Source: Lentibacillus sp. CBA3610 (GTDB lineage Bacteria; Bacillota; Bacilli; Bacillales; Amphibacillaceae). From it: DNA of 64,000 bases. Positions 1 to 64,000 of this stretch are shown one piece after another. The notes below the pieces were generated by a model. That model saw only the letters and a program-made list of their open reading frames with translations. It did not search any database and was not told where the DNA came from. Position numbers and translations under genes: made by a program. The stretch covers positions 1,488,001 to 1,552,000 of the forward strand of contig NZ_CP035925.1 of assembly GCF_013373365.1 (NCBI RefSeq), written 5' to 3'. Within the stretch, counting starts at the first letter, position 1; each line of letters begins with the position of its first letter.

Positions 1-234
1 GTTGCCGATATTAATGATATAAGGCGCGTGAACCACGACATCAATAATACCATTCGCTTTCATATGTTCCCTGCCGGCCTCAATATTTAATTCTTCTATC
101 GCTTTTCTTCGTGTGTTCTGTGGTGCGCCGGTATAAATCATAAATACGTTGGAACCGTACGAAGCAGCCTGTTCGCTGGACCCCTGCAGCATTTTCTTTC
201 CACTCATTGATACATGTGATCCAATTTTTAACAT
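1..234 (-). CDS. nfo: Endonuclease IV (AP endonuclease), N-terminal part only
   Basis: This is the first 78 codons of endonuclease IV; the rest lies beyond the left edge. The enzyme cleaves DNA 5' to abasic sites in base excision repair, using a zinc cluster. The visible start reads [16 protein letters not shown] and is followed by the family's HAPYIIN segment, both typical of the Nfo/YqfS TIM-barrel fold. The ATG is preceded by a GGGGTGAGG ribosome binding site. It lies 15 bp downstream of cshB on the same strand, as in B. subtilis, so the two are probably co-transcribed. The catalytic zinc ligands lie mostly outside the window and cannot be checked. Confidence 0.9.
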
Positions 235-249
235 TTCCTCACCCCAAAA

Positions 250-1554
250 TTATTTTCGCTTCTTATTTGTCATTTGTTTCTTAATTTTTTCTTGCTGATT
301 TTTCATTTTTTTCTTATATCCGGGTTTTACTGTCTTCGGCTTTTTAACTTTTTTCCAGGCTTCGGAATCGGTATTATCCGGAGTCTCCCTGTTGCGGCTG
401 TGTCGCCTCCGGGATTTGATGTCTTTCCATTCCCCGTTTTTGATATCCCGGTGTGTGAATGTCAGGCGTTTTTGTTCCAATTTTTCAATCAGCCGCATAT
501 CCTGATCACCGTATAAACTGATGACTGTACCTTCCATTCCGGCGCGGGCCGTTCTTCCGGCACGGTGGATGTAAAAATCTTCTTCCTTAGGCAGTTGTGC
601 GTTAATAATATGGCTGACGCCTTTAATGTCGATGCCCCGTGATGCCAGATCAGTCGCAACGATATACTGGTAACGCAGGTTTTGTATGTCCTTAAGCGTC
701 CGTTTGCGTTCTCTTGGTGAAAGTCCGCCGTGGATGATTCCGACATCAAGACCTTTCTGCTGCAAAGACATAGCAAGCGTATCTGCAGCTTCTTTTCCAT
801 TTGCAAAAATAATACCCATATACGGCTGTACAGCTTTGGAAATGTCGATAATAACGTCAGATGCGTCGCGGTGGCGGAGCGGAATCAACACATGCTCCAT
901 TGTCTCCGGTGATAATTGATCATCAATTTTCACATGCAGCGGATTTTCAAGGTATTTCCGGTAAAAATGCTCCAACTGCTGCGGGATGGTTGCTGAAAAA
1001 GCAAGAATTTGTATCGTTTCTGCCGTCCGTACAAGCAATTGATCAATATCACGAATAAAACCTAAGTCAAGCATGAGATCGGCTTCATCAATAACAAAAG
1101 CTGAAGCCGTGTAAATCGAAATCGCACCTTCCTGGACTAAATCGAGAATCCGCCCCGGGGTTCCGACAATAATATGTGGTGACCTTTTCAGCGTATCCAT
1201 CATTTTTTGCTTATCTGTTCCCCCGACAAGCAGTTTAGCGATCCATGTTCCTCTCATATCAGCATAATCAATCATCTTTCTGACTTCTTCATATATTTGC
1301 ATTGCGAGTTCACGGGTTGGTGCAGTCAAAACAACCTGAACTTCCTGCTTGCTTGACTCAAGCTGATTGAATAACGGCAAAAGATACGCATGCGTTTTCC
1401 CGGATCCTGTATGTGACTGCCCAATAACGCTTGTCCCTTTCAGGATAGAAGGTATAACCCGGTGCTGAATAGCCGTCGGTTCATGAAAATTTAATTCCTC
1501 GATGACGTTTTTCATCACAGGATGAAATGAAAACTGATTGAATTGATTAGTCAT
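250..1554 (-). CDS. cshB: DEAD-box ATP-dependent RNA helicase CshB
   Basis: ATP-dependent RNA helicase of the CshB type, which unwinds RNA duplexes in cold adaptation and ribosome or mRNA handling. All core motifs are visible: Q-motif glutamine near residue 30, Walker A SHTGSGKT at 47-54, PTRELA at 79-84, DEAD at 156-159, SAT at 187-189 and HRAGRTARAG at 330-339. A lysine/arginine-rich tail (about 376-434) probably binds RNA. Its 434 residues match CshB rather than the longer CshA. It sits between yqfO and nfo, as in B. subtilis, but the yqfQ and ispH genes that usually lie upstream of it are absent here. Confidence 0.95.
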   Translation of the reverse strand: MTNQFNQFSFHPVMKNVIEELNFHEPTAIQHRVIPSILKGTSVIGQSHTGSGKTHAYLLPLFNQLESSKQEVQVVLTAPTRELAMQIYEEVRKMIDYADMRGTWIAKLLVGGTDKQKMMDTLKRSPHIIVGTPGRILDLVQEGAISIYTASAFVIDEADLMLDLGFIRDIDQLLVRTAETIQILAFSATIPQQLEHFYRKYLENPLHVKIDDQLSPETMEHVLIPLRHRDASDVIIDISKAVQPYMGIIFANGKEAADTLAMSLQQKGLDVGIIHGGLSPRERKRTLKDIQNLRYQYIVATDLASRGIDIKGVSHIINAQLPKEEDFYIHRAGRTARAGMEGTVISLYGDQDMRLIEKLEQKRLTFTHRDIKNGEWKDIKSRRRHSRNRETPDNTDSEAWKKVKKPKTVKPGYKKKMKNQQEKIKKQMTNKKRK

Positions 1555-1629
1555 AAGGTTGTTCTCCTTTTAAAAACGTGGCAAAACTGCCATATCTGTT
1601 TATTATAAACATATTTCTCCCGTCATGCA

Positions 1630-2745
1630 TTAAATAAATTGAAATGGTTCAGTATTCGTTTTAGAAACGATTACTTCTATATCACCTGCTGTAAAATAAT
1701 CATCAAGATACGACTTGGTACAGGCTTTCATGACTTTTTCCACATAGTGCCCGGGGTCAATGATCGACAGCCCCATAACTTGTGCATCCTGAGCAGTATG
1801 GAAAGTCATATCGCCGGTTATATAAACGTCAGCTCCCATTTGCTTTGCCTTGTGAATATATTTTTCACCACTGCCGCCCAGTATAGCCACTTTGTTGACT
1901 TTTTTGGATAAATCACCTGTTACTCTGACATTCCGGACATCAAATGCTGTTTTAACCTGCTCACATAAAGCTTCTAAAGTGAGTTCATCAGATAATCTGC
2001 CAATTCGTCCAATCCCATATGCTTCTCCGCTGTTTTCAACCGGATAAATGTCGTAAGCTGCCTCTTCATATGGGTGTGCAGCTGTCATCGCATCAATGAC
2101 AGGTGTCAACTTTGCGGCTGGGATAATGGTTTCCATTTTCACTTCATCAACGAATTCAAGCTCACCTTGCTTACCAATATAGGGATCGGTACCATCAAGA
2201 GGCATAAACGTTCCCTGTCCCGGTGATTGAAATGTACAATGACTGTAATCCCCTATATGGCCTGCACCCTTTTGACTCATGGCATCCCGTACTTCTTCAG
2301 CATGCGTTTCCGGAACAAATACAGCAATTTTAAGCAATTGTTCTGTATAACTCTGTTCAAGAATCACCGGCGCCTGGATCCCCAGTAAATCACACAACAT
2401 ATCATTCACACCGCCATTAGCTGTATCCAGATTCGTGTGAGCGGCATAAACAGAAATGTCATGCTGCAATAGTTTCTGGATGGTACGTCCTTTTGCTGTA
2501 TCAACATTGACTTGTTTCATGGATTTAAATAAAAGCGGATGATGTGCAATAATCAAATCGACATTATTTTCGATGGCTTCATCTGCAGTCGATTCCAATA
2601 CATCCAATGTCACCATCACCTTTTTGACAGGTTTATGAAACGATCCGACCTGTAAGCCGACATTATCCCAGTCATAAGCCAAATGTTTTGGTGCCCATGT
2701 TTCGATTGCCTTGAAAACATCAGTGTTACGCTTAGTGGCTGTCAT
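1630..2745 (-). CDS. yqfO: Nif3-like dinuclear metal center protein (YqfO family)
   Basis: Nif3/YqfO family protein of 371 residues, a hexameric dinuclear metal protein widely conserved but of unsettled biochemical function; it is sometimes annotated as GTP cyclohydrolase 1 type 2. The metal-binding HHP motif is at residues 68-70, within LIIAHHPLLF, and a second histidine-rich segment (DPGHYVE) lies near the C terminus. The insert between the two Nif3 halves (about 130-230) is the PII-like domain typical of Gram-positive YqfO. Its start overlaps the 3' end of trmK by 14 bp, so the two are translationally coupled. Family assignment is firm; reaction is not known. Confidence 0.93.
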   Translation of the reverse strand: MTATKRNTDVFKAIETWAPKHLAYDWDNVGLQVGSFHKPVKKVMVTLDVLESTADEAIENNVDLIIAHHPLLFKSMKQVNVDTAKGRTIQKLLQHDISVYAAHTNLDTANGGVNDMLCDLLGIQAPVILEQSYTEQLLKIAVFVPETHAEEVRDAMSQKGAGHIGDYSHCTFQSPGQGTFMPLDGTDPYIGKQGELEFVDEVKMETIIPAAKLTPVIDAMTAAHPYEEAAYDIYPVENSGEAYGIGRIGRLSDELTLEALCEQVKTAFDVRNVRVTGDLSKKVNKVAILGGSGEKYIHKAKQMGADVYITGDMTFHTAQDAQVMGLSIIDPGHYVEKVMKACTKSYLDDYFTAGDIEVIVSKTNTEPFQFI

Positions 2746-3439
2746 CGCGCAATACCTCCTCTATCCATGTTAATTCCTTTTTGAATGCTTCTATTTTGTT
2801 ATCATTCGGTAATGCAGCTTTTTTCATTTGATCGATAATCCGTTGTCGTTTGGCGTATTCATTCTCCCACTTTTGATAAAACAGTTCCGGCTTTTGTTTC
2901 AGTAAACGGGGGCCGAATAGCAATTGCTTTTCGGTCATTTCCTGTGTCGTTGGGTTTTTATCACCTGCAATAATCTCATAAATATGCCCGTTTTCTTTAA
3001 TCATTGCTTCGTTTGTGATTGTATAGCCATGGGTATAAAACCATTGGCGGACACGTCGTTCACCAACGTTAGGCTGGGCAATAATTCGCTTAATACTCTT
3101 CAGACGGTCTTTCCCCTCATCTAAAATCGTACTGATAAGGGCACCTCCCATACCTGCCAACACAACTAAATTAACCTCACCGTCTTTCAAAATTTCCAAT
3201 CCATTTCCCAATCGTACATCAATTCTTTTTGCCAAGCCATATCGCTTAACGGTTTCCTGAGCACTTAGGAAAGGACCTTCATTGACTTCTCCGGCCACCG
3301 CCTGTGCAGATTCATCATGCAGACATACATAGCAGGGAAGGTAGCCATGATCGGAACCGATATCAGCAAATTCAGCACCTTTTGGTATTAACGACGCCAC
3401 ATTTTCCAGACGCCCGGAAAGTTTGATTGAGTTGTTCAT
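2732..3439 (-). CDS. trmK: tRNA (adenine(22)-N1)-methyltransferase TrmK
   Basis: SAM-dependent methyltransferase that makes m1A22 in bacterial tRNA. The SAM-binding motif FADIGSDHGYLP lies near residues 24-35, followed by the VVLAGMGG segment and IAQPNVGERRVRQW, which are characteristic of the TrmK/YqfN family. I chose the ATG at 3437-3439 (MNNSIKLSGRL), which has AGGAGATAAC directly upstream and gives 235 residues, the usual length; the open frame extends 65 codons further upstream without a ribosome binding site and runs through the cccA terminator. It is coupled to yqfO by overlap. Confidence 0.94.
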   Translation of the reverse strand: MNNSIKLSGRLENVASLIPKGAEFADIGSDHGYLPCYVCLHDESAQAVAGEVNEGPFLSAQETVKRYGLAKRIDVRLGNGLEILKDGEVNLVVLAGMGGALISTILDEGKDRLKSIKRIIAQPNVGERRVRQWFYTHGYTITNEAMIKENGHIYEIIAGDKNPTTQEMTEKQLLFGPRLLKQKPELFYQKWENEYAKRQRIIDQMKKAALPNDNKIEAFKKELTWIEEVLRDDSH

Positions 3440-3478
3440 GGTTATCTCCTTATGTATCAATACCTCTTGTAAGAGCAT

Positions 3479-3520
3479 AAAAGAGTAAGCCTGCTGCATG
3501 TCCAGTAAGCTTACTCTTTT
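3479..3520 (-). terminator. Intrinsic terminator after cccA
   Basis: A 12 bp perfect inverted repeat (AAAAGAGTAAGC with its complement) at 3479-3490 and 3509-3520 lies between the cccA stop and the trmK start. On the minus strand the second arm ends in CTCTTTT. It would limit read-through from cccA into trmK. Confidence 0.7.
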
Positions 3521-3545
3521 GGCATTAACAATATTCACGTTAATA

Positions 3546-3953
3546 TTACTGTTGCTCAGAAAGCCACTGTGCAACGGCTTGGGCATCTTCTCCCTGGACG
3601 AGTCCCGGAGGCATTCCGGCGTCAGGGAACCCATCTGCTATGATTTGTTCAATTTCCTCCTGGGAATACTTGCTCCCGACAGTGTCCAGTGCCGGTCCGG
3701 ATTGACCTGATAAGTCCTGACCATGACAGCTTGCACAATTGCTTTGGTAAACCTCTTCGCCATTGGCAGCCGTTTCGCCACCGCCGGATTCACCACCATC
3801 GCCGGAGCCGCCTTCCTGCTGCTCACCCTGTTCTTCGCCGTTACCTTCCTCTTGAATAGCCTCCTGTTGATCCAGGCCAACAACTGATACTACAATAACT
3901 AATAGTATTCCTATACCAGCAATTAAAGCATAAGGTATAACCGGGTTTTTCAT
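3546..3953 (-). CDS. cccA: Membrane-anchored cytochrome c-550 (CccA type)
   Basis: Small c-type cytochrome of 135 residues on the outer face of the membrane, an electron carrier in the respiratory chain. One N-terminal membrane anchor (residues 5-26) is followed by a Glu/Gly-rich linker (30-65) and a cytochrome c domain with the heme attachment motif CASCH at 73-77; Met114 in AGMPPG is the likely axial ligand. AAGGAGGAAC precedes the ATG. Position between trmK and sigA is the same as in B. subtilis. The very acidic linker is compatible with a salt-tolerant species but does not prove it. Confidence 0.93.
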
Positions 3954-4165
3954 CGTAGTTCCTCCTTATGTATAGTCCTTTTATGAATTTAGTACATAAC
4001 TATTTATATTTTACTCCAAAAACTGACACGTTTAAAGGAAAAAGATATGACATTTTATAAAACATAGGATAAGGACAGCAGCAAAGAAAAGTTTGGGTGT
4101 TTCTCGTAAAAAATATGTAGGCAGCCATTGCACACATTAAAATTGTGCTCAATGACTGAGAGACA

Positions 4166-5287
4166 CTATTCCAAAAAATCTTTTAATCGTTTGCTGCGGC
4201 TCGGGTGGCGTAATTTACGCAATGCTTTGGCCTCGATTTGGCGTATTCTCTCTCTGGTTACACCAAAAACTGAGCCAACTTCTTCCAGTGTTCGCGTTCT
4301 TCCATCATCAAGCCCAAAGCGTAACCGCAGAACATTTTCCTCCCGGTCCGTTAACGTGTCCAGAACATCTTCCAATTGTTCCTTCAGCAGTTCATATGAG
4401 GCGTGATCAGATGGCGAAACAGCTTCCTGATCTTCAATAAAATCACCCAAATGTGAGTCATCTTCTTCACCGATTGGGGTTTCAAGCGAAACAGGTTCCT
4501 GAGCTATTTTCAGGATTTCCCGAACCTTATCAGGTGCAAGGTCCATTTCCTTTCCGATTTCTTCAGGGGTCGGTTCTCGGCCAAGATCCTGCAGCAACTG
4601 CCGCTGGACACGGATAAGCTTGTTTATCGTTTCAACCATATGAACCGGTATTCTGATGGTACGTGCCTGATCCGCAATTGCCCGTGTAATGGCCTGTCGA
4701 ATCCACCATGTGGCATACGTACTGAATTTAAAACCTTTTCGATAATCAAATTTTTCAACAGCCTTAATCAGTCCCATATTGCCTTCTTGAATTAAATCAA
4801 GGAACAGCATGCCGCGACCGACATAACGTTTAGCAATACTGACAACCAGTCGTAAGTTTGCTTCTGAAAGGCGTCTTTTTGCTTCTTCATCACCATTCTC
4901 TATCCGGGTTGCCAAATCAATTTCTTCGGCAGCTGATAACAAATCAACCCTGCCAATTTCCTTCAAATACATTCTGACAGGATCATTTATCTTGATGCCA
5001 AGCGGAACACTAAGGTCATTTAAATCAAATTCTTCCTCTTTGGCAATTTCCTGCATTTTGGGATCTTCCTCAGAATCCCCGATTACTTCCACACCTTGCT
5101 CTGTCAGGTACTCATAAAACTCATCCATCTGATCTGATTCAATTGCAAAGCCGGACAGACGGTCAGCAATTTCTTCATAAGCCAGTACACCGCGCTTTTT
5201 TCCCATTTCAAGCAGTTGGTCTTTTGCCTGCTCAAGTGTCATCTCACTGTTATTTTCCTTAGTTTGTGAAGGCTTATTTTCGGCCAT
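4166..5287 (-). CDS. sigA: RNA polymerase primary sigma factor SigA (RpoD)
   Basis: Housekeeping sigma-70 factor that directs RNA polymerase to -35/-10 promoters. Region 1.2-2.4 ([43 protein letters not shown]) and the region 4.2 helix-turn-helix ([20 protein letters not shown]) are intact. The ATG at 5285-5287 (MAENKPSQ) has AGGAGGGGGACTC upstream and gives 373 residues, close to the B. subtilis protein; a start six codons earlier lies inside the ribosome binding site. It is 24 bp downstream of dnaG, forming the conserved dnaG-sigA pair of the macromolecular synthesis operon. No rpsU lies in this operon; in Bacillaceae that gene is elsewhere (24.6 kb here). Confidence 0.97.
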
Positions 5288-5311
5288 GAGTCCCCCTCCT
5301 TCCAACTACAG

Positions 5312-7126
5312 TCATTTTATACTCTTCAATTGCTTCTGGAGTTCAATAATTTGCATTGCTATCCCGGCAGCTTTTATCGGGTCATTTTGCTGTTCCGCTA
5401 TCCTTTGTTCCTCTTTTAGTGTTTGAATCGTTTGCTTGTTGCTATTTTCAGCACGAATTATTCGAATATAATCATTTATTTCTTCATTCGTTATATGATC
5501 GTGCACAGGAATCATTGCAATTTCGGTAACTAATTGTTTCAGTTTATTGTCTGAAAGCATTTCAACGAACGTACTCACATCCGGTTGCTTGTGTTCTTCA
5601 TAGTAGGCATACAGGTGTGTGGCAATAATTTTATGCTCATCTATATTAAAGGACACACCTATTTCCTCCTGCACTTTATCAATAATGGACGCATCTTGCA
5701 ACATATATGCAATTAACTGCCTTTCAGCATTATGGAAAGCCGGTAATAATTGTTTCGTATAATGATCATTTGACGCCCTATTAGTATATCTGTTCTTGTT
5801 TATCTTATCCTTATCAAGCCCCATCTTTTGACGGTAATTCGTAATTTCCTGTGTTAATGAATCCATTGATACATCGTAAGCATCATTTATTTCCTTCAAA
5901 TAATATTCCCGTTCGATGGAGCTATCAATCGTTGCGAGATATTCCAATACTTTTTCTATATATTGTATGCGGTCGCCTTCGAGTGTAAGATTAAAGTCTT
6001 TCTTCAGATATCGCATGTAAAAGTTTGTGAATGTCAAACTTGATTTGATAACATCATGACGAAATGCTTCTGCACCAAATTCGCTTATAAAATCATCAGG
6101 ATCCATGTTTTCCCGTAAATTGGCTATTTTAACATGGCACCCGGCTTTTTGCAGCAGTTCAGCACCTTTATATGCAGCTTCAGTGCCTGCTTCATCAGCA
6201 TCATAACAAATGATGACCGTATCGACATACCTTCTGAGAAGCCTTGCCTGTGATTCTGTAAGCGATGTTCCCAAGGTTGCAACAGCATTCTTCACACCTG
6301 CCTGGTATGCCGATATGACATCCATATAACCTTCAAATAAAACTGCCTCACTCTGCTTACGGATGTGTTTTTTAGCTAAATCGAAATTATATAGAATTTT
6401 TCCTTTTTGAAACAACTCACTTTCGGGACTGTTCAAATATTTAGGTTCCTGACCTGAAATTGTCCGGCCGCCAAAGGCAATCGTCTTTCCCAAATGATTA
6501 CGAATTGGAAAAATCACTCTGCCACGGAATCTGTCTGCTGCAGTATTATCCTCGTTAAGTGACAATAAACCTGCTTTGACAAGAAGCTGCTGATGGAATC
6601 CTTTTTTTTTCAGAAACTCTGCTGTAAAGTCTTTAATGTTTGGTGCAAAACCGAGCTGGAACACATCAATCGTTTCATCCGTAATGCCACGATCCTTAAA
6701 ATACTGATAACCTTCTCTGCCGTCTTTCGTATAACGCAGTAAATGGTGGTAAAGCTTGGTAATCCACTCAGAAGCAGACAGGATACTTTGATTTTCCTGT
6801 GAAATGGACGTATTCTGCTGATGAGACAGATCGGGCAGATCAACACCGGTTCTATCTGCAAGCAACTTCAGCGCTTCATGAAACGAATACTCTTCCATTT
6901 CCATTATGAATGTTACAACATTGCCACCTTTTCCGCACCCAAAACAGTGGAAGATCTGCTTTTCCTGTGTTACCGAAAATGAGGGTGTTTTCTCACCATG
7001 GAATGGACAAAGCCCAAAGTAATTCCGGCCTTGTTGTTTCAATTGTATATATTCTCCAATGACATCAACTATGTCATTGGACCGGCGTACGTCTTCAATG
7101 ACCTCTTCAGATACCTGATTTGCCAT
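5312..7126 (-). CDS. dnaG: DNA primase DnaG
   Basis: Synthesises RNA primers for Okazaki fragments and the leading strand. The N-terminal CHC2 zinc ribbon has ligands C40, H43, C61 and C64; the Toprim catalytic core carries the EGYMD motif and the YDADEAG acidic cluster; the C-terminal part (about 450-604) is the DnaB-interaction domain. I placed the start at the ATG at 7124-7126 (MANQVSEEV), with GGTGG five bases upstream, giving 604 residues; ATGs further upstream lack a binding site. It leads the dnaG-sigA operon and has a sigma-H-type promoter about 20 bp before its start. Confidence 0.95.
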   Translation of the reverse strand: MANQVSEEVIEDVRRSNDIVDVIGEYIQLKQQGRNYFGLCPFHGEKTPSFSVTQEKQIFHCFGCGKGGNVVTFIMEMEEYSFHEALKLLADRTGVDLPDLSHQQNTSISQENQSILSASEWITKLYHHLLRYTKDGREGYQYFKDRGITDETIDVFQLGFAPNIKDFTAEFLKKKGFHQQLLVKAGLLSLNEDNTAADRFRGRVIFPIRNHLGKTIAFGGRTISGQEPKYLNSPESELFQKGKILYNFDLAKKHIRKQSEAVLFEGYMDVISAYQAGVKNAVATLGTSLTESQARLLRRYVDTVIICYDADEAGTEAAYKGAELLQKAGCHVKIANLRENMDPDDFISEFGAEAFRHDVIKSSLTFTNFYMRYLKKDFNLTLEGDRIQYIEKVLEYLATIDSSIEREYYLKEINDAYDVSMDSLTQEITNYRQKMGLDKDKINKNRYTNRASNDHYTKQLLPAFHNAERQLIAYMLQDASIIDKVQEEIGVSFNIDEHKIIATHLYAYYEEHKQPDVSTFVEMLSDNKLKQLVTEIAMIPVHDHITNEEINDYIRIIRAENSNKQTIQTLKEEQRIAEQQNDPIKAAGIAMQIIELQKQLKSIK

Positions 7127-7145
7127 ATTAACCACCATACTTATA

Positions 7146-7174
7146 TAATTCGATATCCGGAAAGAAAATCCTTC
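7146..7174 (-). promoter_or_regulatory. Candidate sigma-H promoter for dnaG-sigA
   Basis: On the minus strand GAAGGATTT (7166-7174), an 11 bp spacer and ATCGAATTA (7146-7154) fit the B. subtilis sigma-H consensus RnAGGAWWW-N11/12-RnnGAATWW at every defined position. The start site would fall about 12 bases before the dnaG ATG. A sigma-H promoter in the dnaG-sigA operon is established in B. subtilis, which raises its likelihood here. Confidence 0.65.
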
Positions 7175-7177
7175 ATA

Positions 7178-7186
7178 TTTCGACAA
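7178..7186 (-). promoter_or_regulatory. Candidate Spo0A box upstream of dnaG
   Basis: The minus strand reads TTGTCGAAA, an exact match to the Spo0A-box consensus, four bases upstream of the -35 element of the sigma-H promoter. One nonamer can occur by chance in AT-rich DNA, so only its placement makes it notable. Confidence 0.4.
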
Positions 7187-7552
7187 TCTTTTTGTTTAAG
7201 TCGAAAAAAATTCCTCCCATTGGTAACAGGATAAAATTGCCTGTCCGAAATCGCGTGTCTTTCGGGATGAACAACTCTGGAAGGACTTTCGACTTACTGT
7301 ATTATTGTACCTCCTAAAGCACTTATATAAACGTACTTTACGCTATAGATACTTACATACCAGTATTCTACATTACAATTGATTATTCCTTCCCGGAACG
7401 TAATGTTTTACTTTTCTGAATATATGACAGCCATAAATCACTCAAATACATATTCATTTTTTACACAAAATATAATTATAATACAAAAAACTAAAATATG
7501 CCAGAAAAAAATTTTTTTATCATTACTTTTTCAGAGCCCATAACAGAAACAG
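7187..7552. other. Non-coding stretch upstream of dnaG
   Basis: No credible gene. The minus strand holds several short hairpin-forming segments (for example CCGAAA paired with TTTCGG near 7226-7248) and a strong AGGAGGTACAATA ribosome-binding-site-like sequence near 7303-7316 that is not followed by an open frame. This is probably the sigma-A promoter and leader region of dnaG-sigA. The antE gene found here in B. subtilis is not recognisable. Confidence 0.4.
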
Positions 7553-7586
7553 AAAAACATTCCGCTTATACGGCAGAATGTTTTTT
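7553..7586. terminator. Hairpin with U-tracts on both sides
   Basis: AAAAACATTCCGC and its near-complement GCAGAATGTTTTTT form a stem with a 6-base loop. T-runs follow it in both directions. It probably stops transcripts arriving from yqfL and the repeat before they reach dnaG-sigA. Confidence 0.5.
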
Positions 7587-7600
7587 CATATGACTGGTGT

Positions 7601-8090
7601 CTCAAAGATTGTTTTTTCGCCACAAAACCCATAGACTTCGACACAACTGGTTTTCCTTTGTCTATAGGGGCCTGAGTGCTATTTCGTCGCTGCGGAAAAA
7701 TACTCGCTTTCCGGGGGGAACGCTTCAGCCTCCTCGCTCGCAAAAACCGCTCGCTGCGGGGTCTTCAGACTGTTCCTTTCCCGCAGGAGTCTCGCATTTT
7801 TCCGCAGCTTCGTGTCGTGTTCTGTCCTAGTGAGAGAACATTTAATGTACAAAAAGTCAACACCAGCGGAGGAAATACGCGGAGACTCCTGCGGGAGGAA
7901 AGGCCTCGGTGAGACCCCGCAGCGCGTCAGCGATCTTTATCTGCGAGGAGTGCTGCTTCACCGAAAACACTTGCAACACGACGAGCACGAGGAGGCTCAC
8001 CAGCCGCCCTAAGGTGCGCGGAGCGTATTTCCGGAGCGGTGTCATTGCACTCAACTTTTTCAGTATCCCATTTCATATCGAATACAAAAA
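7601..8090 (+). repeat. Composite GC-rich intergenic repeat, copy 1
   Basis: A non-coding block of about 490 bp with strongly raised GC relative to its flanks. It has two lobes. Lobe A (7601-7830) contains GCCTGAGTGCT, GTCGCTGCGG, GCTTTCC and CCGCAGGAGTCTCG. Lobe B (7850-8070) contains ACTCCTGCGGGAGG, GTGAGACCCCGCAG, CGAGGAGGCTCACCAGCCG, CCCTAAGGTG and GAGCGTATTTCCGGAGCGG. Both lobes recur in the same relative order, as reverse complement, at 41736-42274; parts of lobe B recur at 15.1-15.4 kb and 42.9-43.0 kb. No open frame is conserved between copies. It ends about 10 bp from the yqfL stop codon. Similar GC-rich intergenic repeats are common in Bacillaceae genomes; their role is not known. 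Confidence 0.8.
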
Positions 8091-8101
8091 AAGACTTTCG
8101 A

Positions 8102-8905
8102 TTATTTCCTGATCATACGCATAATCGTATTGGCTGTCTCTTCAACGGCTTTATACGATACATCAACAACTTCACAACCGATTTTATCCACAACATTATC
8201 GAAATATTCCAGTTCCTGATTGATTCGTTCCAAGTTGGCGTATGTTGCCTGGTCGCCAAGTCCCAATGCTTTAAGCCGTTCCTTCCTGATATCATTTAAT
8301 TTCTCAGGATTTATTCGCAAACCAATACATTTGGAAGCGTTCACCCCGAACAGCTCTTCCGGAGGTTCTACTTCCGGTACGATCGGGACGTTTGCCACCT
8401 TCAGACGTTTATGAGCTAAGTACTGTGATAACGGCGTTTTAGAGGTGCGGGAAACCCCAATCAAAATAATATCAGCGCGCGCAATTCCCCTCGGGTCCCT
8501 TCCATCATCATATTTGACCGCAAATTCAATTGCCTCAACGCGCTTGAAGTAATCCTCATCCAATTGGTGGACAAGTCCGGGCTCCAAACGGGGGTTACTG
8601 CTAAAAGCACGTTTCATGGCATCCATCATTGGTCCCATAATATCAATGGCTTCCATGCTCATATTGCTGGCCTGATCATTTATATAGGCCCGCAGTTCAG
8701 GATCGACTAATGTAAAACCGACTATCCCCTGTTTTTCCAGTGCCAGCTGCAATGTCTCATCAATTGTTTTTTTATCTTCGACGTATGGCACCCGCTGTAT
8801 TTGGTATTCACCACTATTGAATTGACTTAAACCCGCTTTAATCACTAATTCTGCTGTTTCGCCGACCGAATCGGAGAGAACGTAAACAAGTGGTTTTTCT
8901 CCCAT
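8102..8905 (-). CDS. yqfL: Pyruvate,phosphate dikinase regulatory protein-type kinase/phosphorylase (YqfL)
   Basis: Member of the DUF299/PDRP family, bifunctional ADP-dependent Ser/Thr kinase and Pi-dependent pyrophosphorylase that switches PPDK or PEP synthase off and on. The P-loop-like GVSRTSKT is at residues 150-157 and the N-terminal [10 protein letters not shown] segment is family-typical. The ATG at 8903-8905 has GGGAGGAAC upstream; this gives 267 residues. It lies 16 bp downstream of ccpN, whose product controls gluconeogenesis in B. subtilis, where the two genes are also adjacent. No PPDK gene is in the window, so the substrate here is inferred only. Confidence 0.9.
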
Positions 8906-8921
8906 GGATCGTGTTCCTCCC

Positions 8922-9551
8922 TTATAAATGCTCATCCTTAATCAATTCAACAAATGCTTTTGTGATCGTCGTTTTTGTAATACGTCCAACAATTTCAGTT
9001 CCTTTTTCTGTTTCCTTTATAACCGGTAAGCCATCAATTTGTCTGTCAATCATTTTTTTGGCTGTATCAATCATCAAATCATCCCGATAACATACAGTGA
9101 TGTTAGGCATCCTGGTCATAATGATATGTACCGGAATGCTATTTAAATCCTGATTGCCGATACTTGCCCGTAATAAATCTTTTCTTGATAAAACACCGGT
9201 TAAACATGAATCATCGTTGACGACAAACAAAGTGCCCACATCTTCCAGAAACATCGTCGAAATGGCATCATATACAGACGCTCCCTCTTTCACCACGACT
9301 GGAACAGACTGGTATTCATAAACTTTGAATTTTTTGATTGTGTCCGTTAAAAGCTCTGTTCCTGTTTTACCTGTATAAAAATACCCAACACGAGGTCTGG
9401 CCTCGAGAAATCCTGCCATCGTCAAAATGGCCAGATCCGGACGTAGTGTAGCACGTGTCAAATTCAGGCGTTCTGCTATATTTTCACCGGTTATCGGACC
9501 ATTTTCCTTTACGATCCCGATGATTTGCTCCTGTCTATTCGATAATTCCAC
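8922..9551 (-). CDS. ccpN: Catabolite control transcriptional regulator CcpN (HTH plus CBS pair)
   Basis: Repressor of gluconeogenic genes under glycolytic conditions in B. subtilis. The N-terminal winged helix ([20 protein letters not shown], about 19-38) binds DNA; two CBS domains (about 78-140 and 142-205) sense ligand. The frame opens with GTG (9549-9551), preceded by AGGTGGTGAAAA, and yields 209 residues, close to the known protein. A TATAAT -10 element lies at 9596-9601, about 45 bp upstream. It forms a two-gene unit with yqfL. Confidence 0.92.
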
Positions 9552-9595
9552 TTTTTCACCACCTGCGAACGAAATGTGTCATACCACTTCCCAAT

Positions 9596-9601
9596 ATTAT
9601 A
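9596..9601 (-). promoter_or_regulatory. Candidate -10 element for ccpN-yqfL
   Basis: Minus strand TATAAT preceded by GTG, about 45 bp before the ccpN start, in the 84 bp gap after glyS. No good -35 hexamer is seen at 17 bp, so strength and regulation are unclear. Confidence 0.35.
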
Positions 9602-9635
9602 CACTTTTCACAGGGAAAAAGGAAATATTGTCATC

Positions 9636-11714
9636 CTAAAAATGCTGTTTCCATTCAATTGCCGACAAATCTGCATAATCATATATTAAAGCTGCAATGT
9701 TATTAATCAGTGCCAGCCGGTTATTGCGGATTGATTCATCATCAGCCATTACCATATTATCATCGAAGAAATCGTGGATAGGCTGAGTGAGTTTTCCTAA
9801 TTGATGTAATGCATTGTCTGCTTCCTGCATGCTGTTGGCATTTTTATAGCCGTTCATGACGGTCAAATAGGTATCATACAACCTTTGTTCAGAATCTGTC
9901 TCAAAATCTGACTGGGTGATTTCAGTCCGATCTGTTTTGGCAGCCAGGTTCAATACACGAACAAGTGCTTCCTGTACCGGTTTAAATTCCGGGTTATTCC
10001 GTTCTTGTGATAAGGTTTCAGCTTTTGCCATCATATAAGGTATAACGCCAATATCTTTGTATAAAACAGCTTGAATAACATCAGCTTCAATTGATAATTC
10101 CTTTAAAAGATATGTGATACGGTTGCTGAAAAATTGCGCTATGTCGGCTCCGGATCTATTTTTGTCCATCAAGTCAACATTCTCATATTGCTGTTCAGCC
10201 AATTCAAGTAATGATTCAACACTTATATCCCATTTGTATTCTTTAAGTATTTTTAACACACCTGTTGCCTGTCTTCTCAGTCCATATGGGTCTTGGGAAC
10301 CGCTGGGCATCAAGCCGGCTGAAATACAGCCAACAATCGTATCAAGCTTATCAGCGACACTGACAATCGCGCCTTCAACTGTTTCCGGGAGTTTTCCATC
10401 AGCCTGAACAGGTAAATAATGCTCTGCCACAGCCCTGGCAGCAGCCTGATGCTCCCCGGCATTAAGTGCATATGTTTCGCCAATAACGCCTTGCAGCTTG
10501 GTAAATTCATCAACCATATTGGTCGGCAAATCAAACTTGGCTATTTCGGCTGCCCTGACCGTGTTCGATCGTGTTTCGTCATCCAGGTCAAGCCATTGTG
10601 ATAAATGATGCGCGATGGCAGTAACCCGTTTTACCTTATCACTGATTGTTCCAAGTTTTTCCTGAAACACAATCCGTTCCAGTTTCTTCAAATAATAATC
10701 AATTGACTGTTTCTGATCTTCTTCAAAAAAGAACTGTGCATCTGATAATCTTGCCCGCAGTACTTTTTCATTTCCTCTGACAACTGTATGAAGGGCATGC
10801 TCATCCCCGTTGCGAACACTTACAAAATATGGGAGCAATTCCCCATTCTTTGACTTGACAGGAAAATAGCGCTGATGTTCCTTCATCGATGTTATCAGAA
10901 CTTCAGACGGCAGCATCAAATAGGAATCATCAAATGCCCCAACGAATACGGTTGGATATTCCACCAGGTTAGACACTTCCTGCAACAGTTCATCATCTTC
11001 GGGAATCTGAAAACCGTGTTCTTCCTCTGCTTTTTTCAAGCCATCCGTAATCATTTGTCTGCGCTTTTCCGGACCTGCAATGACATACTGGTCTTGCAGC
11101 TTTTGCTCATATTCTTCCGGTACTTGCAATGTCGTCCTTTCTCCTAAAAACCGATGACCATAAGTGCGATTATCCGTTTTGACGCCGGCTGCTTCAAACG
11201 GAATGACATCACGGCCAAATAATGCCACAAGCCAGCGAATAGGACGTGCATAACGTAATGATTGCTCAGCCCAGCGCATATTTTTCGGGAATTGAATGGA
11301 CGTAATGATATCACTGAACTGCGGCAATAATTCATCCGTTGGTTTACCGATAATTTGTTTTTTGACAAAAATGTATGTCGCCCCTTTAATATCCTTTGTA
11401 TAAATATCATCAACGGTTTTTCCCTGGCCTTTTGTAAAGCCGACTGCCGCTTTTGCCCAGTTTCCTTCCTCGTCTTGAGCGATTTTTAATGTTGGTCCTT
11501 TCACTTCTTCCTCCAATGACGTCTGTTCTTCGGCAACGTCTTTGACCAGTACAGCCAATCGGCGCGGCGTTGAAAAAGAAACGATGGACGTATAAGAGAT
11601 ACGTGACTGATCAAGCCAGTCTGCGGTTTTATTCAACAACTGACTTTCTGCGTCATCCACAAACCGTGCCGGAAGTTCCTCAAGTCCAATTTCTACCAGT
11701 ACATCTTTAGCCAT
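9636..11714 (-). CDS. glyS: Glycyl-tRNA synthetase beta subunit
   Basis: Beta subunit (692 residues) of the bacterial alpha2beta2 glycyl-tRNA synthetase. It binds tRNA-Gly and helps position its acceptor and anticodon arms. The N terminus [19 protein letters not shown] is diagnostic, as is SVADKLDTIVGCISAG in the HD-like central domain; the C-terminal segment (about 580-690) is the anticodon-binding DALR-like region. The start overlaps the last base of glyQ (TAATG arrangement), so the subunits are translationally coupled and share the glycine T-box upstream of glyQ. Confidence 0.96.
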   Translation of the reverse strand: MAKDVLVEIGLEELPARFVDDAESQLLNKTADWLDQSRISYTSIVSFSTPRRLAVLVKDVAEEQTSLEEEVKGPTLKIAQDEEGNWAKAAVGFTKGQGKTVDDIYTKDIKGATYIFVKKQIIGKPTDELLPQFSDIITSIQFPKNMRWAEQSLRYARPIRWLVALFGRDVIPFEAAGVKTDNRTYGHRFLGERTTLQVPEEYEQKLQDQYVIAGPEKRRQMITDGLKKAEEEHGFQIPEDDELLQEVSNLVEYPTVFVGAFDDSYLMLPSEVLITSMKEHQRYFPVKSKNGELLPYFVSVRNGDEHALHTVVRGNEKVLRARLSDAQFFFEEDQKQSIDYYLKKLERIVFQEKLGTISDKVKRVTAIAHHLSQWLDLDDETRSNTVRAAEIAKFDLPTNMVDEFTKLQGVIGETYALNAGEHQAAARAVAEHYLPVQADGKLPETVEGAIVSVADKLDTIVGCISAGLMPSGSQDPYGLRRQATGVLKILKEYKWDISVESLLELAEQQYENVDLMDKNRSGADIAQFFSNRITYLLKELSIEADVIQAVLYKDIGVIPYMMAKAETLSQERNNPEFKPVQEALVRVLNLAAKTDRTEITQSDFETDSEQRLYDTYLTVMNGYKNANSMQEADNALHQLGKLTQPIHDFFDDNMVMADDESIRNNRLALINNIAALIYDYADLSAIEWKQHF

Positions 11715-12592
11715 TATTCTGCCTCCTTTTTCAGCATTGGGAAGCCCAATCGTTCCCGTTCCGCTACATATGCTTTGGAAATGCTTCTGGCCAGATTGCG
11801 GATTCTGGCAATATACCCGGTCCGTTCGGTAACTGAAATAACACCTTTGGCATCAAGCAAATTAAACGTATGGGAACATTTTAATACGTAATCATATGCC
11901 GGGAAAACCAGTCCTTTTTCCATCGTATTCCTTGCTTCGTTCTCGTACATCGTGAACAACCGGAAAAGCATATCTGTGTCAGATTCCTCAAACGTATATT
12001 TGGAATGTTCATATTCAGGCTGGAAAAAGATATCGTTTAGGCTGACACCGTCTGTCCATTCCAAGTCAAAGACATTTTCTTTGTCTTGAATGAAAGATGC
12101 CAGACGTTCAATCCCATAGGTCAGTTCAACTGAAACGGGATTAGCTTCAAGCCCGCCAATTTGCTGAAAGTAGGTGAACTGGGTGATTTCCATACCATCT
12201 AGCCATACTTCCCATCCCAGCCCGGCCGCACCAAGCGTAGGATTTTCCCAATTGTCCTCGACAAACCGGATGTCATGCTCCAATGGATTAATCCCCAGTA
12301 CTTTAAGTGATTCGAGGTACAAGTCCTGAATATTATCCGGTGATGGTTTCATGATGACTTGAAATTGGTGATGCTGATACAAACGGTTTGGATTCTGTCC
12401 ATATCTGCCATCTGCAGGACGTCTCGATGGTTCAACATACGCCACATTCCATGGCTCCGGCCCCAGACTTCTGAGCAGTGTCATCGGGGACATTGTTCCT
12501 GCACCCTTTTCCACATCATAAGCTTGCATTAAAATACAATTTTGATCTGACCAATGTTTTTGCAATGCTAAAATCATTTCTTGAATTGTCAT
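11714..12592 (-). CDS. glyQ: Glycyl-tRNA synthetase alpha subunit
   Basis: Catalytic class II alpha subunit that activates glycine. The motif [19 protein letters not shown] and [19 protein letters not shown] are hallmarks of the GlyQ family. I set the start at the ATG at 12590-12592 ([11 protein letters not shown]) because CGGAGGGGATAACC precedes it; an in-frame ATG seven codons earlier lacks a site. This gives 292 residues. Expression should be controlled by the T-box at 12757-12972: uncharged tRNA-Gly would stabilise the antiterminator and allow read-through. Confidence 0.96.
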
Positions 12593-12756
12593 GGTTATCC
12601 CCTCCGTATTCATTAATGAGAAAAACTCAGGCCTAGCTTCGTCTTTCCAGAGGTCAGAGGCCGGAAGTCAGACTTGAGGAAATCGGCGAATTCGCCGATT
12701 TCAAGATTGAAGTCTTCATCTGAAATGTTATTCTTACTGATCCTACAAATAAAAAA
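12593..12756 (-). other. glyQ leader downstream of the T-box, with a perfect palindrome
   Basis: The stretch between T-box terminator and glyQ holds no gene. It contains a 24 bp perfect palindrome (12679-12702, half site GAAATCGGCGAA) flanked by CTTGA/TCAAG, and a purine-rich segment with repeats of CAGAGG/CAGAAG type (about 12638-12672) that partly recurs at 46615-46660. The ribosome binding site lies just upstream of 12592. Confidence 0.5.
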
Positions 12757-12972
12757 CCCCCGTCCCTATGTCATTGACTGACATAGGGACGGGGATTAAT
12801 CCGCGGTTCCACCCTACTTGCCCTTTTCATAAGGGCCACTTTATCACGATTGCTCCGGAGCGCCGTTCCTCATGTTTTGTTATCCGGCTTCCACCATTCC
12901 GGACTCGCTCACAACAAGAATCCATAAGTACTCTTCTCCATCAGCACAATATCAGAATCTGTTAAAATGACG
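12757..12972 (-). promoter_or_regulatory. Glycine T-box riboswitch (leader of glyQS)
   Basis: The minus strand carries the T-box sequence AGGGTGGAACCGCG at 12802-12815. Just downstream a 16 bp perfect stem (12758-12773 with 12779-12794) followed by six U residues is the intrinsic terminator. Upstream, the Stem I base GGAG pairs with CTCC, and on the 3' side of the specifier loop lies GGC (12862-12864), a glycine codon followed by a purine. The conserved AAGAGTA of the loop is also present. Charged tRNA-Gly would favour termination; uncharged tRNA-Gly would pair with the UGGA bulge and permit transcription of glyQS. Confidence 0.92.
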
Positions 12973-12979
12973 TATCAAA

Positions 12980-13008
12980 ATAGTACGATATGGCTGATTC
13001 TTTGTCAA
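12980..13008 (-). promoter_or_regulatory. Sigma-A promoter of the glyQS T-box leader
   Basis: Minus strand TTGACA (13003-13008), 17 bp spacer, TACTAT (12980-12985). The start of transcription would be near 12972, directly before Stem I of the T-box. It lies just past the recO stop codon region. Confidence 0.8.
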
Positions 13009-13018
13009 GAAAACAGAT

Positions 13019-13762
13019 CTACCTGAGCTTATCCAATTGCTTTAAAAACCGTTTTGATTTCAGATAATAGCCGCCATATTGATCATAGTATGCATCCATA
13101 ATATCTCGGAGCAGCTTTTTGTTTTCCGGTTTCACTGAGATAGTGCCAACGCGCTCCAGTCCAACTTCGGAAAAAACGTAAAACAATCGGGCCATGTTGC
13201 CTGTCAGTATCGCGGATTTCGGATCATTGTTCATACACGCTGAACAAAGCAGACCACCTTCTGATATTGAAAAAGCGAACGGTCCTTCTTTACCGCCACA
13301 GTTCACACACCTGTCAACAGTAGGTGCAAAACCACCTTTCTTAAACAGTTTCAGTTCGTACATCATTATTGGGATATCGGCTTCATCATATTCCGCTATC
13401 CAATTCATGGTCCGATAAAGCTGGTCAAATATGTAATGATCAGGTGAATGGGAATCCGTTAACTTATCAGTCAGCTCAACAATATAGGATGCATATGCTG
13501 TTTTGATGATATCTTCCCGCACGTGACGGAATGAATCGATGACACTCCCTTGCTGAATCGTGCTCAGTCCTGAATTAAGATAAACAAAAAAATCACCATA
13601 TATGAATGGCTGCGTCACTGCAGCCATTCTGCTTTTTGGTTTTTTTGCACCTCTGGCAATTGCAGAGATTTTCCCTGCTTGATAACTGAATATCGTAACA
13701 ATTTTGTGTGTTTCACCATAGTCTTGCGTTTTCATGACAATACCTTGCATTTTTTCAAGCAA
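13019..13762 (-). CDS. recO: DNA repair protein RecO
   Basis: Recombination mediator that anneals single strands and, with RecR, loads RecA at gaps. It has an N-terminal OB fold (about 1-80) and a helical C-terminal domain with a zinc finger formed by C152, C155, C173 and C176. The 247 residues fit the Firmicute family. It follows era and yqzL on the minus strand, as in B. subtilis, and its stop is only about 10 bp from the glyQS promoter, so it lies at the end of its transcript. Confidence 0.95.
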   Translation of the reverse strand: MLEKMQGIVMKTQDYGETHKIVTIFSYQAGKISAIARGAKKPKSRMAAVTQPFIYGDFFVYLNSGLSTIQQGSVIDSFRHVREDIIKTAYASYIVELTDKLTDSHSPDHYIFDQLYRTMNWIAEYDEADIPIMMYELKLFKKGGFAPTVDRCVNCGGKEGPFAFSISEGGLLCSACMNNDPKSAILTGNMARLFYVFSEVGLERVGTISVKPENKKLLRDIMDAYYDQYGGYYLKSKRFLKQLDKLR

Positions 13763-13792
13763 ACAGTATCACCTTCTTATGGTACAAGGCCT

Positions 13793-13942
13793 CTAGGATT
13801 TTGTATTGAGAGAAGTACTCTCTTTCATCTTCTGCCATTGATCATTTTGTTCAACTGCTTCATTGTTTTCCAGTTCTTTTAATAGTAAATAGGTTTCAAT
13901 GTTTCCTGTTTGACTGAATAGTTTCCAGGTAAAGTCGATCAC
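13793..13942 (-). CDS. yqzL: YqzL-like small protein
   Basis: Small conserved Bacillaceae protein of unknown role, found between era and recO. The residues DFTWKLFSQTGNIETYLLLK match the YqzL core. An upstream ATG in the same frame would make 74 residues, but the homologous region begins at the GTG at 13940-13942 (49 codons, near the family's usual length), with AAAGGCGGGG about 6 bases before it. The conserved location and sequence support a real gene even though it is very short. It probably shares a transcript with era and recO. Confidence 0.75.
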   Translation of the reverse strand: MIDFTWKLFSQTGNIETYLLLKELENNEAVEQNDQWQKMKESTSLNTKS

Positions 13943-14039
13943 AAGAAACCCCGCCTTTCTATTGCATGTTTGTAATGTGTTGTTCATTTTTAGATTTTCC
14001 ATAAGGCGCTGAATCAATGAGTTTTAAAATTTACCAAGT

Positions 14040-14942
14040 CTAATATTCATCACTTCGGAAACCGAATTCATGCAACTGGGACTCTTTGTTGCGCCAGTCT
14101 TTTCGGACTTTCACCCAAAGTTCCAGATATACGTTGGAGCCGAGCAGTGATTCGATATCTTTACGGGCATTTTTTCCGATATCCTTCAGCATTGAACCCT
14201 GTTTGCCGATTATAATTCCTTTTTGGCTTTTTCGCTCAGTCACGATTGTTGCCTGAATGAAGACCGTATCTGACTGCCGTTCTTCTATATTTTCAATCAC
14301 GACCGCAATTGAGTGTGGAATCTCTTCTCGCGTTAATTCCAGCACTTTCTCACGTATTAACTCACTTATAATAAACCGCTCAGGGTGGTCGGTTATATGA
14401 TCTTCAGGATAATACTGGGGGCCTTCGGGAATAAAGTTCGTTAGTTCATCGAGCAAATGCGTCATATTATTACCCTGCAGCGCGGATATTGGAATCACTT
14501 CTTCAAAATCATATTTATCCTTATAAAGATCAATTAAAGGTAATAACTCATCCGGATGGACAAGATCAATCTTATTGATGACTAAAAATACCGGACGCTT
14601 AACCTGCTGCAGCCTGTCCAGGATGTATTGATCGCCCTTTCCATAGCCTTCTTTGGCATTAATCATAAACAATACTGCGTCCACTTCGTTTAAGGTATCC
14701 TCAGCCAATTTAACCATAAAATCACCTAAACGATGCTTCGGCTTATGAATACCTGGTGTATCAATGAATACAAGCTGTGAGTCATCTGTTGTCAGTACAC
14801 CTTGAATTCGGTTTCGGGTTGTCTGTGCCTTATCACTCATGATTGCAACCTTTTGTCCGATCATTTGATTCATGAAGGTTGACTTTCCTACATTCGGCCT
14901 GCCAATGATAGCAATAAATCCTGATTTGAATACGTCTGCCAT
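14040..14942 (-). CDS. era: Ribosome-associated GTPase Era
   Basis: GTPase that binds the 3' end of 16S rRNA and promotes 30S maturation. G1 GRPNVGKS is at residues 14-21, G3 DTPG and G4 NKID follow, and the C-terminal KH domain (about 205-280) includes [14 protein letters not shown] start at the ATG at 14940-14942 (MADVFKSG), preceded by CGGAGGACACAAC, giving 300 residues; the longer frame lacks a site. In B. subtilis cdd lies between dgkA and era; here that position is taken by a copy of the dispersed repeat. Confidence 0.96.
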
Positions 14943-15094
14943 GTTGTGTCCTCCGATGTAAATTCTAGTGATATTTTTAATCATACTATAAAATCAAGTC
15001 CGTTTCATGCAAATAGACAAAACCTTTAAAAAGAACTGTTGTTTCAGCAAATAATGACATGAATAGTGGAAAAACCCGGCTGGCTCAATCCATA

Positions 15095-15381
15095 AACTGT
15101 GACACAAATGGTTGAGAGGAGTGACACCGCTCCGGAAATACGCTCCGCTGTTTTCTGTTTATAATCTCATTTTATGTTGTTTAATCAAACCTCTCTTAAG
15201 AGTGCTGATTGGAGGGAGGGCCAGTCGACTCCTGCGGGAAAGCAGGAAGTAGTTTTCTTCCGAGGGGACTGAAGTGTTGCCCTAAGGTGCGCGACTGACC
15301 GGAACGGAAATCAACATAGCACTTATGTCGCAGTTTTTATCAACTACGAGGGTAAATAGCAGCAAAGTTTACGAAAACAGT
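15095..15381. repeat. Dispersed GC-rich repeat, partial copy 3
   Basis: Its left part (15117-15152) is the reverse complement of the lobe B end, reading GAGTGACACCGCTCC then GGAAATACGCTCCGCT. Its centre has ACTCCTGCGGGAAAG and CCCTAAGGTGCGCG. Its right end, from CGCAGTTTTTATCAACTAC to AGCAAAGTTTACGAAAAC (15332-15381), matches the outer end of the copies at 41736 and 42870-43005. Because lobe B ends face outward on both sides it looks like a rearranged or nested copy. It overlaps the last 38 bases of dgkA and fills the 400 bp between dgkA and era where B. subtilis has cdd. Confidence 0.7.
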
Positions 15382-15762
15382 TTGGATATATGACAAAATT
15401 TCAGGAATAAAAATAAGCAGCCCTACAACCACAGCAATAACGGCAGATATTAAGACTGCACCTGCCGCCATATCCTTGATCGCTTTTGCACGTGGATGTA
15501 TGTCCGGTTTTAAATAGTCCATCATTTTTTCGATAGACGTATTGATGACTTCGGTAACTAATACGAATCCAATGACTAATACAACAACTGCCCACTGCAT
15601 AACTTCCAAACGAAAAACGATACCCGCTGCAATAACACATAATGATGCTATCAAGTGTATCCTGAAATTCAGTTCTGTCGTGATGACGCTTTTGAGACCA
15701 TTTAATGCATGTGAAAATCCAAATCGAGACTTTCCTTGTTTATCTTTCAATGCCAAATTCAC
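15340..15762 (-). CDS. dgkA: Undecaprenol/diacylglycerol kinase (DgkA family), tail derived from repeat
   Basis: Small integral membrane kinase; in Gram-positive bacteria the family phosphorylates undecaprenol for cell-wall lipid carrier recycling. Three membrane helices (about 35-52, 56-76, 98-120) and the catalytic segment TEVINTSIEKMMD (about 66-78) are present. The frame starts within the end of ybeY, so translation is coupled. It is 140 residues, longer than usual: the last 13 residues or so (TVFVNFAAIYPRS) and the stop codon are encoded by the end of the dispersed repeat at 15095-15381. The catalytic core is untouched, so activity is probably retained. Confidence 0.9.
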   Translation of the reverse strand: MNLALKDKQGKSRFGFSHALNGLKSVITTELNFRIHLIASLCVIAAGIVFRLEVMQWAVVVLVIGFVLVTEVINTSIEKMMDYLKPDIHPRAKAIKDMAAGAVLISAVIAVVVGLLIFIPEILSYIQTVFVNFAAIYPRS

Positions 15763-16204
15763 CTAACAGTTCATCTTGTTTTCCGAACATTTCTGCTTCG
15801 TCTTCCTTGTTCATATGATCGTAACCAAGCAAATGAAGGAAACCATGCACCGTTAAAAATCCCAGCTCCCTCTCCAGCGAATGACCATATTCCTCGGCCT
15901 GTTCTTTCGCTTTATCAAGCGAAATGACAATATCACCGAGAACAAGCGGAAGATCTTCACCAAAAATATCCGGTTCATCACCAACCTTTTCCTGCATCGC
16001 AAACGAAATAACATCGGTTGGTTTGTCCTGCTGGCGGTAATTTCGGTTAATTTCTTTGATTTCCTGATTACTGACAAACGAAACGGATACTTCAGCTTCA
16101 CTGGCAACTTCCTCTTTTTGTCCTGTGAAAATAAGCAATCGCTGCAGCAGATCAATATAATCAACAGGAACGGAATTTGTCTGATCATGAAAATCTATAT
16201 GCAT
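15740..16204 (-). CDS. ybeY: Endoribonuclease YbeY
   Basis: Zinc-dependent endoribonuclease for 16S rRNA 3' maturation and ribosome quality control. The metal-binding motif HGFLHLLGYDH spans residues 120-130 (H120, H124, H130). Length of 154 residues is normal. Its ATG overlaps the pgpH stop (TAATG) and its 3' end overlaps dgkA, so pgpH-ybeY-dgkA are translationally linked in the conserved order. Confidence 0.95.
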   Translation of the reverse strand: MHIDFHDQTNSVPVDYIDLLQRLLIFTGQKEEVASEAEVSVSFVSNQEIKEINRNYRQQDKPTDVISFAMQEKVGDEPDIFGEDLPLVLGDIVISLDKAKEQAEEYGHSLERELGFLTVHGFLHLLGYDHMNKEDEAEMFGKQDELLGEFGIER

Positions 16205-18348
16205 TATTTAGCCTCCTTCATAGGGTATTGAATTCTTGAATGAAAGATTCCTTTTAGTGTTTCACAAATCGTTTGGTGTACTGTATCCAAATCTTTCAAT
16301 GTCAGCGGGCATTCATTTAATTGATCATCCATCAAGCGGTCTTTAACAATCGATGTGACAATCTCTTCAATTTTTTCCTCTGTCGGTTCCTTTAAGGAGC
16401 GGACAGCTGCCTCTACCGAATCACAAATCGATATAACTGAAGCTTCCTTTGACTGCGGTTTCGGCCCTGGGTACCTGAAATCTTTCTCGTCAACCTCCTT
16501 GTTTTTTTCCTTTTCCCTATAATAAAAGAATTTTAACAATGTGGTTCCGTGATGCTGTATCGCAATATCTATAATCGCTTGTGGCAGATTGTGTTTCTTT
16601 AGGATGTCAGCACCATCATAGGGATGATTAATAATTATTTCAGCACTCTCCCTTGGCTGCAAATCATCATGCGGATTGTTAATCGCCATCTGATTTTCAA
16701 TAAAATATTGCGGCATCACCGTTTTGCCAATATCATGATAATAAGCGCCCACTCTCGCCAAAAGCCCGTTAGCACCAATCGCTTCACATGCTGTTTCACT
16801 GAGGTTCGCCACCATAATCGAATGATGATAAGTGCCCGGAGCCTCCGTTAATATTTTGCGGAGCAGCGGCTGGTTCGGCTTTGCCAGTGACAATAATTTA
16901 TAATCAGATAATATTCCGAGTCCTGTCTCAAAAAACGGCAGTAAGCCAACTGTCAGGACAGCTGATAAAAATGCAGCCATAACACCGTATCCCGATTGCA
17001 AAAGTATATCCGAAAAGGAATACTTTTCAATCGAAAGGAATAAAAATAACAATATAGCTAATATATTTATGAACGTCATGCCAATAGCCGCTTTTAAAAT
17101 AGCTAAGCGATCCTTTACACTGACAAGAAAGATGATGCCGGCCATTTGTGAGAAAAAGAAGTAAATACCTGCTTCCACATTAAGTGAGCCGGGGATCTGG
17201 CCGTTAAAAATAATACTTCCGAGAATAGCATAAAGCATTGACAGAACAATCGCTAACCGCTCATTCAGTAATACCTTCACCAATAAAGCACCTGTAGCTA
17301 CCGGGACGGCAAAAAACAGCTGATTAATAGAAGTTGTATACAGACTGAATAATTTCATAAACGTGATGACAATAAGGCTGATGAACAATATGGACCCCAG
17401 TTTCCGTTTATCCAGTCCTTTATTTTTCGCCTGCTTGCTCATCTCGTATATCATGACAACCATGATAAGGAATATCAATAGAATTAAACCGATGACAGGA
17501 AACATATTTTGCTGATCATCCAAAACACCGGCAAGTTCCAATTCCTCGTAAATTTCGTTTGTGACAGTCTCCCCTTCTCTGACGATAACCTCTCCAGCCC
17601 GGATGACAACCGGATCCACATTGCTGGCGGCTTCTTTACGGGCTTCTGCCGTCTGTTCGGCATCAAAAAAGGAATTCCCGGTAACAGCAAAACGACTTAA
17701 TTCGACTAAAGATGCTTTCATATCATTATCCAATTCGGAAAGTTGAATATTTTGTTCAACTTCAGATTGAGCATGCTGAATATTGTCAGCCCGGACACCC
17801 TCTTCCATCACCTCTGTTACAGAGTTGATAAGGCGTTCTTTGGCATCCTCACGCTCCCCGGGTTCAGCTTGGAGCAGTTCATAAAACACGTCGTCATTGA
17901 CGGATTCAGTTAGATCTGATGACAGCAACTGTTTCAACTGTTCCAATTTTTCTTCTGGCCTCAGCGTATCGTTTGTATTGTCAGCAGTTGATTCCATTGT
18001 ATTATTTCGATGTTCCTGCTGATTCAGTGTCGAGACGGCATCAAATACCTCTTCAATATAAGCCGTTTGTTCTTCGGCTATTTCATCGGAGATATTATAA
18101 CGGTCTTCTACTGATTGGACAAAATCTCTTGTTTTACGTTCTGTTTCCTGTTCATTTTCAATGGTTACGGGGGATCGGATTGTTTCATCGGCACTGGAAA
18201 ATCGCTCAACCTGATACGTTTCAGGCAGAACGTTCTGAATCGTTACGAGAAAAAAAGCAGCACACAGAAGGATAACAGTCAATAATACCATAACCCATCC
18301 GGACCAAATTTTTTTAAGAAACGCGTTTATGGTGTGCAGCCATTTCAT
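16204..18348 (-). CDS. pgpH: Cyclic-di-AMP phosphodiesterase PgpH (7TM-HD)
   Basis: Membrane phosphodiesterase that hydrolyses c-di-AMP to pApA, lowering the second messenger that controls potassium and osmolyte uptake. A first membrane helix (about 18-38) is followed by the extracellular 7TMR-HDED domain (about 45-270), seven membrane helices (about 275-475) and a cytoplasmic HD domain in which YHHSIMVANL and YYHDIGK (HD near residue 536) carry the metal ligands; a further HHGT lies downstream. 714 residues is the usual size. It follows phoH after a terminator-like hairpin at 18384-18409. Confidence 0.95.
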   Translation of the reverse strand: MKWLHTINAFLKKIWSGWVMVLLTVILLCAAFFLVTIQNVLPETYQVERFSSADETIRSPVTIENEQETERKTRDFVQSVEDRYNISDEIAEEQTAYIEEVFDAVSTLNQQEHRNNTMESTADNTNDTLRPEEKLEQLKQLLSSDLTESVNDDVFYELLQAEPGEREDAKERLINSVTEVMEEGVRADNIQHAQSEVEQNIQLSELDNDMKASLVELSRFAVTGNSFFDAEQTAEARKEAASNVDPVVIRAGEVIVREGETVTNEIYEELELAGVLDDQQNMFPVIGLILLIFLIMVVMIYEMSKQAKNKGLDKRKLGSILFISLIVITFMKLFSLYTTSINQLFFAVPVATGALLVKVLLNERLAIVLSMLYAILGSIIFNGQIPGSLNVEAGIYFFFSQMAGIIFLVSVKDRLAILKAAIGMTFINILAILLFLFLSIEKYSFSDILLQSGYGVMAAFLSAVLTVGLLPFFETGLGILSDYKLLSLAKPNQPLLRKILTEAPGTYHHSIMVANLSETACEAIGANGLLARVGAYYHDIGKTVMPQYFIENQMAINNPHDDLQPRESAEIIINHPYDGADILKKHNLPQAIIDIAIQHHGTTLLKFFYYREKEKNKEVDEKDFRYPGPKPQSKEASVISICDSVEAAVRSLKEPTEEKIEEIVTSIVKDRLMDDQLNECPLTLKDLDTVHQTICETLKGIFHSRIQYPMKEAK

Positions 18349-18383
18349 TATTTTTCACCCCGCAACCGAAATCAAAATAGAAA

Positions 18384-18409
18384 TAAGACCCGCTATCTTT
18401 GGGGTCTTA
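18384..18409 (-). terminator. Terminator-like hairpin between phoH and pgpH
   Basis: TAAGACCC (18384-18391) pairs with GGGTCTTA (18402-18409), followed on the minus strand by TTTCTATTTTG. It may attenuate transcription from phoH into pgpH. Confidence 0.6.
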
Positions 18410-18422
18410 CACTGATTAACCA

Positions 18423-19382
18423 TTACTTTGCTTTTTCGTAGGCATCAATAATTTTTTGAACTAACGGATGCCGTACGACGTCTGTTGCACTTAAATGAAC
18501 AAATGAAATCCCATTGACAGATGCCAAAATTTGATTGGCAGTCTGTAATCCTGATTGCACTCCTTTAGGTAAGTCGATTTGGGTGATGTCCCCATTAACG
18601 ACCATTTTGGAGCCAAAACCCAACCGTGTCAAAAACATCTTCATTTGTTCAGGGGTTGTATTCTGTGCCTCATCCAATATGACAAATGCATCATCGAGTG
18701 TACGGCCGCGCATATATGCCAATGGTGCGATTTCAATGGTGTCCCGCTCAATCAGGCGCATCGTATGTTCAGCGCCAAAAACATCATGCAGCGCATCGTA
18801 TAAAGGCCGCAAATATGGATCGACTTTTTCTTTCAAATCACCTGGTAAAAAGCCTAAGCTTTCCCCCGCTTCCACTGCAGGACGTGTTAGAATAATCCGC
18901 TTCACTTCGCCATTTTTCAATGCATGGACTGCCATGACAACCGCAAGATACGTTTTACCGGTACCAGCCGGGCCAATCCCGAAAACAAGGTCATTTGACT
19001 TAATGGCATCCGTATAATATTTTTGGCCCAAGGTCTGGACACGAATCGATTTGCCTTTAGCATTTTTCGAGATTTCATCTTCAAAAAGTGTTTCAAATTG
19101 TTTGATTTTACCTTTTTTAGCTAAATCAACGGCATAGACAACATCCCGTTCGGTAATGTCCAACCCTTTCCGGACAATCGACAATAATGTCAGAAGGATT
19201 TCTTCTGCCAAAGCTATATTCTCATTACTGCCTGAAACACTTACTTGCTCGCCTCTCGTAATGATTGAAACCTGTAATAATTCTTCAATTTGTTTTAAAT
19301 ATTTATCATTTGTGCCAAATAAAGCTAATGCCTCATTTGGACTGGTAAGCTCTAACTCGATTGTTTTCAAGTTATTCGGCAT
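18423..19382 (-). CDS. phoH: PhoH family ATPase / RNA-binding protein
   Basis: PhoH-like P-loop ATPase, thought to act on RNA; its exact role in Bacillota is unsettled. Walker A GPAGTGKTYLAV is near residue 135 and Walker B FVILDEAQNTT near 230. The ATG at 19380-19382 has AAGGAGATTGATT upstream and gives 319 residues, the family length; a TTG two codons earlier is too close to the binding site. It begins 2 bp after the yqfD stop, so yqfC-yqfD-phoH form one unit and pgpH-ybeY-dgkA may be read through from it. Confidence 0.94.
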   Translation of the reverse strand: MPNNLKTIELELTSPNEALALFGTNDKYLKQIEELLQVSIITRGEQVSVSGSNENIALAEEILLTLLSIVRKGLDITERDVVYAVDLAKKGKIKQFETLFEDEISKNAKGKSIRVQTLGQKYYTDAIKSNDLVFGIGPAGTGKTYLAVVMAVHALKNGEVKRIILTRPAVEAGESLGFLPGDLKEKVDPYLRPLYDALHDVFGAEHTMRLIERDTIEIAPLAYMRGRTLDDAFVILDEAQNTTPEQMKMFLTRLGFGSKMVVNGDITQIDLPKGVQSGLQTANQILASVNGISFVHLSATDVVRHPLVQKIIDAYEKAK

Positions 19383-19384
19383 AA

Positions 19385-20611
19385 TCAATCTCCTTGGTCT
19401 ATTGGTTCATGTTTGACAATATTCTCTTCAACAGCCATATATAAGATTAATTTAACTTTACCATTCTCGGTCGATTCTTGCAAAATATTTTCAGAAATTA
19501 TTTCGGCTTCCGGACCCAGTCTTAACTGGAGTTCATTCTTTGCTTGTCTAATGCCGATATCAATCGCCTCTTCCTTGCTTCTGTCGACTTCCTGATAGTA
19601 CTTTTCACTTAGAGTTGTTTCCATCAAAGTGATGGGAAGCTTCCAGTTAAAGAAATATAAGTCTTTTTCATAGCGCTCCCTGTGAATATCGCTGTAATCA
19701 GGATCACCAAAACCCCATATTGGAATTTCAGTCCCACTGATTTTGAGATGATATTTTGTTTCTGATTCACCGGTTAATTGTTCGTAATTCGCCTTTAAGG
19801 GGACGCTCACTTCGGTTTCATACCATGTTTTTGCAATCACCTCTCCTTCTGCAGCAACCAGTTCGTAAGACGCGTCCTTCTCCTCTTCGTCATCATCGGA
19901 TTCTTCTTCATCAGCGAACTGTAATTTACCTGAAACGAGCACATCTCCCGGCTCCACATAATCATTGACCTGAACTTGTGGGAGCCCTTTTGAGACGTAC
20001 ATATTTTCAATCACACCTTTTTTGGTTGCGATCAGATTTCGCGGACCTTCAACTTCTTCTTCCTCAACAATCGTTTTCTCCACGCCTTCCAGCAAAAAGC
20101 TTGTCCCTTTTTGCTGGACACCAACCCATAATAATTCAGGGATGTCATTTATTAAATTTTGCTGTATGTCACTCGGGGAATCCAACGTAAATGACCATGT
20201 TCCCTGATGTATCCCATAATCTGCCAGCTGCTCACTTATTTTCTCCTCAATATCCTTTGGCACACCTGTTATCCGAACTTCCCATATGATATTTGACAAG
20301 AAGAAGATAAGCAATATACTTAACAAAAGACCAATCAGGACTTCTTTTTTCCGGATAAACCTCTTCATCAAAAATGGATACCCGTGCTTATGCGTGAACG
20401 ACAATTTATAATGTGTTCCGCGTCTTACATTTTTTACATTGGGTATGTCCTGCAATTTAATATTCCCTGAACACGTACTTTCTGATTCCTTTTCGATATT
20501 CCAGACAATAATATCCTGTTCAATACATTTTTGAAAAAACAGTTCCGGGCGTGTCCCCTTTACAAGGACAGTAACATATCCCGTTATCGAAGCACCTTGT
20601 ATATGTTTCAT
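19385..20611 (-). CDS. yqfD: Sporulation protein YqfD
   Basis: Membrane-bound protein of the YqfD family, expressed in the mother cell under sigma-E in B. subtilis and needed for efficient sporulation. It has one membrane helix (about 80-100, LIGLLLSILLIFFLS) and a large outer domain with the family segments WVGVQQKGT, GPRNLIATKKGVI and a C-terminal VKLILYMAVEENIVKHEPI. I chose the ATG at 20609-20611, which follows AAGGAGGAGGAA, giving 408 residues; the alternative TTG is upstream of the binding site. It lies 23 bp downstream of yqfC. Confidence 0.9.
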   Translation of the reverse strand: MKHIQGASITGYVTVLVKGTRPELFFQKCIEQDIIVWNIEKESESTCSGNIKLQDIPNVKNVRRGTHYKLSFTHKHGYPFLMKRFIRKKEVLIGLLLSILLIFFLSNIIWEVRITGVPKDIEEKISEQLADYGIHQGTWSFTLDSPSDIQQNLINDIPELLWVGVQQKGTSFLLEGVEKTIVEEEEVEGPRNLIATKKGVIENMYVSKGLPQVQVNDYVEPGDVLVSGKLQFADEEESDDDEEEKDASYELVAAEGEVIAKTWYETEVSVPLKANYEQLTGESETKYHLKISGTEIPIWGFGDPDYSDIHRERYEKDLYFFNWKLPITLMETTLSEKYYQEVDRSKEEAIDIGIRQAKNELQLRLGPEAEIISENILQESTENGKVKLILYMAVEENIVKHEPIDQGD

Positions 20612-20634
20612 TTCCTCCTCCTTCAAATCAATTT

Positions 20635-20916
20635 CTACTCAGGTATGAATTTGACCTCTTCTATGTTTCCTTCCAGTAATATTTCTTCAGGCAGCATCAT
20701 TTTCAATACAAATGATGAACCGGAAATTTGAATATAACCCTTGTTTGCTTTAAGTTTCAGTTCTGTATCGGAGTACACTGTCAACCCTTGATGATTCTCA
20801 ATATAAACATGAAGCTGACCAATCATCGTAACTCTTGGTAATTCCATCATGACATCGGAAGGAAGTGAAAAATATTTTGATAACCATGGAGCAATTCGTT
20901 GTTGCCATTTTTTCAC
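20635..20916 (-). CDS. yqfC: Sporulation protein YqfC
   Basis: Small (93 residues) YabP/YqfC family protein that is co-expressed with YqfD during sporulation. The segments LPSDVMMELPRVTMIG, YIENHQGLTVYSD and YIQISGSSFVLK match the family. It starts at a GTG (20914-20916) preceded by AGGAGGGCGCATCC. It is the first gene of the yqfC-yqfD-phoH unit. A CATAAATA sequence about 25 bp upstream resembles a sigma-E -10 element but the -35 is poor, so sigma-E control here is inferred from the B. subtilis counterpart. Confidence 0.9.
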   Translation of the reverse strand: MKKWQQRIAPWLSKYFSLPSDVMMELPRVTMIGQLHVYIENHQGLTVYSDTELKLKANKGYIQISGSSFVLKMMLPEEILLEGNIEEVKFIPE

Positions 20917-20973
20917 GGATGCGCCCTCCTCTCACAATATATTTATGAATTTTACGACAGGATAAGAACAAAA

Positions 20974-21017
20974 AAAGAACCAATACCAGCCATTCATTGA
21001 CCTGGTATTGGTTCTTT
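20974..21017 (-). terminator. Intrinsic terminator at the end of the yqeZ-floA transcript
   Basis: A 16 bp perfect stem (20974-20989 with 21002-21017) and a 12-base loop, followed on the minus strand by seven U residues. It separates the yqeZ-floA-21027 unit from yqfC-yqfD. Confidence 0.9.
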
Positions 21018-21026
21018 GACGTTACT

Positions 21027-21506
21027 TTATCTTTTTCGTTCAGCAATAATACTGCGATATGGCCTGACAGCTCGTGGCTGACCTAAAACTTCCGACATGA
21101 TGACGCCGTTGATTAAACCTGAACGTGTTAAATTACGATTCATTTGCTTTTTCATTCTTTTCTTTTCGATTGATAAATCATTTCCCGGTTCCCTGGTATT
21201 ATGATCCATAATCGCATCATGTCCGTATTTCTGTGTTTGTGTTTGGTTTTCCGCTGTGTTCATACGCTCAGCCAATTGTTTACGCTGGTCATACTGAGTC
21301 TCTTCGATTGATTCAGTAGCAACCGTTGATTGTGGTTTCTGTTCCCTCTGTCTGCCCCCGTTTCCATTGCCGGCACCAGAGGGAAAAGGTGTCGGTTGTG
21401 GCTGATTATTGCCTCGTTTTGGTTTCCCTGTATCAGAGTCCTGGTTGTCTTTGAAAAAACCTGAGAGTGCTGCAATGATACCCAGAATAATGAAAATTAA
21501 TTCCAT
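21027..21506 (-). CDS. Uncharacterised membrane-anchored protein in the floA operon
   Basis: Function unknown. The 159-residue product has an N-terminal hydrophobic segment (residues 1-18, MELIFIILGIIAALSGFF) that could be a membrane anchor, a long Gln/Pro/Gly-rich low-complexity linker (about 22-65), and a charged C-terminal part with a conserved-looking end (LINGVIMSEVLGQPRAVRPY, about 129-148). It takes the position of B. subtilis yqfB, directly after floA (33 bp gap) and before the terminator, but I cannot confirm homology by eye. Its location suggests a role with the flotillin FloA in membrane organisation, which is inference only. Confidence 0.75.
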   Translation of the reverse strand: MELIFIILGIIAALSGFFKDNQDSDTGKPKRGNNQPQPTPFPSGAGNGNGGRQREQKPQSTVATESIEETQYDQRKQLAERMNTAENQTQTQKYGHDAIMDHNTREPGNDLSIEKKRMKKQMNRNLTRSGLINGVIMSEVLGQPRAVRPYRSIIAERKR

Positions 21507-21539
21507 CGTAACCCTCCTTAATCAGGGGCATGCGTATTA

Positions 21540-22541
21540 TTAATCTTTTTGATCATCATCTTGATCATCATTATCCTTGCTCAATTTTCCGATTGTATCG
21601 CGCATATCTGTGTCAGCATCAATATTCTTATAGTTCATGTAATCCATGACACCCAAGTTACCGGAACGCAGTGCTTCTGCCAGCGCACGCGGAACGTCGG
21701 CTTCTGCTTCAACCACTTTCGCACGCATTTCTTCAACACGGGCAACCATTTCCTGCTCTTGTGCGACTGCCATAGCGCGTCTTTCTTCCGCTTTAGCCTG
21801 TGCAATATTTTTATCAGCTTCTGCTTGATCTGTTTGCAGAATAGCACCAATATTTTTGCCGATGTCCACATCAGCAATATCAATTGAAAGAATTTCAAAC
21901 GCTGTGCCTGAATCCAAACCTTTTCCTAAGACATTATGGGAAATGGAATCAGGATTTTCCAAAACAGCCGTATGAGCTTCTGAGCTACCAATTGTACTGA
22001 CAACGCCTTCACCGACACGAGCAATGACTGTCTCTTCTCCGGCACCCCCGACAAGCCGGTCAATATTGGCGCGAACGGTAATCCGCGCTTTAGCCTTCAC
22101 TTCAATACCATCCATTGCAATACCGGCGATGAAAGGTGTTTCGATTACCTTTGGATTAACACTCATTCCCACAGCATCCAATACATCACGGCCAGCAAGA
22201 TCGATGGCAGCCGTCCGCTCAAATGACAGTTCGATATTAGCTCTGTGAGCGGCAATCAGAGCATTAACTACCCTGTCAACATTTCCTCCTGCAAGGTAAT
22301 GGCTTTCCAATTGATTCGTCGAGACATTCAGTCCTGCTTTATGTGCTTTAATCAACGGGTTAATGACTCTTGCCGGTACAACCCGTCGTAAGCGCATTCC
22401 GACAAGTGTGAAAATGCCGACTTTAACCCCTGCTGCTAAAGCGCTTATCCATAACATTACTGGAATAAACGTGAATAATACTGCAAGAACAATTATAATG
22501 ATCGCGATTACAATAATCGGCATCAGTTGTTCCAAACCCAT
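21540..22541 (-). CDS. floA: Flotillin-like protein FloA
   Basis: Scaffold protein of functional membrane microdomains that influences membrane fluidity and signalling. An N-terminal membrane segment (about 6-32) precedes the SPFH domain and a coiled-coil region rich in Ala/Glu (about 230-300, [18 protein letters not shown]). The ATG at 22539-22541 has GGGAGGAATTTTT upstream and gives 333 residues, the usual length. It follows yqeZ by 30 bp; NfeD-family and flotillin genes are commonly paired. Confidence 0.95.
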
Positions 22542-22571
22542 AAAAATTCCTCCCAAACTATTGTTTGCTTA

Positions 22572-23906
22572 TTATAATTCTCTAACAACCACTCGAACAC
22601 CTTCTACTTTAACGATTTTCACCAATTTATCTTTTTCTATGAAACCTCCTTCTGTTACAACATCAAGTCGCTCATCACCGAATAATGCACTGCCTGATGG
22701 GCGCAAAGGTGTCACGGTTCTGCCCTCTAAACCAATTAATTCCAAGCGGTTTTCAGATGAGACATACCCCAGCTCGCTTGATGTCTGATCCGTTAATACC
22801 ATACGACGGAAGAATCCTTTATCCCCTCCCATCGTTTTAAATAGGATAACAGAAGCAATGATTGTAACAATGAAAGCGATACTAAGACTCATGGCCATTT
22901 GCCCTATATCCCGACCGGACATCATGAGTGATGCAATAATCGCTCCGACGCCTATTAAACCTGCGATACCTCCAGGTAAAAATAATTCTGCGATGATTAA
23001 CCCAATACCCAGTATTAACAATATGATTGCTTCCATGCCGGCAAGCCCGGCAACCACATGTCCATAAAAGAATAGTATGAGGGCAAGCACTCCCATTATA
23101 CCAGGGATCCCGAAACCGGGCGAAAATAGTTCAACAATCAATCCAATACTGGCGAGGGAAAGAAGAATTGGAACCACAACCGGATTGGTAATAAAGCGGG
23201 CTATATGCTCAGCAATGGTCATTTCCGATTCGTTTACGGATGCATCTTGCAGTTCCAGTGCTTCCAAAAGATCTGAACGATTTTCAACAGTCCCGTTGGA
23301 ATAGCCTACTTCTTCAGCTGAACTTGGGCCCAATGTCAGATACGTGCCTTCTTCGGCATCATATTCAGGCATATGAATGCTTGAATCGGCCATAGCTGCC
23401 GCGTATTGCGGGTCTCTCCCTTTCGATTCAGCTGCACTTCTCATCGCTGATAACCATGCTGATTGTGCTTTCTCATCAGCAGCCGTACCATCCTGGGTAA
23501 TGACACCGCTTGCTCCCATGGTGGCCTGGGGGTTCATGTAAATGTTATCCGTGTTTAAGGCAAGATAAGAACCTGCAGACAGCGCCCGGTTAACAATGTA
23601 AGATGTTGTTTCGATCTCCAGACTTTGCAATAACTCACCGATTTGCTCAGCAGCAGCCACAGCACCACCAGGGGTGTCGATTTCAAATATAATGTGGTCA
23701 GCTCCCGCTTCTTCAGCTTCTTCTGTCGCCCGATTAAGGAAAGATTCAAGCCCCTTTTCCACTTCATCCTCGATCGGTATCACATAAACGTTTTTTCCGC
23801 TGCCATTTTCTTCAGCTGAAGCAGAAGAAATCATACTGAAAATAGAACACATCACAACGAATAGAAGAACAGAAATTCTGAACTGTCTGCGTCTGTCACC
23901 GTTCAC
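22572..23906 (-). CDS. yqeZ: NfeD-family membrane protease homologue (YqeZ)
   Basis: Long-form NfeD protein, partner of flotillin. It has a signal segment (about 10-30), a ClpP-class serine protease-like domain (about 45-230, with DTPGG, ALSAGSYLAL and MGASGVI segments), four or five membrane helices (about 235-365) and a C-terminal NfeD OB-fold (about 385-444, ending VVTEGGFIEKDKLVKIV). I prefer the GTG at 23904-23906 because AGAGGGGGGTCAGT lies just upstream; an ATG 11 codons earlier (23939) is possible but has a weak site. It heads the yqeZ-floA unit. Confidence 0.92.
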   Translation of the reverse strand: MNGDRRRQFRISVLLFVVMCSIFSMISSASAEENGSGKNVYVIPIEDEVEKGLESFLNRATEEAEEAGADHIIFEIDTPGGAVAAAEQIGELLQSLEIETTSYIVNRALSAGSYLALNTDNIYMNPQATMGASGVITQDGTAADEKAQSAWLSAMRSAAESKGRDPQYAAAMADSSIHMPEYDAEEGTYLTLGPSSAEEVGYSNGTVENRSDLLEALELQDASVNESEMTIAEHIARFITNPVVVPILLSLASIGLIVELFSPGFGIPGIMGVLALILFFYGHVVAGLAGMEAIILLILGIGLIIAELFLPGGIAGLIGVGAIIASLMMSGRDIGQMAMSLSIAFIVTIIASVILFKTMGGDKGFFRRMVLTDQTSSELGYVSSENRLELIGLEGRTVTPLRPSGSALFGDERLDVVTEGGFIEKDKLVKIVKVEGVRVVVREL

Positions 23907-24055
23907 ACTGACCCCCCTCTCTCTTAAGCTGTCAATCATCCCTACGTCCTGATAATGTAAAAGGTTTCATATTTATGTATAAATCATAACATACCCTGCA
24001 GAAGAGTTGATAGTTATTCCCGCATGATAAATGTATTTTAAACCGAAAAGTCTAA

Positions 24056-24083
24056 AAGGTCTTGCCAATAATGACAAGACCTT
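24056..24083 (-). terminator. Intrinsic terminator after yqeY
   Basis: AAGGTCTTG (24056-24064) pairs with CAAGACCTT (24075-24083). It lies 7 bp beyond the yqeY stop. The sequence after the second minus-strand arm is TTTAGACTTTT. Confidence 0.75.
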
Positions 24084-24089
24084 AAAAAA

Positions 24090-24536
24090 TTAGCTTAAAT
24101 GTTTTTGAACAAGTTTATTAATTCGGGCACCATCAGCCTTCCCTTTCACTTTAGGCATAATCGAATTCATTACCTTGCCCATGTCCTGCCTGGAAAATGC
24201 GTCTACTTCTCTAATGGTGGCCTTTACTATCTGCTCCAGCTCTTCATCTGTCAGCTGCTGGGGCATATATGTCTGAATAAGATCGATTTCAGTTTCAAGC
24301 TTATCAACAAGGTCATGACGATCAGCTGATTTAAACTCTTGGAGGGATTCCTTTCTTTGCTTCAACTCTCTTGAAAGTACTGTTAATTCCTCGTCTTCCG
24401 AAAGATTTTTATTACCAAGTTTAATTGACTCATTTTGCAATGAAGCTTTTACCATACGTATGACAGCGAGTCTATCTTTTTCTTTATTTTTCATAGCCTG
24501 CTTCATATCCTGGTTCAGCCGTTCAACTAATGCCAT
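24090..24536 (-). CDS. yqeY: YqeY (GatB/YqeY domain protein)
   Basis: Soluble helical protein of 148 residues related to the tRNA-binding tail domain of GatB; exact function unknown, possibly tRNA-linked. The family segments [35 protein letters not shown] and [20 protein letters not shown] are clear. It lies 18 bp downstream of rpsU, the conserved rpsU-yqeY pair, and is followed by a terminator. Confidence 0.93.
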
Positions 24537-24554
24537 GGGAATGCACCTTCTTTA

Positions 24555-24728
24555 TTATCTGCGTTTTCTGGCAGCTTCAGATTTCTTCTTGCGTCGTACG
24601 CTTGGTTTTTCATAATGTTCACGCTTACGATATTCCTGCAATGTTCCGCTTTTGGATACGTTGCGTTTAAAGCGACGAAGAGCATCTTCAAGAGACTCGT
24701 TTTTACGAACGCGAGTTGTATTTGACAT
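24555..24728 (-). CDS. rpsU: 30S ribosomal protein bS21
   Basis: Small-subunit protein S21, 57 residues, located near the anti-Shine-Dalgarno region of 16S rRNA. The sequence [20 protein letters not shown] and the very basic C terminus are typical. The start is the ATG at 24726-24728, preceded by CGGAGGGAGGG. An upstream extension of the frame is not coding. First gene of the rpsU-yqeY unit. Confidence 0.97.
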
Positions 24729-24873
24729 GCTAATTTCCCTCCCTCCGAAGCACAAAACAATAAATAAAAGCAAAGACAAGTATCATAAAATATGACATGT
24801 CTGTAATAATTATAATATAACCAAATTATCAGGTCAACTTAAAATATGACGTTATTACAAATTCAGCCGTATA

Positions 24874-25545
24874 TTAATAGTCGGGTTCTCCTGTTTTACC
24901 GGCTATAATATCCACACCGGCACTTGCACCAATTCGTGTTGCACCAGCTTCAATCATGGCTTTTACAGATTCCAGATCGCGAACTCCGCCTGATGCTTTA
25001 ACACCCATTTCACTTCCGACCGTTTTCCGCATTAATTCAATATCTTCTACAGATGCACCGCCACCGGAAAAGCCTGTTGATGTTTTGACAAAATCAGCTC
25101 CTGCTTTTTTAGCCAGATGGCATGCACGCACCTTTTCATCATGATTCAGAAGAGATGTTTCAATAATCACTTTTGTCAATGCGCTTCCTTCCGCTGCTTC
25201 GACAACTGCTTCGATATCCCGTTGTACTGCTTCATCATTTCCTGATTTTAATTCACCGATATTTATAACCATATCCGCCTCTGTTGCGCCATCTTTTATG
25301 GCCTGTTTGGTTTCGTGCACTTTAGCTTCTGTTGACGTCGCCCCCAATGGGAATCCGATGACGGTACACACTTTCACCTCAGTGTTTTTCAAGTTTTCAT
25401 AACAGTAAGGAACCCAATACGGATTAACACAGACCGATGCAAAGTTATAAACACGTGCTTCATTTACAATCCGGGTAATCTTTTCTTTCGTTGTATCAGG
25501 CTTTAATTGTGTATGATCAATGTATTTGGCAAGATCTGCACCCAT
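24874..25545 (-). CDS. deoC: Deoxyribose-phosphate aldolase
   Basis: Class I aldolase that splits 2-deoxyribose 5-phosphate into glyceraldehyde 3-phosphate and acetaldehyde in deoxynucleoside breakdown. The Schiff-base lysine lies in [13 protein letters not shown] (about 150) and the proton-relay lysine in VKASGGVRD (about 180). 223 residues is the normal length. It stands alone between mtaB and rpsU rather than with a nucleoside operon; in B. subtilis this position holds yqeW instead. Confidence 0.95.
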
Positions 25546-25666
25546 GTTTCTCTTCCTCCTAAGTTTAGTTGTTCGTACTTCTTTCCCATCATAGCATGTC
25601 CAATTTCACCCGTAAAACAACGTCACTCAGCACACTTTTCCAGCCCGCTGTATAATAGCTATAGAA

Positions 25667-25689
25667 AATTCCCGGAATAACCGGGAATT
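25667..25689 (-). terminator. Intrinsic terminator after mtaB
   Basis: AATTCCCGG (25667-25675) pairs with CCGGGAATT (25681-25689); the second minus-strand arm runs into TTTTCT. The stem includes the mtaB stop codon. Confidence 0.8.
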
Positions 25690-27040
25690 AAATACTCATC
25701 TCTGCTCTTTCATTTTCAGCATTGTCCATAACACGCACAAAAGTGCCTTCATTATAAGGATAGCCTGACTGCGTTATTTTCACGCGTACAATTTTTCCGA
25801 TTAAATCTTTGGATCCGTTGAAACGGACTTTCAAGTAATTATCCGTGTAACCTTCAAGCATATTTTCTTCAGCTTCTTTTACATGTTCTTCAGGTATGAC
25901 CTCGAGCACTTCATCTTCATAGTCGGAAGCATATTCTTTCGCTAATTGGTTCGATAATTCAATCAATCGGTTAACACGGTCATTTTTGACATCGGCATCA
26001 ACCTGATCCGTCATATGCGCAGCCGGTGTACCGGTACGTCTTGAAAATGGGAAGACATGAAGTTCTGAATAACCAATCTCGTTAACAAAATGATAAGTCT
26101 CCATAAACTCTTCTTCAGTCTCACCCGGAAAGCCGACGATAACATCCGTTGTAATGGCCAGTCCTGGGAGTGCCTGATGAATCTTTTCCACTTTTTGCTT
26201 ATAATACTCTGTGGAATATTTTCGTCTCATACGATGCAGTACACTGTCTGACCCTGCCTGCAGCGGAATATGCAAATGACGAACGATTTTTTCTGATTTA
26301 TCAAGGACTTCAATGACTTCATCCGTGATTTGACTTGCCTCGATCGAAGAAATACGGATACGTTTCAGTCCTTTAACCTCGCTCTCAAGCTGCTTCAGCA
26401 ATTTGGCAAAATTATAATCATTCATGTCCTCTCCATAACCCGCTGTATGTATGCCGGTCAAAACAATCTCTTTATACCCTGCGTCTACCAGATTTTGGGC
26501 TTGTTTGATCACATTTTCCGGTTCTCTTGATCGGAGCAGCCCCCTTGACCATGGGATAATACAAAATGTGCAGAAATTATTGCACCCTTCCTGGATTTTT
26601 AAAGAAGCACGTGTCCGATCAGTAAATTCCGGGACGTCCATTTCCTCAAATACCCGGTTTTTCATAATGTTCGATACACCATTGATGGGCTCGCGTGTCT
26701 TCTGATGCTCTTCAATATAATCAATCATTTTTTTTCTGTTTTGTGTCCCAACAATCACATCCACACCAGGTATTTCCATAATCTCTCCCGGTGATGTCTG
26801 AGCATAGCAGCCTGTCACACAGATAACGGCATCAGGATTTTTACGGACTGCCCGGCGGATAACCTGCCTGCTCTTTTTGTCACCGGTATTCGTGACTGTA
26901 CATGTGTTGATGACATAGACATCAGACTGGCGATCAAAATCGACACGTTCATAACCGTTATCTTTAAACATGTTCCAGATTCCTTCAGTTTCATAATGAT
27001 TCACCTTACAGCCTAACGTATGAAAAGCTACTGTTGGCAT
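25688..27040 (-). CDS. mtaB: tRNA-t6A37 methylthiotransferase MtaB
   Basis: Radical SAM methylthiotransferase that converts t6A37 to ms2t6A37 in tRNAs reading ANN codons. The N-terminal UPF0004 domain carries cluster cysteines C11, C47 and C78; the radical SAM CxxxCxxC (CNNFCTFC) has C153, C157 and C160; a TRAM domain closes the protein (about 385-445). The ATG at 27038-27040 overlaps the rsmE stop (TAATG) and has GGGGTG upstream; a GTG three codons before it is too close to the site. prmA-rsmE-mtaB are translationally chained. Confidence 0.94.
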   Translation of the reverse strand: MPTVAFHTLGCKVNHYETEGIWNMFKDNGYERVDFDRQSDVYVINTCTVTNTGDKKSRQVIRRAVRKNPDAVICVTGCYAQTSPGEIMEIPGVDVIVGTQNRKKMIDYIEEHQKTREPINGVSNIMKNRVFEEMDVPEFTDRTRASLKIQEGCNNFCTFCIIPWSRGLLRSREPENVIKQAQNLVDAGYKEIVLTGIHTAGYGEDMNDYNFAKLLKQLESEVKGLKRIRISSIEASQITDEVIEVLDKSEKIVRHLHIPLQAGSDSVLHRMRRKYSTEYYKQKVEKIHQALPGLAITTDVIVGFPGETEEEFMETYHFVNEIGYSELHVFPFSRRTGTPAAHMTDQVDADVKNDRVNRLIELSNQLAKEYASDYEDEVLEVIPEEHVKEAEENMLEGYTDNYLKVRFNGSKDLIGKIVRVKITQSGYPYNEGTFVRVMDNAENERAEMSI

Positions 27041-27801
27041 TATTTGCACCCCAATTCTTCAAATTGATAAGAAATACTGGCCAATGCGTACAAAGCAGCG
27101 GTCTCAGTACGTAAAATACGTGGTCCCAGCCTAACGGGCATGAATTCACGCTGCTTAAGTAAAGCTGCTTCCTGTTCGGAAAAGCCGCCTTCCGGTCCAA
27201 TGACAATCAGCACCCGGTCGCCTGAATTCATTTTACTGACGAGTGTGCCAAATGACTGGAAGCTTTCAGTTTTTGCTTCTTCCTCATATGCAAATAACTT
27301 CAAGTCATATTGGCTGTTTTCATCTGCCAATTGCTTGATTCCATTCACCGGTTGTTGTATAAGAGGAATTTTATTACGGTGGCTTTGCTCGCTGGCTTCT
27401 TTTACAATTTTCCTGTATCGATTCATTTTCTTTTCCATCTTTTTATGGTCCCAGACAACTACTGAACGGTCTGCTTGTACTGGAATAAATGCTGCTGCAC
27501 CTAGCTCTGTTCCTTTTTTTAGCACGAATTCCATTTTATCGCTTTTGGGCAGGCCCTGTGCGATTGTCACGTCAATTGGTAATTCAGCTGATTCATCAAG
27601 CCATTCGCTTATGACAGCACGAACGTTATCGCTTGTTATGTCCGTAATTTGACAGATGGCAGCCTTCCCGTCCGGATGATTGCAAATGATCTCATCTTCA
27701 GGTTTCGACCGCATGACACGGCTGATATGGTGTGCATCATCATCTGTCATGATTACCTGGTTGTCTTTCCAATTTTCAGCTGGTACAAAATACCGTTGCA
27801 A
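27040..27801 (-). CDS. rsmE: 16S rRNA m3U1498 methyltransferase RsmE
   Basis: SPOUT-class methyltransferase acting on U1498 of 16S rRNA in the assembled 30S subunit. The C-terminal knot has LIVIGPEGGFSEQEAALL and LGPRILRTETAALYALA, diagnostic for RsmE; an N-terminal PUA-like domain precedes it. The homologous N terminus is LQRYFVPAE, so I place the start at the TTG at 27799-27801, one base after the prmA stop, with GTGGTG about 6 bases upstream (253 residues). The frame is open further upstream inside prmA but that part is not family sequence. A GTG at 27808-27810 is an alternative. Confidence 0.9.
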   Translation of the reverse strand: MQRYFVPAENWKDNQVIMTDDDAHHISRVMRSKPEDEIICNHPDGKAAICQITDITSDNVRAVISEWLDESAELPIDVTIAQGLPKSDKMEFVLKKGTELGAAAFIPVQADRSVVVWDHKKMEKKMNRYRKIVKEASEQSHRNKIPLIQQPVNGIKQLADENSQYDLKLFAYEEEAKTESFQSFGTLVSKMNSGDRVLIVIGPEGGFSEQEAALLKQREFMPVRLGPRILRTETAALYALASISYQFEELGCK

Positions 27802-27802
27802 A

Positions 27803-28759
27803 TCAGGCACCACTTTTCTTTTCAATCTTTTTGGCAACAATGGATACCCAGTCTTCCATTTCATCGACTTGGACAATTCGGAAACCCGCTTGCTCAAGAT
27901 GATCTGTAACCATCTGTTTTTTTGCATGGATAATACCGGACGTTATGAAAAATCCATTCGGTTTCAGGTTATTCCAGGTGTCAGAAACAAACCTTACAAT
28001 GATCTCAGCCAGGATGTTGGAAATAATGACATCAGCCTGCATATCCACTTGATCAAGCAAGTCATTTTGTTTCGCCATTACCCTGTCTTCTATTTGATTT
28101 AATTTGGTATTTATTTGTGTACTTTTAACAGCGACGCCATCTAAATCAAGTGCATGAACTTCTTTTGCACCAAGCAGTACCGCGGCAATGCTCAGTACAC
28201 CGGACCCGCATCCTACATCAATGGCAATGTCGTTTTTATTTATGTATTGCTCAATGGCTTGAATGCTCAATACTGTTGTCGGATGCGTACCGGTTCCAAA
28301 AGCCATTCCCGGATCAAGTTCAATAATCACTTCGTCACTTGATCCGGGTTCATATTCTTCCCAGGTAGGCATGATTGTAATCTTTTCAGAAATTTTGACT
28401 GGCTTATAATATTTTTTCCAGGCTGTTGCCCAATCTTCTTCGTTTATTTCACGTAACGTAACCTGATTCTTTCCTAAATCAATATCATACAATTGCAAGT
28501 TATTTATCGCTCGCTTTATTTCATCAACCTTTTTATCCAGAAAACTATTAACGGGTAAGTACGTCTTGATATAAACGCCTTCTTCCGGGTACTCAGCGGG
28601 GTCTAATTCATAAACCTCACCAAATAAGGTCTCTCTTTCCTTAACCAAATCAATCGGGTCTTCAATGACGACACCACTTGCTCCTTTTTCGTGCAAAATA
28701 TTGGAAATAGGCTCCACAGCTTCGTTTGTTGTATGAATACGTATCTCAGACCAGTCCAT
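27803..28759 (-). CDS. prmA: Ribosomal protein L11 methyltransferase
   Basis: SAM-dependent trimethylation of ribosomal protein L11. The N-terminal recognition domain (about 1-90) is followed by the methyltransferase domain with GTGTHPTT (about 157-164) and DVGCGSGVLSIAA (about 180-192), both typical of PrmA. 318 residues is close to usual. It follows dnaJ on the minus strand, as in B. subtilis, but two hairpins in the 149 bp gap suggest partial transcriptional separation. Confidence 0.95.
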   Translation of the reverse strand: MDWSEIRIHTTNEAVEPISNILHEKGASGVVIEDPIDLVKERETLFGEVYELDPAEYPEEGVYIKTYLPVNSFLDKKVDEIKRAINNLQLYDIDLGKNQVTLREINEEDWATAWKKYYKPVKISEKITIMPTWEEYEPGSSDEVIIELDPGMAFGTGTHPTTVLSIQAIEQYINKNDIAIDVGCGSGVLSIAAVLLGAKEVHALDLDGVAVKSTQINTKLNQIEDRVMAKQNDLLDQVDMQADVIISNILAEIIVRFVSDTWNNLKPNGFFITSGIIHAKKQMVTDHLEQAGFRIVQVDEMEDWVSIVAKKIEKKSGA

Positions 28760-28791
28760 ATTAAACCCACTCGTTTCCCGGAAAATTTATT

Positions 28792-28829
28792 GGAAAAACT
28801 CAGGCCTAGCCTTGTACCGAAGTTTTTCC
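28792..28829 (-). terminator. Hairpin between dnaJ and prmA
   Basis: GGAAAAACT (28792-28800) pairs with AGTTTTTCC (28821-28829). The loop side starts with CAGGCCTAGC, which also occurs near 12627-12637 upstream of glyQ, where AAAAACTCAGGCCTAGC is found again. The role may be termination; no long U-tract follows on the minus strand. Confidence 0.45.
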
Positions 28830-28884
28830 TATAAGGTCTACCATATTTTTTACTTTCTGACGTTATGAATATAACCTATGTAAA

Positions 28885-28903
28885 CGGTGCAGGTGAAGCA
28901 CCG
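28885..28903 (-). terminator. Weak terminator directly after dnaJ
   Basis: CGGTGC (28885-28890) pairs with GCACCG (28898-28903) 6 bp beyond the dnaJ stop codon; only TTTAC follows on the minus strand, so termination would be incomplete. Confidence 0.5.
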
Positions 28904-28908
28904 TGTTT

Positions 28909-30027
28909 TTAGCTTTTAAAAGCATTTTTAAAACGCTGGAACAATGATCCTTGCTCATCAGTAGCTTCATTACCACCGATTTCATTAAATTCCCGCAGTA
29001 ACTCTTTCTGGCGTTCGGAAAGACTGCTTGGCGTCACAACTCTTATTTGAACATGTTGATCTCCATAGCCATAGCCACGCACATTTGGAGCACCTTTACC
29101 CTTCAGACGGAAGGTTTTTCCTGTTTGAGTGCTGGCAGGAATTGTCAGCATTACTCTTCCATGTACTGTCGGCACTTCAACTTCATCTCCAAGAGCGGCT
29201 TGTGCAAATGTTATCGGCAATTCGCAATAGATATGATCTCCTTCACGCTCATAAAATTCGTGGGACCGTACTTGAATCACGACAAACAAATCGCCTGGAG
29301 GACCTCCGTTCACACCCGGTTCACCTTTGCCGGCAACTCTGATTTGCTGCCCCTCATCTATACCTTTGGGAATCGAAATGTGAATGCTTTTGTGTGTCTT
29401 CACTCTGCCGGAGCCGCCACACGTATTACACTTTTCCGGAATGATTTTACCGGAACCATTACAATGGTGGCATACACGACGATTAACTACACGGCCGAAT
29501 GGTGTATTTTGCTCCATATTCAGCTGACCGGACCCCTGGCAATGGGAGCATGTTTCAGTTTTAGTGCCCGGTTTTGCACCTGAACCAGTACACGTGTCAC
29601 ATTCCTCTTCTTTAGGAATATTGATATCTGCTTCCTTCCCAAAAATCGCTTCCTCAAAGTCCAGAGTCATCGTATATTGTAAATCCGCCCCTTGTTGAGG
29701 TGCATTTGGATCCCGTCTGCGACCGCCGCCAAAGAACATATCAAAAATGTCACCGAAGCCGCCAAAGTCACCAAAGTCTGATGCGCCTCCGAATCCGCCC
29801 TGGCCTTGGGCACCTGCATGACCAAATTGATCATATTGGGCTCTCTTTTGTTCATCACTTAATACTTCATAGGCTTCTTTTGCTTCTTTAAACTTATCAG
29901 ATGCATTTTCTTCCTCACTGACATCAGGATGATACTTTCTTGCCAGTTTACGATAAGCTTTCTTTATTTCATCTTTAGAAGCGCCTTTGTCAACACCAAG
30001 CACTTCATAATAGTCGCGCTTACTCAC
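28909..30027 (-). CDS. dnaJ: Chaperone protein DnaJ (Hsp40)
   Basis: Co-chaperone that delivers substrates to DnaK and stimulates its ATPase. The J domain (1-70) contains the HPD tripeptide in RKYHPDVS (about 32-35); a G/F-rich region (72-110) includes FGGGRRR; the zinc-binding region (about 140-220) has four CxxCxGxG repeats ([32 protein letters not shown]); the substrate domain follows. 372 residues is normal. It is separated from dnaK by 464 bp containing a terminator and a tandem hairpin repeat, an unusually long gap for this operon. Confidence 0.97.
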
Positions 30028-30060
30028 TTGTGAATCACTCTCCCGACACTATTGCATACA

Positions 30061-30300
30061 TTTTATCCTGCATATAACAGACAGTAACCCGCAAAAATCG
30101 GCGGTTAACTGTCTGTAAATGTCCGATTCTGTTCTACTGACATTCAGCGGAAAAAACCGTTCCGCTGAATGAAGTTTCACTTTTCCGCACATATAAAGGT
30201 CAGTAACCCGCCAAAAAACGGCGGCCAACTGTCCTTAAATGTCCGATTCTGTTCTACTAACATTCAGCGGAAAAAACCGTTCCGCTGAATGAAGTTTCAC
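30061..30300. repeat. Tandem 120 bp duplication with paired hairpins (dnaK-dnaJ gap)
   Basis: Two head-to-tail units of 120 bp (30061-30180 and 30181-30300). Their second halves (30121-30180, 30241-30300) differ at one base; their first halves are more diverged. Each unit carries two hairpins: one around GTAACCCGC ... GCGGTTAAC and a perfect 12 bp stem CATTCAGCGGAA / TTCCGCTGAATG with a 7-base loop. No open reading frame is preserved. Confidence 0.9.
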
Positions 30301-30378
30301 TTTATCTTACCATCATTTATATTATGATAGCAAACAAGAAACGACCTTGTCCCTTTGATATCAGATGACATTAGAAAA

Positions 30379-30411
30379 AAGTCAAAGTCAAGGAGTTCCT
30401 GACTTTGACTT
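30379..30411 (-). terminator. Strong intrinsic terminator after dnaK
   Basis: A 12 bp perfect stem (AAGTCAAAGTCA at 30379-30390 with its complement at 30400-30411), followed on the minus strand by an uninterrupted U-run. It would end most hrcA-grpE-dnaK transcripts before dnaJ. Confidence 0.85.
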
Positions 30412-30431
30412 GGGCCTATAGGATGTAGGTC

Positions 30432-30472
30432 AGTTCGACGTTGCCACATGATGTGGCGCTCTTAATCGAACT
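30432..30472. repeat. REP-like nested hairpin between dnaK and its terminator
   Basis: Outer arms AGTTCGA (30432-30438) and TCGAACT (30466-30472) enclose a compact hairpin GCCACA-TGA-TGTGGC (30443-30457). It begins 20 bp after the dnaK stop. Such stable nested stems often protect mRNA 3' ends; function here is inferred. Confidence 0.55.
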
Positions 30473-30491
30473 TCCTTTTCTTATATGATGC

Positions 30492-32363
<1,872 letters not shown>

Positions 32364-32957
32364 TTACTTATTAACTTTAACCATTGCTGGGCGGATCACA
32401 CGATCTTTCAGGTAATAGCCTTTTTGCAGTTCTTCTGTAACGGTTTCCGATTCAGCTTCTTCATCCTCAACTTGCATGACAGCGTGATGGATATTCGGAT
32501 CAAACGGCTGACCGACAGATTCGATTTCTTCAACACCCTGTGATTTCAATGCATCTGTAATCTGGTTATAAACCATGGTTACACCGTCGACAAAGCTTTT
32601 CGTTTCGTCGGTAACCTCCACTTGCAATGCCCGTTCAAAATTGTCAATAGCAGGCAACAATTCTTTTACAACTTCTTCTGCCTTGTATTTCCGCTCAGCT
32701 TCTTTTTCTTTCTGGGAGCGTTTTTTAAAATTATCGAATTCTGCCTGTACGCGCAGCAATCGCTGATGCATGTCATCCTTTTCCTGCTTAAGCTGATTCA
32801 GTTCTGCTTCACGGGAATCCTCATCAGTATTATTTGAATCGGATTGGTCAGTACCGTCTTGATCATCAGCATCAATAACTTCTGCGATGACATCTTCCTG
32901 TTTATTTTCTTGTTCAGTCTCATCATGATTTGTCTTTTCCTGATTTTCTTCTGTCAT
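32364..32957 (-). CDS. grpE: Nucleotide exchange factor GrpE
   Basis: Releases ADP from DnaK to drive the chaperone cycle. A long acidic, Asn/Asp/Glu-rich N terminus (1-60) precedes the coiled coil (about 60-105) and the beta domain ending with [18 protein letters not shown], the GrpE signature. The ATG at 32955-32957 follows AGGAGGTGGCAGGG; the upstream GTG overlaps that site. 198 residues. It lies 30 bp upstream of dnaK in the heat-shock operon. Confidence 0.96.
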
Positions 32958-33119
32958 CCCTGCCACCTCCTATATGAAAATTGCCAAGATAGAATATAAC
33001 ATGATTCATATGTTTATTAAATCAATAAACATTAGAAAACTTGGCTTGGCGCCAAGCCCTCATTGTCTTATGCAGACAGAGAAGAGTTTAAACTGTCTGT
33101 CCTACAGTGACTTACCTTA

Positions 33120-34148
33120 CTAATTATTTTGATACCATTTATATAATACATCTGACATCTCAGTTGATAAAGCATTTAAAAGCGCAATAACCTTTTTGTA
33201 CTCCATTCTCGTTGGGCCAATTAATGCAATTGTGCCCATTTGTTCCTCGTTCATTTCATAAGTCGCCGTTATCAGACTGCAGTCTTTTATCGCATCGACT
33301 TTATTTTCGTGTCCGATTGTAACTTTAATGCCATCAGTGGCGTCCTTTAATAAACTGGCTATTTCATCTTTTTCTTCAATCATGGAGTAAAATGACCTGA
33401 CTTTATCAATATCATTGAATTCCGGCTGCATTAAAAGGTTTGTTTTGCCGCCGAAATATAATTTCACTGGATTCTCACTGAAGAATGCCGCTTTCAGATA
33501 ATCATATGATGCATCAAAATCTGTCAAATATTTATCCATCAGATTGACAATCTCAGTGTTGAGTTTTTCATGCAGCTTGAAAATCGGTACCCCATATAAT
33601 CGATCATTTAAAATGTTAACCATTTTTTCCAAATCTGATGAATCAATTGCTTCAGGAACAGAAAATGACCGATGTTCCACATGGCCGGTATTGGTTACCA
33701 ATATTGCTACGGCTGTATTCGGTGTTAAGGATACAATTTGCAGCTGTTTCAATTTTGTCTCAAACACTTCAGGTCCCAGAATAATGGATGTATAATTTGT
33801 AATTTCAGACAGTATTTCAGCAGAACTTTGGACGATTTGTTCAAATTCAAATAATCCATCCTGCATGATACTGCGTATAATCCGAACATTACTTTCAATA
33901 TCCCGGGGGGTCACTAAATGGTCGACATAATGACGGTATCCCTTCTCTGATGGTATTCGACCGGAAGATGAGTGTGTTTTCTCCAGGAAACCCATATCTT
34001 CCAAATCGGCCATTTCGTTTCGTACGGTAGCCGAGCTGTGCTGTATGTTACCTTTCTTGGCAATAGAGCGCGAGCCAACTGGCTGTGCCGACTCGATGAA
34101 ATCATCAATTATGACTTGCAGGATCAGCAACTGTCTTTCTGTTAACAT
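33120..34148 (-). CDS. hrcA: Heat-inducible transcription repressor HrcA
   Basis: Repressor of class I heat-shock genes; binds CIRCE and is kept active by GroEL. An N-terminal winged helix (about 1-75, with SSATVRNEMADLEDMGFL) is followed by a GAF-like domain and the C-terminal GPTRMEYKKVIALL region. The ATG at 34146-34148 has CAGAGGTGATC upstream, giving 342 residues; upstream in-frame starts lie in the CIRCE and promoter region. It autoregulates its own operon through the CIRCE element 15 bp upstream. Confidence 0.96.
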   Translation of the reverse strand: MLTERQLLILQVIIDDFIESAQPVGSRSIAKKGNIQHSSATVRNEMADLEDMGFLEKTHSSSGRIPSEKGYRHYVDHLVTPRDIESNVRIIRSIMQDGLFEFEQIVQSSAEILSEITNYTSIILGPEVFETKLKQLQIVSLTPNTAVAILVTNTGHVEHRSFSVPEAIDSSDLEKMVNILNDRLYGVPIFKLHEKLNTEIVNLMDKYLTDFDASYDYLKAAFFSENPVKLYFGGKTNLLMQPEFNDIDKVRSFYSMIEEKDEIASLLKDATDGIKVTIGHENKVDAIKDCSLITATYEMNEEQMGTIALIGPTRMEYKKVIALLNALSTEMSDVLYKWYQNN

Positions 34149-34162
34149 GATGATCACCTCTG

Positions 34163-34189
34163 TTAGCACTCTATCCTTCCGAGTGCTAA
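34163..34189 (-). promoter_or_regulatory. CIRCE operator (HrcA binding site)
   Basis: TTAGCACTC-N9-GAGTGCTAA is an exact CIRCE inverted repeat, located between the promoter and hrcA, as expected for repression by HrcA under non-stress conditions. Confidence 0.97.
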
Positions 34190-34199
34190 TGCTAATCAT

Positions 34200-34228
34200 A
34201 AATTATCAAATCCTTATTTTTTTGTCAA
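34200..34228 (-). promoter_or_regulatory. Sigma-A promoter of the hrcA-grpE-dnaK operon
   Basis: Minus strand TTGACA (34223-34228), 17 bp spacer, TAATTT (34200-34205), immediately upstream of CIRCE. The -35 overlaps the last codons of hemW. Confidence 0.75.
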
Positions 34229-35385
34229 CGGACAAGCATCAGGTCATCTTCTTCCAATAAAAATTGTTCAAATACGTCATTACCAAACAGGACACCCTGG
34301 TCAGTCAGCTGTATATTTTCACCGTTTTCTTCCAGCCAACCTTTATTGATGAGATAGGCGATTCGTTCTTTATACAGTTTCTCGTAAGGAAAACCGAATT
34401 TCTCATAAAATTGATTGGTGTTAATGCCTTCCATTCTCCGTAAACCAAGAAACATTTCTTCCTCAACCATTTCACGTATACCAATTGCTTCAGTATTCAA
34501 AACCGGATGGCCATCTTCCTTCGCCTTCTTGATATAAGCCGGGAGCGGTCGGATATTGCCTGTCCGTTCGCCTGGTAAATACCCATGCGCGCCTGCGCCA
34601 AATCCATAGTAGTGTTCATTATTCCAATAAACCTGATTATGGCGGCTTTCATAACCTGGTTTAGCAAAATTGCTGATTTCATATTGCTGAATACCTTTGG
34701 AGCGCATCGTGTCTTTTAAAATGGCATACATTTCGACTTCTTCTTCTTGCGGAGGCCTGTGCAGTTTTCCTTTTTTATAACGCTGATAAAAGACTGTCTT
34801 CGGTTCAATCTGCAGAGCGTACGTGGAATAATGCGGCAGATTGAATGCAACAGCTTCATTCAAAGAACGCCTGAAATGCTCGACAGTCTGTTTAGGCAAT
34901 GCATAAATGAGATCAAGACTTATATTGCCAAAACCATTTTGCTGCAATAGATCGATTGAACGATAAACATCTTTCACCTTATGCAGCCTGCCAAGCTCTT
35001 CCAGCATGGCATCATCAAACACTTGAACGCCTAATGATATACGGTTGACACCAAATGCCCTGAGTAATTTAATCTTGTCTTCATCAAAGTCCCCCGGGTT
35101 GGCTTCAATCGTGAATTCAATACAATGCGCTACGTCAAATTTGTCATCAATCAGTTGCAGCAGCGAACGTAATTGTTCCATGTTCAATGCAGTTGGTGTG
35201 CCGCCACCGATAAAGATCGTGTTGACTCGATTCTTAGTGCCATGAACCTGTGTGTCGACTTCATTCGAAAGTGCTTCAATATATTCTGTTGCCAGCTTCT
35301 CATCATAAAAGAATTTCGTGAAATCGCAGTAATGACAAATTTGCTGACAAAATGGAATATGGATATAGACGGATTGTGCCTTCAT
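34225..35385 (-). CDS. hemW: Heme chaperone HemW (radical SAM, coproporphyrinogen oxidase-like)
   Basis: HemW binds heme and transfers it to respiratory enzymes; older annotations call it oxygen-independent coproporphyrinogen III oxidase. The cluster motif CxxxCxxC has C13, C17 and C20 (PFCQQICHYCDF); HemW lacks the fourth cysteine of true HemN, consistent with what I see. Segments GGGTPTAL and EANPGDFD follow. 386 residues. It lies 73 bp after lepA, in the conserved lepA-hemW-hrcA order. Confidence 0.93.
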   Translation of the reverse strand: MKAQSVYIHIPFCQQICHYCDFTKFFYDEKLATEYIEALSNEVDTQVHGTKNRVNTIFIGGGTPTALNMEQLRSLLQLIDDKFDVAHCIEFTIEANPGDFDEDKIKLLRAFGVNRISLGVQVFDDAMLEELGRLHKVKDVYRSIDLLQQNGFGNISLDLIYALPKQTVEHFRRSLNEAVAFNLPHYSTYALQIEPKTVFYQRYKKGKLHRPPQEEEVEMYAILKDTMRSKGIQQYEISNFAKPGYESRHNQVYWNNEHYYGFGAGAHGYLPGERTGNIRPLPAYIKKAKEDGHPVLNTEAIGIREMVEEEMFLGLRRMEGINTNQFYEKFGFPYEKLYKERIAYLINKGWLEENGENIQLTDQGVLFGNDVFEQFLLEEDDLMLVR

Positions 35386-35458
35386 TTTAATCTCCCCTGC
35401 ATAGAAAAGGGATAAACTGACGCCTCCAGCGAAAGTTTTCCCTGTGCTTCAAAAATAT

Positions 35459-37264
35459 TTAATCATCATTCATTTCCAGTACTGCCATGAATGCCTCTTG
35501 AGGAACTTCAACAGAACCGACCATTTTCATTCGTTTTTTTCCTTCTTTTTGTTTCTCCAACAGTTTCCGTTTCCGTGTAACATCGCCGCCATACAATTTG
35601 GACAGCACATTCTTTTTCAAGGCTTTAATCGTCGATCGTGCAATGATTTTGTTCCCGATGGCTGCCTGTACCGGCACTTCAAATTGCTGCCTCGGGATTA
35701 GATCTTTCAATTTATCCACGATATTTTTTCCTCGTGCAAAAGCAAAATCCCGGTGTACAATAAATGATAGCGCATCGATGGTATCACCGTTTAATAAGAT
35801 ATCCATTTTAACCAAATTTGATGGGTGGTAACCAATTACTTCATAATCAAATGATGCATATCCTTTCGTTTGCGATTTTAATTGATCAAAAAAGTCATAT
35901 ACAATTTCAGACAACGGGATATGATAGATCACATTGACACGAATTTCGTCAAGGTACTCCATATTAACAAACTGACCGCGTTTTCTCTGGGATATTTCCA
36001 TAACCGGTCCGACATAATCATTCGGTACCATAATTGTCGCTTCAACATATGGTTCGCGTACTTCCTGAACGAGCTGATTATCCGGCATCGTGGAAGGATT
36101 GTCGACTTCAACCGTTTCACCATCTGTTTTCTCGACTTCATAAATGACAGAAGGAGCTGTTGTAATCAAATTAATATTAAATTCCCGTTCAATTCGCTCC
36201 TGGATTATTTCCATATGTAATAGTCCAAGAAAACCGCAACGGAAACCAAAGCCCAGTGCCTGTGAACTTTCGGCTTCATACTGCAGTGAGGAGTCATTAA
36301 GTTCCAGTCGTTCCAATGCCTCACGCAAATCGTTATATTGATTCGGATTGACCGGGAATAACCCGCAAAACACCATCGGATTCAATCGTTTATACCCGGG
36401 TAATTGTGTCTCCGCCGGGTTTTTGGCAAGTGTAACCGTGTCGCCTACCCTCGTATCGCCAATATTTTTAATTGATGCGGTCAGAAAACCAACATCACCG
36501 ACAGTCAATTCATCTTTTGCAACGGGATTGGGCCTGAAAACACCAATCTCATTAACTTCAAATTCTTTTCCGTTTGCCATTAATCTGATTTTATCCCCGA
36601 CTTTGACAGAACCCTCTTTAATACAAACATAAGTAATCACCCCACGGTAAGGGTCATACAATGAATCAAATATAAGTGCTTTCAGAGGGTTTTCAGATTC
36701 ACCGGATGGCGCCGGAATATCCGATACAACCCGTTCCATAATCTCGTCAACACCAATATCATCTTTTGCCGAAGCTAAAATAATCTCATCTTTATCAATT
36801 CCGATGACATCTTCCAGTTCCTGGGCCACACGATCAGGATCAGCATTCGGCAAATCGATTTTGTTGATGACCGGAATGAGTTCAAGGTCATTATCCAAAG
36901 CTAAATAGACATTGGCAAGCGTCTGTGCTTCAATTCCCTGAGCAGCATCCACAACTAAAACGGCACCTTCACATGCCGCAAGACTTCTGGATACCTCATA
37001 TGTAAAATCGACATGCCCGGGTGTATCAATTAAATGAAATAAATAATCTTCTTCGTTTTCACTTTTATAATTCAGTTGTACAGCATTCAATTTAATCGTG
37101 ATTCCCCGTTCGCGCTCCAAATCCATCGCATCAAGAAATTGATCCTTCATCTCGCGCTGTGTCAATGCTTTTGTCTTTTCAAGAATACGGTCTGCAAGCG
37201 TTGATTTCCCATGGTCGATATGAGCAATGATGGAAAAATTACGTACATTCTCTTGTTTGATCAT
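35459..37264 (-). CDS. lepA: Elongation factor 4 (LepA), back-translocating GTPase
   Basis: Translational GTPase of 601 residues. G1 [16 protein letters not shown] (about 14-29), G3 DTPGHVDF and G4 NKIDLPNAD are intact, as are the [19 protein letters not shown] segment and the LepA-specific C terminus ([35 protein letters not shown]). The reading frame is complete and undisturbed, in contrast to the three genes directly upstream. It probably shares a promoter region with yqxA-spoIIP-gpr or has its own in the 140 bp gap. Confidence 0.97.
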
Positions 37265-37404
37265 AAATGCAGTCCACTCCTACTTTGTCTCTCGCCACTT
37301 CTTACTGTTAAAGGCGAAACATAACTAGGATTGATTATAGCAATTGAGCTGCTGACATTCAAGAAAGTCAACATAAGTGGCGGTCTCCGGCGTAAAGACA
37401 GCAA

Positions 37405-37708
37405 TCAGAAAAACACTTGAACAAGCTGATACGTAATCCCAACAATTAGTTCATAAAATCCTTTTACACCTGATTCCAAAAATGATGCCGCTTTCTGTGT
37501 GAAATGCTCAGGTGTATCGAGCTCCCTTGTAACATCGCTTGATTCGGCTGTCAATTACACCTGGTTTCATCTCCTACATCAGTTTGCTCCAACGACTCCA
37601 TCTGCACTTGCATAGTCTCCGTTTTCCTGATTTACTGCGATCCCACGCCTAATGATAAACTGTTAAAAAGAACAGCACTAGTGATAAAAGTATAACAAGG
37701 GTGCGCAT
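37405..37708 (-). pseudogene. yqxA: yqxA-like gene broken by frameshifts
   Basis: Between lepA and spoIIP, where B. subtilis has yqxA, the minus strand shows an ATG (37706-37708) behind TAGGAGGGAAAT and a hydrophobic N terminus (MRTLVILLSLVLFFLTV) that runs into a stop after 19 codons. In other frames the coding text continues: a middle part (MQVQMESLEQTDVGDET) and a C-terminal part ending AASFLESGVKGFYELIVGI and the stop at 37405-37407. The span is not a multiple of three. At least two or three single-base indels would restore one frame of about 100 residues. Assignment to yqxA rests on position, length and membrane-anchored character. Confidence 0.6.
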
Positions 37709-37730
37709 ATTTCCCTCCTATTGATTGACA

Positions 37731-38877
37731 TCACTTGCTCGCATCATTCCAGTAATAATCACTGAACCACTTCTGCCATTGCCATCTGCCGTACGGTATA
37801 GTTCATCCAAATGATACCAACCCCTCCGAATTCGATCAGCATGGCATTCGGTGATAAATCCTGATTATATACACCATTGCTTCCTGATCCGTTTTTGGTA
37901 TGACGCCCCTGCTCAACAGGGTATTTCTCACCATCTCGTGCAGCTGATTGGCAATTTCCAGATCTTTCATACTCGGCATATTTTGCCCCGAACGACAAAC
38001 ATGAACTCTGGCATTTTCCCTTCAATTTCTTTGGTTCTCCCTTCGAATCAGCAGGTGTAAATCAAACGAAAAAACTGAAATCATCACTGCCAGCAATGCC
38101 TCTTGAAACAACCTCTCTGGAAGCTCATAGGACTCATGGTATTCCAGATCCTGATCATTAAAAATATCATAATGTCAGTTTGATCAACTCTCCCATAGCC
38201 AAGTGAATCGGCAAATCGTTCACTGACCTTTCCAATATTCACCTCTCCATGCTGCGCCTTATCAGGATCATCAACTTCAGGGAGATGAGGTAGAAAGGAT
38301 TCCCGGTTATGGGTGTTGTAAATAAAGACAACATCGCGTTCTCCCGTACTTGGCGTTTCCTCTTCCTGGTCTTCATCCTCCGATTCTTCCGTTTCTTCCT
38401 GTTTTTCCTCTTCCTCGACAACGGCTTCTCTTTCCTCTAAAACATCTTCAAGCGGTGGTGCTGACTCAACTGGTAAATTGGTATAATCCGTCCCTTCACC
38501 AGCTATAATGATTTCGTTCTGAAAGGTTAAGAAACCCGGGAGTTCCTGTCCCAATAAACTTCTGGTGTCGCTCGGCCGGATATTTGTTGCCATCTCAAAC
38601 AGCATATTCGATATTTCGGGCAACTCCTGATCATCGGGATAAGCTTCCTGGAAAGCTCTGTTTTCCATTCCCATTAAATATAAAAAAGTTGTGGAATCCA
38701 AATCGCTTGTCCAGTTTGTAATGGTATTGGACGAAATCCGGTAGGCCGGCGAGACCGTGGTTAAAAGGCCGACTACAATGAATAAAGCAGCCACACAGAT
38801 TATATAAATACTGCTCTTTTTATAAAAATGCCGTAATATCTTTTTATTTTTCGGACTGTTATCCTTTCAAGATACAT
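37731..38877 (-). pseudogene. spoIIP: spoIIP broken by multiple frameshifts
   Basis: SpoIIP is the amidase/endopeptidase that, with SpoIID and SpoIIM, degrades peptidoglycan during engulfment. The ATG at 38875-38877 has AGAGGGGTGGACC upstream, but the frame shifts within a few codons. The longest intact part (38190-38800) encodes the membrane anchor, SLLGQELPGFLTFQNEIIIA, GEGTDYTNLPVESAPP and VVFIYNTHNRESFLPHL. The rest is scattered over frames: NDQDLEYHESYEL and SRGIAGSDDFSFF near 38075-38150, NAMLIEFGGVG near 37830, and the true C terminus FSDYYWNDASK with a stop at 37731-37733. Amino-acid identity to the family is well kept between breaks, so the damage is recent or an artefact. Confidence 0.85.
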
Positions 38878-38987
38878 GGTCCACCCCTCTGAAGAATTTC
38901 CTGCTATAAATCTATGAAATAACTTCAGAAGCTAGAACCAAATTCTTTATATAAAAAATTATCGTAATAGAATAATAAACGTAGACA

Positions 38988-40074
38988 TCAGCGCGTGTAT
39001 GACGCAAAATTCTCGACGGTCACCTGATCATGCAAAGCAGCATTTAATCCTGTTGCAATCACTGTCGCCATATCTTTCATGAAACCATCCACTCTTTCGG
39101 GGTACCATAAATTATGGCCTATTGGGGTTAAACTCCTGAATCAACGACTCTTTCTTCTTCTGACAATTTGCCTACAATTCCGAGAAATGTTTCGCGCTCT
39201 TCTTCATCCGGCAAGTCGTCTTCCGTGAATTCCTTATGTCCAAAAGATAATCCTGCAGGTGCCAATGACTTTGATGGTTTATCCTTATCCCGCAACTCTC
39301 TGCCAAAATGCTTCAGCATAAAATCGATTGTATCACTTGTGATTGTCACAGCATCCACAACTGTCGGAACACCACAAGCGAAGACGGGAACGCCGATTGT
39401 GTCTTCACTAATTCTTCCGTTTTATGCCGACCCTGAGCCCGGGTGTATGCCTGTATCTTGAAATCTGGATGTTTCATTAACGCGTTCAATTGACCGGACG
39501 CAAGCGCATCAACAGCAATAACAAAATCCGGTTTGAACTTCTCGACAATCCCAAAAATGATGTTGCTTGTTTCGATACCCGTTACACCCATTACCCCTGG
39601 CGTAACAGCTGCCAGCGGGCGATAGCCTTCTGATACCGATTCATGCTCCATCTGAAATAAATGACTGGTCACGAGCACTTTTTCAACTGACATAGGTCCC
39701 AATGCATCAGGGGTGACATTCCAGTTGCCAAGTCCGACAATCAAGCCGGTCCCATCTGCAGGTACCTTGCTTTTTGCCATTAATTCTTCCAACTCTTTAC
39801 TAAAAATTTTTGCAGCTTTTTCCTGTTTTTTTGTATCCTGTTTTTTAACCCCGTCGGCATAGATTGTTATATATGATCCCTGTTTTTTTCCAAGACGCTG
39901 TTCTCCCTCAGCATCTATATCGACGTAAGTTATGGCAATATCATCTTCTTTTTTTTCTTTAATGGTCACGCCTTTTACATCTTGTTTTTGCTCTCCTTCA
40001 TTTTCCACGTACATATCTCTGGACTCGACTGCCAGGTCTGTTCGGACGTTAAATTGTTGATCATTATCTGCCAT
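38988..40074 (-). pseudogene. gpr: gpr (germination protease) broken by multiple frameshifts
   Basis: GPR degrades small acid-soluble spore proteins at germination. Codons 1-195 or so are in one frame (40074 to about 39490): pro-region MADNDQQFNVRTDLAVESRD, then IVGLGNWNVTPDALGPMSVE and PGVMGVTGIETSNIIFG, up to AVDALASGQLN. After this, conserved words jump frames: DTGIHPGSG near 39440, [20 protein letters not shown] near 39355-39415, [31 protein letters not shown], and finally ATVIATGLNAALHDQ ending in a stop at 38988-38990. About eight or more small indels are needed to rejoin them. Substitutions and nonsense codons are not evident. Confidence 0.88.
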
Positions 40075-40143
40075 GATTAGTCCTCCTTTTTGCTTGAAGA
40101 AGCTTTATTAACAGGTTTGACTATTTCCCCCTAAATCATACAG

Positions 40144-40179
40144 CAGACGGCAAAGCTGTTGAAAAGCTTCAATCCGTCT
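40144..40179. repeat. Inverted repeat in the gpr-rpsT gap
   Basis: CAGACGG (40144-40150) and CCGTCTG (40173-40179) enclose a smaller AAGCT ... AAGCTT stem. It overlaps the -35 and spacer of the rpsT promoter and lies about 70 bp upstream of gpr, so it could be an operator or simply part of overlapping divergent promoters. Confidence 0.4.
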
Positions 40180-40187
40180 GATAAAAT
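40159..40187 (+). promoter_or_regulatory. Sigma-A promoter of rpsT
   Basis: TTGAAA (40159-40164), 17 bp spacer, TAAAAT (40182-40187), about 75 bp before the rpsT start. Confidence 0.65.
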
Positions 40188-40262
40188 TACGTTTGCTACA
40201 CTTGAAGAAATTATTTTTTCAGTGCTTCATGATGAACAGTCTACACTGGGAGGTGAGTTTAA

Positions 40263-40532
40263 GTGGCAAATATCAAATCAGCAATTAAACGTGTCGATAT
40301 TAATCGAAAAAAACGTGCTCAAAATACCGACTTTAAAACAAGTATGCGTACAGAGATCAAGCGTTTGGAAAAACTGATTGATGAGAAAGATGCAGAAGGA
40401 GCAAAAGCTGCTCTCTCAACTACCTTTAAAAAGATTGATAAAGCTGTCCAGCATGGCGGCATCCATCAAAATAACGGAAACCGTCAGAAATCACGTTTAA
40501 CGAAAAAGGTAAACGAATTACAGAGTGCATAA
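40263..40532 (+). CDS. rpsT: 30S ribosomal protein bS20
   Basis: Small-subunit protein S20, 89 residues, binds the 5' and 3' minor domains of 16S rRNA. The sequence MANIKSAIKRVDINRKKRAQN and KGIIHKN-like HGGIHQNNGNRQKSRLTKKV are typical. The start is a GTG (40263-40265) with GGGAGGTGAGTTTAA upstream; rpsT commonly uses weak starts for autoregulation. It is divergent from gpr and convergent with holA, as in B. subtilis. Confidence 0.97.
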   Translation: MANIKSAIKRVDINRKKRAQNTDFKTSMRTEIKRLEKLIDEKDAEGAKAALSTTFKKIDKAVQHGGIHQNNGNRQKSRLTKKVNELQSA

Positions 40533-40538
40533 AACAAT

Positions 40539-40575
40539 GATGGCACATAAGCCGGACGAGCTTATAAGTGCCATC
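40539..40575 (+). terminator. Intrinsic terminator of rpsT
   Basis: GATGGCAC (40539-40546) pairs with GTGCCATC (40568-40575), extended by ATAAG/CTTAT inside; followed by GATTTTAAAT. It begins just after the rpsT stop. Confidence 0.7.
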
Positions 40576-40596
40576 GATTTTAAATCTGCTCATAAA

Positions 40597-40626
40597 AAAA
40601 ACGATCCTGTACAATGGATCGTTTTT
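40597..40626. terminator. Bidirectional terminator between rpsT and holA
   Basis: AAAAACGATCC (40597-40607) pairs with GGATCGTTTTT (40616-40626); A- and T-runs flank it so it can act on both strands. It lies 5 bp beyond the holA stop. Confidence 0.85.
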
Positions 40627-40630
40627 ATAA

Positions 40631-41650
40631 TCAGTTATAGGTCAATTCATGCAGCAATAGTTCGAATGCAAGTCCTTTTTCCATTTTGCCCTGCTTAATG
40701 GCTGCATCGGTTTGGGTTAACTTATCCATGATGGTTTGCAGACGGTCAACCGTGAACTTCCTTTCGCGCTGACCAGCCATTTTGATCACATATGGATGCG
40801 CTCCGATTTGTTTTTGCATCTGAAATTGGCTATACCCTTTTTGGCTCATCAGCTTCACTCGTAAAATTGTCCGGAACTGAAACGCAAGCAATGCTATCAG
40901 ACCAATTGGTTCCTCATTCATTTTTTCCAGATCTTTATAAATCGAAACAGCTTTATCCAGTTTGCGCTCAATGACAGCATCAACAAGCCTTAGTGATGAA
41001 TTCGTTTCCGTATGGGAAATCAGATTTTCTGCAATTTCCTTCGTGACAACACCATTTTCACCAACATATGCGGACAGCTTTTCCAATTCATTTCGCACTT
41101 GATGCAGATTGGTCGATAATTCCGACTCAAGCATTTCATAGGCATCTTCCTCAATTATCATTTTCATACTGCCGGCCAGATTTTTAATCCAGTTCTTCAA
41201 GTCGTAATCCTTAATTGGATTACATTCTGCGGTAACACTATGCTGTTTCAGCACTTTACTGATTTTTTTACGTTCGTCAATTTTCTCATAAGATGCCGTA
41301 AATACAATAACAGCATAATCTGTTGGCTGTTCCAGATAATGAATCAGAACATTCAAATCATGTTCGAACGGTAATTTATCCGGTTTTGCTTTTAAAAACG
41401 AAGGATTATGGGCCATGATCAATTTCGTTCCGCCAAAAAAAGGGTATGTCTCTGCATCGGTAATGACTTCCTGAACAGGCGTTTCCTCTAAATCATAAAC
41501 AGACAAATTTTCATCGGCCGCTTCTGGCAATACTGCCTCTGTTATATGTTTTGTTATATTTTGTATAAAATAAGATTCTGTTCCATATAATAAATATACA
41601 GGTGCAATCTGCTTTTGCTTGACTTGCTGTAATACGTTCATATATGACAT
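40631..41650 (-). CDS. holA: DNA polymerase III delta subunit
   Basis: Clamp-loader wrench subunit that opens the beta clamp. The N-terminal AAA+-like domain includes YLLYGTESYFIQNITKHI and the ETYPFFGGTKLIMAHN segment; the helical collar domain (about 210-335) holds EEPIGLIALLAFQFRTIL. I start at the ATG at 41648-41650 (MSYMNVLQQ), with TTGGAG eight bases upstream, giving 339 residues; the GTG three codons earlier overlaps that site. It is convergent with rpsT. Confidence 0.93.
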   Translation of the reverse strand: MSYMNVLQQVKQKQIAPVYLLYGTESYFIQNITKHITEAVLPEAADENLSVYDLEETPVQEVITDAETYPFFGGTKLIMAHNPSFLKAKPDKLPFEHDLNVLIHYLEQPTDYAVIVFTASYEKIDERKKISKVLKQHSVTAECNPIKDYDLKNWIKNLAGSMKMIIEEDAYEMLESELSTNLHQVRNELEKLSAYVGENGVVTKEIAENLISHTETNSSLRLVDAVIERKLDKAVSIYKDLEKMNEEPIGLIALLAFQFRTILRVKLMSQKGYSQFQMQKQIGAHPYVIKMAGQRERKFTVDRLQTIMDKLTQTDAAIKQGKMEKGLAFELLLHELTYN

Positions 41651-41735
41651 GCGGTTCACTCCAATTATACGATATCATTAATCGTAAATCGTAACCACTG
41701 AAATGACAAGTCATACTGCTGAAATAAATTGGCTC

Positions 41736-42274
41736 TTTTCGTAAACGTTGTTGCTTAGTCGATGTAAACTGCGATACTCTGAAAAATTTGAGTGCAATGA
41801 TACCGCTACGGAAATACGCTTCGCTTTCCGCGGGCGGCTGGTGAGCCTCCTCGTGCTCGTCGTGTTGCAAGATTTTTCGGTGAAGCAGCACTCCTCGCAG
41901 AAAAAGATTGCTGGCGCACTGCGGGTCTCACCTATGCCTATCCTCCCGCTGGTGACTTTCTGTACATTAAAAGTTTTTCACTAGGACAGAACATGACACG
42001 GAGCTGCGAAAAATACGACACTCCTGCTGGAAAGGAACAGTCTGAAGACCCCGCAGCGAGCGTTCAAGGAACAAAGGCTAAATTCGCCACGTCATAGCCA
42101 ACGCCTCCGCGAACCAACATCGTGTTGGCCCGCGAGCGAAGGAGGCCTGAGGCGTTCCCCGCGGAAAGGGAGTATCCGCAGCGACGGACGAGCACTCAGG
42201 TCCCGATAGAATGGAGAAACACATTCCAAAGTTGTTTCGCAGTATGATTTTGCGGCAAAAAAAACAACTTTGAA
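41736..42274 (-). repeat. Composite GC-rich intergenic repeat, copy 2 (inverted relative to copy 1)
   Basis: Read on the minus strand this has the same lobe A then lobe B order as 7601-8090. Lobe A (about 41975-42274) includes CAAAGTTGTTTTTTTTGCCG, CCTGAGTGCTCGTCCGTCGC and GGAACGCCTCAGGCC; lobe B (41736-41970) includes GTGAGACCCGCAG, GAGGAGGCTCACCAGCCGCC, GCGTATTTCCGTAGCGG and, at its outer end, CGTTTACGAAAA. It lies upstream of holA, about 85 bp from its start. Short open frames across it are not shared with copy 1 and are unlikely to be genes. Confidence 0.8.
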
Positions 42275-42590
42275 AAAAACATATTCCTGGCCATCGGAAG
42301 GCGAATGGCAGGAAAAAATATTGTGAGCCCTGAGGGAAATGGTGCTTCATTTCCCCCATGATCTATATAAACGTTTAAAATCCAGCCCTAGGAACTAAAT
42401 TTTAAACGATGTTTGTAGTTATAGCGTAACCTTTATAGCCAAAAGTATAGATGTCAACTCTTTCTAATAATGGCTCAACATGCATTCAGCCGCTTTTCGA
42501 CAGCCGTATTGCAAGCCCTTGATTCAATAAAATAACAATCCTTCAGGGAATGCCTTCATTAAAATTTCTTGATTTAAAAGTGGATTTTTT
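42275..42590. other. Hairpin-rich non-coding stretch upstream of yqzM
   Basis: No credible gene. Several stems follow one another: GGGAAATG/CATTTCCC (42334-42341 with 42348-42355) and CGTTTAAAAT/ATTTTAAACG (42372-42381 with 42399-42408), plus a weaker TTCCTG...CAGGAA pair around 42288-42323. The last part probably holds the yqzM promoter. Confidence 0.45.
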
Positions 42591-42632
42591 TATGTATTTA
42601 TTTTATACTGGAACTATATAGGAGGGGTAAAA

Positions 42633-42767
42633 GTGAACGATTTTGAAAACGATGTACAGTCAAAAAATAACGATGTTGTCGATTCCATCAAAGGATTTAG
42701 CTTCTCTTTTATTTTCTTTGTTCTGATTTTCGCTATCGGTGCACTCGTTAATGTTCTCGGCTCCTGA
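42633..42767 (+). CDS. yqzM: YqzM-like small membrane protein
   Basis: 44-residue product with a charged N terminus (MNDFENDVQSKNNDVVDSIK) and one hydrophobic helix (about 21-41). It matches the B. subtilis YqzM pattern in length, sequence character and location between holA and comEC, divergent from both. The start is a GTG (42633-42635) behind a strong AGGAGGGGTAAAA. A terminator follows at 42791. Function is unknown; a sporulation link is only suggested by related small membrane proteins. Confidence 0.8.
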   Translation: MNDFENDVQSKNNDVVDSIKGFSFSFIFFVLIFAIGALVNVLGS

Positions 42768-42790
42768 CTGTTAACCTCACTTATACTTGG

Positions 42791-42836
42791 AAAAACTCGG
42801 CATTCGTTTGGTCTTATAACGAGTGTCGAAGTTTTT
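42791..42836 (+). terminator. Terminator after yqzM
   Basis: AAAAACTCGGCATTCGTT (42791-42808) pairs with AACGAGTGTCGAAGTTTTT (42818-42836) with one bulge and wobble pairs, followed by T residues. Confidence 0.75.
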
Positions 42837-42867
42837 TGCAGGATCTTCCATAATTTCTATTTTCTGA

Positions 42868-43009
42868 GACTGTTATCTCAAAGCTCACGGGTCACCCTAA
42901 GGTGGCCGAGTGTATTTCCGAAGCGGTGTTATTGCACTCAAATTTTTCTATGCCGCAGTTTATATCGACTACAAGGTTAGAAAGCAACAAAGTTTACGAA
43001 AAGTGCCTT
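42868..43009 (+). repeat. Dispersed GC-rich repeat, partial copy 4 (lobe B end)
   Basis: Contains CACCCTAAGGTGG, GAGTGTATTTCCGAAGCGG, TGTTATTGCACTCAAATTTT and the outer end CGCAGTTTATATCGACTAC to CAACAAAGTTTACGAAAAG. It matches the right part of copy 1 (about 7995-8070) and the outer end shared by copies 2 and 3. It ends a few bases before the comEC terminator. Confidence 0.75.
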
Positions 43010-43012
43010 ATA

Positions 43013-43044
43013 AAAAGAGACTGCTGTGAATGACAGTCTCTTTT
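43013..43044 (-). terminator. Intrinsic terminator of the comE operon
   Basis: AAAAGAGACTG (43013-43023) and CAGTCTCTTTT (43034-43044), an 11 bp perfect stem 15 bp beyond the comEC stop; the minus strand continues with TTATAAGG after UUUU. Confidence 0.8.
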
Positions 43045-43058
43045 CGTGTTAATACAGC

Positions 43059-45335
43059 CTATGGAAGATATGTGGAAAATGTTCCTTCTGATTCCTTAAA
43101 ATAATAGTGAATGGCTCCACTTTCATCTGTCCGGAAAATCCTGATGTTTTCGTCTTCAAGTCCTTGGATCACATCGCTGTGCGGATGACCATACATATTA
43201 TTTTCACCTGCCGAAATAAGGCCATATGCAGGTTGGAGATGTTTTAGAAACATTGGGTCTGTCGACGTGCTGCTGCCATGATGCGCAACCTTCAGTACAT
43301 CAGCAGTCAATCCGGGATATTTATTTATGATGTCCATCTCCGTATCACTGCCGATATCACCAGTAAAAAACCATGTTTTCCCGCCCATTTCAGTATATAG
43401 GACAAGCGAATTTTCATTCGTATTTTGCCGGTCCTCCTCAGGTGACAAGACATAAAACGGCTGATCACCGATCGTTATTATTTCCCCTGCCCTTGCCCGA
43501 ATAATGCCTGCTCCATTAGCTGCCAGGCGTTGAGATAGTTGTTCGGAAAATGTGTAGTAGTTGCTGACAATAACCTGATCAATTGCCATGTCATCAACCA
43601 TAAAAGGCAGACTTCCCATATGGTCTATATCAGCATGTGAAATAAAAACAGCATCAATACGAGAAATCCCTCTGGAATATAAATACGGTCTAATAATTTG
43701 TTTGTATACATTTTCAGAAATCTCGTTATCCTCAAAGGTCATTTGTGCACCCGCATCAATCAAAATAACACCTTTCCGGTAAGGCAGCTCCATTACAATC
43801 GCATCACCCTGCCCGATGTCAAGCATTGTTACATTTCCAAACGGTGAAAAATACGGTCTGATGACGATCATCATGATTAAAGCTGTTAGATAACAACCAT
43901 ATTTAAAAGCCTGCTTCAGCTGTTTTAGCTCCAGGTTCTTCATCAGCGCCAGAAACAATCCATAATATACAATAACACCAATTATCGGAAACGAGCCAAT
44001 GACCCACGGAAAATATAATGTCTGATCAATAAACGCGATGAACGCTATAATGTGTTCATGAATCATGACAAAAAACGCATCAGCATATGAAACCAGTGAA
44101 CTTGCTGCAGGAGCCATCAGTAAGAGGAGAAACATAAATGGTATGACAAATAAGGAAAAATATGGAACGACGATAAGATTTAATAAAATAGATAGTGGCT
44201 GAAACGTGAAGAAATATTCCACCTGAAGTGGTAAAATCATCATTTGGGAGACAAAACCTATATTCAGAACAGAGAAAAAGGAAATAGTCGTTTGCGATAG
44301 CCAGTTTTTAGACAGAAGCAGTCCAAGGGTAACACAAAACGATAATTGAAACCCTATGTGATAAATAATATGAGGATCCAGTAAGATCAACACCATAAAA
44401 ACAATACTGATGACATCCGTAACACTGAACTTCCAATTCATTTTATTCGCTAACAGGAACAGAATCACCATTGCACTGGCCCGAAGTACAGATGGCTCAC
44501 CACCTGCGAGCCACGCATAAAGCGGCAGGAAGAATATGACCACCCATTGCGCTTTTTCTTTGGTAAGAACATTCAGTTTAATGAGCAGGAAATATACCAA
44601 TCCGACAACGATCCCTACGTGCAATCCGGAAATAGCCATGATATGCGACAAATTCCAGCGCTGAAACAATTCAATTATGTCATCTTCAATTCCAGTATCA
44701 TCCCCAAGTACAAGCGCATTTAACCAGGCAGCTGTTTCAGGGGAAATTTCCTCCTGAACAAAAGTCAGCAGTTCACCGCGAAGCTGATAAATCCTATTCA
44801 TGAATGATGATCCGGTGCACTCAAGATTTTCCAGTGAATCGATAACGACTTGATATGAGATTCCCTTTGACAGCAAATAATTCTGATAATCAAACTGCCC
44901 GGGGTTTCTGCTCGCATCCGGAACTTCCGGGCTGCCATGAACCGTACATGTTGCACCATATTTTAAACCATCTGTTTCTTCATTTTCGGCATCCTTGAAA
45001 TGAACAATCAGGAACCTGCTGTCAGATGAATCATCTGAGAATTCAAAGGCAATGCGTGATTCCGACTCGGTAATTGAACTTGAAACTTGACCTGTGAAGG
45101 TTGATTGTTTTGATGTGGCAATTTCTTCAGGAGGTTTTTCCAGGACGGGGATATAGGTGTAAGCGAAAATGGAGAAGGTTAAGGAAATGAGAACCGTTAT
45201 CTTCCCTAACCTCTGATCATAATACAGATACAATACCCAGAAAAAGAAAACAGCTAAAAGCCATTTTGAGGTAAATAAAATCGCCAAAAAACTTGCAGCT
45301 ACGCCAAATGCCGGAATATGCCAATATCCTTTCAT
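43059..45335 (-). CDS. comEC: DNA uptake channel protein ComEC
   Basis: Inner-membrane channel that moves single-stranded DNA into the cytoplasm during transformation. It has two membrane helices at the N terminus, an OB-fold/DUF4131 region (about 50-190), the Competence domain with many helices (about 215-480, including SHIMAISGLHVGIVVG) and a C-terminal metallo-beta-lactamase domain whose motif HADIDHMG is near residue 565; this domain may be the nuclease that degrades the non-transforming strand. 758 residues and intact. Last gene of comEA-comEB-comEC. Confidence 0.95.
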   Translation of the reverse strand: MKGYWHIPAFGVAASFLAILFTSKWLLAVFFFWVLYLYYDQRLGKITVLISLTFSIFAYTYIPVLEKPPEEIATSKQSTFTGQVSSSITESESRIAFEFSDDSSDSRFLIVHFKDAENEETDGLKYGATCTVHGSPEVPDASRNPGQFDYQNYLLSKGISYQVVIDSLENLECTGSSFMNRIYQLRGELLTFVQEEISPETAAWLNALVLGDDTGIEDDIIELFQRWNLSHIMAISGLHVGIVVGLVYFLLIKLNVLTKEKAQWVVIFFLPLYAWLAGGEPSVLRASAMVILFLLANKMNWKFSVTDVISIVFMVLILLDPHIIYHIGFQLSFCVTLGLLLSKNWLSQTTISFFSVLNIGFVSQMMILPLQVEYFFTFQPLSILLNLIVVPYFSLFVIPFMFLLLLMAPAASSLVSYADAFFVMIHEHIIAFIAFIDQTLYFPWVIGSFPIIGVIVYYGLFLALMKNLELKQLKQAFKYGCYLTALIMMIVIRPYFSPFGNVTMLDIGQGDAIVMELPYRKGVILIDAGAQMTFEDNEISENVYKQIIRPYLYSRGISRIDAVFISHADIDHMGSLPFMVDDMAIDQVIVSNYYTFSEQLSQRLAANGAGIIRARAGEIITIGDQPFYVLSPEEDRQNTNENSLVLYTEMGGKTWFFTGDIGSDTEMDIINKYPGLTADVLKVAHHGSSTSTDPMFLKHLQPAYGLISAGENNMYGHPHSDVIQGLEDENIRIFRTDESGAIHYYFKESEGTFSTYLP

Positions 45336-45344
45336 ACCGGCACC

Positions 45345-45908
45345 CTATAACTTAAACAGTGATTCAGCCTCTGCTTTTAAGGCGTCATATTTTTCCGGAT
45401 CATCTGATTGTGTCTTAAGTTCTTCCAACAGCTTGCGAATATATGCTTCCTTTTCCCGGAAATGGTAATCAACAGCCAGATCGGTTAATGCTACTTTTTT
45501 CGTTTCAATACCGGCATCCCTGAACAGCTCGATAGCATATGGATGGTTTTTATAATCCTCAGCATAATAAAGTGTTTTGATGCCGGCTTGGATGATTTGT
45601 TTAGAGCATTGCAGGCAAGGAAAATGTGTGACGTAAATTTCGGCGCCTTCAGTTGGGACCCCGAATTTAGCACACTGCAGGAGGGCGTTAGCTTCCGCGT
45701 GAATTGTACGGACACAATGACCATCAATCACATAGCATCCCTCATCGATACAATGGATCCCGCCGGAAACACTGCCATTATACCCGCCTGCAATGATCCG
45801 TTTTTCACGGACGATAGTTGCGCCCACCATCAGTCTTGTACAGGTGCTCCGGAGTGCCAGTAAATGACTTTGTGCCATAAAATATTGATTCCATGAGATT
45901 CTTTCCAT
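45345..45908 (-). CDS. comEB: ComE operon protein 2 (dCMP deaminase family)
   Basis: Zinc-dependent deaminase of the dCMP deaminase family, 187 residues. The active-site segment HAEANALL (H70, E72) and PCLQC (C98, C101) provide the zinc ligands and catalytic glutamate. Genetic work in B. subtilis finds comEB not essential for DNA uptake, so its main job may be nucleotide metabolism or polar placement of the machinery. It lies 9 bp upstream of comEC. Confidence 0.94.
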   Translation of the reverse strand: MERISWNQYFMAQSHLLALRSTCTRLMVGATIVREKRIIAGGYNGSVSGGIHCIDEGCYVIDGHCVRTIHAEANALLQCAKFGVPTEGAEIYVTHFPCLQCSKQIIQAGIKTLYYAEDYKNHPYAIELFRDAGIETKKVALTDLAVDYHFREKEAYIRKLLEELKTQSDDPEKYDALKAEAESLFKL

Positions 45909-45979
45909 AATTGTTTAACCACCTTTAGCTTGTCTCTCACTTTCAGTTTACATGCGGCTTATAAAATTCGTCAATTTGA

Positions 45980-46561
45980 TTAAGGGACTTGTATATCCTC
46001 CTTTAATGAATCAAGGGTTTTTTCGCCAATGCCCGACACATCCAGTAAATCTTCCTCGGTTTCGAAAATCCCATTTTCATCACGGTATTGAATGATAGCT
46101 GCTGCTTTGGACGGGCCGATTCCGTTCAATTGTTCAATTTCTTCCTGTGTTGCATAGTTAATCCTCACTTTGTCATCCCCGTTGCCACCGGGTGAAGAAC
46201 CGGAAACCTGCTCACCCATTTTCGGAATCATAATAATCATTTCATCTTGAACTTTTTGAGCCAGATTAACCATGGATTGGTCTGCATCCTCTGTGAAACC
46301 GCCAGCCATTTGAATGACATCATTAACACGTGATTCAGACTCGATTTCATATACACCCGGTGTCGCTACTTCCCCTTTCACATCCACCATCACGATGGCC
46401 GGTGCCTGCTCTTTCTCATTCAATGAATCAGGTTGCTCTTCCTGATTCTGATTTATTTGGGAAACATTTTCATCTGCATCATCATGGTTAAGAAATAAAA
46501 AAGCGGCAATCACGATAGCAATCACAATCGGAAATAAATATTTCTTGAATGGTTCAAACAA
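45980..46561 (-). CDS. comEA: Competence DNA receptor ComEA
   Basis: Membrane-anchored double-stranded DNA receptor. One N-terminal helix (8-25) is followed by an acidic Asn/Gln-rich linker (26-55), an SLBB/oligomerisation domain (about 56-115, AIVMVDVKGEVATPGVYEI) and tandem helix-hairpin-helix motifs (about 130-193, ATQEEIEQLNGIGPSKAAAI and LLDVSGIGEKTLDSLK). 193 residues. First gene of the comE operon. The divergent comER gene found upstream in B. subtilis is absent here. Confidence 0.95.
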   Translation of the reverse strand: MFEPFKKYLFPIVIAIVIAAFLFLNHDDADENVSQINQNQEEQPDSLNEKEQAPAIVMVDVKGEVATPGVYEIESESRVNDVIQMAGGFTEDADQSMVNLAQKVQDEMIIMIPKMGEQVSGSSPGGNGDDKVRINYATQEEIEQLNGIGPSKAAAIIQYRDENGIFETEEDLLDVSGIGEKTLDSLKEDIQVP

Positions 46562-46804
46562 TTTGGGGTCACATCCTTTGGGGAAATCAGGGGTAAGAAA
46601 AACATAGCTGCTGCCTCGTCTTTCCAGAAGCCAGAAGTAAGAGGCCGGATTGGGTGAAAACGGCGAGAGCTGATTTTATTTAAATTACATACTTTCTTTT
46701 CGATTGAAAAAAACCGGTGTACAAATGATAAAGGTCTACATATTTGAAGCCTATACCATAACTATTCGACATCGTTTGGCAAAATCCTCCCTCAAAAAAT
46801 AAAA
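46562..46804. other. Gap between yqeM and comEA
   Basis: No gene seen. It should hold the comEA promoter, expected to need ComK, but I could not identify a convincing pair of AAAA-N5-TTTT boxes. A segment near 46613-46660 (TCGTCTTTCCAGAAG, AGAGGCCGGA) resembles the sequence upstream of glyQ near 12640-12665. Confidence 0.4.
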
Positions 46805-46827
46805 GATCGGAAAAAATTATTCCGATC
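46805..46827 (-). terminator. Terminator overlapping the yqeM stop
   Basis: GATCGGA (46805-46811) and TCCGATC (46821-46827) with additional A/T pairs, followed on the minus strand by TTTTATTTTTT. Ends the yqeG-to-yqeM gene string. Confidence 0.8.
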
Positions 46828-47566
46828 GTTTGACAGCAGTTATGAAAATCCGTTCAGCATCTTCATTAATATAATGATGCGGTGAAAAATCACCGGCTAA
46901 ATGCTGAAGGTCAAATCCGTTTTCATTTAGTAACCGTTTATAAAATTCGATGGGAAATGTGCATTGATGGTGCAACTCATCAAAACGGGAATATTTGTTA
47001 TCATCCGCAACGAAAAATGTTAAATCATGATACATCTCCCCTTGTCGGTCGCCCTCAACACAAAACCATATGTAAGAAATATCATCATAGACTTCAGCAA
47101 ACGTCTGGTTCACCATATTATTCCTGGCGTGATAGAGTGAATGGACATCGAAAATGAATATACCACCAGGTTTTAATATATTGGCTGTATTGGCAAACAC
47201 AGTACGCAGCGCATCTTCTTCCGTTATATAATTTATGACATCACAGTAACTGATCGCCATATCCTGGTTTTCAATACCGGTCAAGTCAAGGAGATTTTGC
47301 TGCAGCCATTGAACCGGGATTTTTTCATTGCTTGCACGCTGTTCTGCAATGCTGAGCATATCACTGGAATAGTCCACACCAATCATCTGATAACCTGACC
47401 GGGCCAGCCGTGTTGTAATTTGACCTGTTCCGCAGCCTAAATCGGCTATTGAAACAACCGATTTCCCGAACTGTTGAATCATCGTCTCGGTAAAGAAGCG
47501 CCATTTATCGTAAGGGGCATCCTGCATGAGCTGATCATAATAATGTGCCATTTGCTGATAAGCCAT
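46817..47566 (-). CDS. yqeM: Class I SAM-dependent methyltransferase YqeM
   Basis: Methyltransferase of unknown substrate, 249 residues. The SAM-binding motif I DLGCGTGQITTRLA is near residues 41-54, with IGVDYSSDMLSIAEQR as motif II. It is the last gene of a tightly packed string (yqeG-yqeH-aroE-yhbY-nadD-yqeK-rsfS-yqeM), beginning 5 bp after the rsfS stop, so a link to ribosome or tRNA biology is plausible but unproven. Confidence 0.88.
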   Translation of the reverse strand: MAYQQMAHYYDQLMQDAPYDKWRFFTETMIQQFGKSVVSIADLGCGTGQITTRLARSGYQMIGVDYSSDMLSIAEQRASNEKIPVQWLQQNLLDLTGIENQDMAISYCDVINYITEEDALRTVFANTANILKPGGIFIFDVHSLYHARNNMVNQTFAEVYDDISYIWFCVEGDRQGEMYHDLTFFVADDNKYSRFDELHHQCTFPIEFYKRLLNENGFDLQHLAGDFSPHHYINEDAERIFITAVKRSE

Positions 47567-47571
47567 TTTAA

Positions 47572-47928
47572 CTACCTGCTATCGGTAAGATGGAGTTCGA
47601 CTTTGGATGCATCGCCCCATAACCGTTCCAGATTGTAATAATGGCGTTCGTCTTTATGAAACACATGACAGACGATATCATCCAAATCAACTAAAATCCA
47701 GCGTGCCTGTTCAAAGCCTTCCATGCGCTTCACTTGAATATCCGTTTCATCCATCGACTCCTTAATTGCCCTTGCAATCGCCTGCACCTGCCGCTCATTA
47801 CCCCCATGACAAATAAGAAAATAATCAGCCATTAGCGAAACATCCTGCATATTCAAAGCAACAATATCTTCTGCTCGTTTATCATCACATGCGCGTGCAA
47901 TTACTTGAATGATTTCTTTATTGTCCAT
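47572..47928 (-). CDS. rsfS: Ribosome silencing factor RsfS
   Basis: Binds ribosomal protein uL14 and prevents subunit joining when nutrients are scarce. The family segments ALNMQDVSLMADYFLICHG and RWILVDLDDIVCHVF are clear. The ATG at 47926-47928 (MDNKEIIQV) gives 118 residues, the family length, with GGAGG 11 bases upstream; an ATG six codons earlier sits on that binding site. The gene overlaps the end of yqeK by 11 bp, so translation is coupled. Confidence 0.94.
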   Translation of the reverse strand: MDNKEIIQVIARACDDKRAEDIVALNMQDVSLMADYFLICHGGNERQVQAIARAIKESMDETDIQVKRMEGFEQARWILVDLDDIVCHVFHKDERHYYNLERLWGDASKVELHLTDSR

Positions 47929-48505
47929 GAATGTTATTACCTCCATTTATTCGTAATGTTAAATCATTATATGCGTGAAACGTGTCCGGATAGACGGTCA
48001 CATGTTTTCCGACAAGAAATTGAATCGTATTCCTGAGAGCCATCCAAGCGGCGCGGTTTAAGTCCGTTTTTGCCGTACTTCTTACTTCTTCTACACCGGG
48101 GAAAGATCTTCCCGGCTCAATATAATCCGCGACAAATAGAATAGTCTCCATTTTACTCATGCCAGCCCTGCCTGTTGTATGATAGCGTATGGCGTTTCGT
48201 ATGTCCGGATCTGTCACACCATGTTCCTGCTTGATGATGACAGATGCCGCCGGACCATGCCATAATTCGTGATGGTAATCAATCAGGTCATTCGGAAGTT
48301 CACTTTCTTCAATAATCTGTTTCATTTTATCGAGCGGAAAGTACTTGGCATAATCATGCAAAATCGCTGCCAACCTCACTTTTTCAACGTCTTCATCATA
48401 TATTCCTGCAAGTTCTTCAGCTGTTTCAGCCACTCTGAGTGTATGGTCAAATCTTTCCTGTTTAAGATGTGGCTTCACAATACTGATTGCTTCATCTGTC
48501 TTCAT
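47918..48505 (-). CDS. yqeK: HD-domain hydrolase YqeK (Ap4A hydrolase family)
   Basis: HD-superfamily enzyme; characterised YqeK proteins symmetrically hydrolyse diadenosine tetraphosphate to ADP. The metal-binding residues are in RFDHTLRVAETA, AAILHDYAKYF and HHELWHGPAA. 195 residues. It overlaps nadD by 14 bp and rsfS by 11 bp in the conserved nadD-yqeK-rsfS cluster. Since Ap4A arises from aminoacyl-tRNA synthetases, the context fits translation-linked nucleotide clean-up. Confidence 0.92.
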   Translation of the reverse strand: MKTDEAISIVKPHLKQERFDHTLRVAETAEELAGIYDEDVEKVRLAAILHDYAKYFPLDKMKQIIEESELPNDLIDYHHELWHGPAASVIIKQEHGVTDPDIRNAIRYHTTGRAGMSKMETILFVADYIEPGRSFPGVEEVRSTAKTDLNRAAWMALRNTIQFLVGKHVTVYPDTFHAYNDLTLRINGGNNIHGQ

Positions 48506-49061
48506 ATAATTGCTTCTCCTTCAAGTAATTCTCAACTTTCTCAGGCACCATATATATAATCGAACGATTATGTGCAAGCCTTCGTTTTATCTCAGTTGAA
48601 GAAATTTCAATGAGCGGAGCATCAACTTCGGTAACTTGATACTCACTTTTTAAATCATATCCTTTTCGCTTAACCCCTATAAACCTGACCATATTGACAA
48701 GTTCAGCAATATGATGCCAGCGTGGCAGGTACTCGACCATATCAGCACCGATTATAAAATAAAAAACGGCATCAGGATGCTCTTTCTTTAACAGCTTCAT
48801 TGTATCAAATGTATATGATTTCCCTAAACGATTCACTTCTATCGTTTCAACTTTGAAATGGGGATTTCCGGCAACTGCTCTCTCTGCCATTTCAACGCGA
48901 TCTAATGTCTCGGCTACTGCCTTTTGTTTGTGCGGGGGTTCATGAGACGGCATAAACCATACTTCATCCAGGTCCATGGACTCACGAACTTCTTCAGCAA
49001 TCATTAAGTGACCGATATGAGGGGGGTCGAATGTACCGCCTAATATACCAATATGTTTCAT
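48492..49061 (-). CDS. nadD: Nicotinate-nucleotide adenylyltransferase
   Basis: Transfers AMP from ATP to NaMN, making deamido-NAD in NAD biosynthesis. The nucleotidyltransferase signature GGTFDPPHIGH is at residues 8-18 and the second motif, ISSTEIKRRL, is near 152-161. 189 residues, standard size. Located 23 bp downstream of yhbY. Confidence 0.95.
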   Translation of the reverse strand: MKHIGILGGTFDPPHIGHLMIAEEVRESMDLDEVWFMPSHEPPHKQKAVAETLDRVEMAERAVAGNPHFKVETIEVNRLGKSYTFDTMKLLKKEHPDAVFYFIIGADMVEYLPRWHHIAELVNMVRFIGVKRKGYDLKSEYQVTEVDAPLIEISSTEIKRRLAHNRSIIYMVPEKVENYLKEKQLYEDR

Positions 49062-49084
49062 CGCAGTCTCCTTTTTTCCTCGCT

Positions 49085-49375
49085 TTAAGGAAGCTGAATA
49101 CGTTTATTCTCTTCAGACGCTTTATACAATACAATCATATGGCCGATAATCTGAACAACTTCCGCGCCGGTTCCGGCCGAAAGCTGCTCAGAAACCGTGT
49201 GTTTATCTTCCATACAATTCTGCAGGATACTGACTTTAAGCAATTCTCTCTTCTCAAGGGCTTCATTAATTTGCTGAATCATATTATCATTAACCCCTGT
49301 TTTGCCCACCTGAAAAATCGGCTTTAAATGATGGGCTTCGGAACGTAAATAGCGTTTTTGTTTTCCTGTTAGCAT
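49085..49375 (-). CDS. yhbY: RNA-binding protein YhbY (CRM domain)
   Basis: Single CRM-domain protein of 96 residues that associates with pre-50S ribosomes. The sequence LTGKQKRYLRSEAHHLKPIFQVGKTG contains the conserved CRM loop, followed by RELLKVSILQNC and VQIIGHMIVLYK. It starts 2 bp after the aroE stop and precedes nadD. Confidence 0.94.
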   Translation of the reverse strand: MLTGKQKRYLRSEAHHLKPIFQVGKTGVNDNMIQQINEALEKRELLKVSILQNCMEDKHTVSEQLSAGTGAEVVQIIGHMIVLYKASEENKRIQLP

Positions 49376-49377
49376 TA

Positions 49378-50229
49378 TTATCTTCCTTCCAATATAGATT
49401 GTAATGGCTGCTCCATATCATCAGCCGGCACCTTTTTGCCCGTCCAAATTTCAAATGCATACCGGGCTTGATACAAAAGCATCGTATGCCCGTAATGAAT
49501 CGCTGCACCACTTTGATCAGCATCATGTAAAAATTGTGTTTTAATCGGTTGATAAACAATATCACTGACAATACTGGTGTTATCGATTTGTTCCAATGAA
49601 AGGATCGTATCGTTAACATTCGGTTTCATCCCGACATTCGTCGTTTGGATAATCAAATCATAATGATTAAGTTTTGCTTCGGCTTCTTCCAATGACAAAA
49701 TTGACGTATTCATTTCCGAGTCACCTGATACAGCAATCGATTCTGCACTCGATTGTGTCCGGTTGGCAATATCAATTCGTGTGAAACCTGTTATGGACAA
49801 ACTTTTGAATATACCCCGTGCTGCACCACCGGCTCCAATGATTAGTATGTTACAATGATTATTCTTAAAAATAGATGGATGATGGTGTCGCAAACTCGTA
49901 ACATAGCCTATACCATCTGTATTGTAACCGATCCATTTCCCATTTTGCTGTACAACTGTATTAACGGCCCCAATTTCTTGAGCTGCAGCATCTAATTCAT
50001 CAAGAAAAGGTATGATTTGTTTTTTATAAGGGACAGTCACATTAAACCCATCGAACTGACTGTCCATGATATCCTGAAGTGCTTTTTCAAACGAATCTTT
50101 CGGGTCTATCTCCAATGTTAAATATTCCCCTGATAGTTCAGCCTTATTTAGAAAATGCCGGTGAATCCATGGTGACAGTGAGTGCTTAACAGGGAAACCG
50201 ATCAAACCTAATTTATACTGCAATTGCAT
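49378..50229 (-). CDS. aroE: Shikimate dehydrogenase
   Basis: NADPH-dependent reduction of 3-dehydroshikimate to shikimate in aromatic amino-acid synthesis. The substrate-binding segment FPVKHSLSPWIH is at residues 12-23 and NVTVPYKK near 63-70 carries the catalytic lysine; the Rossmann motif IIGAGGAARGI is near 126-136. 283 residues. It lies between yqeH and yhbY, its usual place in Bacillaceae. Confidence 0.94.
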   Translation of the reverse strand: MQLQYKLGLIGFPVKHSLSPWIHRHFLNKAELSGEYLTLEIDPKDSFEKALQDIMDSQFDGFNVTVPYKKQIIPFLDELDAAAQEIGAVNTVVQQNGKWIGYNTDGIGYVTSLRHHHPSIFKNNHCNILIIGAGGAARGIFKSLSITGFTRIDIANRTQSSAESIAVSGDSEMNTSILSLEEAEAKLNHYDLIIQTTNVGMKPNVNDTILSLEQIDNTSIVSDIVYQPIKTQFLHDADQSGAAIHYGHTMLLYQARYAFEIWTGKKVPADDMEQPLQSILEGR

Positions 50230-50239
50230 CCTCTCCCCC

Positions 50240-51340
50240 CTAGATAAAGGATTTTCTTAATGACACCTGTACACCTTTCGGGCTATGTGCTTTAACCGTA
50301 ATACCACCCTCGGGCACTGTCACCCATCCGAGCCCGGGAAAGACAATGTCGGTTTTTTCATGCTGCAATCGGAATGTACGCTCTGTAAGTTCTGGTATTT
50401 TTTCAAGCGTGTCGTGGCCTGGTGGCGACAAAAGCCCGCCTCGATGTTCGTTTAACAGATTATCCGCGTTTTTCAATTTGGTCCGGTGAATGGCCAACTC
50501 ATTCGAAAAATAACAAACAAACGATTGCCTTTCCCCTTTAACGAAATCAAGACGTGCAAGCCCGCCAAAATAAAGGGTTTGCTGGTTATTCAGCTGATAA
50601 ACCCTTGGCTTGATTTCTTTTTTTGGGGTAATGAGTTTCAAATCGTGATCCGAAACATAATGTGCCATCTGCTTTCGGTTAACGATGCCGGGTGTATCAA
50701 TTAGCGCCGTATCATCATCAAGCGGAATTTCAATAAAACCTAAGGTCGTGCCGGGAAAATAGGAAGTTGTGATCGCATCCTTCGTTCCGGTTGTCTTTTG
50801 GATTAATTTATTAATGAACGTGGATTTTCCGACATTTGTCATTCCCACGATATAAACGTCTTTCCCGTTTCGGTATTCTTCAATTGCCTCAGTCAGACCA
50901 GACATTCCATGGCCTTTTACGGATGAAATCAGATAAACGGCCTCAACGGATATACCTGCCTCTTTTGCAGCTGTTCGAAGCCATTTGGTCAATTTATTGT
51001 GGTTTGTCGACTTTGGCAATAAATCCATTTTATTCGCTGCCAAAATAACCTTTTTATTGCCGACGATACGAGGCAGGCTTTCAATCATAGTCCCATCTAC
51101 ATCAAAAATATCAACTAAGTGAACCACAAGACCCTCTTGATCCCGAATTTGACTGATCATCTTCAAAAAATCATCATCCGTCATGGAAACATCCTGTATG
51201 TCATTATAATGTTTAAGACGAAAACAGCGCTGACATAAAACCGTTTCTTTTTCTGCTGCTGCTTTTGGTGTATATCCGGCTCTATCCGGATCAGTCGTTT
51301 GGATAGAAACACCACAGCCTTGACAAATTAGTTCTTCCAT
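50240..51340 (-). CDS. yqeH: Circularly permuted ribosome biogenesis GTPase YqeH
   Basis: GTPase needed for 30S assembly. It has an N-terminal treble-clef zinc finger (C6, C9 and the CQRC pair near 34-37) and a circularly permuted G domain in order G4 (NKMDLLPKS), G5, G1 (VGMTNVGKSTF near 166) and G3 (DTPG), followed by a C-terminal domain. The ATG at 51338-51340 with GGGAGG seven bases upstream gives 366 residues; the ATG two codons earlier overlaps that site. Its start overlaps the yqeG end region. Confidence 0.94.
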   Translation of the reverse strand: MEELICQGCGVSIQTTDPDRAGYTPKAAAEKETVLCQRCFRLKHYNDIQDVSMTDDDFLKMISQIRDQEGLVVHLVDIFDVDGTMIESLPRIVGNKKVILAANKMDLLPKSTNHNKLTKWLRTAAKEAGISVEAVYLISSVKGHGMSGLTEAIEEYRNGKDVYIVGMTNVGKSTFINKLIQKTTGTKDAITTSYFPGTTLGFIEIPLDDDTALIDTPGIVNRKQMAHYVSDHDLKLITPKKEIKPRVYQLNNQQTLYFGGLARLDFVKGERQSFVCYFSNELAIHRTKLKNADNLLNEHRGGLLSPPGHDTLEKIPELTERTFRLQHEKTDIVFPGLGWVTVPEGGITVKAHSPKGVQVSLRKSFI

Positions 51341-51342
51341 TC

Positions 51343-51858
51343 TCATTCCTCCCAGGTTATCTTACCCTTCTTACGCATATAACTTAATACTCGCCGTTCA
51401 ATTTTCCGGTTAAACTGAGTAACTTTTCCATCGGTCTCGACAATAGGAACAACAAGTATTGTATAAAAACCTGCAAGATTGCCGCCAAGTACATCTGTTA
51501 AGACCTGGTCCCCTATGACAACAATTTCGTCTTTAGTCAACTCCATTTTTTTTGCAACCCGTTTAAATGCGTATCTCAATGGTTTTCTGGCACTGAAGAC
51601 AAATGGCGTATCGAGTGGCTCGGAAAAAATCTTTACCCGCTCCATTTTATTATTCGATATAATCGTCACTTTAATGTTATGTTCTTTCATCCGTTTGAAC
51701 CATTCAATAACTTCCGGAGTTGCATCGGCAACATCCCAGGCAACTAAAGTGTTATCCAAGTCAGTTATTATCCCTTTAATTTTTTTCGCTTTTAACGATT
51801 CCGGATGAATATCAAAAATGCTATTCACATGTTCGTTTGGCAACAAGTAATTCAGCAA
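51343..51858 (-). CDS. yqeG: HAD-superfamily phosphatase YqeG
   Basis: YqeG subfamily IIIA HAD phosphatase, 171 residues; related to PGP phosphatase (Gep4-like) enzymes, substrate in bacteria uncertain. The catalytic motif TDLDNTLVAWD is near residues 33-43, motif II TIISNNK near 76 and motif IV IGDQVLTDVLGG near 117. First gene of the yqeG-yqeM string. The region upstream is the DnaA-box cluster and divergent sda promoter. Confidence 0.92.
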   Translation of the reverse strand: MLNYLLPNEHVNSIFDIHPESLKAKKIKGIITDLDNTLVAWDVADATPEVIEWFKRMKEHNIKVTIISNNKMERVKIFSEPLDTPFVFSARKPLRYAFKRVAKKMELTKDEIVVIGDQVLTDVLGGNLAGFYTILVVPIVETDGKVTQFNRKIERRVLSYMRKKGKITWEE

Positions 51859-52050
51859 CTTTACACCTCTTACTCCATTATTAAGTTTATTCTATCAGGC
51901 TTTTTTCATATTGATATAAATAACAATCAATACTATAAGTTCATCTTATAATAACTTTCCATCATAGAAAAGATATTCCATATGAAAACAGCCGTCAAGT
52001 AACAGGTATTATACCAGGAAACGTTCGACATTTTCTTTCATTATTCGATT

Positions 52051-52149
52051 TGTGGATAACTTTATACACAAAATCCACAGCGAAACATCAACATTTTTCG
52101 CCTGTTTTTCCCATTTATACACAAGTTATCTACAACCGCCTGTAGATAG
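52051..52149. promoter_or_regulatory. DnaA-box cluster between yqeG and sda
   Basis: Within 100 bp lie TGTGGATAA (52051-52059, exact box on the minus strand), TTATACACA (52062-52070 and 52115-52123), TTATCTACA (52126-52134), TGTAGATAG (52141-52149) and a weaker AAATCCACA (52071-52079). They lie directly upstream of the sda promoter. In B. subtilis DnaA binds a cluster at this same locus and adjusts sda transcription when replication initiation is perturbed. Confidence 0.85.
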
Positions 52150-52157
52150 TTATTATC

Positions 52158-52186
52158 TTGTTCTCTTATCTATTTCGTGATAAATT
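52158..52186 (+). promoter_or_regulatory. Sigma-A promoter of sda
   Basis: TTGTTC (52158-52163), 17 bp spacer, TAAATT (52181-52186); start near 52193, about 50 bp before the sda ATG and just downstream of the DnaA boxes. Confidence 0.65.
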
Positions 52187-52243
52187 ATTACCAATCAACG
52201 TGATACAAACCTTGAAGTTCAAATAGTTGGGAGGGCTATATTC

Positions 52244-52390
52244 ATGAAGTATTTATCTGACGAGTTGCTGGTGGAATCCTATCATAAAGCAAATGAATTA
52301 AATTTAAGCCCTGATTTTCTCTTATTGATTGAAAAGGAAATTAAACGCAGAGATTTATGGCATAAAATTAAATTTGGAATACATGGTTAA
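52244..52390 (+). CDS. sda: Sporulation checkpoint inhibitor Sda
   Basis: 48-residue inhibitor of the histidine kinases (KinA type) that feed the sporulation phosphorelay; it blocks sporulation when DNA replication is disturbed. [20 protein letters not shown] and the [11 protein letters not shown] helix match the Sda helical hairpin. The ATG follows TTGGGAGGGCTATATTC. It lies next to yqeG and behind a DnaA-box cluster, the same arrangement as in B. subtilis, which supports replication-linked control. A weak terminator follows. Confidence 0.92.
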
Positions 52391-52401
52391 CTCTAACCGG
52401 A

Positions 52402-52451
52402 AAGGTGGTGCCCGTACAGGAGATTAATCCGTTCGAGTACCTTCTTTTTTT
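52402..52451 (+). terminator. Possible terminator after sda
   Basis: AAGGT (52402-52406) can pair with ACCTT (52439-52443) around a long loop with internal pairing, followed by CTTTTTTTA. The stem is short, so this is tentative. Confidence 0.4.
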
Positions 52452-52678
52452 ATTCAGGCAACATTGTAATTACTCCAATTATATTATAATCCCCCGCTTT
52501 TTGACATAAAAATTTTTAATCAATTCACCGTATTTCTTCCTATTTAATAAGCAGAATAATAATAGCGTTACCGGAGATTTCTTACATGCAAACCGCTCTA
52601 AAATACGTTATAATAACAAATTGATTGCACATATAACCGTGATAATTTTCATTTACAGTTTTATAGGAGGTATTCCAC
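52452..52678 (+). promoter_or_regulatory. Upstream region of the mrp operon
   Basis: AT-rich, no gene. TTGATT (52621-52626), 16 bp, TAATTT (52643-52648) is a possible promoter; TTATAATAA at 52610-52618 is another -10 candidate. AGGAGG at 52665-52670 is the mrpA ribosome binding site. Confidence 0.35.
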
Positions 52679-55087
52679 TTGACGATTTTACACTGGGCGA
52701 CATTATCTCCCTTTTTATTTGCCCTGCTGATTCCAATGCTTTATAAATATATAAAACGAATACATACAGGATGGTTTGTGCTCATAGTCCCACTTGTTTT
52801 ATTTATTTATTTTCTATCCTTTCTGCCGGTAACATCATCAGGCGGGTCAGTCAATCAGACCTTAAACTGGGTTCCTTCACTCGGAATTAATTTCAATCTT
52901 TACGTGGATGGTTTAAGTCTGCTATTCGCCTTATTAATCACCGGTATTGGCACATTAGTCGTGCTTTACTCGATATATTATTTGTCAAAAGGAACTGAAA
53001 AACTGAATAATTTCTATGTTTATTTAATGATGTTCATGGGTGCAATGCTGGGTATTGTCTTATCTGACAACATCATTGTTATCTACGTATTCTGGGAAGT
53101 TACAAGTATTGCCTCTTCACTGTTAATCAGCTACTGGTTCTACCGTAAAAAATCAATTGATGGTGCCGTAAAATCCATGCTGATTACAGTTTTTGGCGGT
53201 CTTTCCATGCTTGGGGGATTTTCCCTGCTATATGTTATCAGCGGTACCTTCAGTATTCGTGAACTGATTGCAAATGCAGATATGATAGCTGAAAGCAGCC
53301 TGTTTTTGCCTGCAATGCTGCTTGTTCTGCTCGGCGCCTTTACAAAATCGGCCCAATTTCCATTCCACATCTGGCTTCCGGATGCCATGGAAGCACCGAC
53401 ACCGGTCAGTGCATATCTTCATTCGGCAACAATGGTTAAGGCAGGTATTTACTTAGTCGCACGATTGACCCCTGTATTTGGCGGTTCTGCTGAGTGGTTT
53501 TGGATTATTTCCATCGCCGGTACTGTCACCTTGTTCTGGGGGTCGATTTCTGCAGTGAGACAAAAGGATTTAAAATCCCTATTGGCTTTTTCCACAATCA
53601 GCCAGCTTGGTCTCATCATGACGTTGCTGGGGCTGGGATCGGCTGCCTTCTATTACAGCGATGGAATGGAAGACTCCTTATATACAACAGCTGTTCTGGC
53701 AGCGGTATTCCATTTGGTAAACCACGCCACGTTTAAAGGCAGTTTATTTATGACTGCCGGGATTGTGGACCACGAGACGGGCACCAGGGATATTCGAAAA
53801 CTGGGCGGCTTGATGACCATCATGCCGATCACTGCTACGGTATCACTCGTCGGCTTGGCCTCAATGGCTGGTTTGCCGCCTTTTAACGGTTTTCTGAGTA
53901 AAGAACTTTTCTTACAGGCAACAGTGAATGTCGTATCATTTGACTTTTTCAATCTTGAAACATGGGGCGTTTTATTCCCTGTTTTCGCATTTGTTGCCAG
54001 TGTTTTGACATTCCTTTATTGCATTATCATGTTTGCTAAAGCCTTTACCGGAAAATTCAAACCCGAGAATTACGATGCCCATGTGCATGAAGCACCGTGG
54101 GGAATGCTTATCAGCCCTGTCATTCTCGGTTCATTGGTTATTATTTTCGGTTTATTCCCGAATATACTCTCTTCTTCCATCATTGAGCCTGCAATGGCAG
54201 CCATTATGCCGCATACTCAGGGTTTTGATGTCAAAATATCACACTGGCATGGCTGGTCCAGCCCGGCATTATGGATGACGATTGGTGTGATTGTATTTGG
54301 GCTGGGGTTATACATGTTAATGAATAAGTGGTCGCAAACATCATTTTACTTAAAGGAACGTGATCCATTAAATCAGGTTTATGATAATTGGTATGACGGT
54401 CTGGTAAAAGGTTCACAGACCGTAACAAGGATTCAGATGACCGGACTCTTGAGGGATTATATCGCCTACATGGCTATATTTATTGTGATGTTGCTTGGCT
54501 ATTCGATGATTCGTTATGATGCGTTTGCCATTGATACAGCACATGTATCAGAAGTCACACCATACATGTGGCTGCTTGTTCTTGCTTTTACTGCGGCGAC
54601 AATTGCTGTTCCGTTTATCAATAACCGTCTTACAGCTGTGATTGTCATCAGCGTCATTGGATTCTTACTGTCACTGTTCTTTGTGCAATTTAGGGCACCG
54701 GATTTGGCTCTGACGCAGCTGCTCGTCGAAACAGTTACGATTATATTATTTATGCTCGTTTTCCAGCGTTTGCCAAAGCTGAAAAAAGAGAAATCACGCC
54801 CCCGGTTTAAGCTTGTGAACCTTATCGTATCGATAGGTGTTGGCGGGATCTTTACGATGATCGCATTAAGTTCCTTTGCATTTGGAAGCGATGTGAACTA
54901 CGATTCCATAGCTGAGTACTTTATCGAGAATTCCAAAGAGTTAGCGGGCGGTTATAATATGGTTAACGTGATTCTGGTTGATTTTCGCGGATTGGATACA
55001 ATGCTTGAGATTCTGGTACTTGCCATTGCGGCACTGGGCGTCTATACCTTAATAAAACTCCGCCTTAAAGGGAGTGAAGATGTATGA
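52679..55087 (+). CDS. mrpA: Na+/H+ antiporter subunit A (MrpA)
   Basis: Largest subunit of the hetero-oligomeric Mrp antiporter, which expels Na+ in exchange for H+ and supports growth in alkali and salt. The 802 residues form about 20 membrane helices: a complex I NuoL/ND5-like core (about 60-480, with AMEAPTPVSAYLHSATMVKAG) and a C-terminal MrpB-like DUF4040 part (about 610-800, RAPDLALTQLLVETVTIIL). The start is TTG (52679-52681) behind ATAGGAGGTATTCCAC. First of seven overlapping genes. Confidence 0.95.
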   Translation: MTILHWATLSPFLFALLIPMLYKYIKRIHTGWFVLIVPLVLFIYFLSFLPVTSSGGSVNQTLNWVPSLGINFNLYVDGLSLLFALLITGIGTLVVLYSIYYLSKGTEKLNNFYVYLMMFMGAMLGIVLSDNIIVIYVFWEVTSIASSLLISYWFYRKKSIDGAVKSMLITVFGGLSMLGGFSLLYVISGTFSIRELIANADMIAESSLFLPAMLLVLLGAFTKSAQFPFHIWLPDAMEAPTPVSAYLHSATMVKAGIYLVARLTPVFGGSAEWFWIISIAGTVTLFWGSISAVRQKDLKSLLAFSTISQLGLIMTLLGLGSAAFYYSDGMEDSLYTTAVLAAVFHLVNHATFKGSLFMTAGIVDHETGTRDIRKLGGLMTIMPITATVSLVGLASMAGLPPFNGFLSKELFLQATVNVVSFDFFNLETWGVLFPVFAFVASVLTFLYCIIMFAKAFTGKFKPENYDAHVHEAPWGMLISPVILGSLVIIFGLFPNILSSSIIEPAMAAIMPHTQGFDVKISHWHGWSSPALWMTIGVIVFGLGLYMLMNKWSQTSFYLKERDPLNQVYDNWYDGLVKGSQTVTRIQMTGLLRDYIAYMAIFIVMLLGYSMIRYDAFAIDTAHVSEVTPYMWLLVLAFTAATIAVPFINNRLTAVIVISVIGFLLSLFFVQFRAPDLALTQLLVETVTIILFMLVFQRLPKLKKEKSRPRFKLVNLIVSIGVGGIFTMIALSSFAFGSDVNYDSIAEYFIENSKELAGGYNMVNVILVDFRGLDTMLEILVLAIAALGVYTLIKLRLKGSEDV

Positions 55088-55515
55088 AACCAATAAAGAG
55101 CAACGAGGTTATGCTGCAAACACTAACACGAATTTTGGTGTTCATCGTTTTATCGTTTTCCATTTATTTGCTTTTCGCCGGACATAACCAGCCCGGCGGA
55201 GGGTTTATTGGCGGACTTATGACAGCAAGTGGCATTGCACTTCTCTATCTGTCATTTGATATAAAGTCAGTAAAACAATCATTGCCGATTAATTTTATTA
55301 CTGTTATTGGAATCGGGCTTTTACTTGCCGTTGGAACCGGTATTGCAACCATGCTTCTGGGGTATCCATTTCTGACACAATTTTTTGATTACTTCTATTT
55401 ACCTGTTTTCGGTGAGGCAGAGCTGACAACCGCTATTCCGTTTGATATTGGTGTCTATTTGGTGGTAGTGGGAGCAGCCATAACAATCTTTTTATCGATT
55501 GCGGAGGATGATTAA
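55084..55515 (+). CDS. mrpB: Na+/H+ antiporter subunit B (MrpB)
   Basis: Four-helix membrane subunit of 143 residues with the MnhB domain; the signature HNQPGGGFIGGL is near residues 36-47. Its ATG overlaps the mrpA stop by four bases (ATGA), a coupling usual in this operon. Needed for assembly of the whole complex. Confidence 0.95.
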   Translation: MKPIKSNEVMLQTLTRILVFIVLSFSIYLLFAGHNQPGGGFIGGLMTASGIALLYLSFDIKSVKQSLPINFITVIGIGLLLAVGTGIATMLLGYPFLTQFFDYFYLPVFGEAELTTAIPFDIGVYLVVVGAAITIFLSIAEDD

Positions 55516-55517
55516 TA

Positions 55518-55856
55518 ATGGAGATTTTAATATCTGTCATGATTGGTGTTCTTTTTACGGTTTCTACCTATTTGCTATTATCCAGAAGTCTGCTTCGAGT
55601 TGTATTTGGTACATTGCTGCTTTCACACGGAGCACATCTTTTGATCATAACGATGGCTGGTCTGCAAAGGGGTGTATCACCGCTGTTAAGCCTTGATGCC
55701 GATGCTTATACAGATCCGCTTGTACAAGCTATGGTTTTAACAGCCATTGTGATTGCTTTCGGTGTTACATCATTTATCCTTGTATTATCCTATCGAATTT
55801 ATAAGGTGCACCAGACAGATGATTTAGAAGAATTAAGGGGATCTGCTGATGAGTAA
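55518..55856 (+). CDS. mrpC: Na+/H+ antiporter subunit C (MrpC, NuoK-like)
   Basis: 112-residue, three-helix subunit homologous to NuoK of complex I, which contributes to the ion path. The conserved acidic and helix segments LLSHGAHLLIITMAG and TDPLVQAMVLTAIVIAFG are present. It starts 2 bp after mrpB and overlaps mrpD by 8 bp. Confidence 0.95.
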   Translation: MEILISVMIGVLFTVSTYLLLSRSLLRVVFGTLLLSHGAHLLIITMAGLQRGVSPLLSLDADAYTDPLVQAMVLTAIVIAFGVTSFILVLSYRIYKVHQTDDLEELRGSADE

Positions 55857-57339
55857 TTTAGTTTTACTTCCGGTTCTACTTCCTTTTATTACCGGAGCGA
55901 TTTTAATCTTATTTTATAAAAAACGGAGAACTCAGCGTGTAATCAGTGGTTTCAGTGCTATTGGCATGCTGATCTTATCCATTTACTTAGCCTATTATGT
56001 TTACCAGGAAAGTGTTGTTGTTTTAGAAGTCGGAAATTGGCCGGCACCTTTTGGCATTGTTATGGTTGCTGACATTTTTGCTACCATTATGCTTATATTA
56101 TCAAGTATTGTGGGTGCAGCTTGTTTATTTTTTGCTTTCCAGACCATTTCCAAAGAGCGTGAAAAAACGTTTTTCTACCCTTTCTATTTCTTTCTGCTGA
56201 CAGGGGTGAACGGCGCATTTTTGACAGGTGATTTGTTCAACTTATTTGTGTTTTTCGAAGTCATGTTGATTGCTTCGTACGTTCTGATTGTAATGGGTGG
56301 AACGAAATATCAGCTTCGCGAATCATTTAAGTACGTGATTATTAATATGTTCTCGTCAGCACTGTTTTTAATAGCCATTGCTTATTTATACTCAATCACA
56401 GGAACAGTCAATATGGCCCACTTGGGAGAACGCGTGGCCGAATTGGAACAAACCGGTATTGTGACCGTTGTAGCCGTGTTTTTACTAATTGTCTTTGCTG
56501 TTAAAGGAGCCTTGTTTCCTTTGTATTTCTGGCTGCCGCGTTCCTATTATGGCCCGCCTGCTCCCATTGCTGCACTATTCGGGGGACTGCTGACAAAGGT
56601 TGGAATCTACGCGATTATACGAATGTTTACATTGGTTTTTAATCATGATGTAGCATTTACACATAAAGGGATCATTACGGTTTTAGCCGGATTTACCATG
56701 CTTTTTGGTGTCCTCGGAGCTGTGTCGCAATTCGATTTTAAGCGTATCCTTTCCTATCATATTATAAGCCAGGTAGGCTATATGGTTATGGGCTTGGGGA
56801 TCTACACGCCGATTGCTGTTGCAGGGGCTATCTATTATATCGTCCACCATATTATTGTTAAATCTGCTTTGTTTCTGTTTGCGGGAGCAACTGAGCGCAT
56901 TACAGGAACAACTGATATCAAACAGATGGGCGGCGTGCTGAAAACACATCCTTACCTTGCCTGGATGTTCTTCATTACTGCACTCTCTTTGGCTGGTATT
57001 CCTCCGCTCAGCGGGTTTTTCAGCAAATTCCCGATTATTGTTTCCGGTTTTGAAGAGGATCAGCATATCATTGCAGGCGTTGCGCTGCTTGTCGGATTTT
57101 TGACGTTATTCTCCATGGTAAAGATTTTTCAATATACATTCTGGGGAGAACAAAAACATACGGAGGAACAAGCCAAAATTCCGGCCGGGAAAATGCTTTT
57201 GCCAACCGTACCCCTTGTTGCTTTAACCATTATTTTGGGACTGGCAGCTGAACCGATTTTCCAGTATTCCATGGATGCAGCACAACAAATCATGGATCCG
57301 TCGATTTATATCGAATCTGTCTTAAGGGGTAATGAATGA
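55849..57339 (+). CDS. mrpD: Na+/H+ antiporter subunit D (MrpD)
   Basis: Antiporter-like subunit of 496 residues with about 14 membrane helices, related to NuoM/NuoN. The core carries GDLFNLFVFFEVMLIASY (about 125-142, with the conserved glutamate), AVKGALFPLYFWLPRSY (lysine near 223) and the HHIIVKSALFLFAGATE segment. It overlaps mrpC by 8 bp and mrpE by 4 bp. Confidence 0.95.
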   Translation: MSNLVLLPVLLPFITGAILILFYKKRRTQRVISGFSAIGMLILSIYLAYYVYQESVVVLEVGNWPAPFGIVMVADIFATIMLILSSIVGAACLFFAFQTISKEREKTFFYPFYFFLLTGVNGAFLTGDLFNLFVFFEVMLIASYVLIVMGGTKYQLRESFKYVIINMFSSALFLIAIAYLYSITGTVNMAHLGERVAELEQTGIVTVVAVFLLIVFAVKGALFPLYFWLPRSYYGPPAPIAALFGGLLTKVGIYAIIRMFTLVFNHDVAFTHKGIITVLAGFTMLFGVLGAVSQFDFKRILSYHIISQVGYMVMGLGIYTPIAVAGAIYYIVHHIIVKSALFLFAGATERITGTTDIKQMGGVLKTHPYLAWMFFITALSLAGIPPLSGFFSKFPIIVSGFEEDQHIIAGVALLVGFLTLFSMVKIFQYTFWGEQKHTEEQAKIPAGKMLLPTVPLVALTIILGLAAEPIFQYSMDAAQQIMDPSIYIESVLRGNE

Positions 57340-57815
57340 TGGCTTTTCAAATCTTAATCAATATTACAATCGCGATTATATGGATGTTTTTGCAAAATAG
57401 CTACACTGCTTCAAGCTTTATAGTCGGGTATGGTATTGGCATATTACTTCTGCTTTTCCTGCGCCGATTTTTAGCCTTTGACTTTTACATGAAACGTGTC
57501 TGGTCGATTTTCAAGCTGATAATACTCTTTATAAAGGAATTGTCATTAGCAAACATTGATATGATGAAAATAGTTCTTGGACCTAAAAGCAACCTTAAAC
57601 CAGGCATTATCGCCATGCCGACAAAACTTGAAACCGAATGGCAAATTACTTTGCTGGCTTGCCTTATTTCCTTAACACCCGGGACCATTTCCATGGATTT
57701 TTCCGATGACAACGAAATCATCTACATTCATGCCGTTAATGCTGGAGATAAGGAAGAAGTGATCAGGAATATTCAGAAGAATTTTGAGCAAACGATAATG
57801 GAGGCGACAAAATAA
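57336..57815 (+). CDS. mrpE: Na+/H+ antiporter subunit E (MrpE)
   Basis: 159-residue MnhE-domain subunit with two or three N-terminal membrane helices and a cytoplasmic C-terminal domain (LISLTPGTISMDFSDDNEII). It does not resemble complex I. It overlaps mrpF by one base. A paralogue about 1.4 kb downstream (58712-59188) shares the LxSLTPxT and HxxxxxDxxExI pattern. Confidence 0.94.
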   Translation: MMAFQILINITIAIIWMFLQNSYTASSFIVGYGIGILLLLFLRRFLAFDFYMKRVWSIFKLIILFIKELSLANIDMMKIVLGPKSNLKPGIIAMPTKLETEWQITLLACLISLTPGTISMDFSDDNEIIYIHAVNAGDKEEVIRNIQKNFEQTIMEATK

Positions 57816-58090
57816 TGTTCCAATTCATTCAATATATTGCGTTGATCACAATGTCAATATCTTTAATTATTTGTTTTATTCGAACGTTAATCGGCCCGTC
57901 CATTCCTGATCGAGTATTGGCTCTTGATGCATTTGGGATTAATTTGATCGGGTTTACGGGGGTCATTATGATTCTTCAGGATACCATTGCTTATTCTGAC
58001 GTCATTCTGGTCCTCAGTATACTTTCATTTGTAAGTACTGTGGCAGTATCCAAATTTATCGAAAGGGGGACTATCTTTGAGCGTAACTGA
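57815..58090 (+). CDS. mrpF: Na+/H+ antiporter subunit F (MrpF)
   Basis: 91-residue, three-helix subunit. The conserved IGPSIPDRVLALDAFGINLIG (about 26-46; aspartate important in homologues) is intact. In B. subtilis MrpF also relates to cholate efflux. It overlaps mrpE and mrpG. Confidence 0.94.
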   Translation: MFQFIQYIALITMSISLIICFIRTLIGPSIPDRVLALDAFGINLIGFTGVIMILQDTIAYSDVILVLSILSFVSTVAVSKFIERGTIFERN

Positions 58091-58442
58091 AGTTATTGTC
58101 AGTATTTTCCTGCTTATTGGAGCTTTTTTCAGTTTGCTGGGAGCTCTAGGGCTCATTCGCCTGCCGGATGTCTACAACCGAGCTCATGCCGCGGGAAAAA
58201 GTTCAACATTTGGGGTCATCTTTCTTATATTGGCAACTTTTTTATTCTTTCTTTTTACTGGAGAATTTAATGCCAAGTTACTGCTTGCGATTCTCTTTGT
58301 TTTCCTGACAGCGCCATTGTCTTCTCTAATGGTTAGCCGTTCCGCGCACAGGACTGATGTCCCCCTTTATGATAAAAGCATTCGTGATGATTTACAGGAG
58401 ACACATAAAAAGAAAGAAAAGAAGCAGCAAAAAGAAACATGA
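58077..58442 (+). CDS. mrpG: Na+/H+ antiporter subunit G (MrpG)
   Basis: 121-residue, three-helix subunit with the family segment GALGLIRLPDVYNRAHAAGK (about 24-43) and a Lys-rich cytoplasmic tail. It starts at a TTG inside mrpF (14 bp overlap) behind AAAGGGGG. Last gene of the complete mrpABCDEFG set; a terminator follows at 58537. Confidence 0.94.
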   Translation: MSVTEVIVSIFLLIGAFFSLLGALGLIRLPDVYNRAHAAGKSSTFGVIFLILATFLFFLFTGEFNAKLLLAILFVFLTAPLSSLMVSRSAHRTDVPLYDKSIRDDLQETHKKKEKKQQKET

Positions 58443-58536
58443 CGATTTTTCGGACGGAACGCATATGTTGCCTCTGCTTAATAACAAATAAATATCTTCA
58501 TAAAGATCATTATCTCCTGATAGACAGAATGGGGCG

Positions 58537-58568
58537 CATGCAGTTAACGATGACCGTTTAACTGCATG
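58537..58568 (+). terminator. Intrinsic terminator of the mrp operon
   Basis: CATGCAGTTAA (58537-58547) pairs with TTAACTGCATG (58558-58568), followed by seven T residues. It separates the complete mrp operon from the second mrpEFG set. The 58443-58711 gap otherwise holds no gene. Confidence 0.9.
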
Positions 58569-58711
58569 TTTTTTTGATAGTCAAAATTAACATAGTATGT
58601 ATTTATGCATGAATGTCCATCCTGTTGTAAAGGATTGTACTTTTATAATCAACTCAAATCAAATTGACGCTTTCGTTTAAAACGCAGTAATGAAAGGATG
58701 ATCGATTCTTT

Positions 58712-59188
58712 ATGACATTCCAAATTGTGATAAACCTAATCATTGCAATCGGATGGATGTTTTTCACTGAAAGCTATACGTTACCCGGTTTTATAATGGG
58801 ATACATACTTGGTATTCTTTCCCTCCTTCTACTCAGTCGCTTTATATCGGATACGTTTTATTTAAAGCGGCTGTTTAAAGTTGCCACACTCATCGGAATG
58901 TTTTTCAGGGCATTAATAACATCAAACATTGATATGATCAAGCTCATATATATGAAAAAACCGGAATTTGAACCGGGCATTTTTGCTTTGCCGACGACGT
59001 TGAAAAGCGACTTGGAAATCGTGATGCTCGTTCATCTGATTTCCCTTACTCCCAGAACATTATCCGTCGCTGTAGCTCGTGATCATTCTCATTTGTATAT
59101 TCATGCAATGGACATTGATAGCATCGGTGAAACAATTGATACTATCAAAAGTTCGTTTGAACAAGCGATCATGGAGGTGACACGGTGA
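58712..59188 (+). CDS. Second MrpE-type subunit (orphan MrpEFG module)
   Basis: 158-residue MnhE-domain protein, clearly paralogous to mrpE at 57336 (FQIVINLIIAIGWMF versus FQILINITIAIIWMF at the N terminus; LISLTPRTLSVAVARDHSHL in the cytoplasmic part). AGGATGATCGATTCTTT precedes the ATG. It begins its own unit of three genes (E, F, G) without A to D partners. It may exchange with the primary E subunit, or form part of a separate complex; neither can be decided from sequence. Confidence 0.92.
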   Translation: MTFQIVINLIIAIGWMFFTESYTLPGFIMGYILGILSLLLLSRFISDTFYLKRLFKVATLIGMFFRALITSNIDMIKLIYMKKPEFEPGIFALPTTLKSDLEIVMLVHLISLTPRTLSVAVARDHSHLYIHAMDIDSIGETIDTIKSSFEQAIMEVTR

Positions 59189-59481
59189 ACGCATTACTAA
59201 CCATGACTGAAAGTTTTATAGAAATCGTAACAATCATTTGTTTGGCTGCCATTGTTGTTTCACTTGTTTTGATGGTTTACCGGATCATCACGGGACCGAC
59301 CCATGCTGATCGTTTAGCAGCCCTTCATGCAATTGGCATAAATATGATGGGAATAACCGCGTTAATAGCGATATTAATCCCAACAACCCATTTAAACAAT
59401 GCTACTCTTTTGATTGGAATCTTTATATTTATGGCAACACTATGGGGAGCAAAATATTTGGAGGGTGTTACGATTGATTGA
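59185..59481 (+). CDS. Second MrpF-type subunit
   Basis: 98-residue MnhF-domain protein with three helices; ITGPTHADRLAALHAIGINM matches the PxxPDRxxALDAxGxN motif of MrpF with an alanine and histidine in place of Pro-Asp. It overlaps the upstream E paralogue by four bases and reaches into the G paralogue by 8 bp. The GTG start follows GGAGGTGACAC. Confidence 0.92.
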   Translation: MNALLTMTESFIEIVTIICLAAIVVSLVLMVYRIITGPTHADRLAALHAIGINMMGITALIAILIPTTHLNNATLLIGIFIFMATLWGAKYLEGVTID

Positions 59482-59851
59482 AAATTTGATTGAGATTATG
59501 TTAAACATCTTAATTGCTTTTTTGTTATTATCGGGAACGTTTTTCCTGGTATCGAGCTCCATAGGTGTCATCCGGTTTTCCGATGTATATGCAAGACTTC
59601 ATGCAACAACAAAAGCTGCTACACTCGGCATTTCGGGGTTGTTGATTGGTGTTTGTCTATTTATGCATGTTGAGCATAAGACTCTCAGTGGACAATTGTT
59701 ATTGGCGATTGTATTTGTATTATTAACGGCGCCTGTTGCAGCTCATATGATTTCGAAAGCAGCCCATCAGGCCGGGATCAAACCGGTTGCAAAAGACAAG
59801 AAGGTTAAATTCAATAAAACGATTCAAAAACAGAAGCAGTATCAGAAGTGA
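59474..59851 (+). CDS. Second MrpG-type subunit
   Basis: 125-residue MnhG/PhaG-domain protein with SSSIGVIRFSDVYARLHATTK, the MrpG signature, and a basic tail. The frame is open upstream, but the TTG at 59474-59476, eight bases after TTGGAGGG, gives the proper family length and a short overlap with the F paralogue. A terminator begins at its stop codon. Confidence 0.88.
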   Translation: MIENLIEIMLNILIAFLLLSGTFFLVSSSIGVIRFSDVYARLHATTKAATLGISGLLIGVCLFMHVEHKTLSGQLLLAIVFVLLTAPVAAHMISKAAHQAGIKPVAKDKKVKFNKTIQKQKQYQK

Positions 59852-59867
59852 CTCCGGATGGGTCGCT
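59846..59867 (+). terminator. Terminator of the second mrpEFG unit
   Basis: AAGTGACTC (59846-59854) pairs with GGGTCGCTT (59859-59867, two G-U pairs), followed by seven T residues. Confidence 0.75.
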
Positions 59868-59939
59868 TTTTTTATGCGGATGTTATGCAGGATTCACCGA
59901 ACGTCCAATTTAAATGGTTAAATATCCATCGGACAGACA

Positions 59940-59966
59940 CAAAATGATCACCTTCTTCATACAGTT
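59940..59966 (+). promoter_or_regulatory. Candidate mother-cell promoter of sigK
   Basis: CATACAGTT at 59958-59966 resembles the -10 of sigma-E (CATACAnT) and sigma-K (CATAnnnTA). An AC dinucleotide sits about 17 bp upstream. sigK is transcribed by sigma-E and sigma-K in B. subtilis; the match here is suggestive only. Confidence 0.35.
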
Positions 59967-60008
59967 AATATATAGGCGTTTAGCCCGGTCGCCAATTTAA
60001 GGAGGTGG

Positions 60009-60722
60009 ATGTATTTGTCAGGCATTTTAAGTTTTCTGGCCCTGCTGATCAAAGAAGCGCTTTTTTTTGTCTCCTATGTTAAAAACCACGCATTTCCACA
60101 ACCTTTAACCTCTGAAGAAGAAACGAAATATATCAAACAAATGCAGGAAGGTGATGAAGAGGCCCGAAACAAACTGATTGAACATAATTTACGGCTGGTC
60201 GCACATATCGTAAAGAAATTCGAGAATACTGGTGAAGATATGGAGGATCTTATTTCAATTGGAACTATCGGATTAATTAAAGGAATTGAGAGCTATTCTT
60301 CAGATAAGGGAACAAAGCTGGCGACATACGCAGCCCGGTGTATTGAAAATGAAATCTTAATGCATTTGCGTGCACTGAAAAAAGTAAAAAAGGACGTATC
60401 TCTCCATGATCCCATTGGTCAGGATAAAGAAGGAAATGAAATCAGCCTGATTGATATCCTGGAAGCTGAAAACCAGAATATCATTGAATACATTCAATTG
60501 AATATGGAAATCGAAAAGATGAATGATTATTTGGCCATTCTCGATAGCAGGGAAAGAGAAGTGATTGTGTACCGTTATGGATTAAATAACTATAAAGAAA
60601 TGACTCAACGGGAAATTGCCAAAACGCTTGATATATCGAGAAGTTATGTATCACGAATCGAAAAGCGGGCTCTTATGAAAGTTTTCCATGAATATTACCG
60701 AAAAGAATACAGGAAGGAATAA
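60009..60722 (+). CDS. sigK: Sporulation sigma factor SigK (pro-sigma-K)
   Basis: Late mother-cell sigma factor. A hydrophobic pro-sequence (about 1-28, [20 protein letters not shown]) is followed by the NHAFPQPL junction, region 2 ([49 protein letters not shown]) and region 4 ([20 protein letters not shown]). The gene is continuous, unlike B. subtilis 168 where the skin element splits it. The ATG at 60009 follows AAGGAGGTGG by few bases; a TTG at 60015 has better spacing and gives a pro-peptide nearer that of B. subtilis. 237 or 235 residues. Confidence 0.95.
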
Positions 60723-60750
60723 AAGCGCGGGATTTCCTCACTCGCGCTTT
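60722..60750. terminator. Bidirectional terminator between sigK and the YrhC-like gene
   Basis: AAAGCGCG (60722-60729) pairs with CGCGCTTT (60743-60750), with ATTTC beyond on the plus strand and TTATTCC on the minus strand. It overlaps both stop codons. Confidence 0.7.
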
Positions 60751-60976
60751 ATTTCTGCAGTTTAATTTTTAAACGATGTGTCTGCAAACTGAACCACCCT
60801 GCAATGGTGACTGCTGCAAATGACAAGATGGTTAGTCCACTGCCATCCGGCGAATAATGAATATACGTATTGATAATGGCACCCATATATAAATAAGAAG
60901 CTAATATTAATAAAGTTACTGAAAAGCGGTGATAATCTTTGAGCTTTAATTTCAATTCATTTTCATGATGCTGCAT
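60749..60976 (-). CDS. Small two-helix membrane protein, YrhC-like
   Basis: 75-residue product with charged ends and two hydrophobic helices (about 17-37 and 45-64). The pattern KLKDYHRFSVTLLILASYLYMGAII resembles YrhC, which in B. subtilis lies in the mtnN-mccA-mccB-yrhC cluster; here it lies just downstream of mtnN on the same strand, with the mcc genes missing. GGGGGGTATAAT precedes the ATG. Function unknown. The assignment is based on topology, length and location. Confidence 0.65.
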   Translation of the reverse strand: MQHHENELKLKLKDYHRFSVTLLILASYLYMGAIINTYIHYSPDGSGLTILSFAAVTIAGWFSLQTHRLKIKLQK

Positions 60977-61058
60977 ATTATACCCCCCCTGTTATCAAAT
61001 CATAACACATCAAATGATCAGCTAAGGAAGGTAAATCATGGATAAATATATAACTCAA

Positions 61059-61748
61059 TTAAAATGTCTTAACGAATTCCATTATCAAATTTGCTGCATT
61101 CTCTGCTGCTGTTTCCAGGAATTCATCAAATGAAACCGATGATTGTTTTCCGGCGATGTCGGATAATGCACGGATCACGACAAATGGTGTCCCATATTGA
61201 TAACATACTTGTGCGATGGCTGCAGCTTCCATCTCAGCAGCTATCATTGTCGGGAATTTGGTTCTGACAGCTTCCACTGTTGCATGATCTTCCATAAACG
61301 AATCAGCCGTTGCAATAATTCCTTCACTGAAATGAACGTCCAGTTGTTTAATAGCTTGTTTGGCTTTAGCAACTAAATCCGTATTTGCCACATACATCGC
61401 CGGCATGTCCGGAATTTGCCCATATGCATAGCCAAACGCTGTAACATCAACATCATGATGAACAACGTGTGTTGAAATCACAATATCGCCAACATTTAAA
61501 TCGTCCTTAAAACCACCGGCTGATCCGGTATTGATAATCGATGACGGCCCGAACCGTTCATGCAAAACAGCAGTCGCCATCGCTGCATTCACTTTTCCAA
61601 TTCCGGATTTAAGCAACACAACGTCATACCCCAGCAAATTCCCCTGCAAAAATATACAATTTGCAACCTTGGATTCCTCTATATTTGTCATGTTTTCCTG
61701 TAATAACGCTATTTCTTCATCCATTGCTCCGATAATTCCTAATGTCAT
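61059..61748 (-). CDS. mtnN: 5'-methylthioadenosine/S-adenosylhomocysteine nucleosidase
   Basis: Cleaves MTA and SAH (and 5'-deoxyadenosine) to adenine plus the ribose product, allowing methionine salvage and relief of methyltransferase inhibition. The segments LGIIGAMDEEIALL (N terminus), NTGSAGGF (about 77-84) and AAEMEAAAIAQVC (about 170-182, with the base-binding glutamates) plus RALSDIAG are diagnostic. 229 residues. In B. subtilis yrrT precedes it and mccAB follow; both are absent here. Confidence 0.96.
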   Translation of the reverse strand: MTLGIIGAMDEEIALLQENMTNIEESKVANCIFLQGNLLGYDVVLLKSGIGKVNAAMATAVLHERFGPSSIINTGSAGGFKDDLNVGDIVISTHVVHHDVDVTAFGYAYGQIPDMPAMYVANTDLVAKAKQAIKQLDVHFSEGIIATADSFMEDHATVEAVRTKFPTMIAAEMEAAAIAQVCYQYGTPFVVIRALSDIAGKQSSVSFDEFLETAAENAANLIMEFVKTF

Positions 61749-61788
61749 AGTTTATTTCCTCCGTTAGCCGCTTCATTTATTCAAAATG

Positions 61789-62445
61789 CTAGTTTTGATC
61801 ATTTTCCTTCAGTCTTTCCACTTTAGTCGGCTGCCATCCTTCATTGGCAACCCACGTATTATAAACACGGTATATTTCGGTTTCATCAGGATCGGAAACG
61901 GTATTAATGACTTTTTGGTCGCCGTTACGTCCTGCCCACCACATGATCAGATTATCCCTATCAAGTCCTGTTGCAGCAGCTGCTGCTGTCCGCATTTCCT
62001 GTCTGTCCTGTGAACCATCTGAAAAGTTAATGGTATGGGGTTCAGACTGTTCCGTGCCAACCGGCAGCCAATCACCTGTATAGGCTTCAATGACATTATC
62101 ATCAGATGGTTCAACTTGTTCCGTTTCCACTTCACCGTTATTGTCTTCTTCTGCTTCGGGGTCCTCTGTGGAGCCTGTCTCATCTTCAGAACTGTTTGTT
62201 TCAGAGTCAGTATTATTTTCCAGCGCGTCACCCTGTTCTCCCACTTCCGAATTGGAATCAGTTTCCTCCTCTTGCATTGATTCATCTATCTGATTATCAT
62301 CTATGCTATCCGCTTCATCATCTCCGCCAAAAATAAGCAGAAATAAGAATATAATCAGTAATATGCTTCCAAATACAATAAATAGTGATAGAAGCTTTGT
62401 GTTTTTTCGTCTTTTTTCAAATTTATTAAACCGTGAAGTCGGCAC
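61789..62445 (-). CDS. yrrS: YrrS family membrane protein (DUF1510)
   Basis: 218-residue protein with a basic N terminus (FNKFEKRRKNTK), one membrane helix (about 17-38), a long acidic Glu/Ser/Asp-rich linker (about 42-120) and a conserved C-terminal domain (about 120-212, with AYTGDWLPVGTEQSEPHTI, WWAGRNGDQKVI and NTWVANEGWQPTKVERL). This is the architecture of YrrS. In B. subtilis it is next to the penicillin-binding protein gene pbpI and near greA; pbpI is not present here. Role unknown, possibly cell-wall related. Confidence 0.85.
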   Translation of the reverse strand: MPTSRFNKFEKRRKNTKLLSLFIVFGSILLIIFLFLLIFGGDDEADSIDDNQIDESMQEEETDSNSEVGEQGDALENNTDSETNSSEDETGSTEDPEAEEDNNGEVETEQVEPSDDNVIEAYTGDWLPVGTEQSEPHTINFSDGSQDRQEMRTAAAAATGLDRDNLIMWWAGRNGDQKVINTVSDPDETEIYRVYNTWVANEGWQPTKVERLKENDQN

Positions 62446-62652
62446 AGGCTAACCCCCTTATAAAGAATACTGTTAAGTCCCCTTTTTCTGCGCTTTACTG
62501 TCAGATACATGCCAAAATACTATCACCTATTATGGTATCATATTTTTTAAAAGATACTATATGACAATTTGCTGATTTTTAATATGAAAAAATATGTCTC
62601 CCCTCTACATCAAAATCAACTAAATTTTTGTGACATACATAAATAAAAAAGA

Positions 62653-62674
62653 AGCTATATATTCCACTATAGCT
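62653..62674 (-). terminator. Intrinsic terminator of greA
   Basis: AGCTATA (62653-62659) pairs with TATAGCT (62668-62674); the minus strand continues with TCTTTTTTATTT. It lies 25 bp beyond the greA stop. Confidence 0.8.
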
Positions 62675-62699
62675 CCCTTTGTATTCGTTGCATTAACGT

Positions 62700-63176
62700 T
62701 TATTCGACGTTTTCTATTCTGACCATAATATCCCCGCCGGGTGTTGATACAGATACTTCAGTTCCCTTTTCCTGGCCAATCAGGCTTTTCGCCATCGGGG
62801 AATCATTTGAAATTTTACCTTCAAATGGATCGGCTTCAGCACTGCCCACGATGGTATATGTCTCTTCATCTCCATCCGGAAGCTCTTTAAATGTAACAGA
62901 ACTTCCTAATGAAACAATATCGGGGTTTTCATTATCGTTCTCAATGATAACAGCATGGCGAATCATATTTTCCACTTGGGCTATACGTGACTCAACAAAT
63001 GCTTGTTCATCCTTTGCCGCGTCATACTCGGAGTTCTCAGATAGATCACCAAAGCCGCGTGCAACCTTAATACGTTCCACTACTTCCTGCCTTCTATCCG
63101 TTTTCAGATATTGCAGTTCTTCTTCCAGCTTATCTTTCCCCTCTTCTGTCATATAAAAACTTTTCTCTGTAGCCAT
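62700..63176 (-). CDS. greA: Transcription elongation factor GreA
   Basis: Rescues backtracked RNA polymerase by stimulating cleavage of the RNA 3' end. The N-terminal coiled coil (about 10-75) carries the acidic tip ([20 protein letters not shown], with D and E residues that coordinate the catalytic magnesium) and the C-terminal globular domain ends with [20 protein letters not shown]. 158 residues. Downstream of udk in the conserved udk-greA order, with its own terminator. Confidence 0.97.
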
Positions 63177-63281
63177 TAACTAATACACTCCTTTTATCTT
63201 CAGGTATTGCTGCTTGCACAGATAATGTCATGAATACTAAAAACTACTATGGCAGATTCATTTTAGTTTTTCAATACTTTT

Positions 63282-63923
63282 TCATTTTAATTTTTGCTGA
63301 TCTCCGGCCAGAATTTTTTCGATTTTTGTAGCCATGATATCAATAGCTACATGGTTTTGACCGCCTTCCGGAATAATAATGTCCGCATAGCGCTTTGTCG
63401 GTTCAACAAACTGCAAATGCATTGGTCTGACATTATTTTCATATTGGTCAATGACAGAATCCAATGTTCTGCCCCGTTCCTTAATGTCTCTGGATAACCT
63501 GCGAATAATACGGACATCTGCATCCGTATCAACAAATACTCTAATATCCATTAAATCAACCAAACGCTGATCTTCAAGTATTAATATACCTTCCAGTATG
63601 ATCACTTCTTTAGGCTCGACATTAATAACTTCATTTGATCTCGTGTGCAACTTATAATCATAAACAGGTTTTTCAATTGTCTTATGATTAATCAAATCAT
63701 GAACATGACGGATCAATAAATCATTGTCAAATGCCAACGGATGATCATAATTGGTACTCAATCTTTCTTCATACGGCAGATGACTTTGGTCTTTATAATA
63801 ATAATCCTGCTCAATGACAAGAATTGTTTTATCCTGGAAGCGCTGGCAGATAGAGCGGGTTACAGATGTCTTCCCACTCCCACTCCCGCCGGCAACACCG
63901 ATAACAACTGGTTTTTCAGGCAT
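63282..63923 (-). CDS. udk: Uridine kinase
   Basis: Phosphorylates uridine and cytidine in pyrimidine salvage. The P-loop [15 protein letters not shown] is at residues 9-23; [17 protein letters not shown] and [20 protein letters not shown] are typical of the bacterial Udk family. 213 residues. Its ATG overlaps the stop of the gene upstream (8 bp), showing translational coupling with the trmR-like gene. Confidence 0.96.
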
Positions 63924-64000
63924 GATACGACAGCTCCTTTCCTCTGCCTTTTATACTGATTGCAATTCCATCCCCAATGGGTACGATAGATGTCGTAAAA
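63916..64000 (-). CDS. trmR: 3' end of an O-methyltransferase (TrmR/YrrM-like)
   Basis: Only the last 27 codons and stop are in the window; the gene enters from the right edge. The visible C terminus [16 protein letters not shown] resembles the end of YrrM/TrmR, a SAM-dependent methyltransferase that makes mcmo5U/5-methoxyuridine at tRNA position 34. In B. subtilis yrrM lies upstream of udk with two peptidase genes between; here it would abut udk directly. The stop overlaps the udk start. The short visible part keeps confidence moderate. Confidence 0.6.

Follow-up and report, generated by a model that had tools for sequence, protein, structure and literature searches.

Short indels that break yqxA, spoIIP and gpr in Lentibacillus sp. 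CBA3610 most probably reflect an assembly artefact

Three adjacent minus-strand genes of Lentibacillus sp. CBA3610, yqxA, spoIIP and gpr, are broken in the deposited genome by short insertions and deletions (indels). We examined them in a window of 64,000 nucleotides (contig NZ_CP035925.1, positions 1,488,001 to 1,552,000), whose numbering is used below unless stated otherwise. Judged from the sequence, the broken stretch is very probably an assembly artefact and not a gene loss (probability about 0.95). Two neighbouring pieces would represent error-rich long-read consensus that was left uncorrected by short reads, and the living strain most likely has whole yqxA, spoIIP and gpr genes. This interpretation is based on indels private to this genome, damage edges that lie within reading frames, the clean island that separates the damaged pieces, similar patches elsewhere, one of them in the essential gene obg, and the hybrid nature of the assembly.

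The locus has intact neighbours on both sides, as the earlier note on this DNA had described. Downstream, lepA (35459..37264, minus strand) is an open frame of 601 aa with no private indels. On the other side, rpsT (40263..40532, plus strand) is an open frame of 89 aa, and holA (40631..41659, minus strand), named from the earlier finding and its position, is an open frame of 342 aa, also free of private indels. The broken genes, all on the minus strand, are a yqxA-like gene (37408..37708), spoIIP (37734..38877) and gpr (38991..40074). The last two were identified through their orthologues in a same-genus relative, G011, which score above the NCBIfam cut-offs for TIGR02867 (stage II sporulation protein P) and TIGR01441 (GPR endopeptidase), respectively. 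The yqxA-like gene was delimited by alignment to a 101-aa G011 protein that has no NCBIfam match; its name comes from the earlier finding and its position, and yqxA is poorly conserved even between relatives.

A Pfam search of the CBA3610 genome revealed no second copy of spoIIP or gpr; the two spoIIP fragments and three gpr fragments that it detected are all at the lepA-rpsT locus. Among 11 same-genus genomes, gpr is open in every one; more widely, 38 of 39 relatives have it. All 11 likewise carry a SpoIIP-family gene that is free of inner stops, ten of them at the lepA-rpsT locus. The exception is G005, where yqxA and gpr adjoin with no spoIIP between them (C1 384414-385999, contig coordinates) and the sole SpoIIP-family match is at C1:60050-60721. 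In addition to the SpoIIP match at this locus, three other genomes (G006, G007 and G008) contain another one.

To describe the damage, DNA from lepA to holA was aligned between the window and six of the eleven same-genus relatives (G004, G011, G007, G008, G002 and G006; G004 and G008 end before the far end of holA). G010 (69% identity) and four other same-genus relatives were left out. The window has 35 private indels in this alignment, 30 with a length not divisible by three; a few of the 35 may be misplaced, given that the relatives are 73-82% identical at the locus. Frame-breaking events number 16 in spoIIP, 7 in gpr, 3 in the gap between these two genes (at 38881-38983) and 2 in yqxA and its gap. 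Thus, all three genes are indeed broken by small indels, and these indels are private to CBA3610 relative to the six relatives. The comparison with lepA and holA that had been proposed as a check gives 16 events in spoIIP and 7 in gpr versus none in either neighbour. Single frame-breaking events at the first base of rpsT (one base) and in the rpsT-holA gap were taken for alignment effects. For spoIIP and gpr together, the window has 23 frame-breaking private indels, compared with none in five relatives and one in G002.

A frame-aware alignment of the G011 proteins (94-99% of protein length, frame-shift penalty 18) leads to the same picture: they cover 37408-37708 (YqxA-like), 37734-38851 (SpoIIP) and 38991-40074 (GPR) only with frame changes or stops. 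Over three penalties, 4-11 frame changes were obtained for spoIIP and 3-5 for gpr; yqxA required one frame change and four stops, or three and one, depending on the penalty. In gpr, the N-terminal half is in minus frame 1, DTGIHPGSG and another 15-letter word are in minus frame 0, and the word ATVIATGLNAALHDQ is in minus frame 2, so the hopping of recognisable protein words between minus frames is as had been reported. The earlier estimate that gpr needs about eight or more single-base indels has to be revised to seven private frame-breaking events, three of one base and four of two bases, all of them deletions in this small sample.

The damage is sharply confined. It had been presented as one broken region; damage is present there, but it is divided between two indel-dense stretches, at about 37.6-38.2 and 38.9-39.5 kb. 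The first (37633..38199, minus strand, delimited by private indels in the seven-row alignment) comprises the 3' part of spoIIP and the 5' part of yqxA. The second (38881..39496, minus strand) comprises the spoIIP-gpr gap and the 3' part of gpr and has 10 private indels, none of them a multiple of three. Between them, 713 bp of 5' spoIIP (38168..38880, minus strand) contain no frame-breaking private indel, only in-frame ones (12 and 9 bases), and have substitutions at the ordinary level. All 16 frame-breaking events of spoIIP are within 37737-38167 and all 7 of gpr within 39103-39496; the 5' half of gpr is clean, with no such event in its first 578 bp. Uniform placement of the events, repeated 200000 times, never produced an empty part as large for spoIIP; for gpr it did so 7647 times, a result that is weak by itself. 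The gene parts used in these tests were picked after the data had been inspected.

Similar damage occurs outside the window. Two further patches, within 110 kb of the spoIIP/gpr patch, break genes whose G011 proteins are named GTPase ObgE (obg) and trigger factor (tig) by NCBIfam. In obg, 18 private frame-breaking indels are in 1597010-1597684 (contig coordinates, as for tig) and none in the last 537 bp (eight same-genus relatives aligned); in tig, 19 are in 1631512-1632240 and none in the last 521 bp (seven relatives aligned). None of the eight and none of the seven relatives has a frame-breaking private indel in the same gene parts. Of 200000 uniform placements each, 188 for obg and 154 for tig left an empty part as large. 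Upstream of tig the patch continues, with 17 private frame-breaking indels versus at most 4 in any relative; upstream of obg, CBA3610 has 5, fewer than one relative (7 in G010), so that damage there is not evident. Frame-breaking deletions of four bases occur four times in spoIIP and once in obg. Pooled over spoIIP, gpr, obg and tig, the spectrum consists of 26 one-base, 11 two-base and 5 four-base deletions and 18 one-base insertions; the patches are similar but not identical in indel make-up. In all four genes, patch edges fall within reading frames and not at gene borders. A switch from polished to unpolished sequence would give such edges, whereas gene decay would not.

The obg patch is informative in another respect. 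Whole obg was found open in all 11 same-genus genomes by protein search, as was tig. In CBA3610, the Obg domain was detected in a single place, as two weak, stop-containing matches (38 and 28 bits), whereas the G011 match scores 214 bits and has no stop; other matches to the obg query in CBA3610 cover it partially, at 28-40% identity. The literature describes Obg proteins as essential for bacterial growth (PMC3056739; also PMC10123104 and PMC4743925), and titles cited in this literature, including the reference list of PMC3056739, call Obg essential in Bacillus subtilis. With obg essential and no other recognisable copy, an isolate that was grown should not have lost this gene. The obg and tig damage is no strict proof of the cause at spoIIP and gpr.

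These patches stand out in a broader comparison. G011 proteins were compared by frame-aware alignment with 0.58 Mb of contiguous CBA3610 DNA, which includes the window, and with scattered stretches totalling 0.38 Mb, the latter with few homologues; the resulting counts hold for the stretches compared and are not a genome-wide figure. We aligned 321 of 647 G011 ORFs (at most 750 aa, with a tblastn match at E <=1e-8, 50% identity and half of the ORF covered) and kept 316 (coverage >80%, identity >50%). Of these, 35 had a frame change and 7 had at least three, with 84 changes in all and a maximum of 13. The reverse control started from 845 ORFs, of which 325 were aligned and 319 kept; here, 40 genes had a frame change and 2 had at least three, with 49 changes and a maximum of 4. 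The seven CBA3610 genes were obg and tig (13 each), spoIIP (7), an ORF upstream of tig (6), gpr (3) and two others (4 and 3). Single frame changes were not counted as errors, because the control has as many such genes and most of the changes (17 of 21 in CBA3610) are within 125 bases of a match end.

Other gauges were less useful. Genes split in tblastn alone were rejected as a separator of the two genomes, as 11 of 212 were split in CBA3610 and 10 of 216 in the reverse direction; frame changes per gene do separate them. A codon-usage scan for frame hops missed the known spoIIP/gpr patch and was too insensitive for any count to be drawn from it; it revealed two clusters of at least four segments in CBA3610, near 2,206.6 and 3,354.5 kb, and none in the G011 control. 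The ABC transporter family was also discarded as a genome-wide gauge: it yielded at least 91 matches in CBA3610 and at least 97 in G011, with no inner stop among the matches listed. In four ORF matches with in-frame stops, three in the window and one just outside, the stops are near ORF ends. The orthologues of glutamate racemase and sdhB at 1637252-1640341 of the CBA3610 contig, outside the window, have two frame changes each and may be smaller patches of this type. At 24148-24667, a match to a 173-aa G011 ORF has one frame change and two stops; this ORF may be an antisense non-gene.

Substitutions were counted at columns invariant in the relatives, excluding columns within 5 of a gap. In the broken parts, the window differs at 15 of 268 such columns in gpr and 11 of 185 in spoIIP, so the earlier statement that almost no substitutions are needed was too strong. 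The corresponding values for the clean parts are 10 of 352 and 9 of 306. Substitutions in the broken spoIIP and gpr parts are thus modestly raised as well. For obg, changes were found at 30 of 312 columns in the broken part and at 4 of 232 in the clean part; for tig, the values are 43 of 346 and 5 of 318. Divergence of the broken gpr part from G004 is 0.10, 0.06 and 0.39 at codon positions one, two and three. Overall, the broken parts show some excess of first- and second-position changes, to which misalignment near indels can contribute, and they keep the third-position bias.

The alternative that survives best, improbable as it is, is that these are real pseudogenes, i.e., that the engulfment protein SpoIIP and the germination protease GPR were lost and their genes are decaying together. 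Such a loss would be consistent with the damage to three adjacent genes, two of them spore genes, with the lack of another spoIIP or gpr copy, with the rough doubling of changes at conserved columns in the broken parts, and with the absence of spoIIP between yqxA and gpr in G005, which makes real loss possible within the genus. The G005 loss, however, is a clean deletion in a genome that has another SpoIIP-family gene. Decay over the full length of the genes is also not what was found, as spoIIP and gpr are each dense with indels in one part and free of frame-breaking ones in the other (713 and 578 bp, respectively), and the third-position bias persists in the broken parts. In spontaneous mutation, indels are far fewer than substitutions, whereas here we estimate them to be about as numerous as the excess substitutions. 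Moreover, obg and tig carry similar damage, and spoIVA and spoIID, the only two other spore genes tested genome-wide, are open. Decay of spore genes would account for neither the edges within genes nor the damage to obg. The earlier note had left the choice between a low-quality patch and the recent loss of both proteins, and had expected an asporogenous strain if the loss was real. The patch is supported; the loss is disfavoured by the obg and tig patches, the edges within reading frames and the open spoIVA and spoIID. Without SpoIIP engulfment is blocked, but the loss of only GPR is not known to render a strain asporogenous.

It is less probable still that the sequence is correct and a local burst of indels removed spoIIP, gpr, obg and tig in a strain that lives without ordinary Obg or engulfment; a Lentibacillus without SpoIIP, GPR and normal Obg, which a true loss would imply, is very unlikely. 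A mixed culture, in which most cells lack the stretch and a poor consensus was built on few reads from cells that keep it, would account for one poor-consensus spot in a deeply sequenced genome, but obg would have to fit too and cells cannot lack it, and single-colony transfers preceded DNA extraction (PMC8220782), so that we give this scenario hardly any weight.

An assembly artefact agrees with the way in which the genome was produced. CBA3610 (taxid 2518176) is a human faecal isolate with a genome of 4,035,571 bp (accession CP035925). Its reads came from PacBio RS II and Illumina HiSeq X Ten instruments; Unicycler 0.4.6 was used for assembly, and Pilon 1.21 for correction (PMC8220782). The main text of that paper contains no word starting with "spor". 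In Unicycler, dead ends of the short-read graph are filled with long-read consensus, and such bridges are described as "more likely to contain errors" (PMC5481147). Most likely, Illumina reads were absent or unmappable in the broken stretch, so that the sequence there would rest on PacBio consensus. Whether a Unicycler bridge in particular was the route is close to an even bet; the errors may alternatively have come from a long-read assembly that Pilon failed to polish. The assembly is described as PacBio first with HiSeq correction after (PMC8220782), and on this wording a bridge step may have played no part. For 4.04 Mb, the reported read totals (about 1.19 Gb from PacBio and 0.80 Gb from Illumina; PMC8220782) correspond to roughly 290-fold and 200-fold depth. 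At such depth in both read types, the short reads would not be expected to leave a gap, which counts against a simple lack of coverage, and we found no extreme of G+C in the patches that would account for one. Completeness of the CBA3610 genome is 94.94, compared with 98-99 in the 11 same-genus genomes; the lower value would fit further patches and may stem from the same fault.

The window has several other elements. The segment 41708-43047 is part of a dispersed repeat family, with about 41.73-42.28 kb matching at least 20 places in the CBA3610 genome. It carries 26-nt inverted arms (92%) at 41731-41756 and 42982-43007 and an Rfam Bacillaceae-1 RNA match at 42062-42128, and resembles a non-coding mobile element. 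Another Bacillaceae-1 RNA match, stronger at 65.2 bits, is at 30415-30481 on the minus strand, and a T-box leader is at 12782-12953, also on the minus strand.

These data serve as a warning: although published as complete, the genome has patches where conserved genes, one of them essential, look broken. Anyone inferring gene loss, asporogeny or a pseudogene count from the CBA3610 genome would be misled.

With an asporogenous pseudogene cluster, CBA3610 shares deposited spoIIP and gpr genes that have neither an open frame nor a second copy; it differs in the mosaic of clean and broken parts within genes, in the damage to obg and tig, and in the open spoIVA and spoIID. With the clean loss of spoIIP in G005, it shares the site between yqxA and gpr. 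There, however, spoIIP is cleanly absent with no remnant match, and another SpoIIP-family gene is elsewhere, whereas in CBA3610 the whole of spoIIP is present but scrambled. Clusters of short indels that break conserved frames are shared with the indel errors of long-read assemblies, e.g., Unicycler bridges, and gene-fragmenting errors in such assemblies are the topic of PMC12007338. CBA3610 differs from these in that its final assembly was polished with short reads and its errors are concentrated in sharp-edged patches instead of being spread genome-wide.
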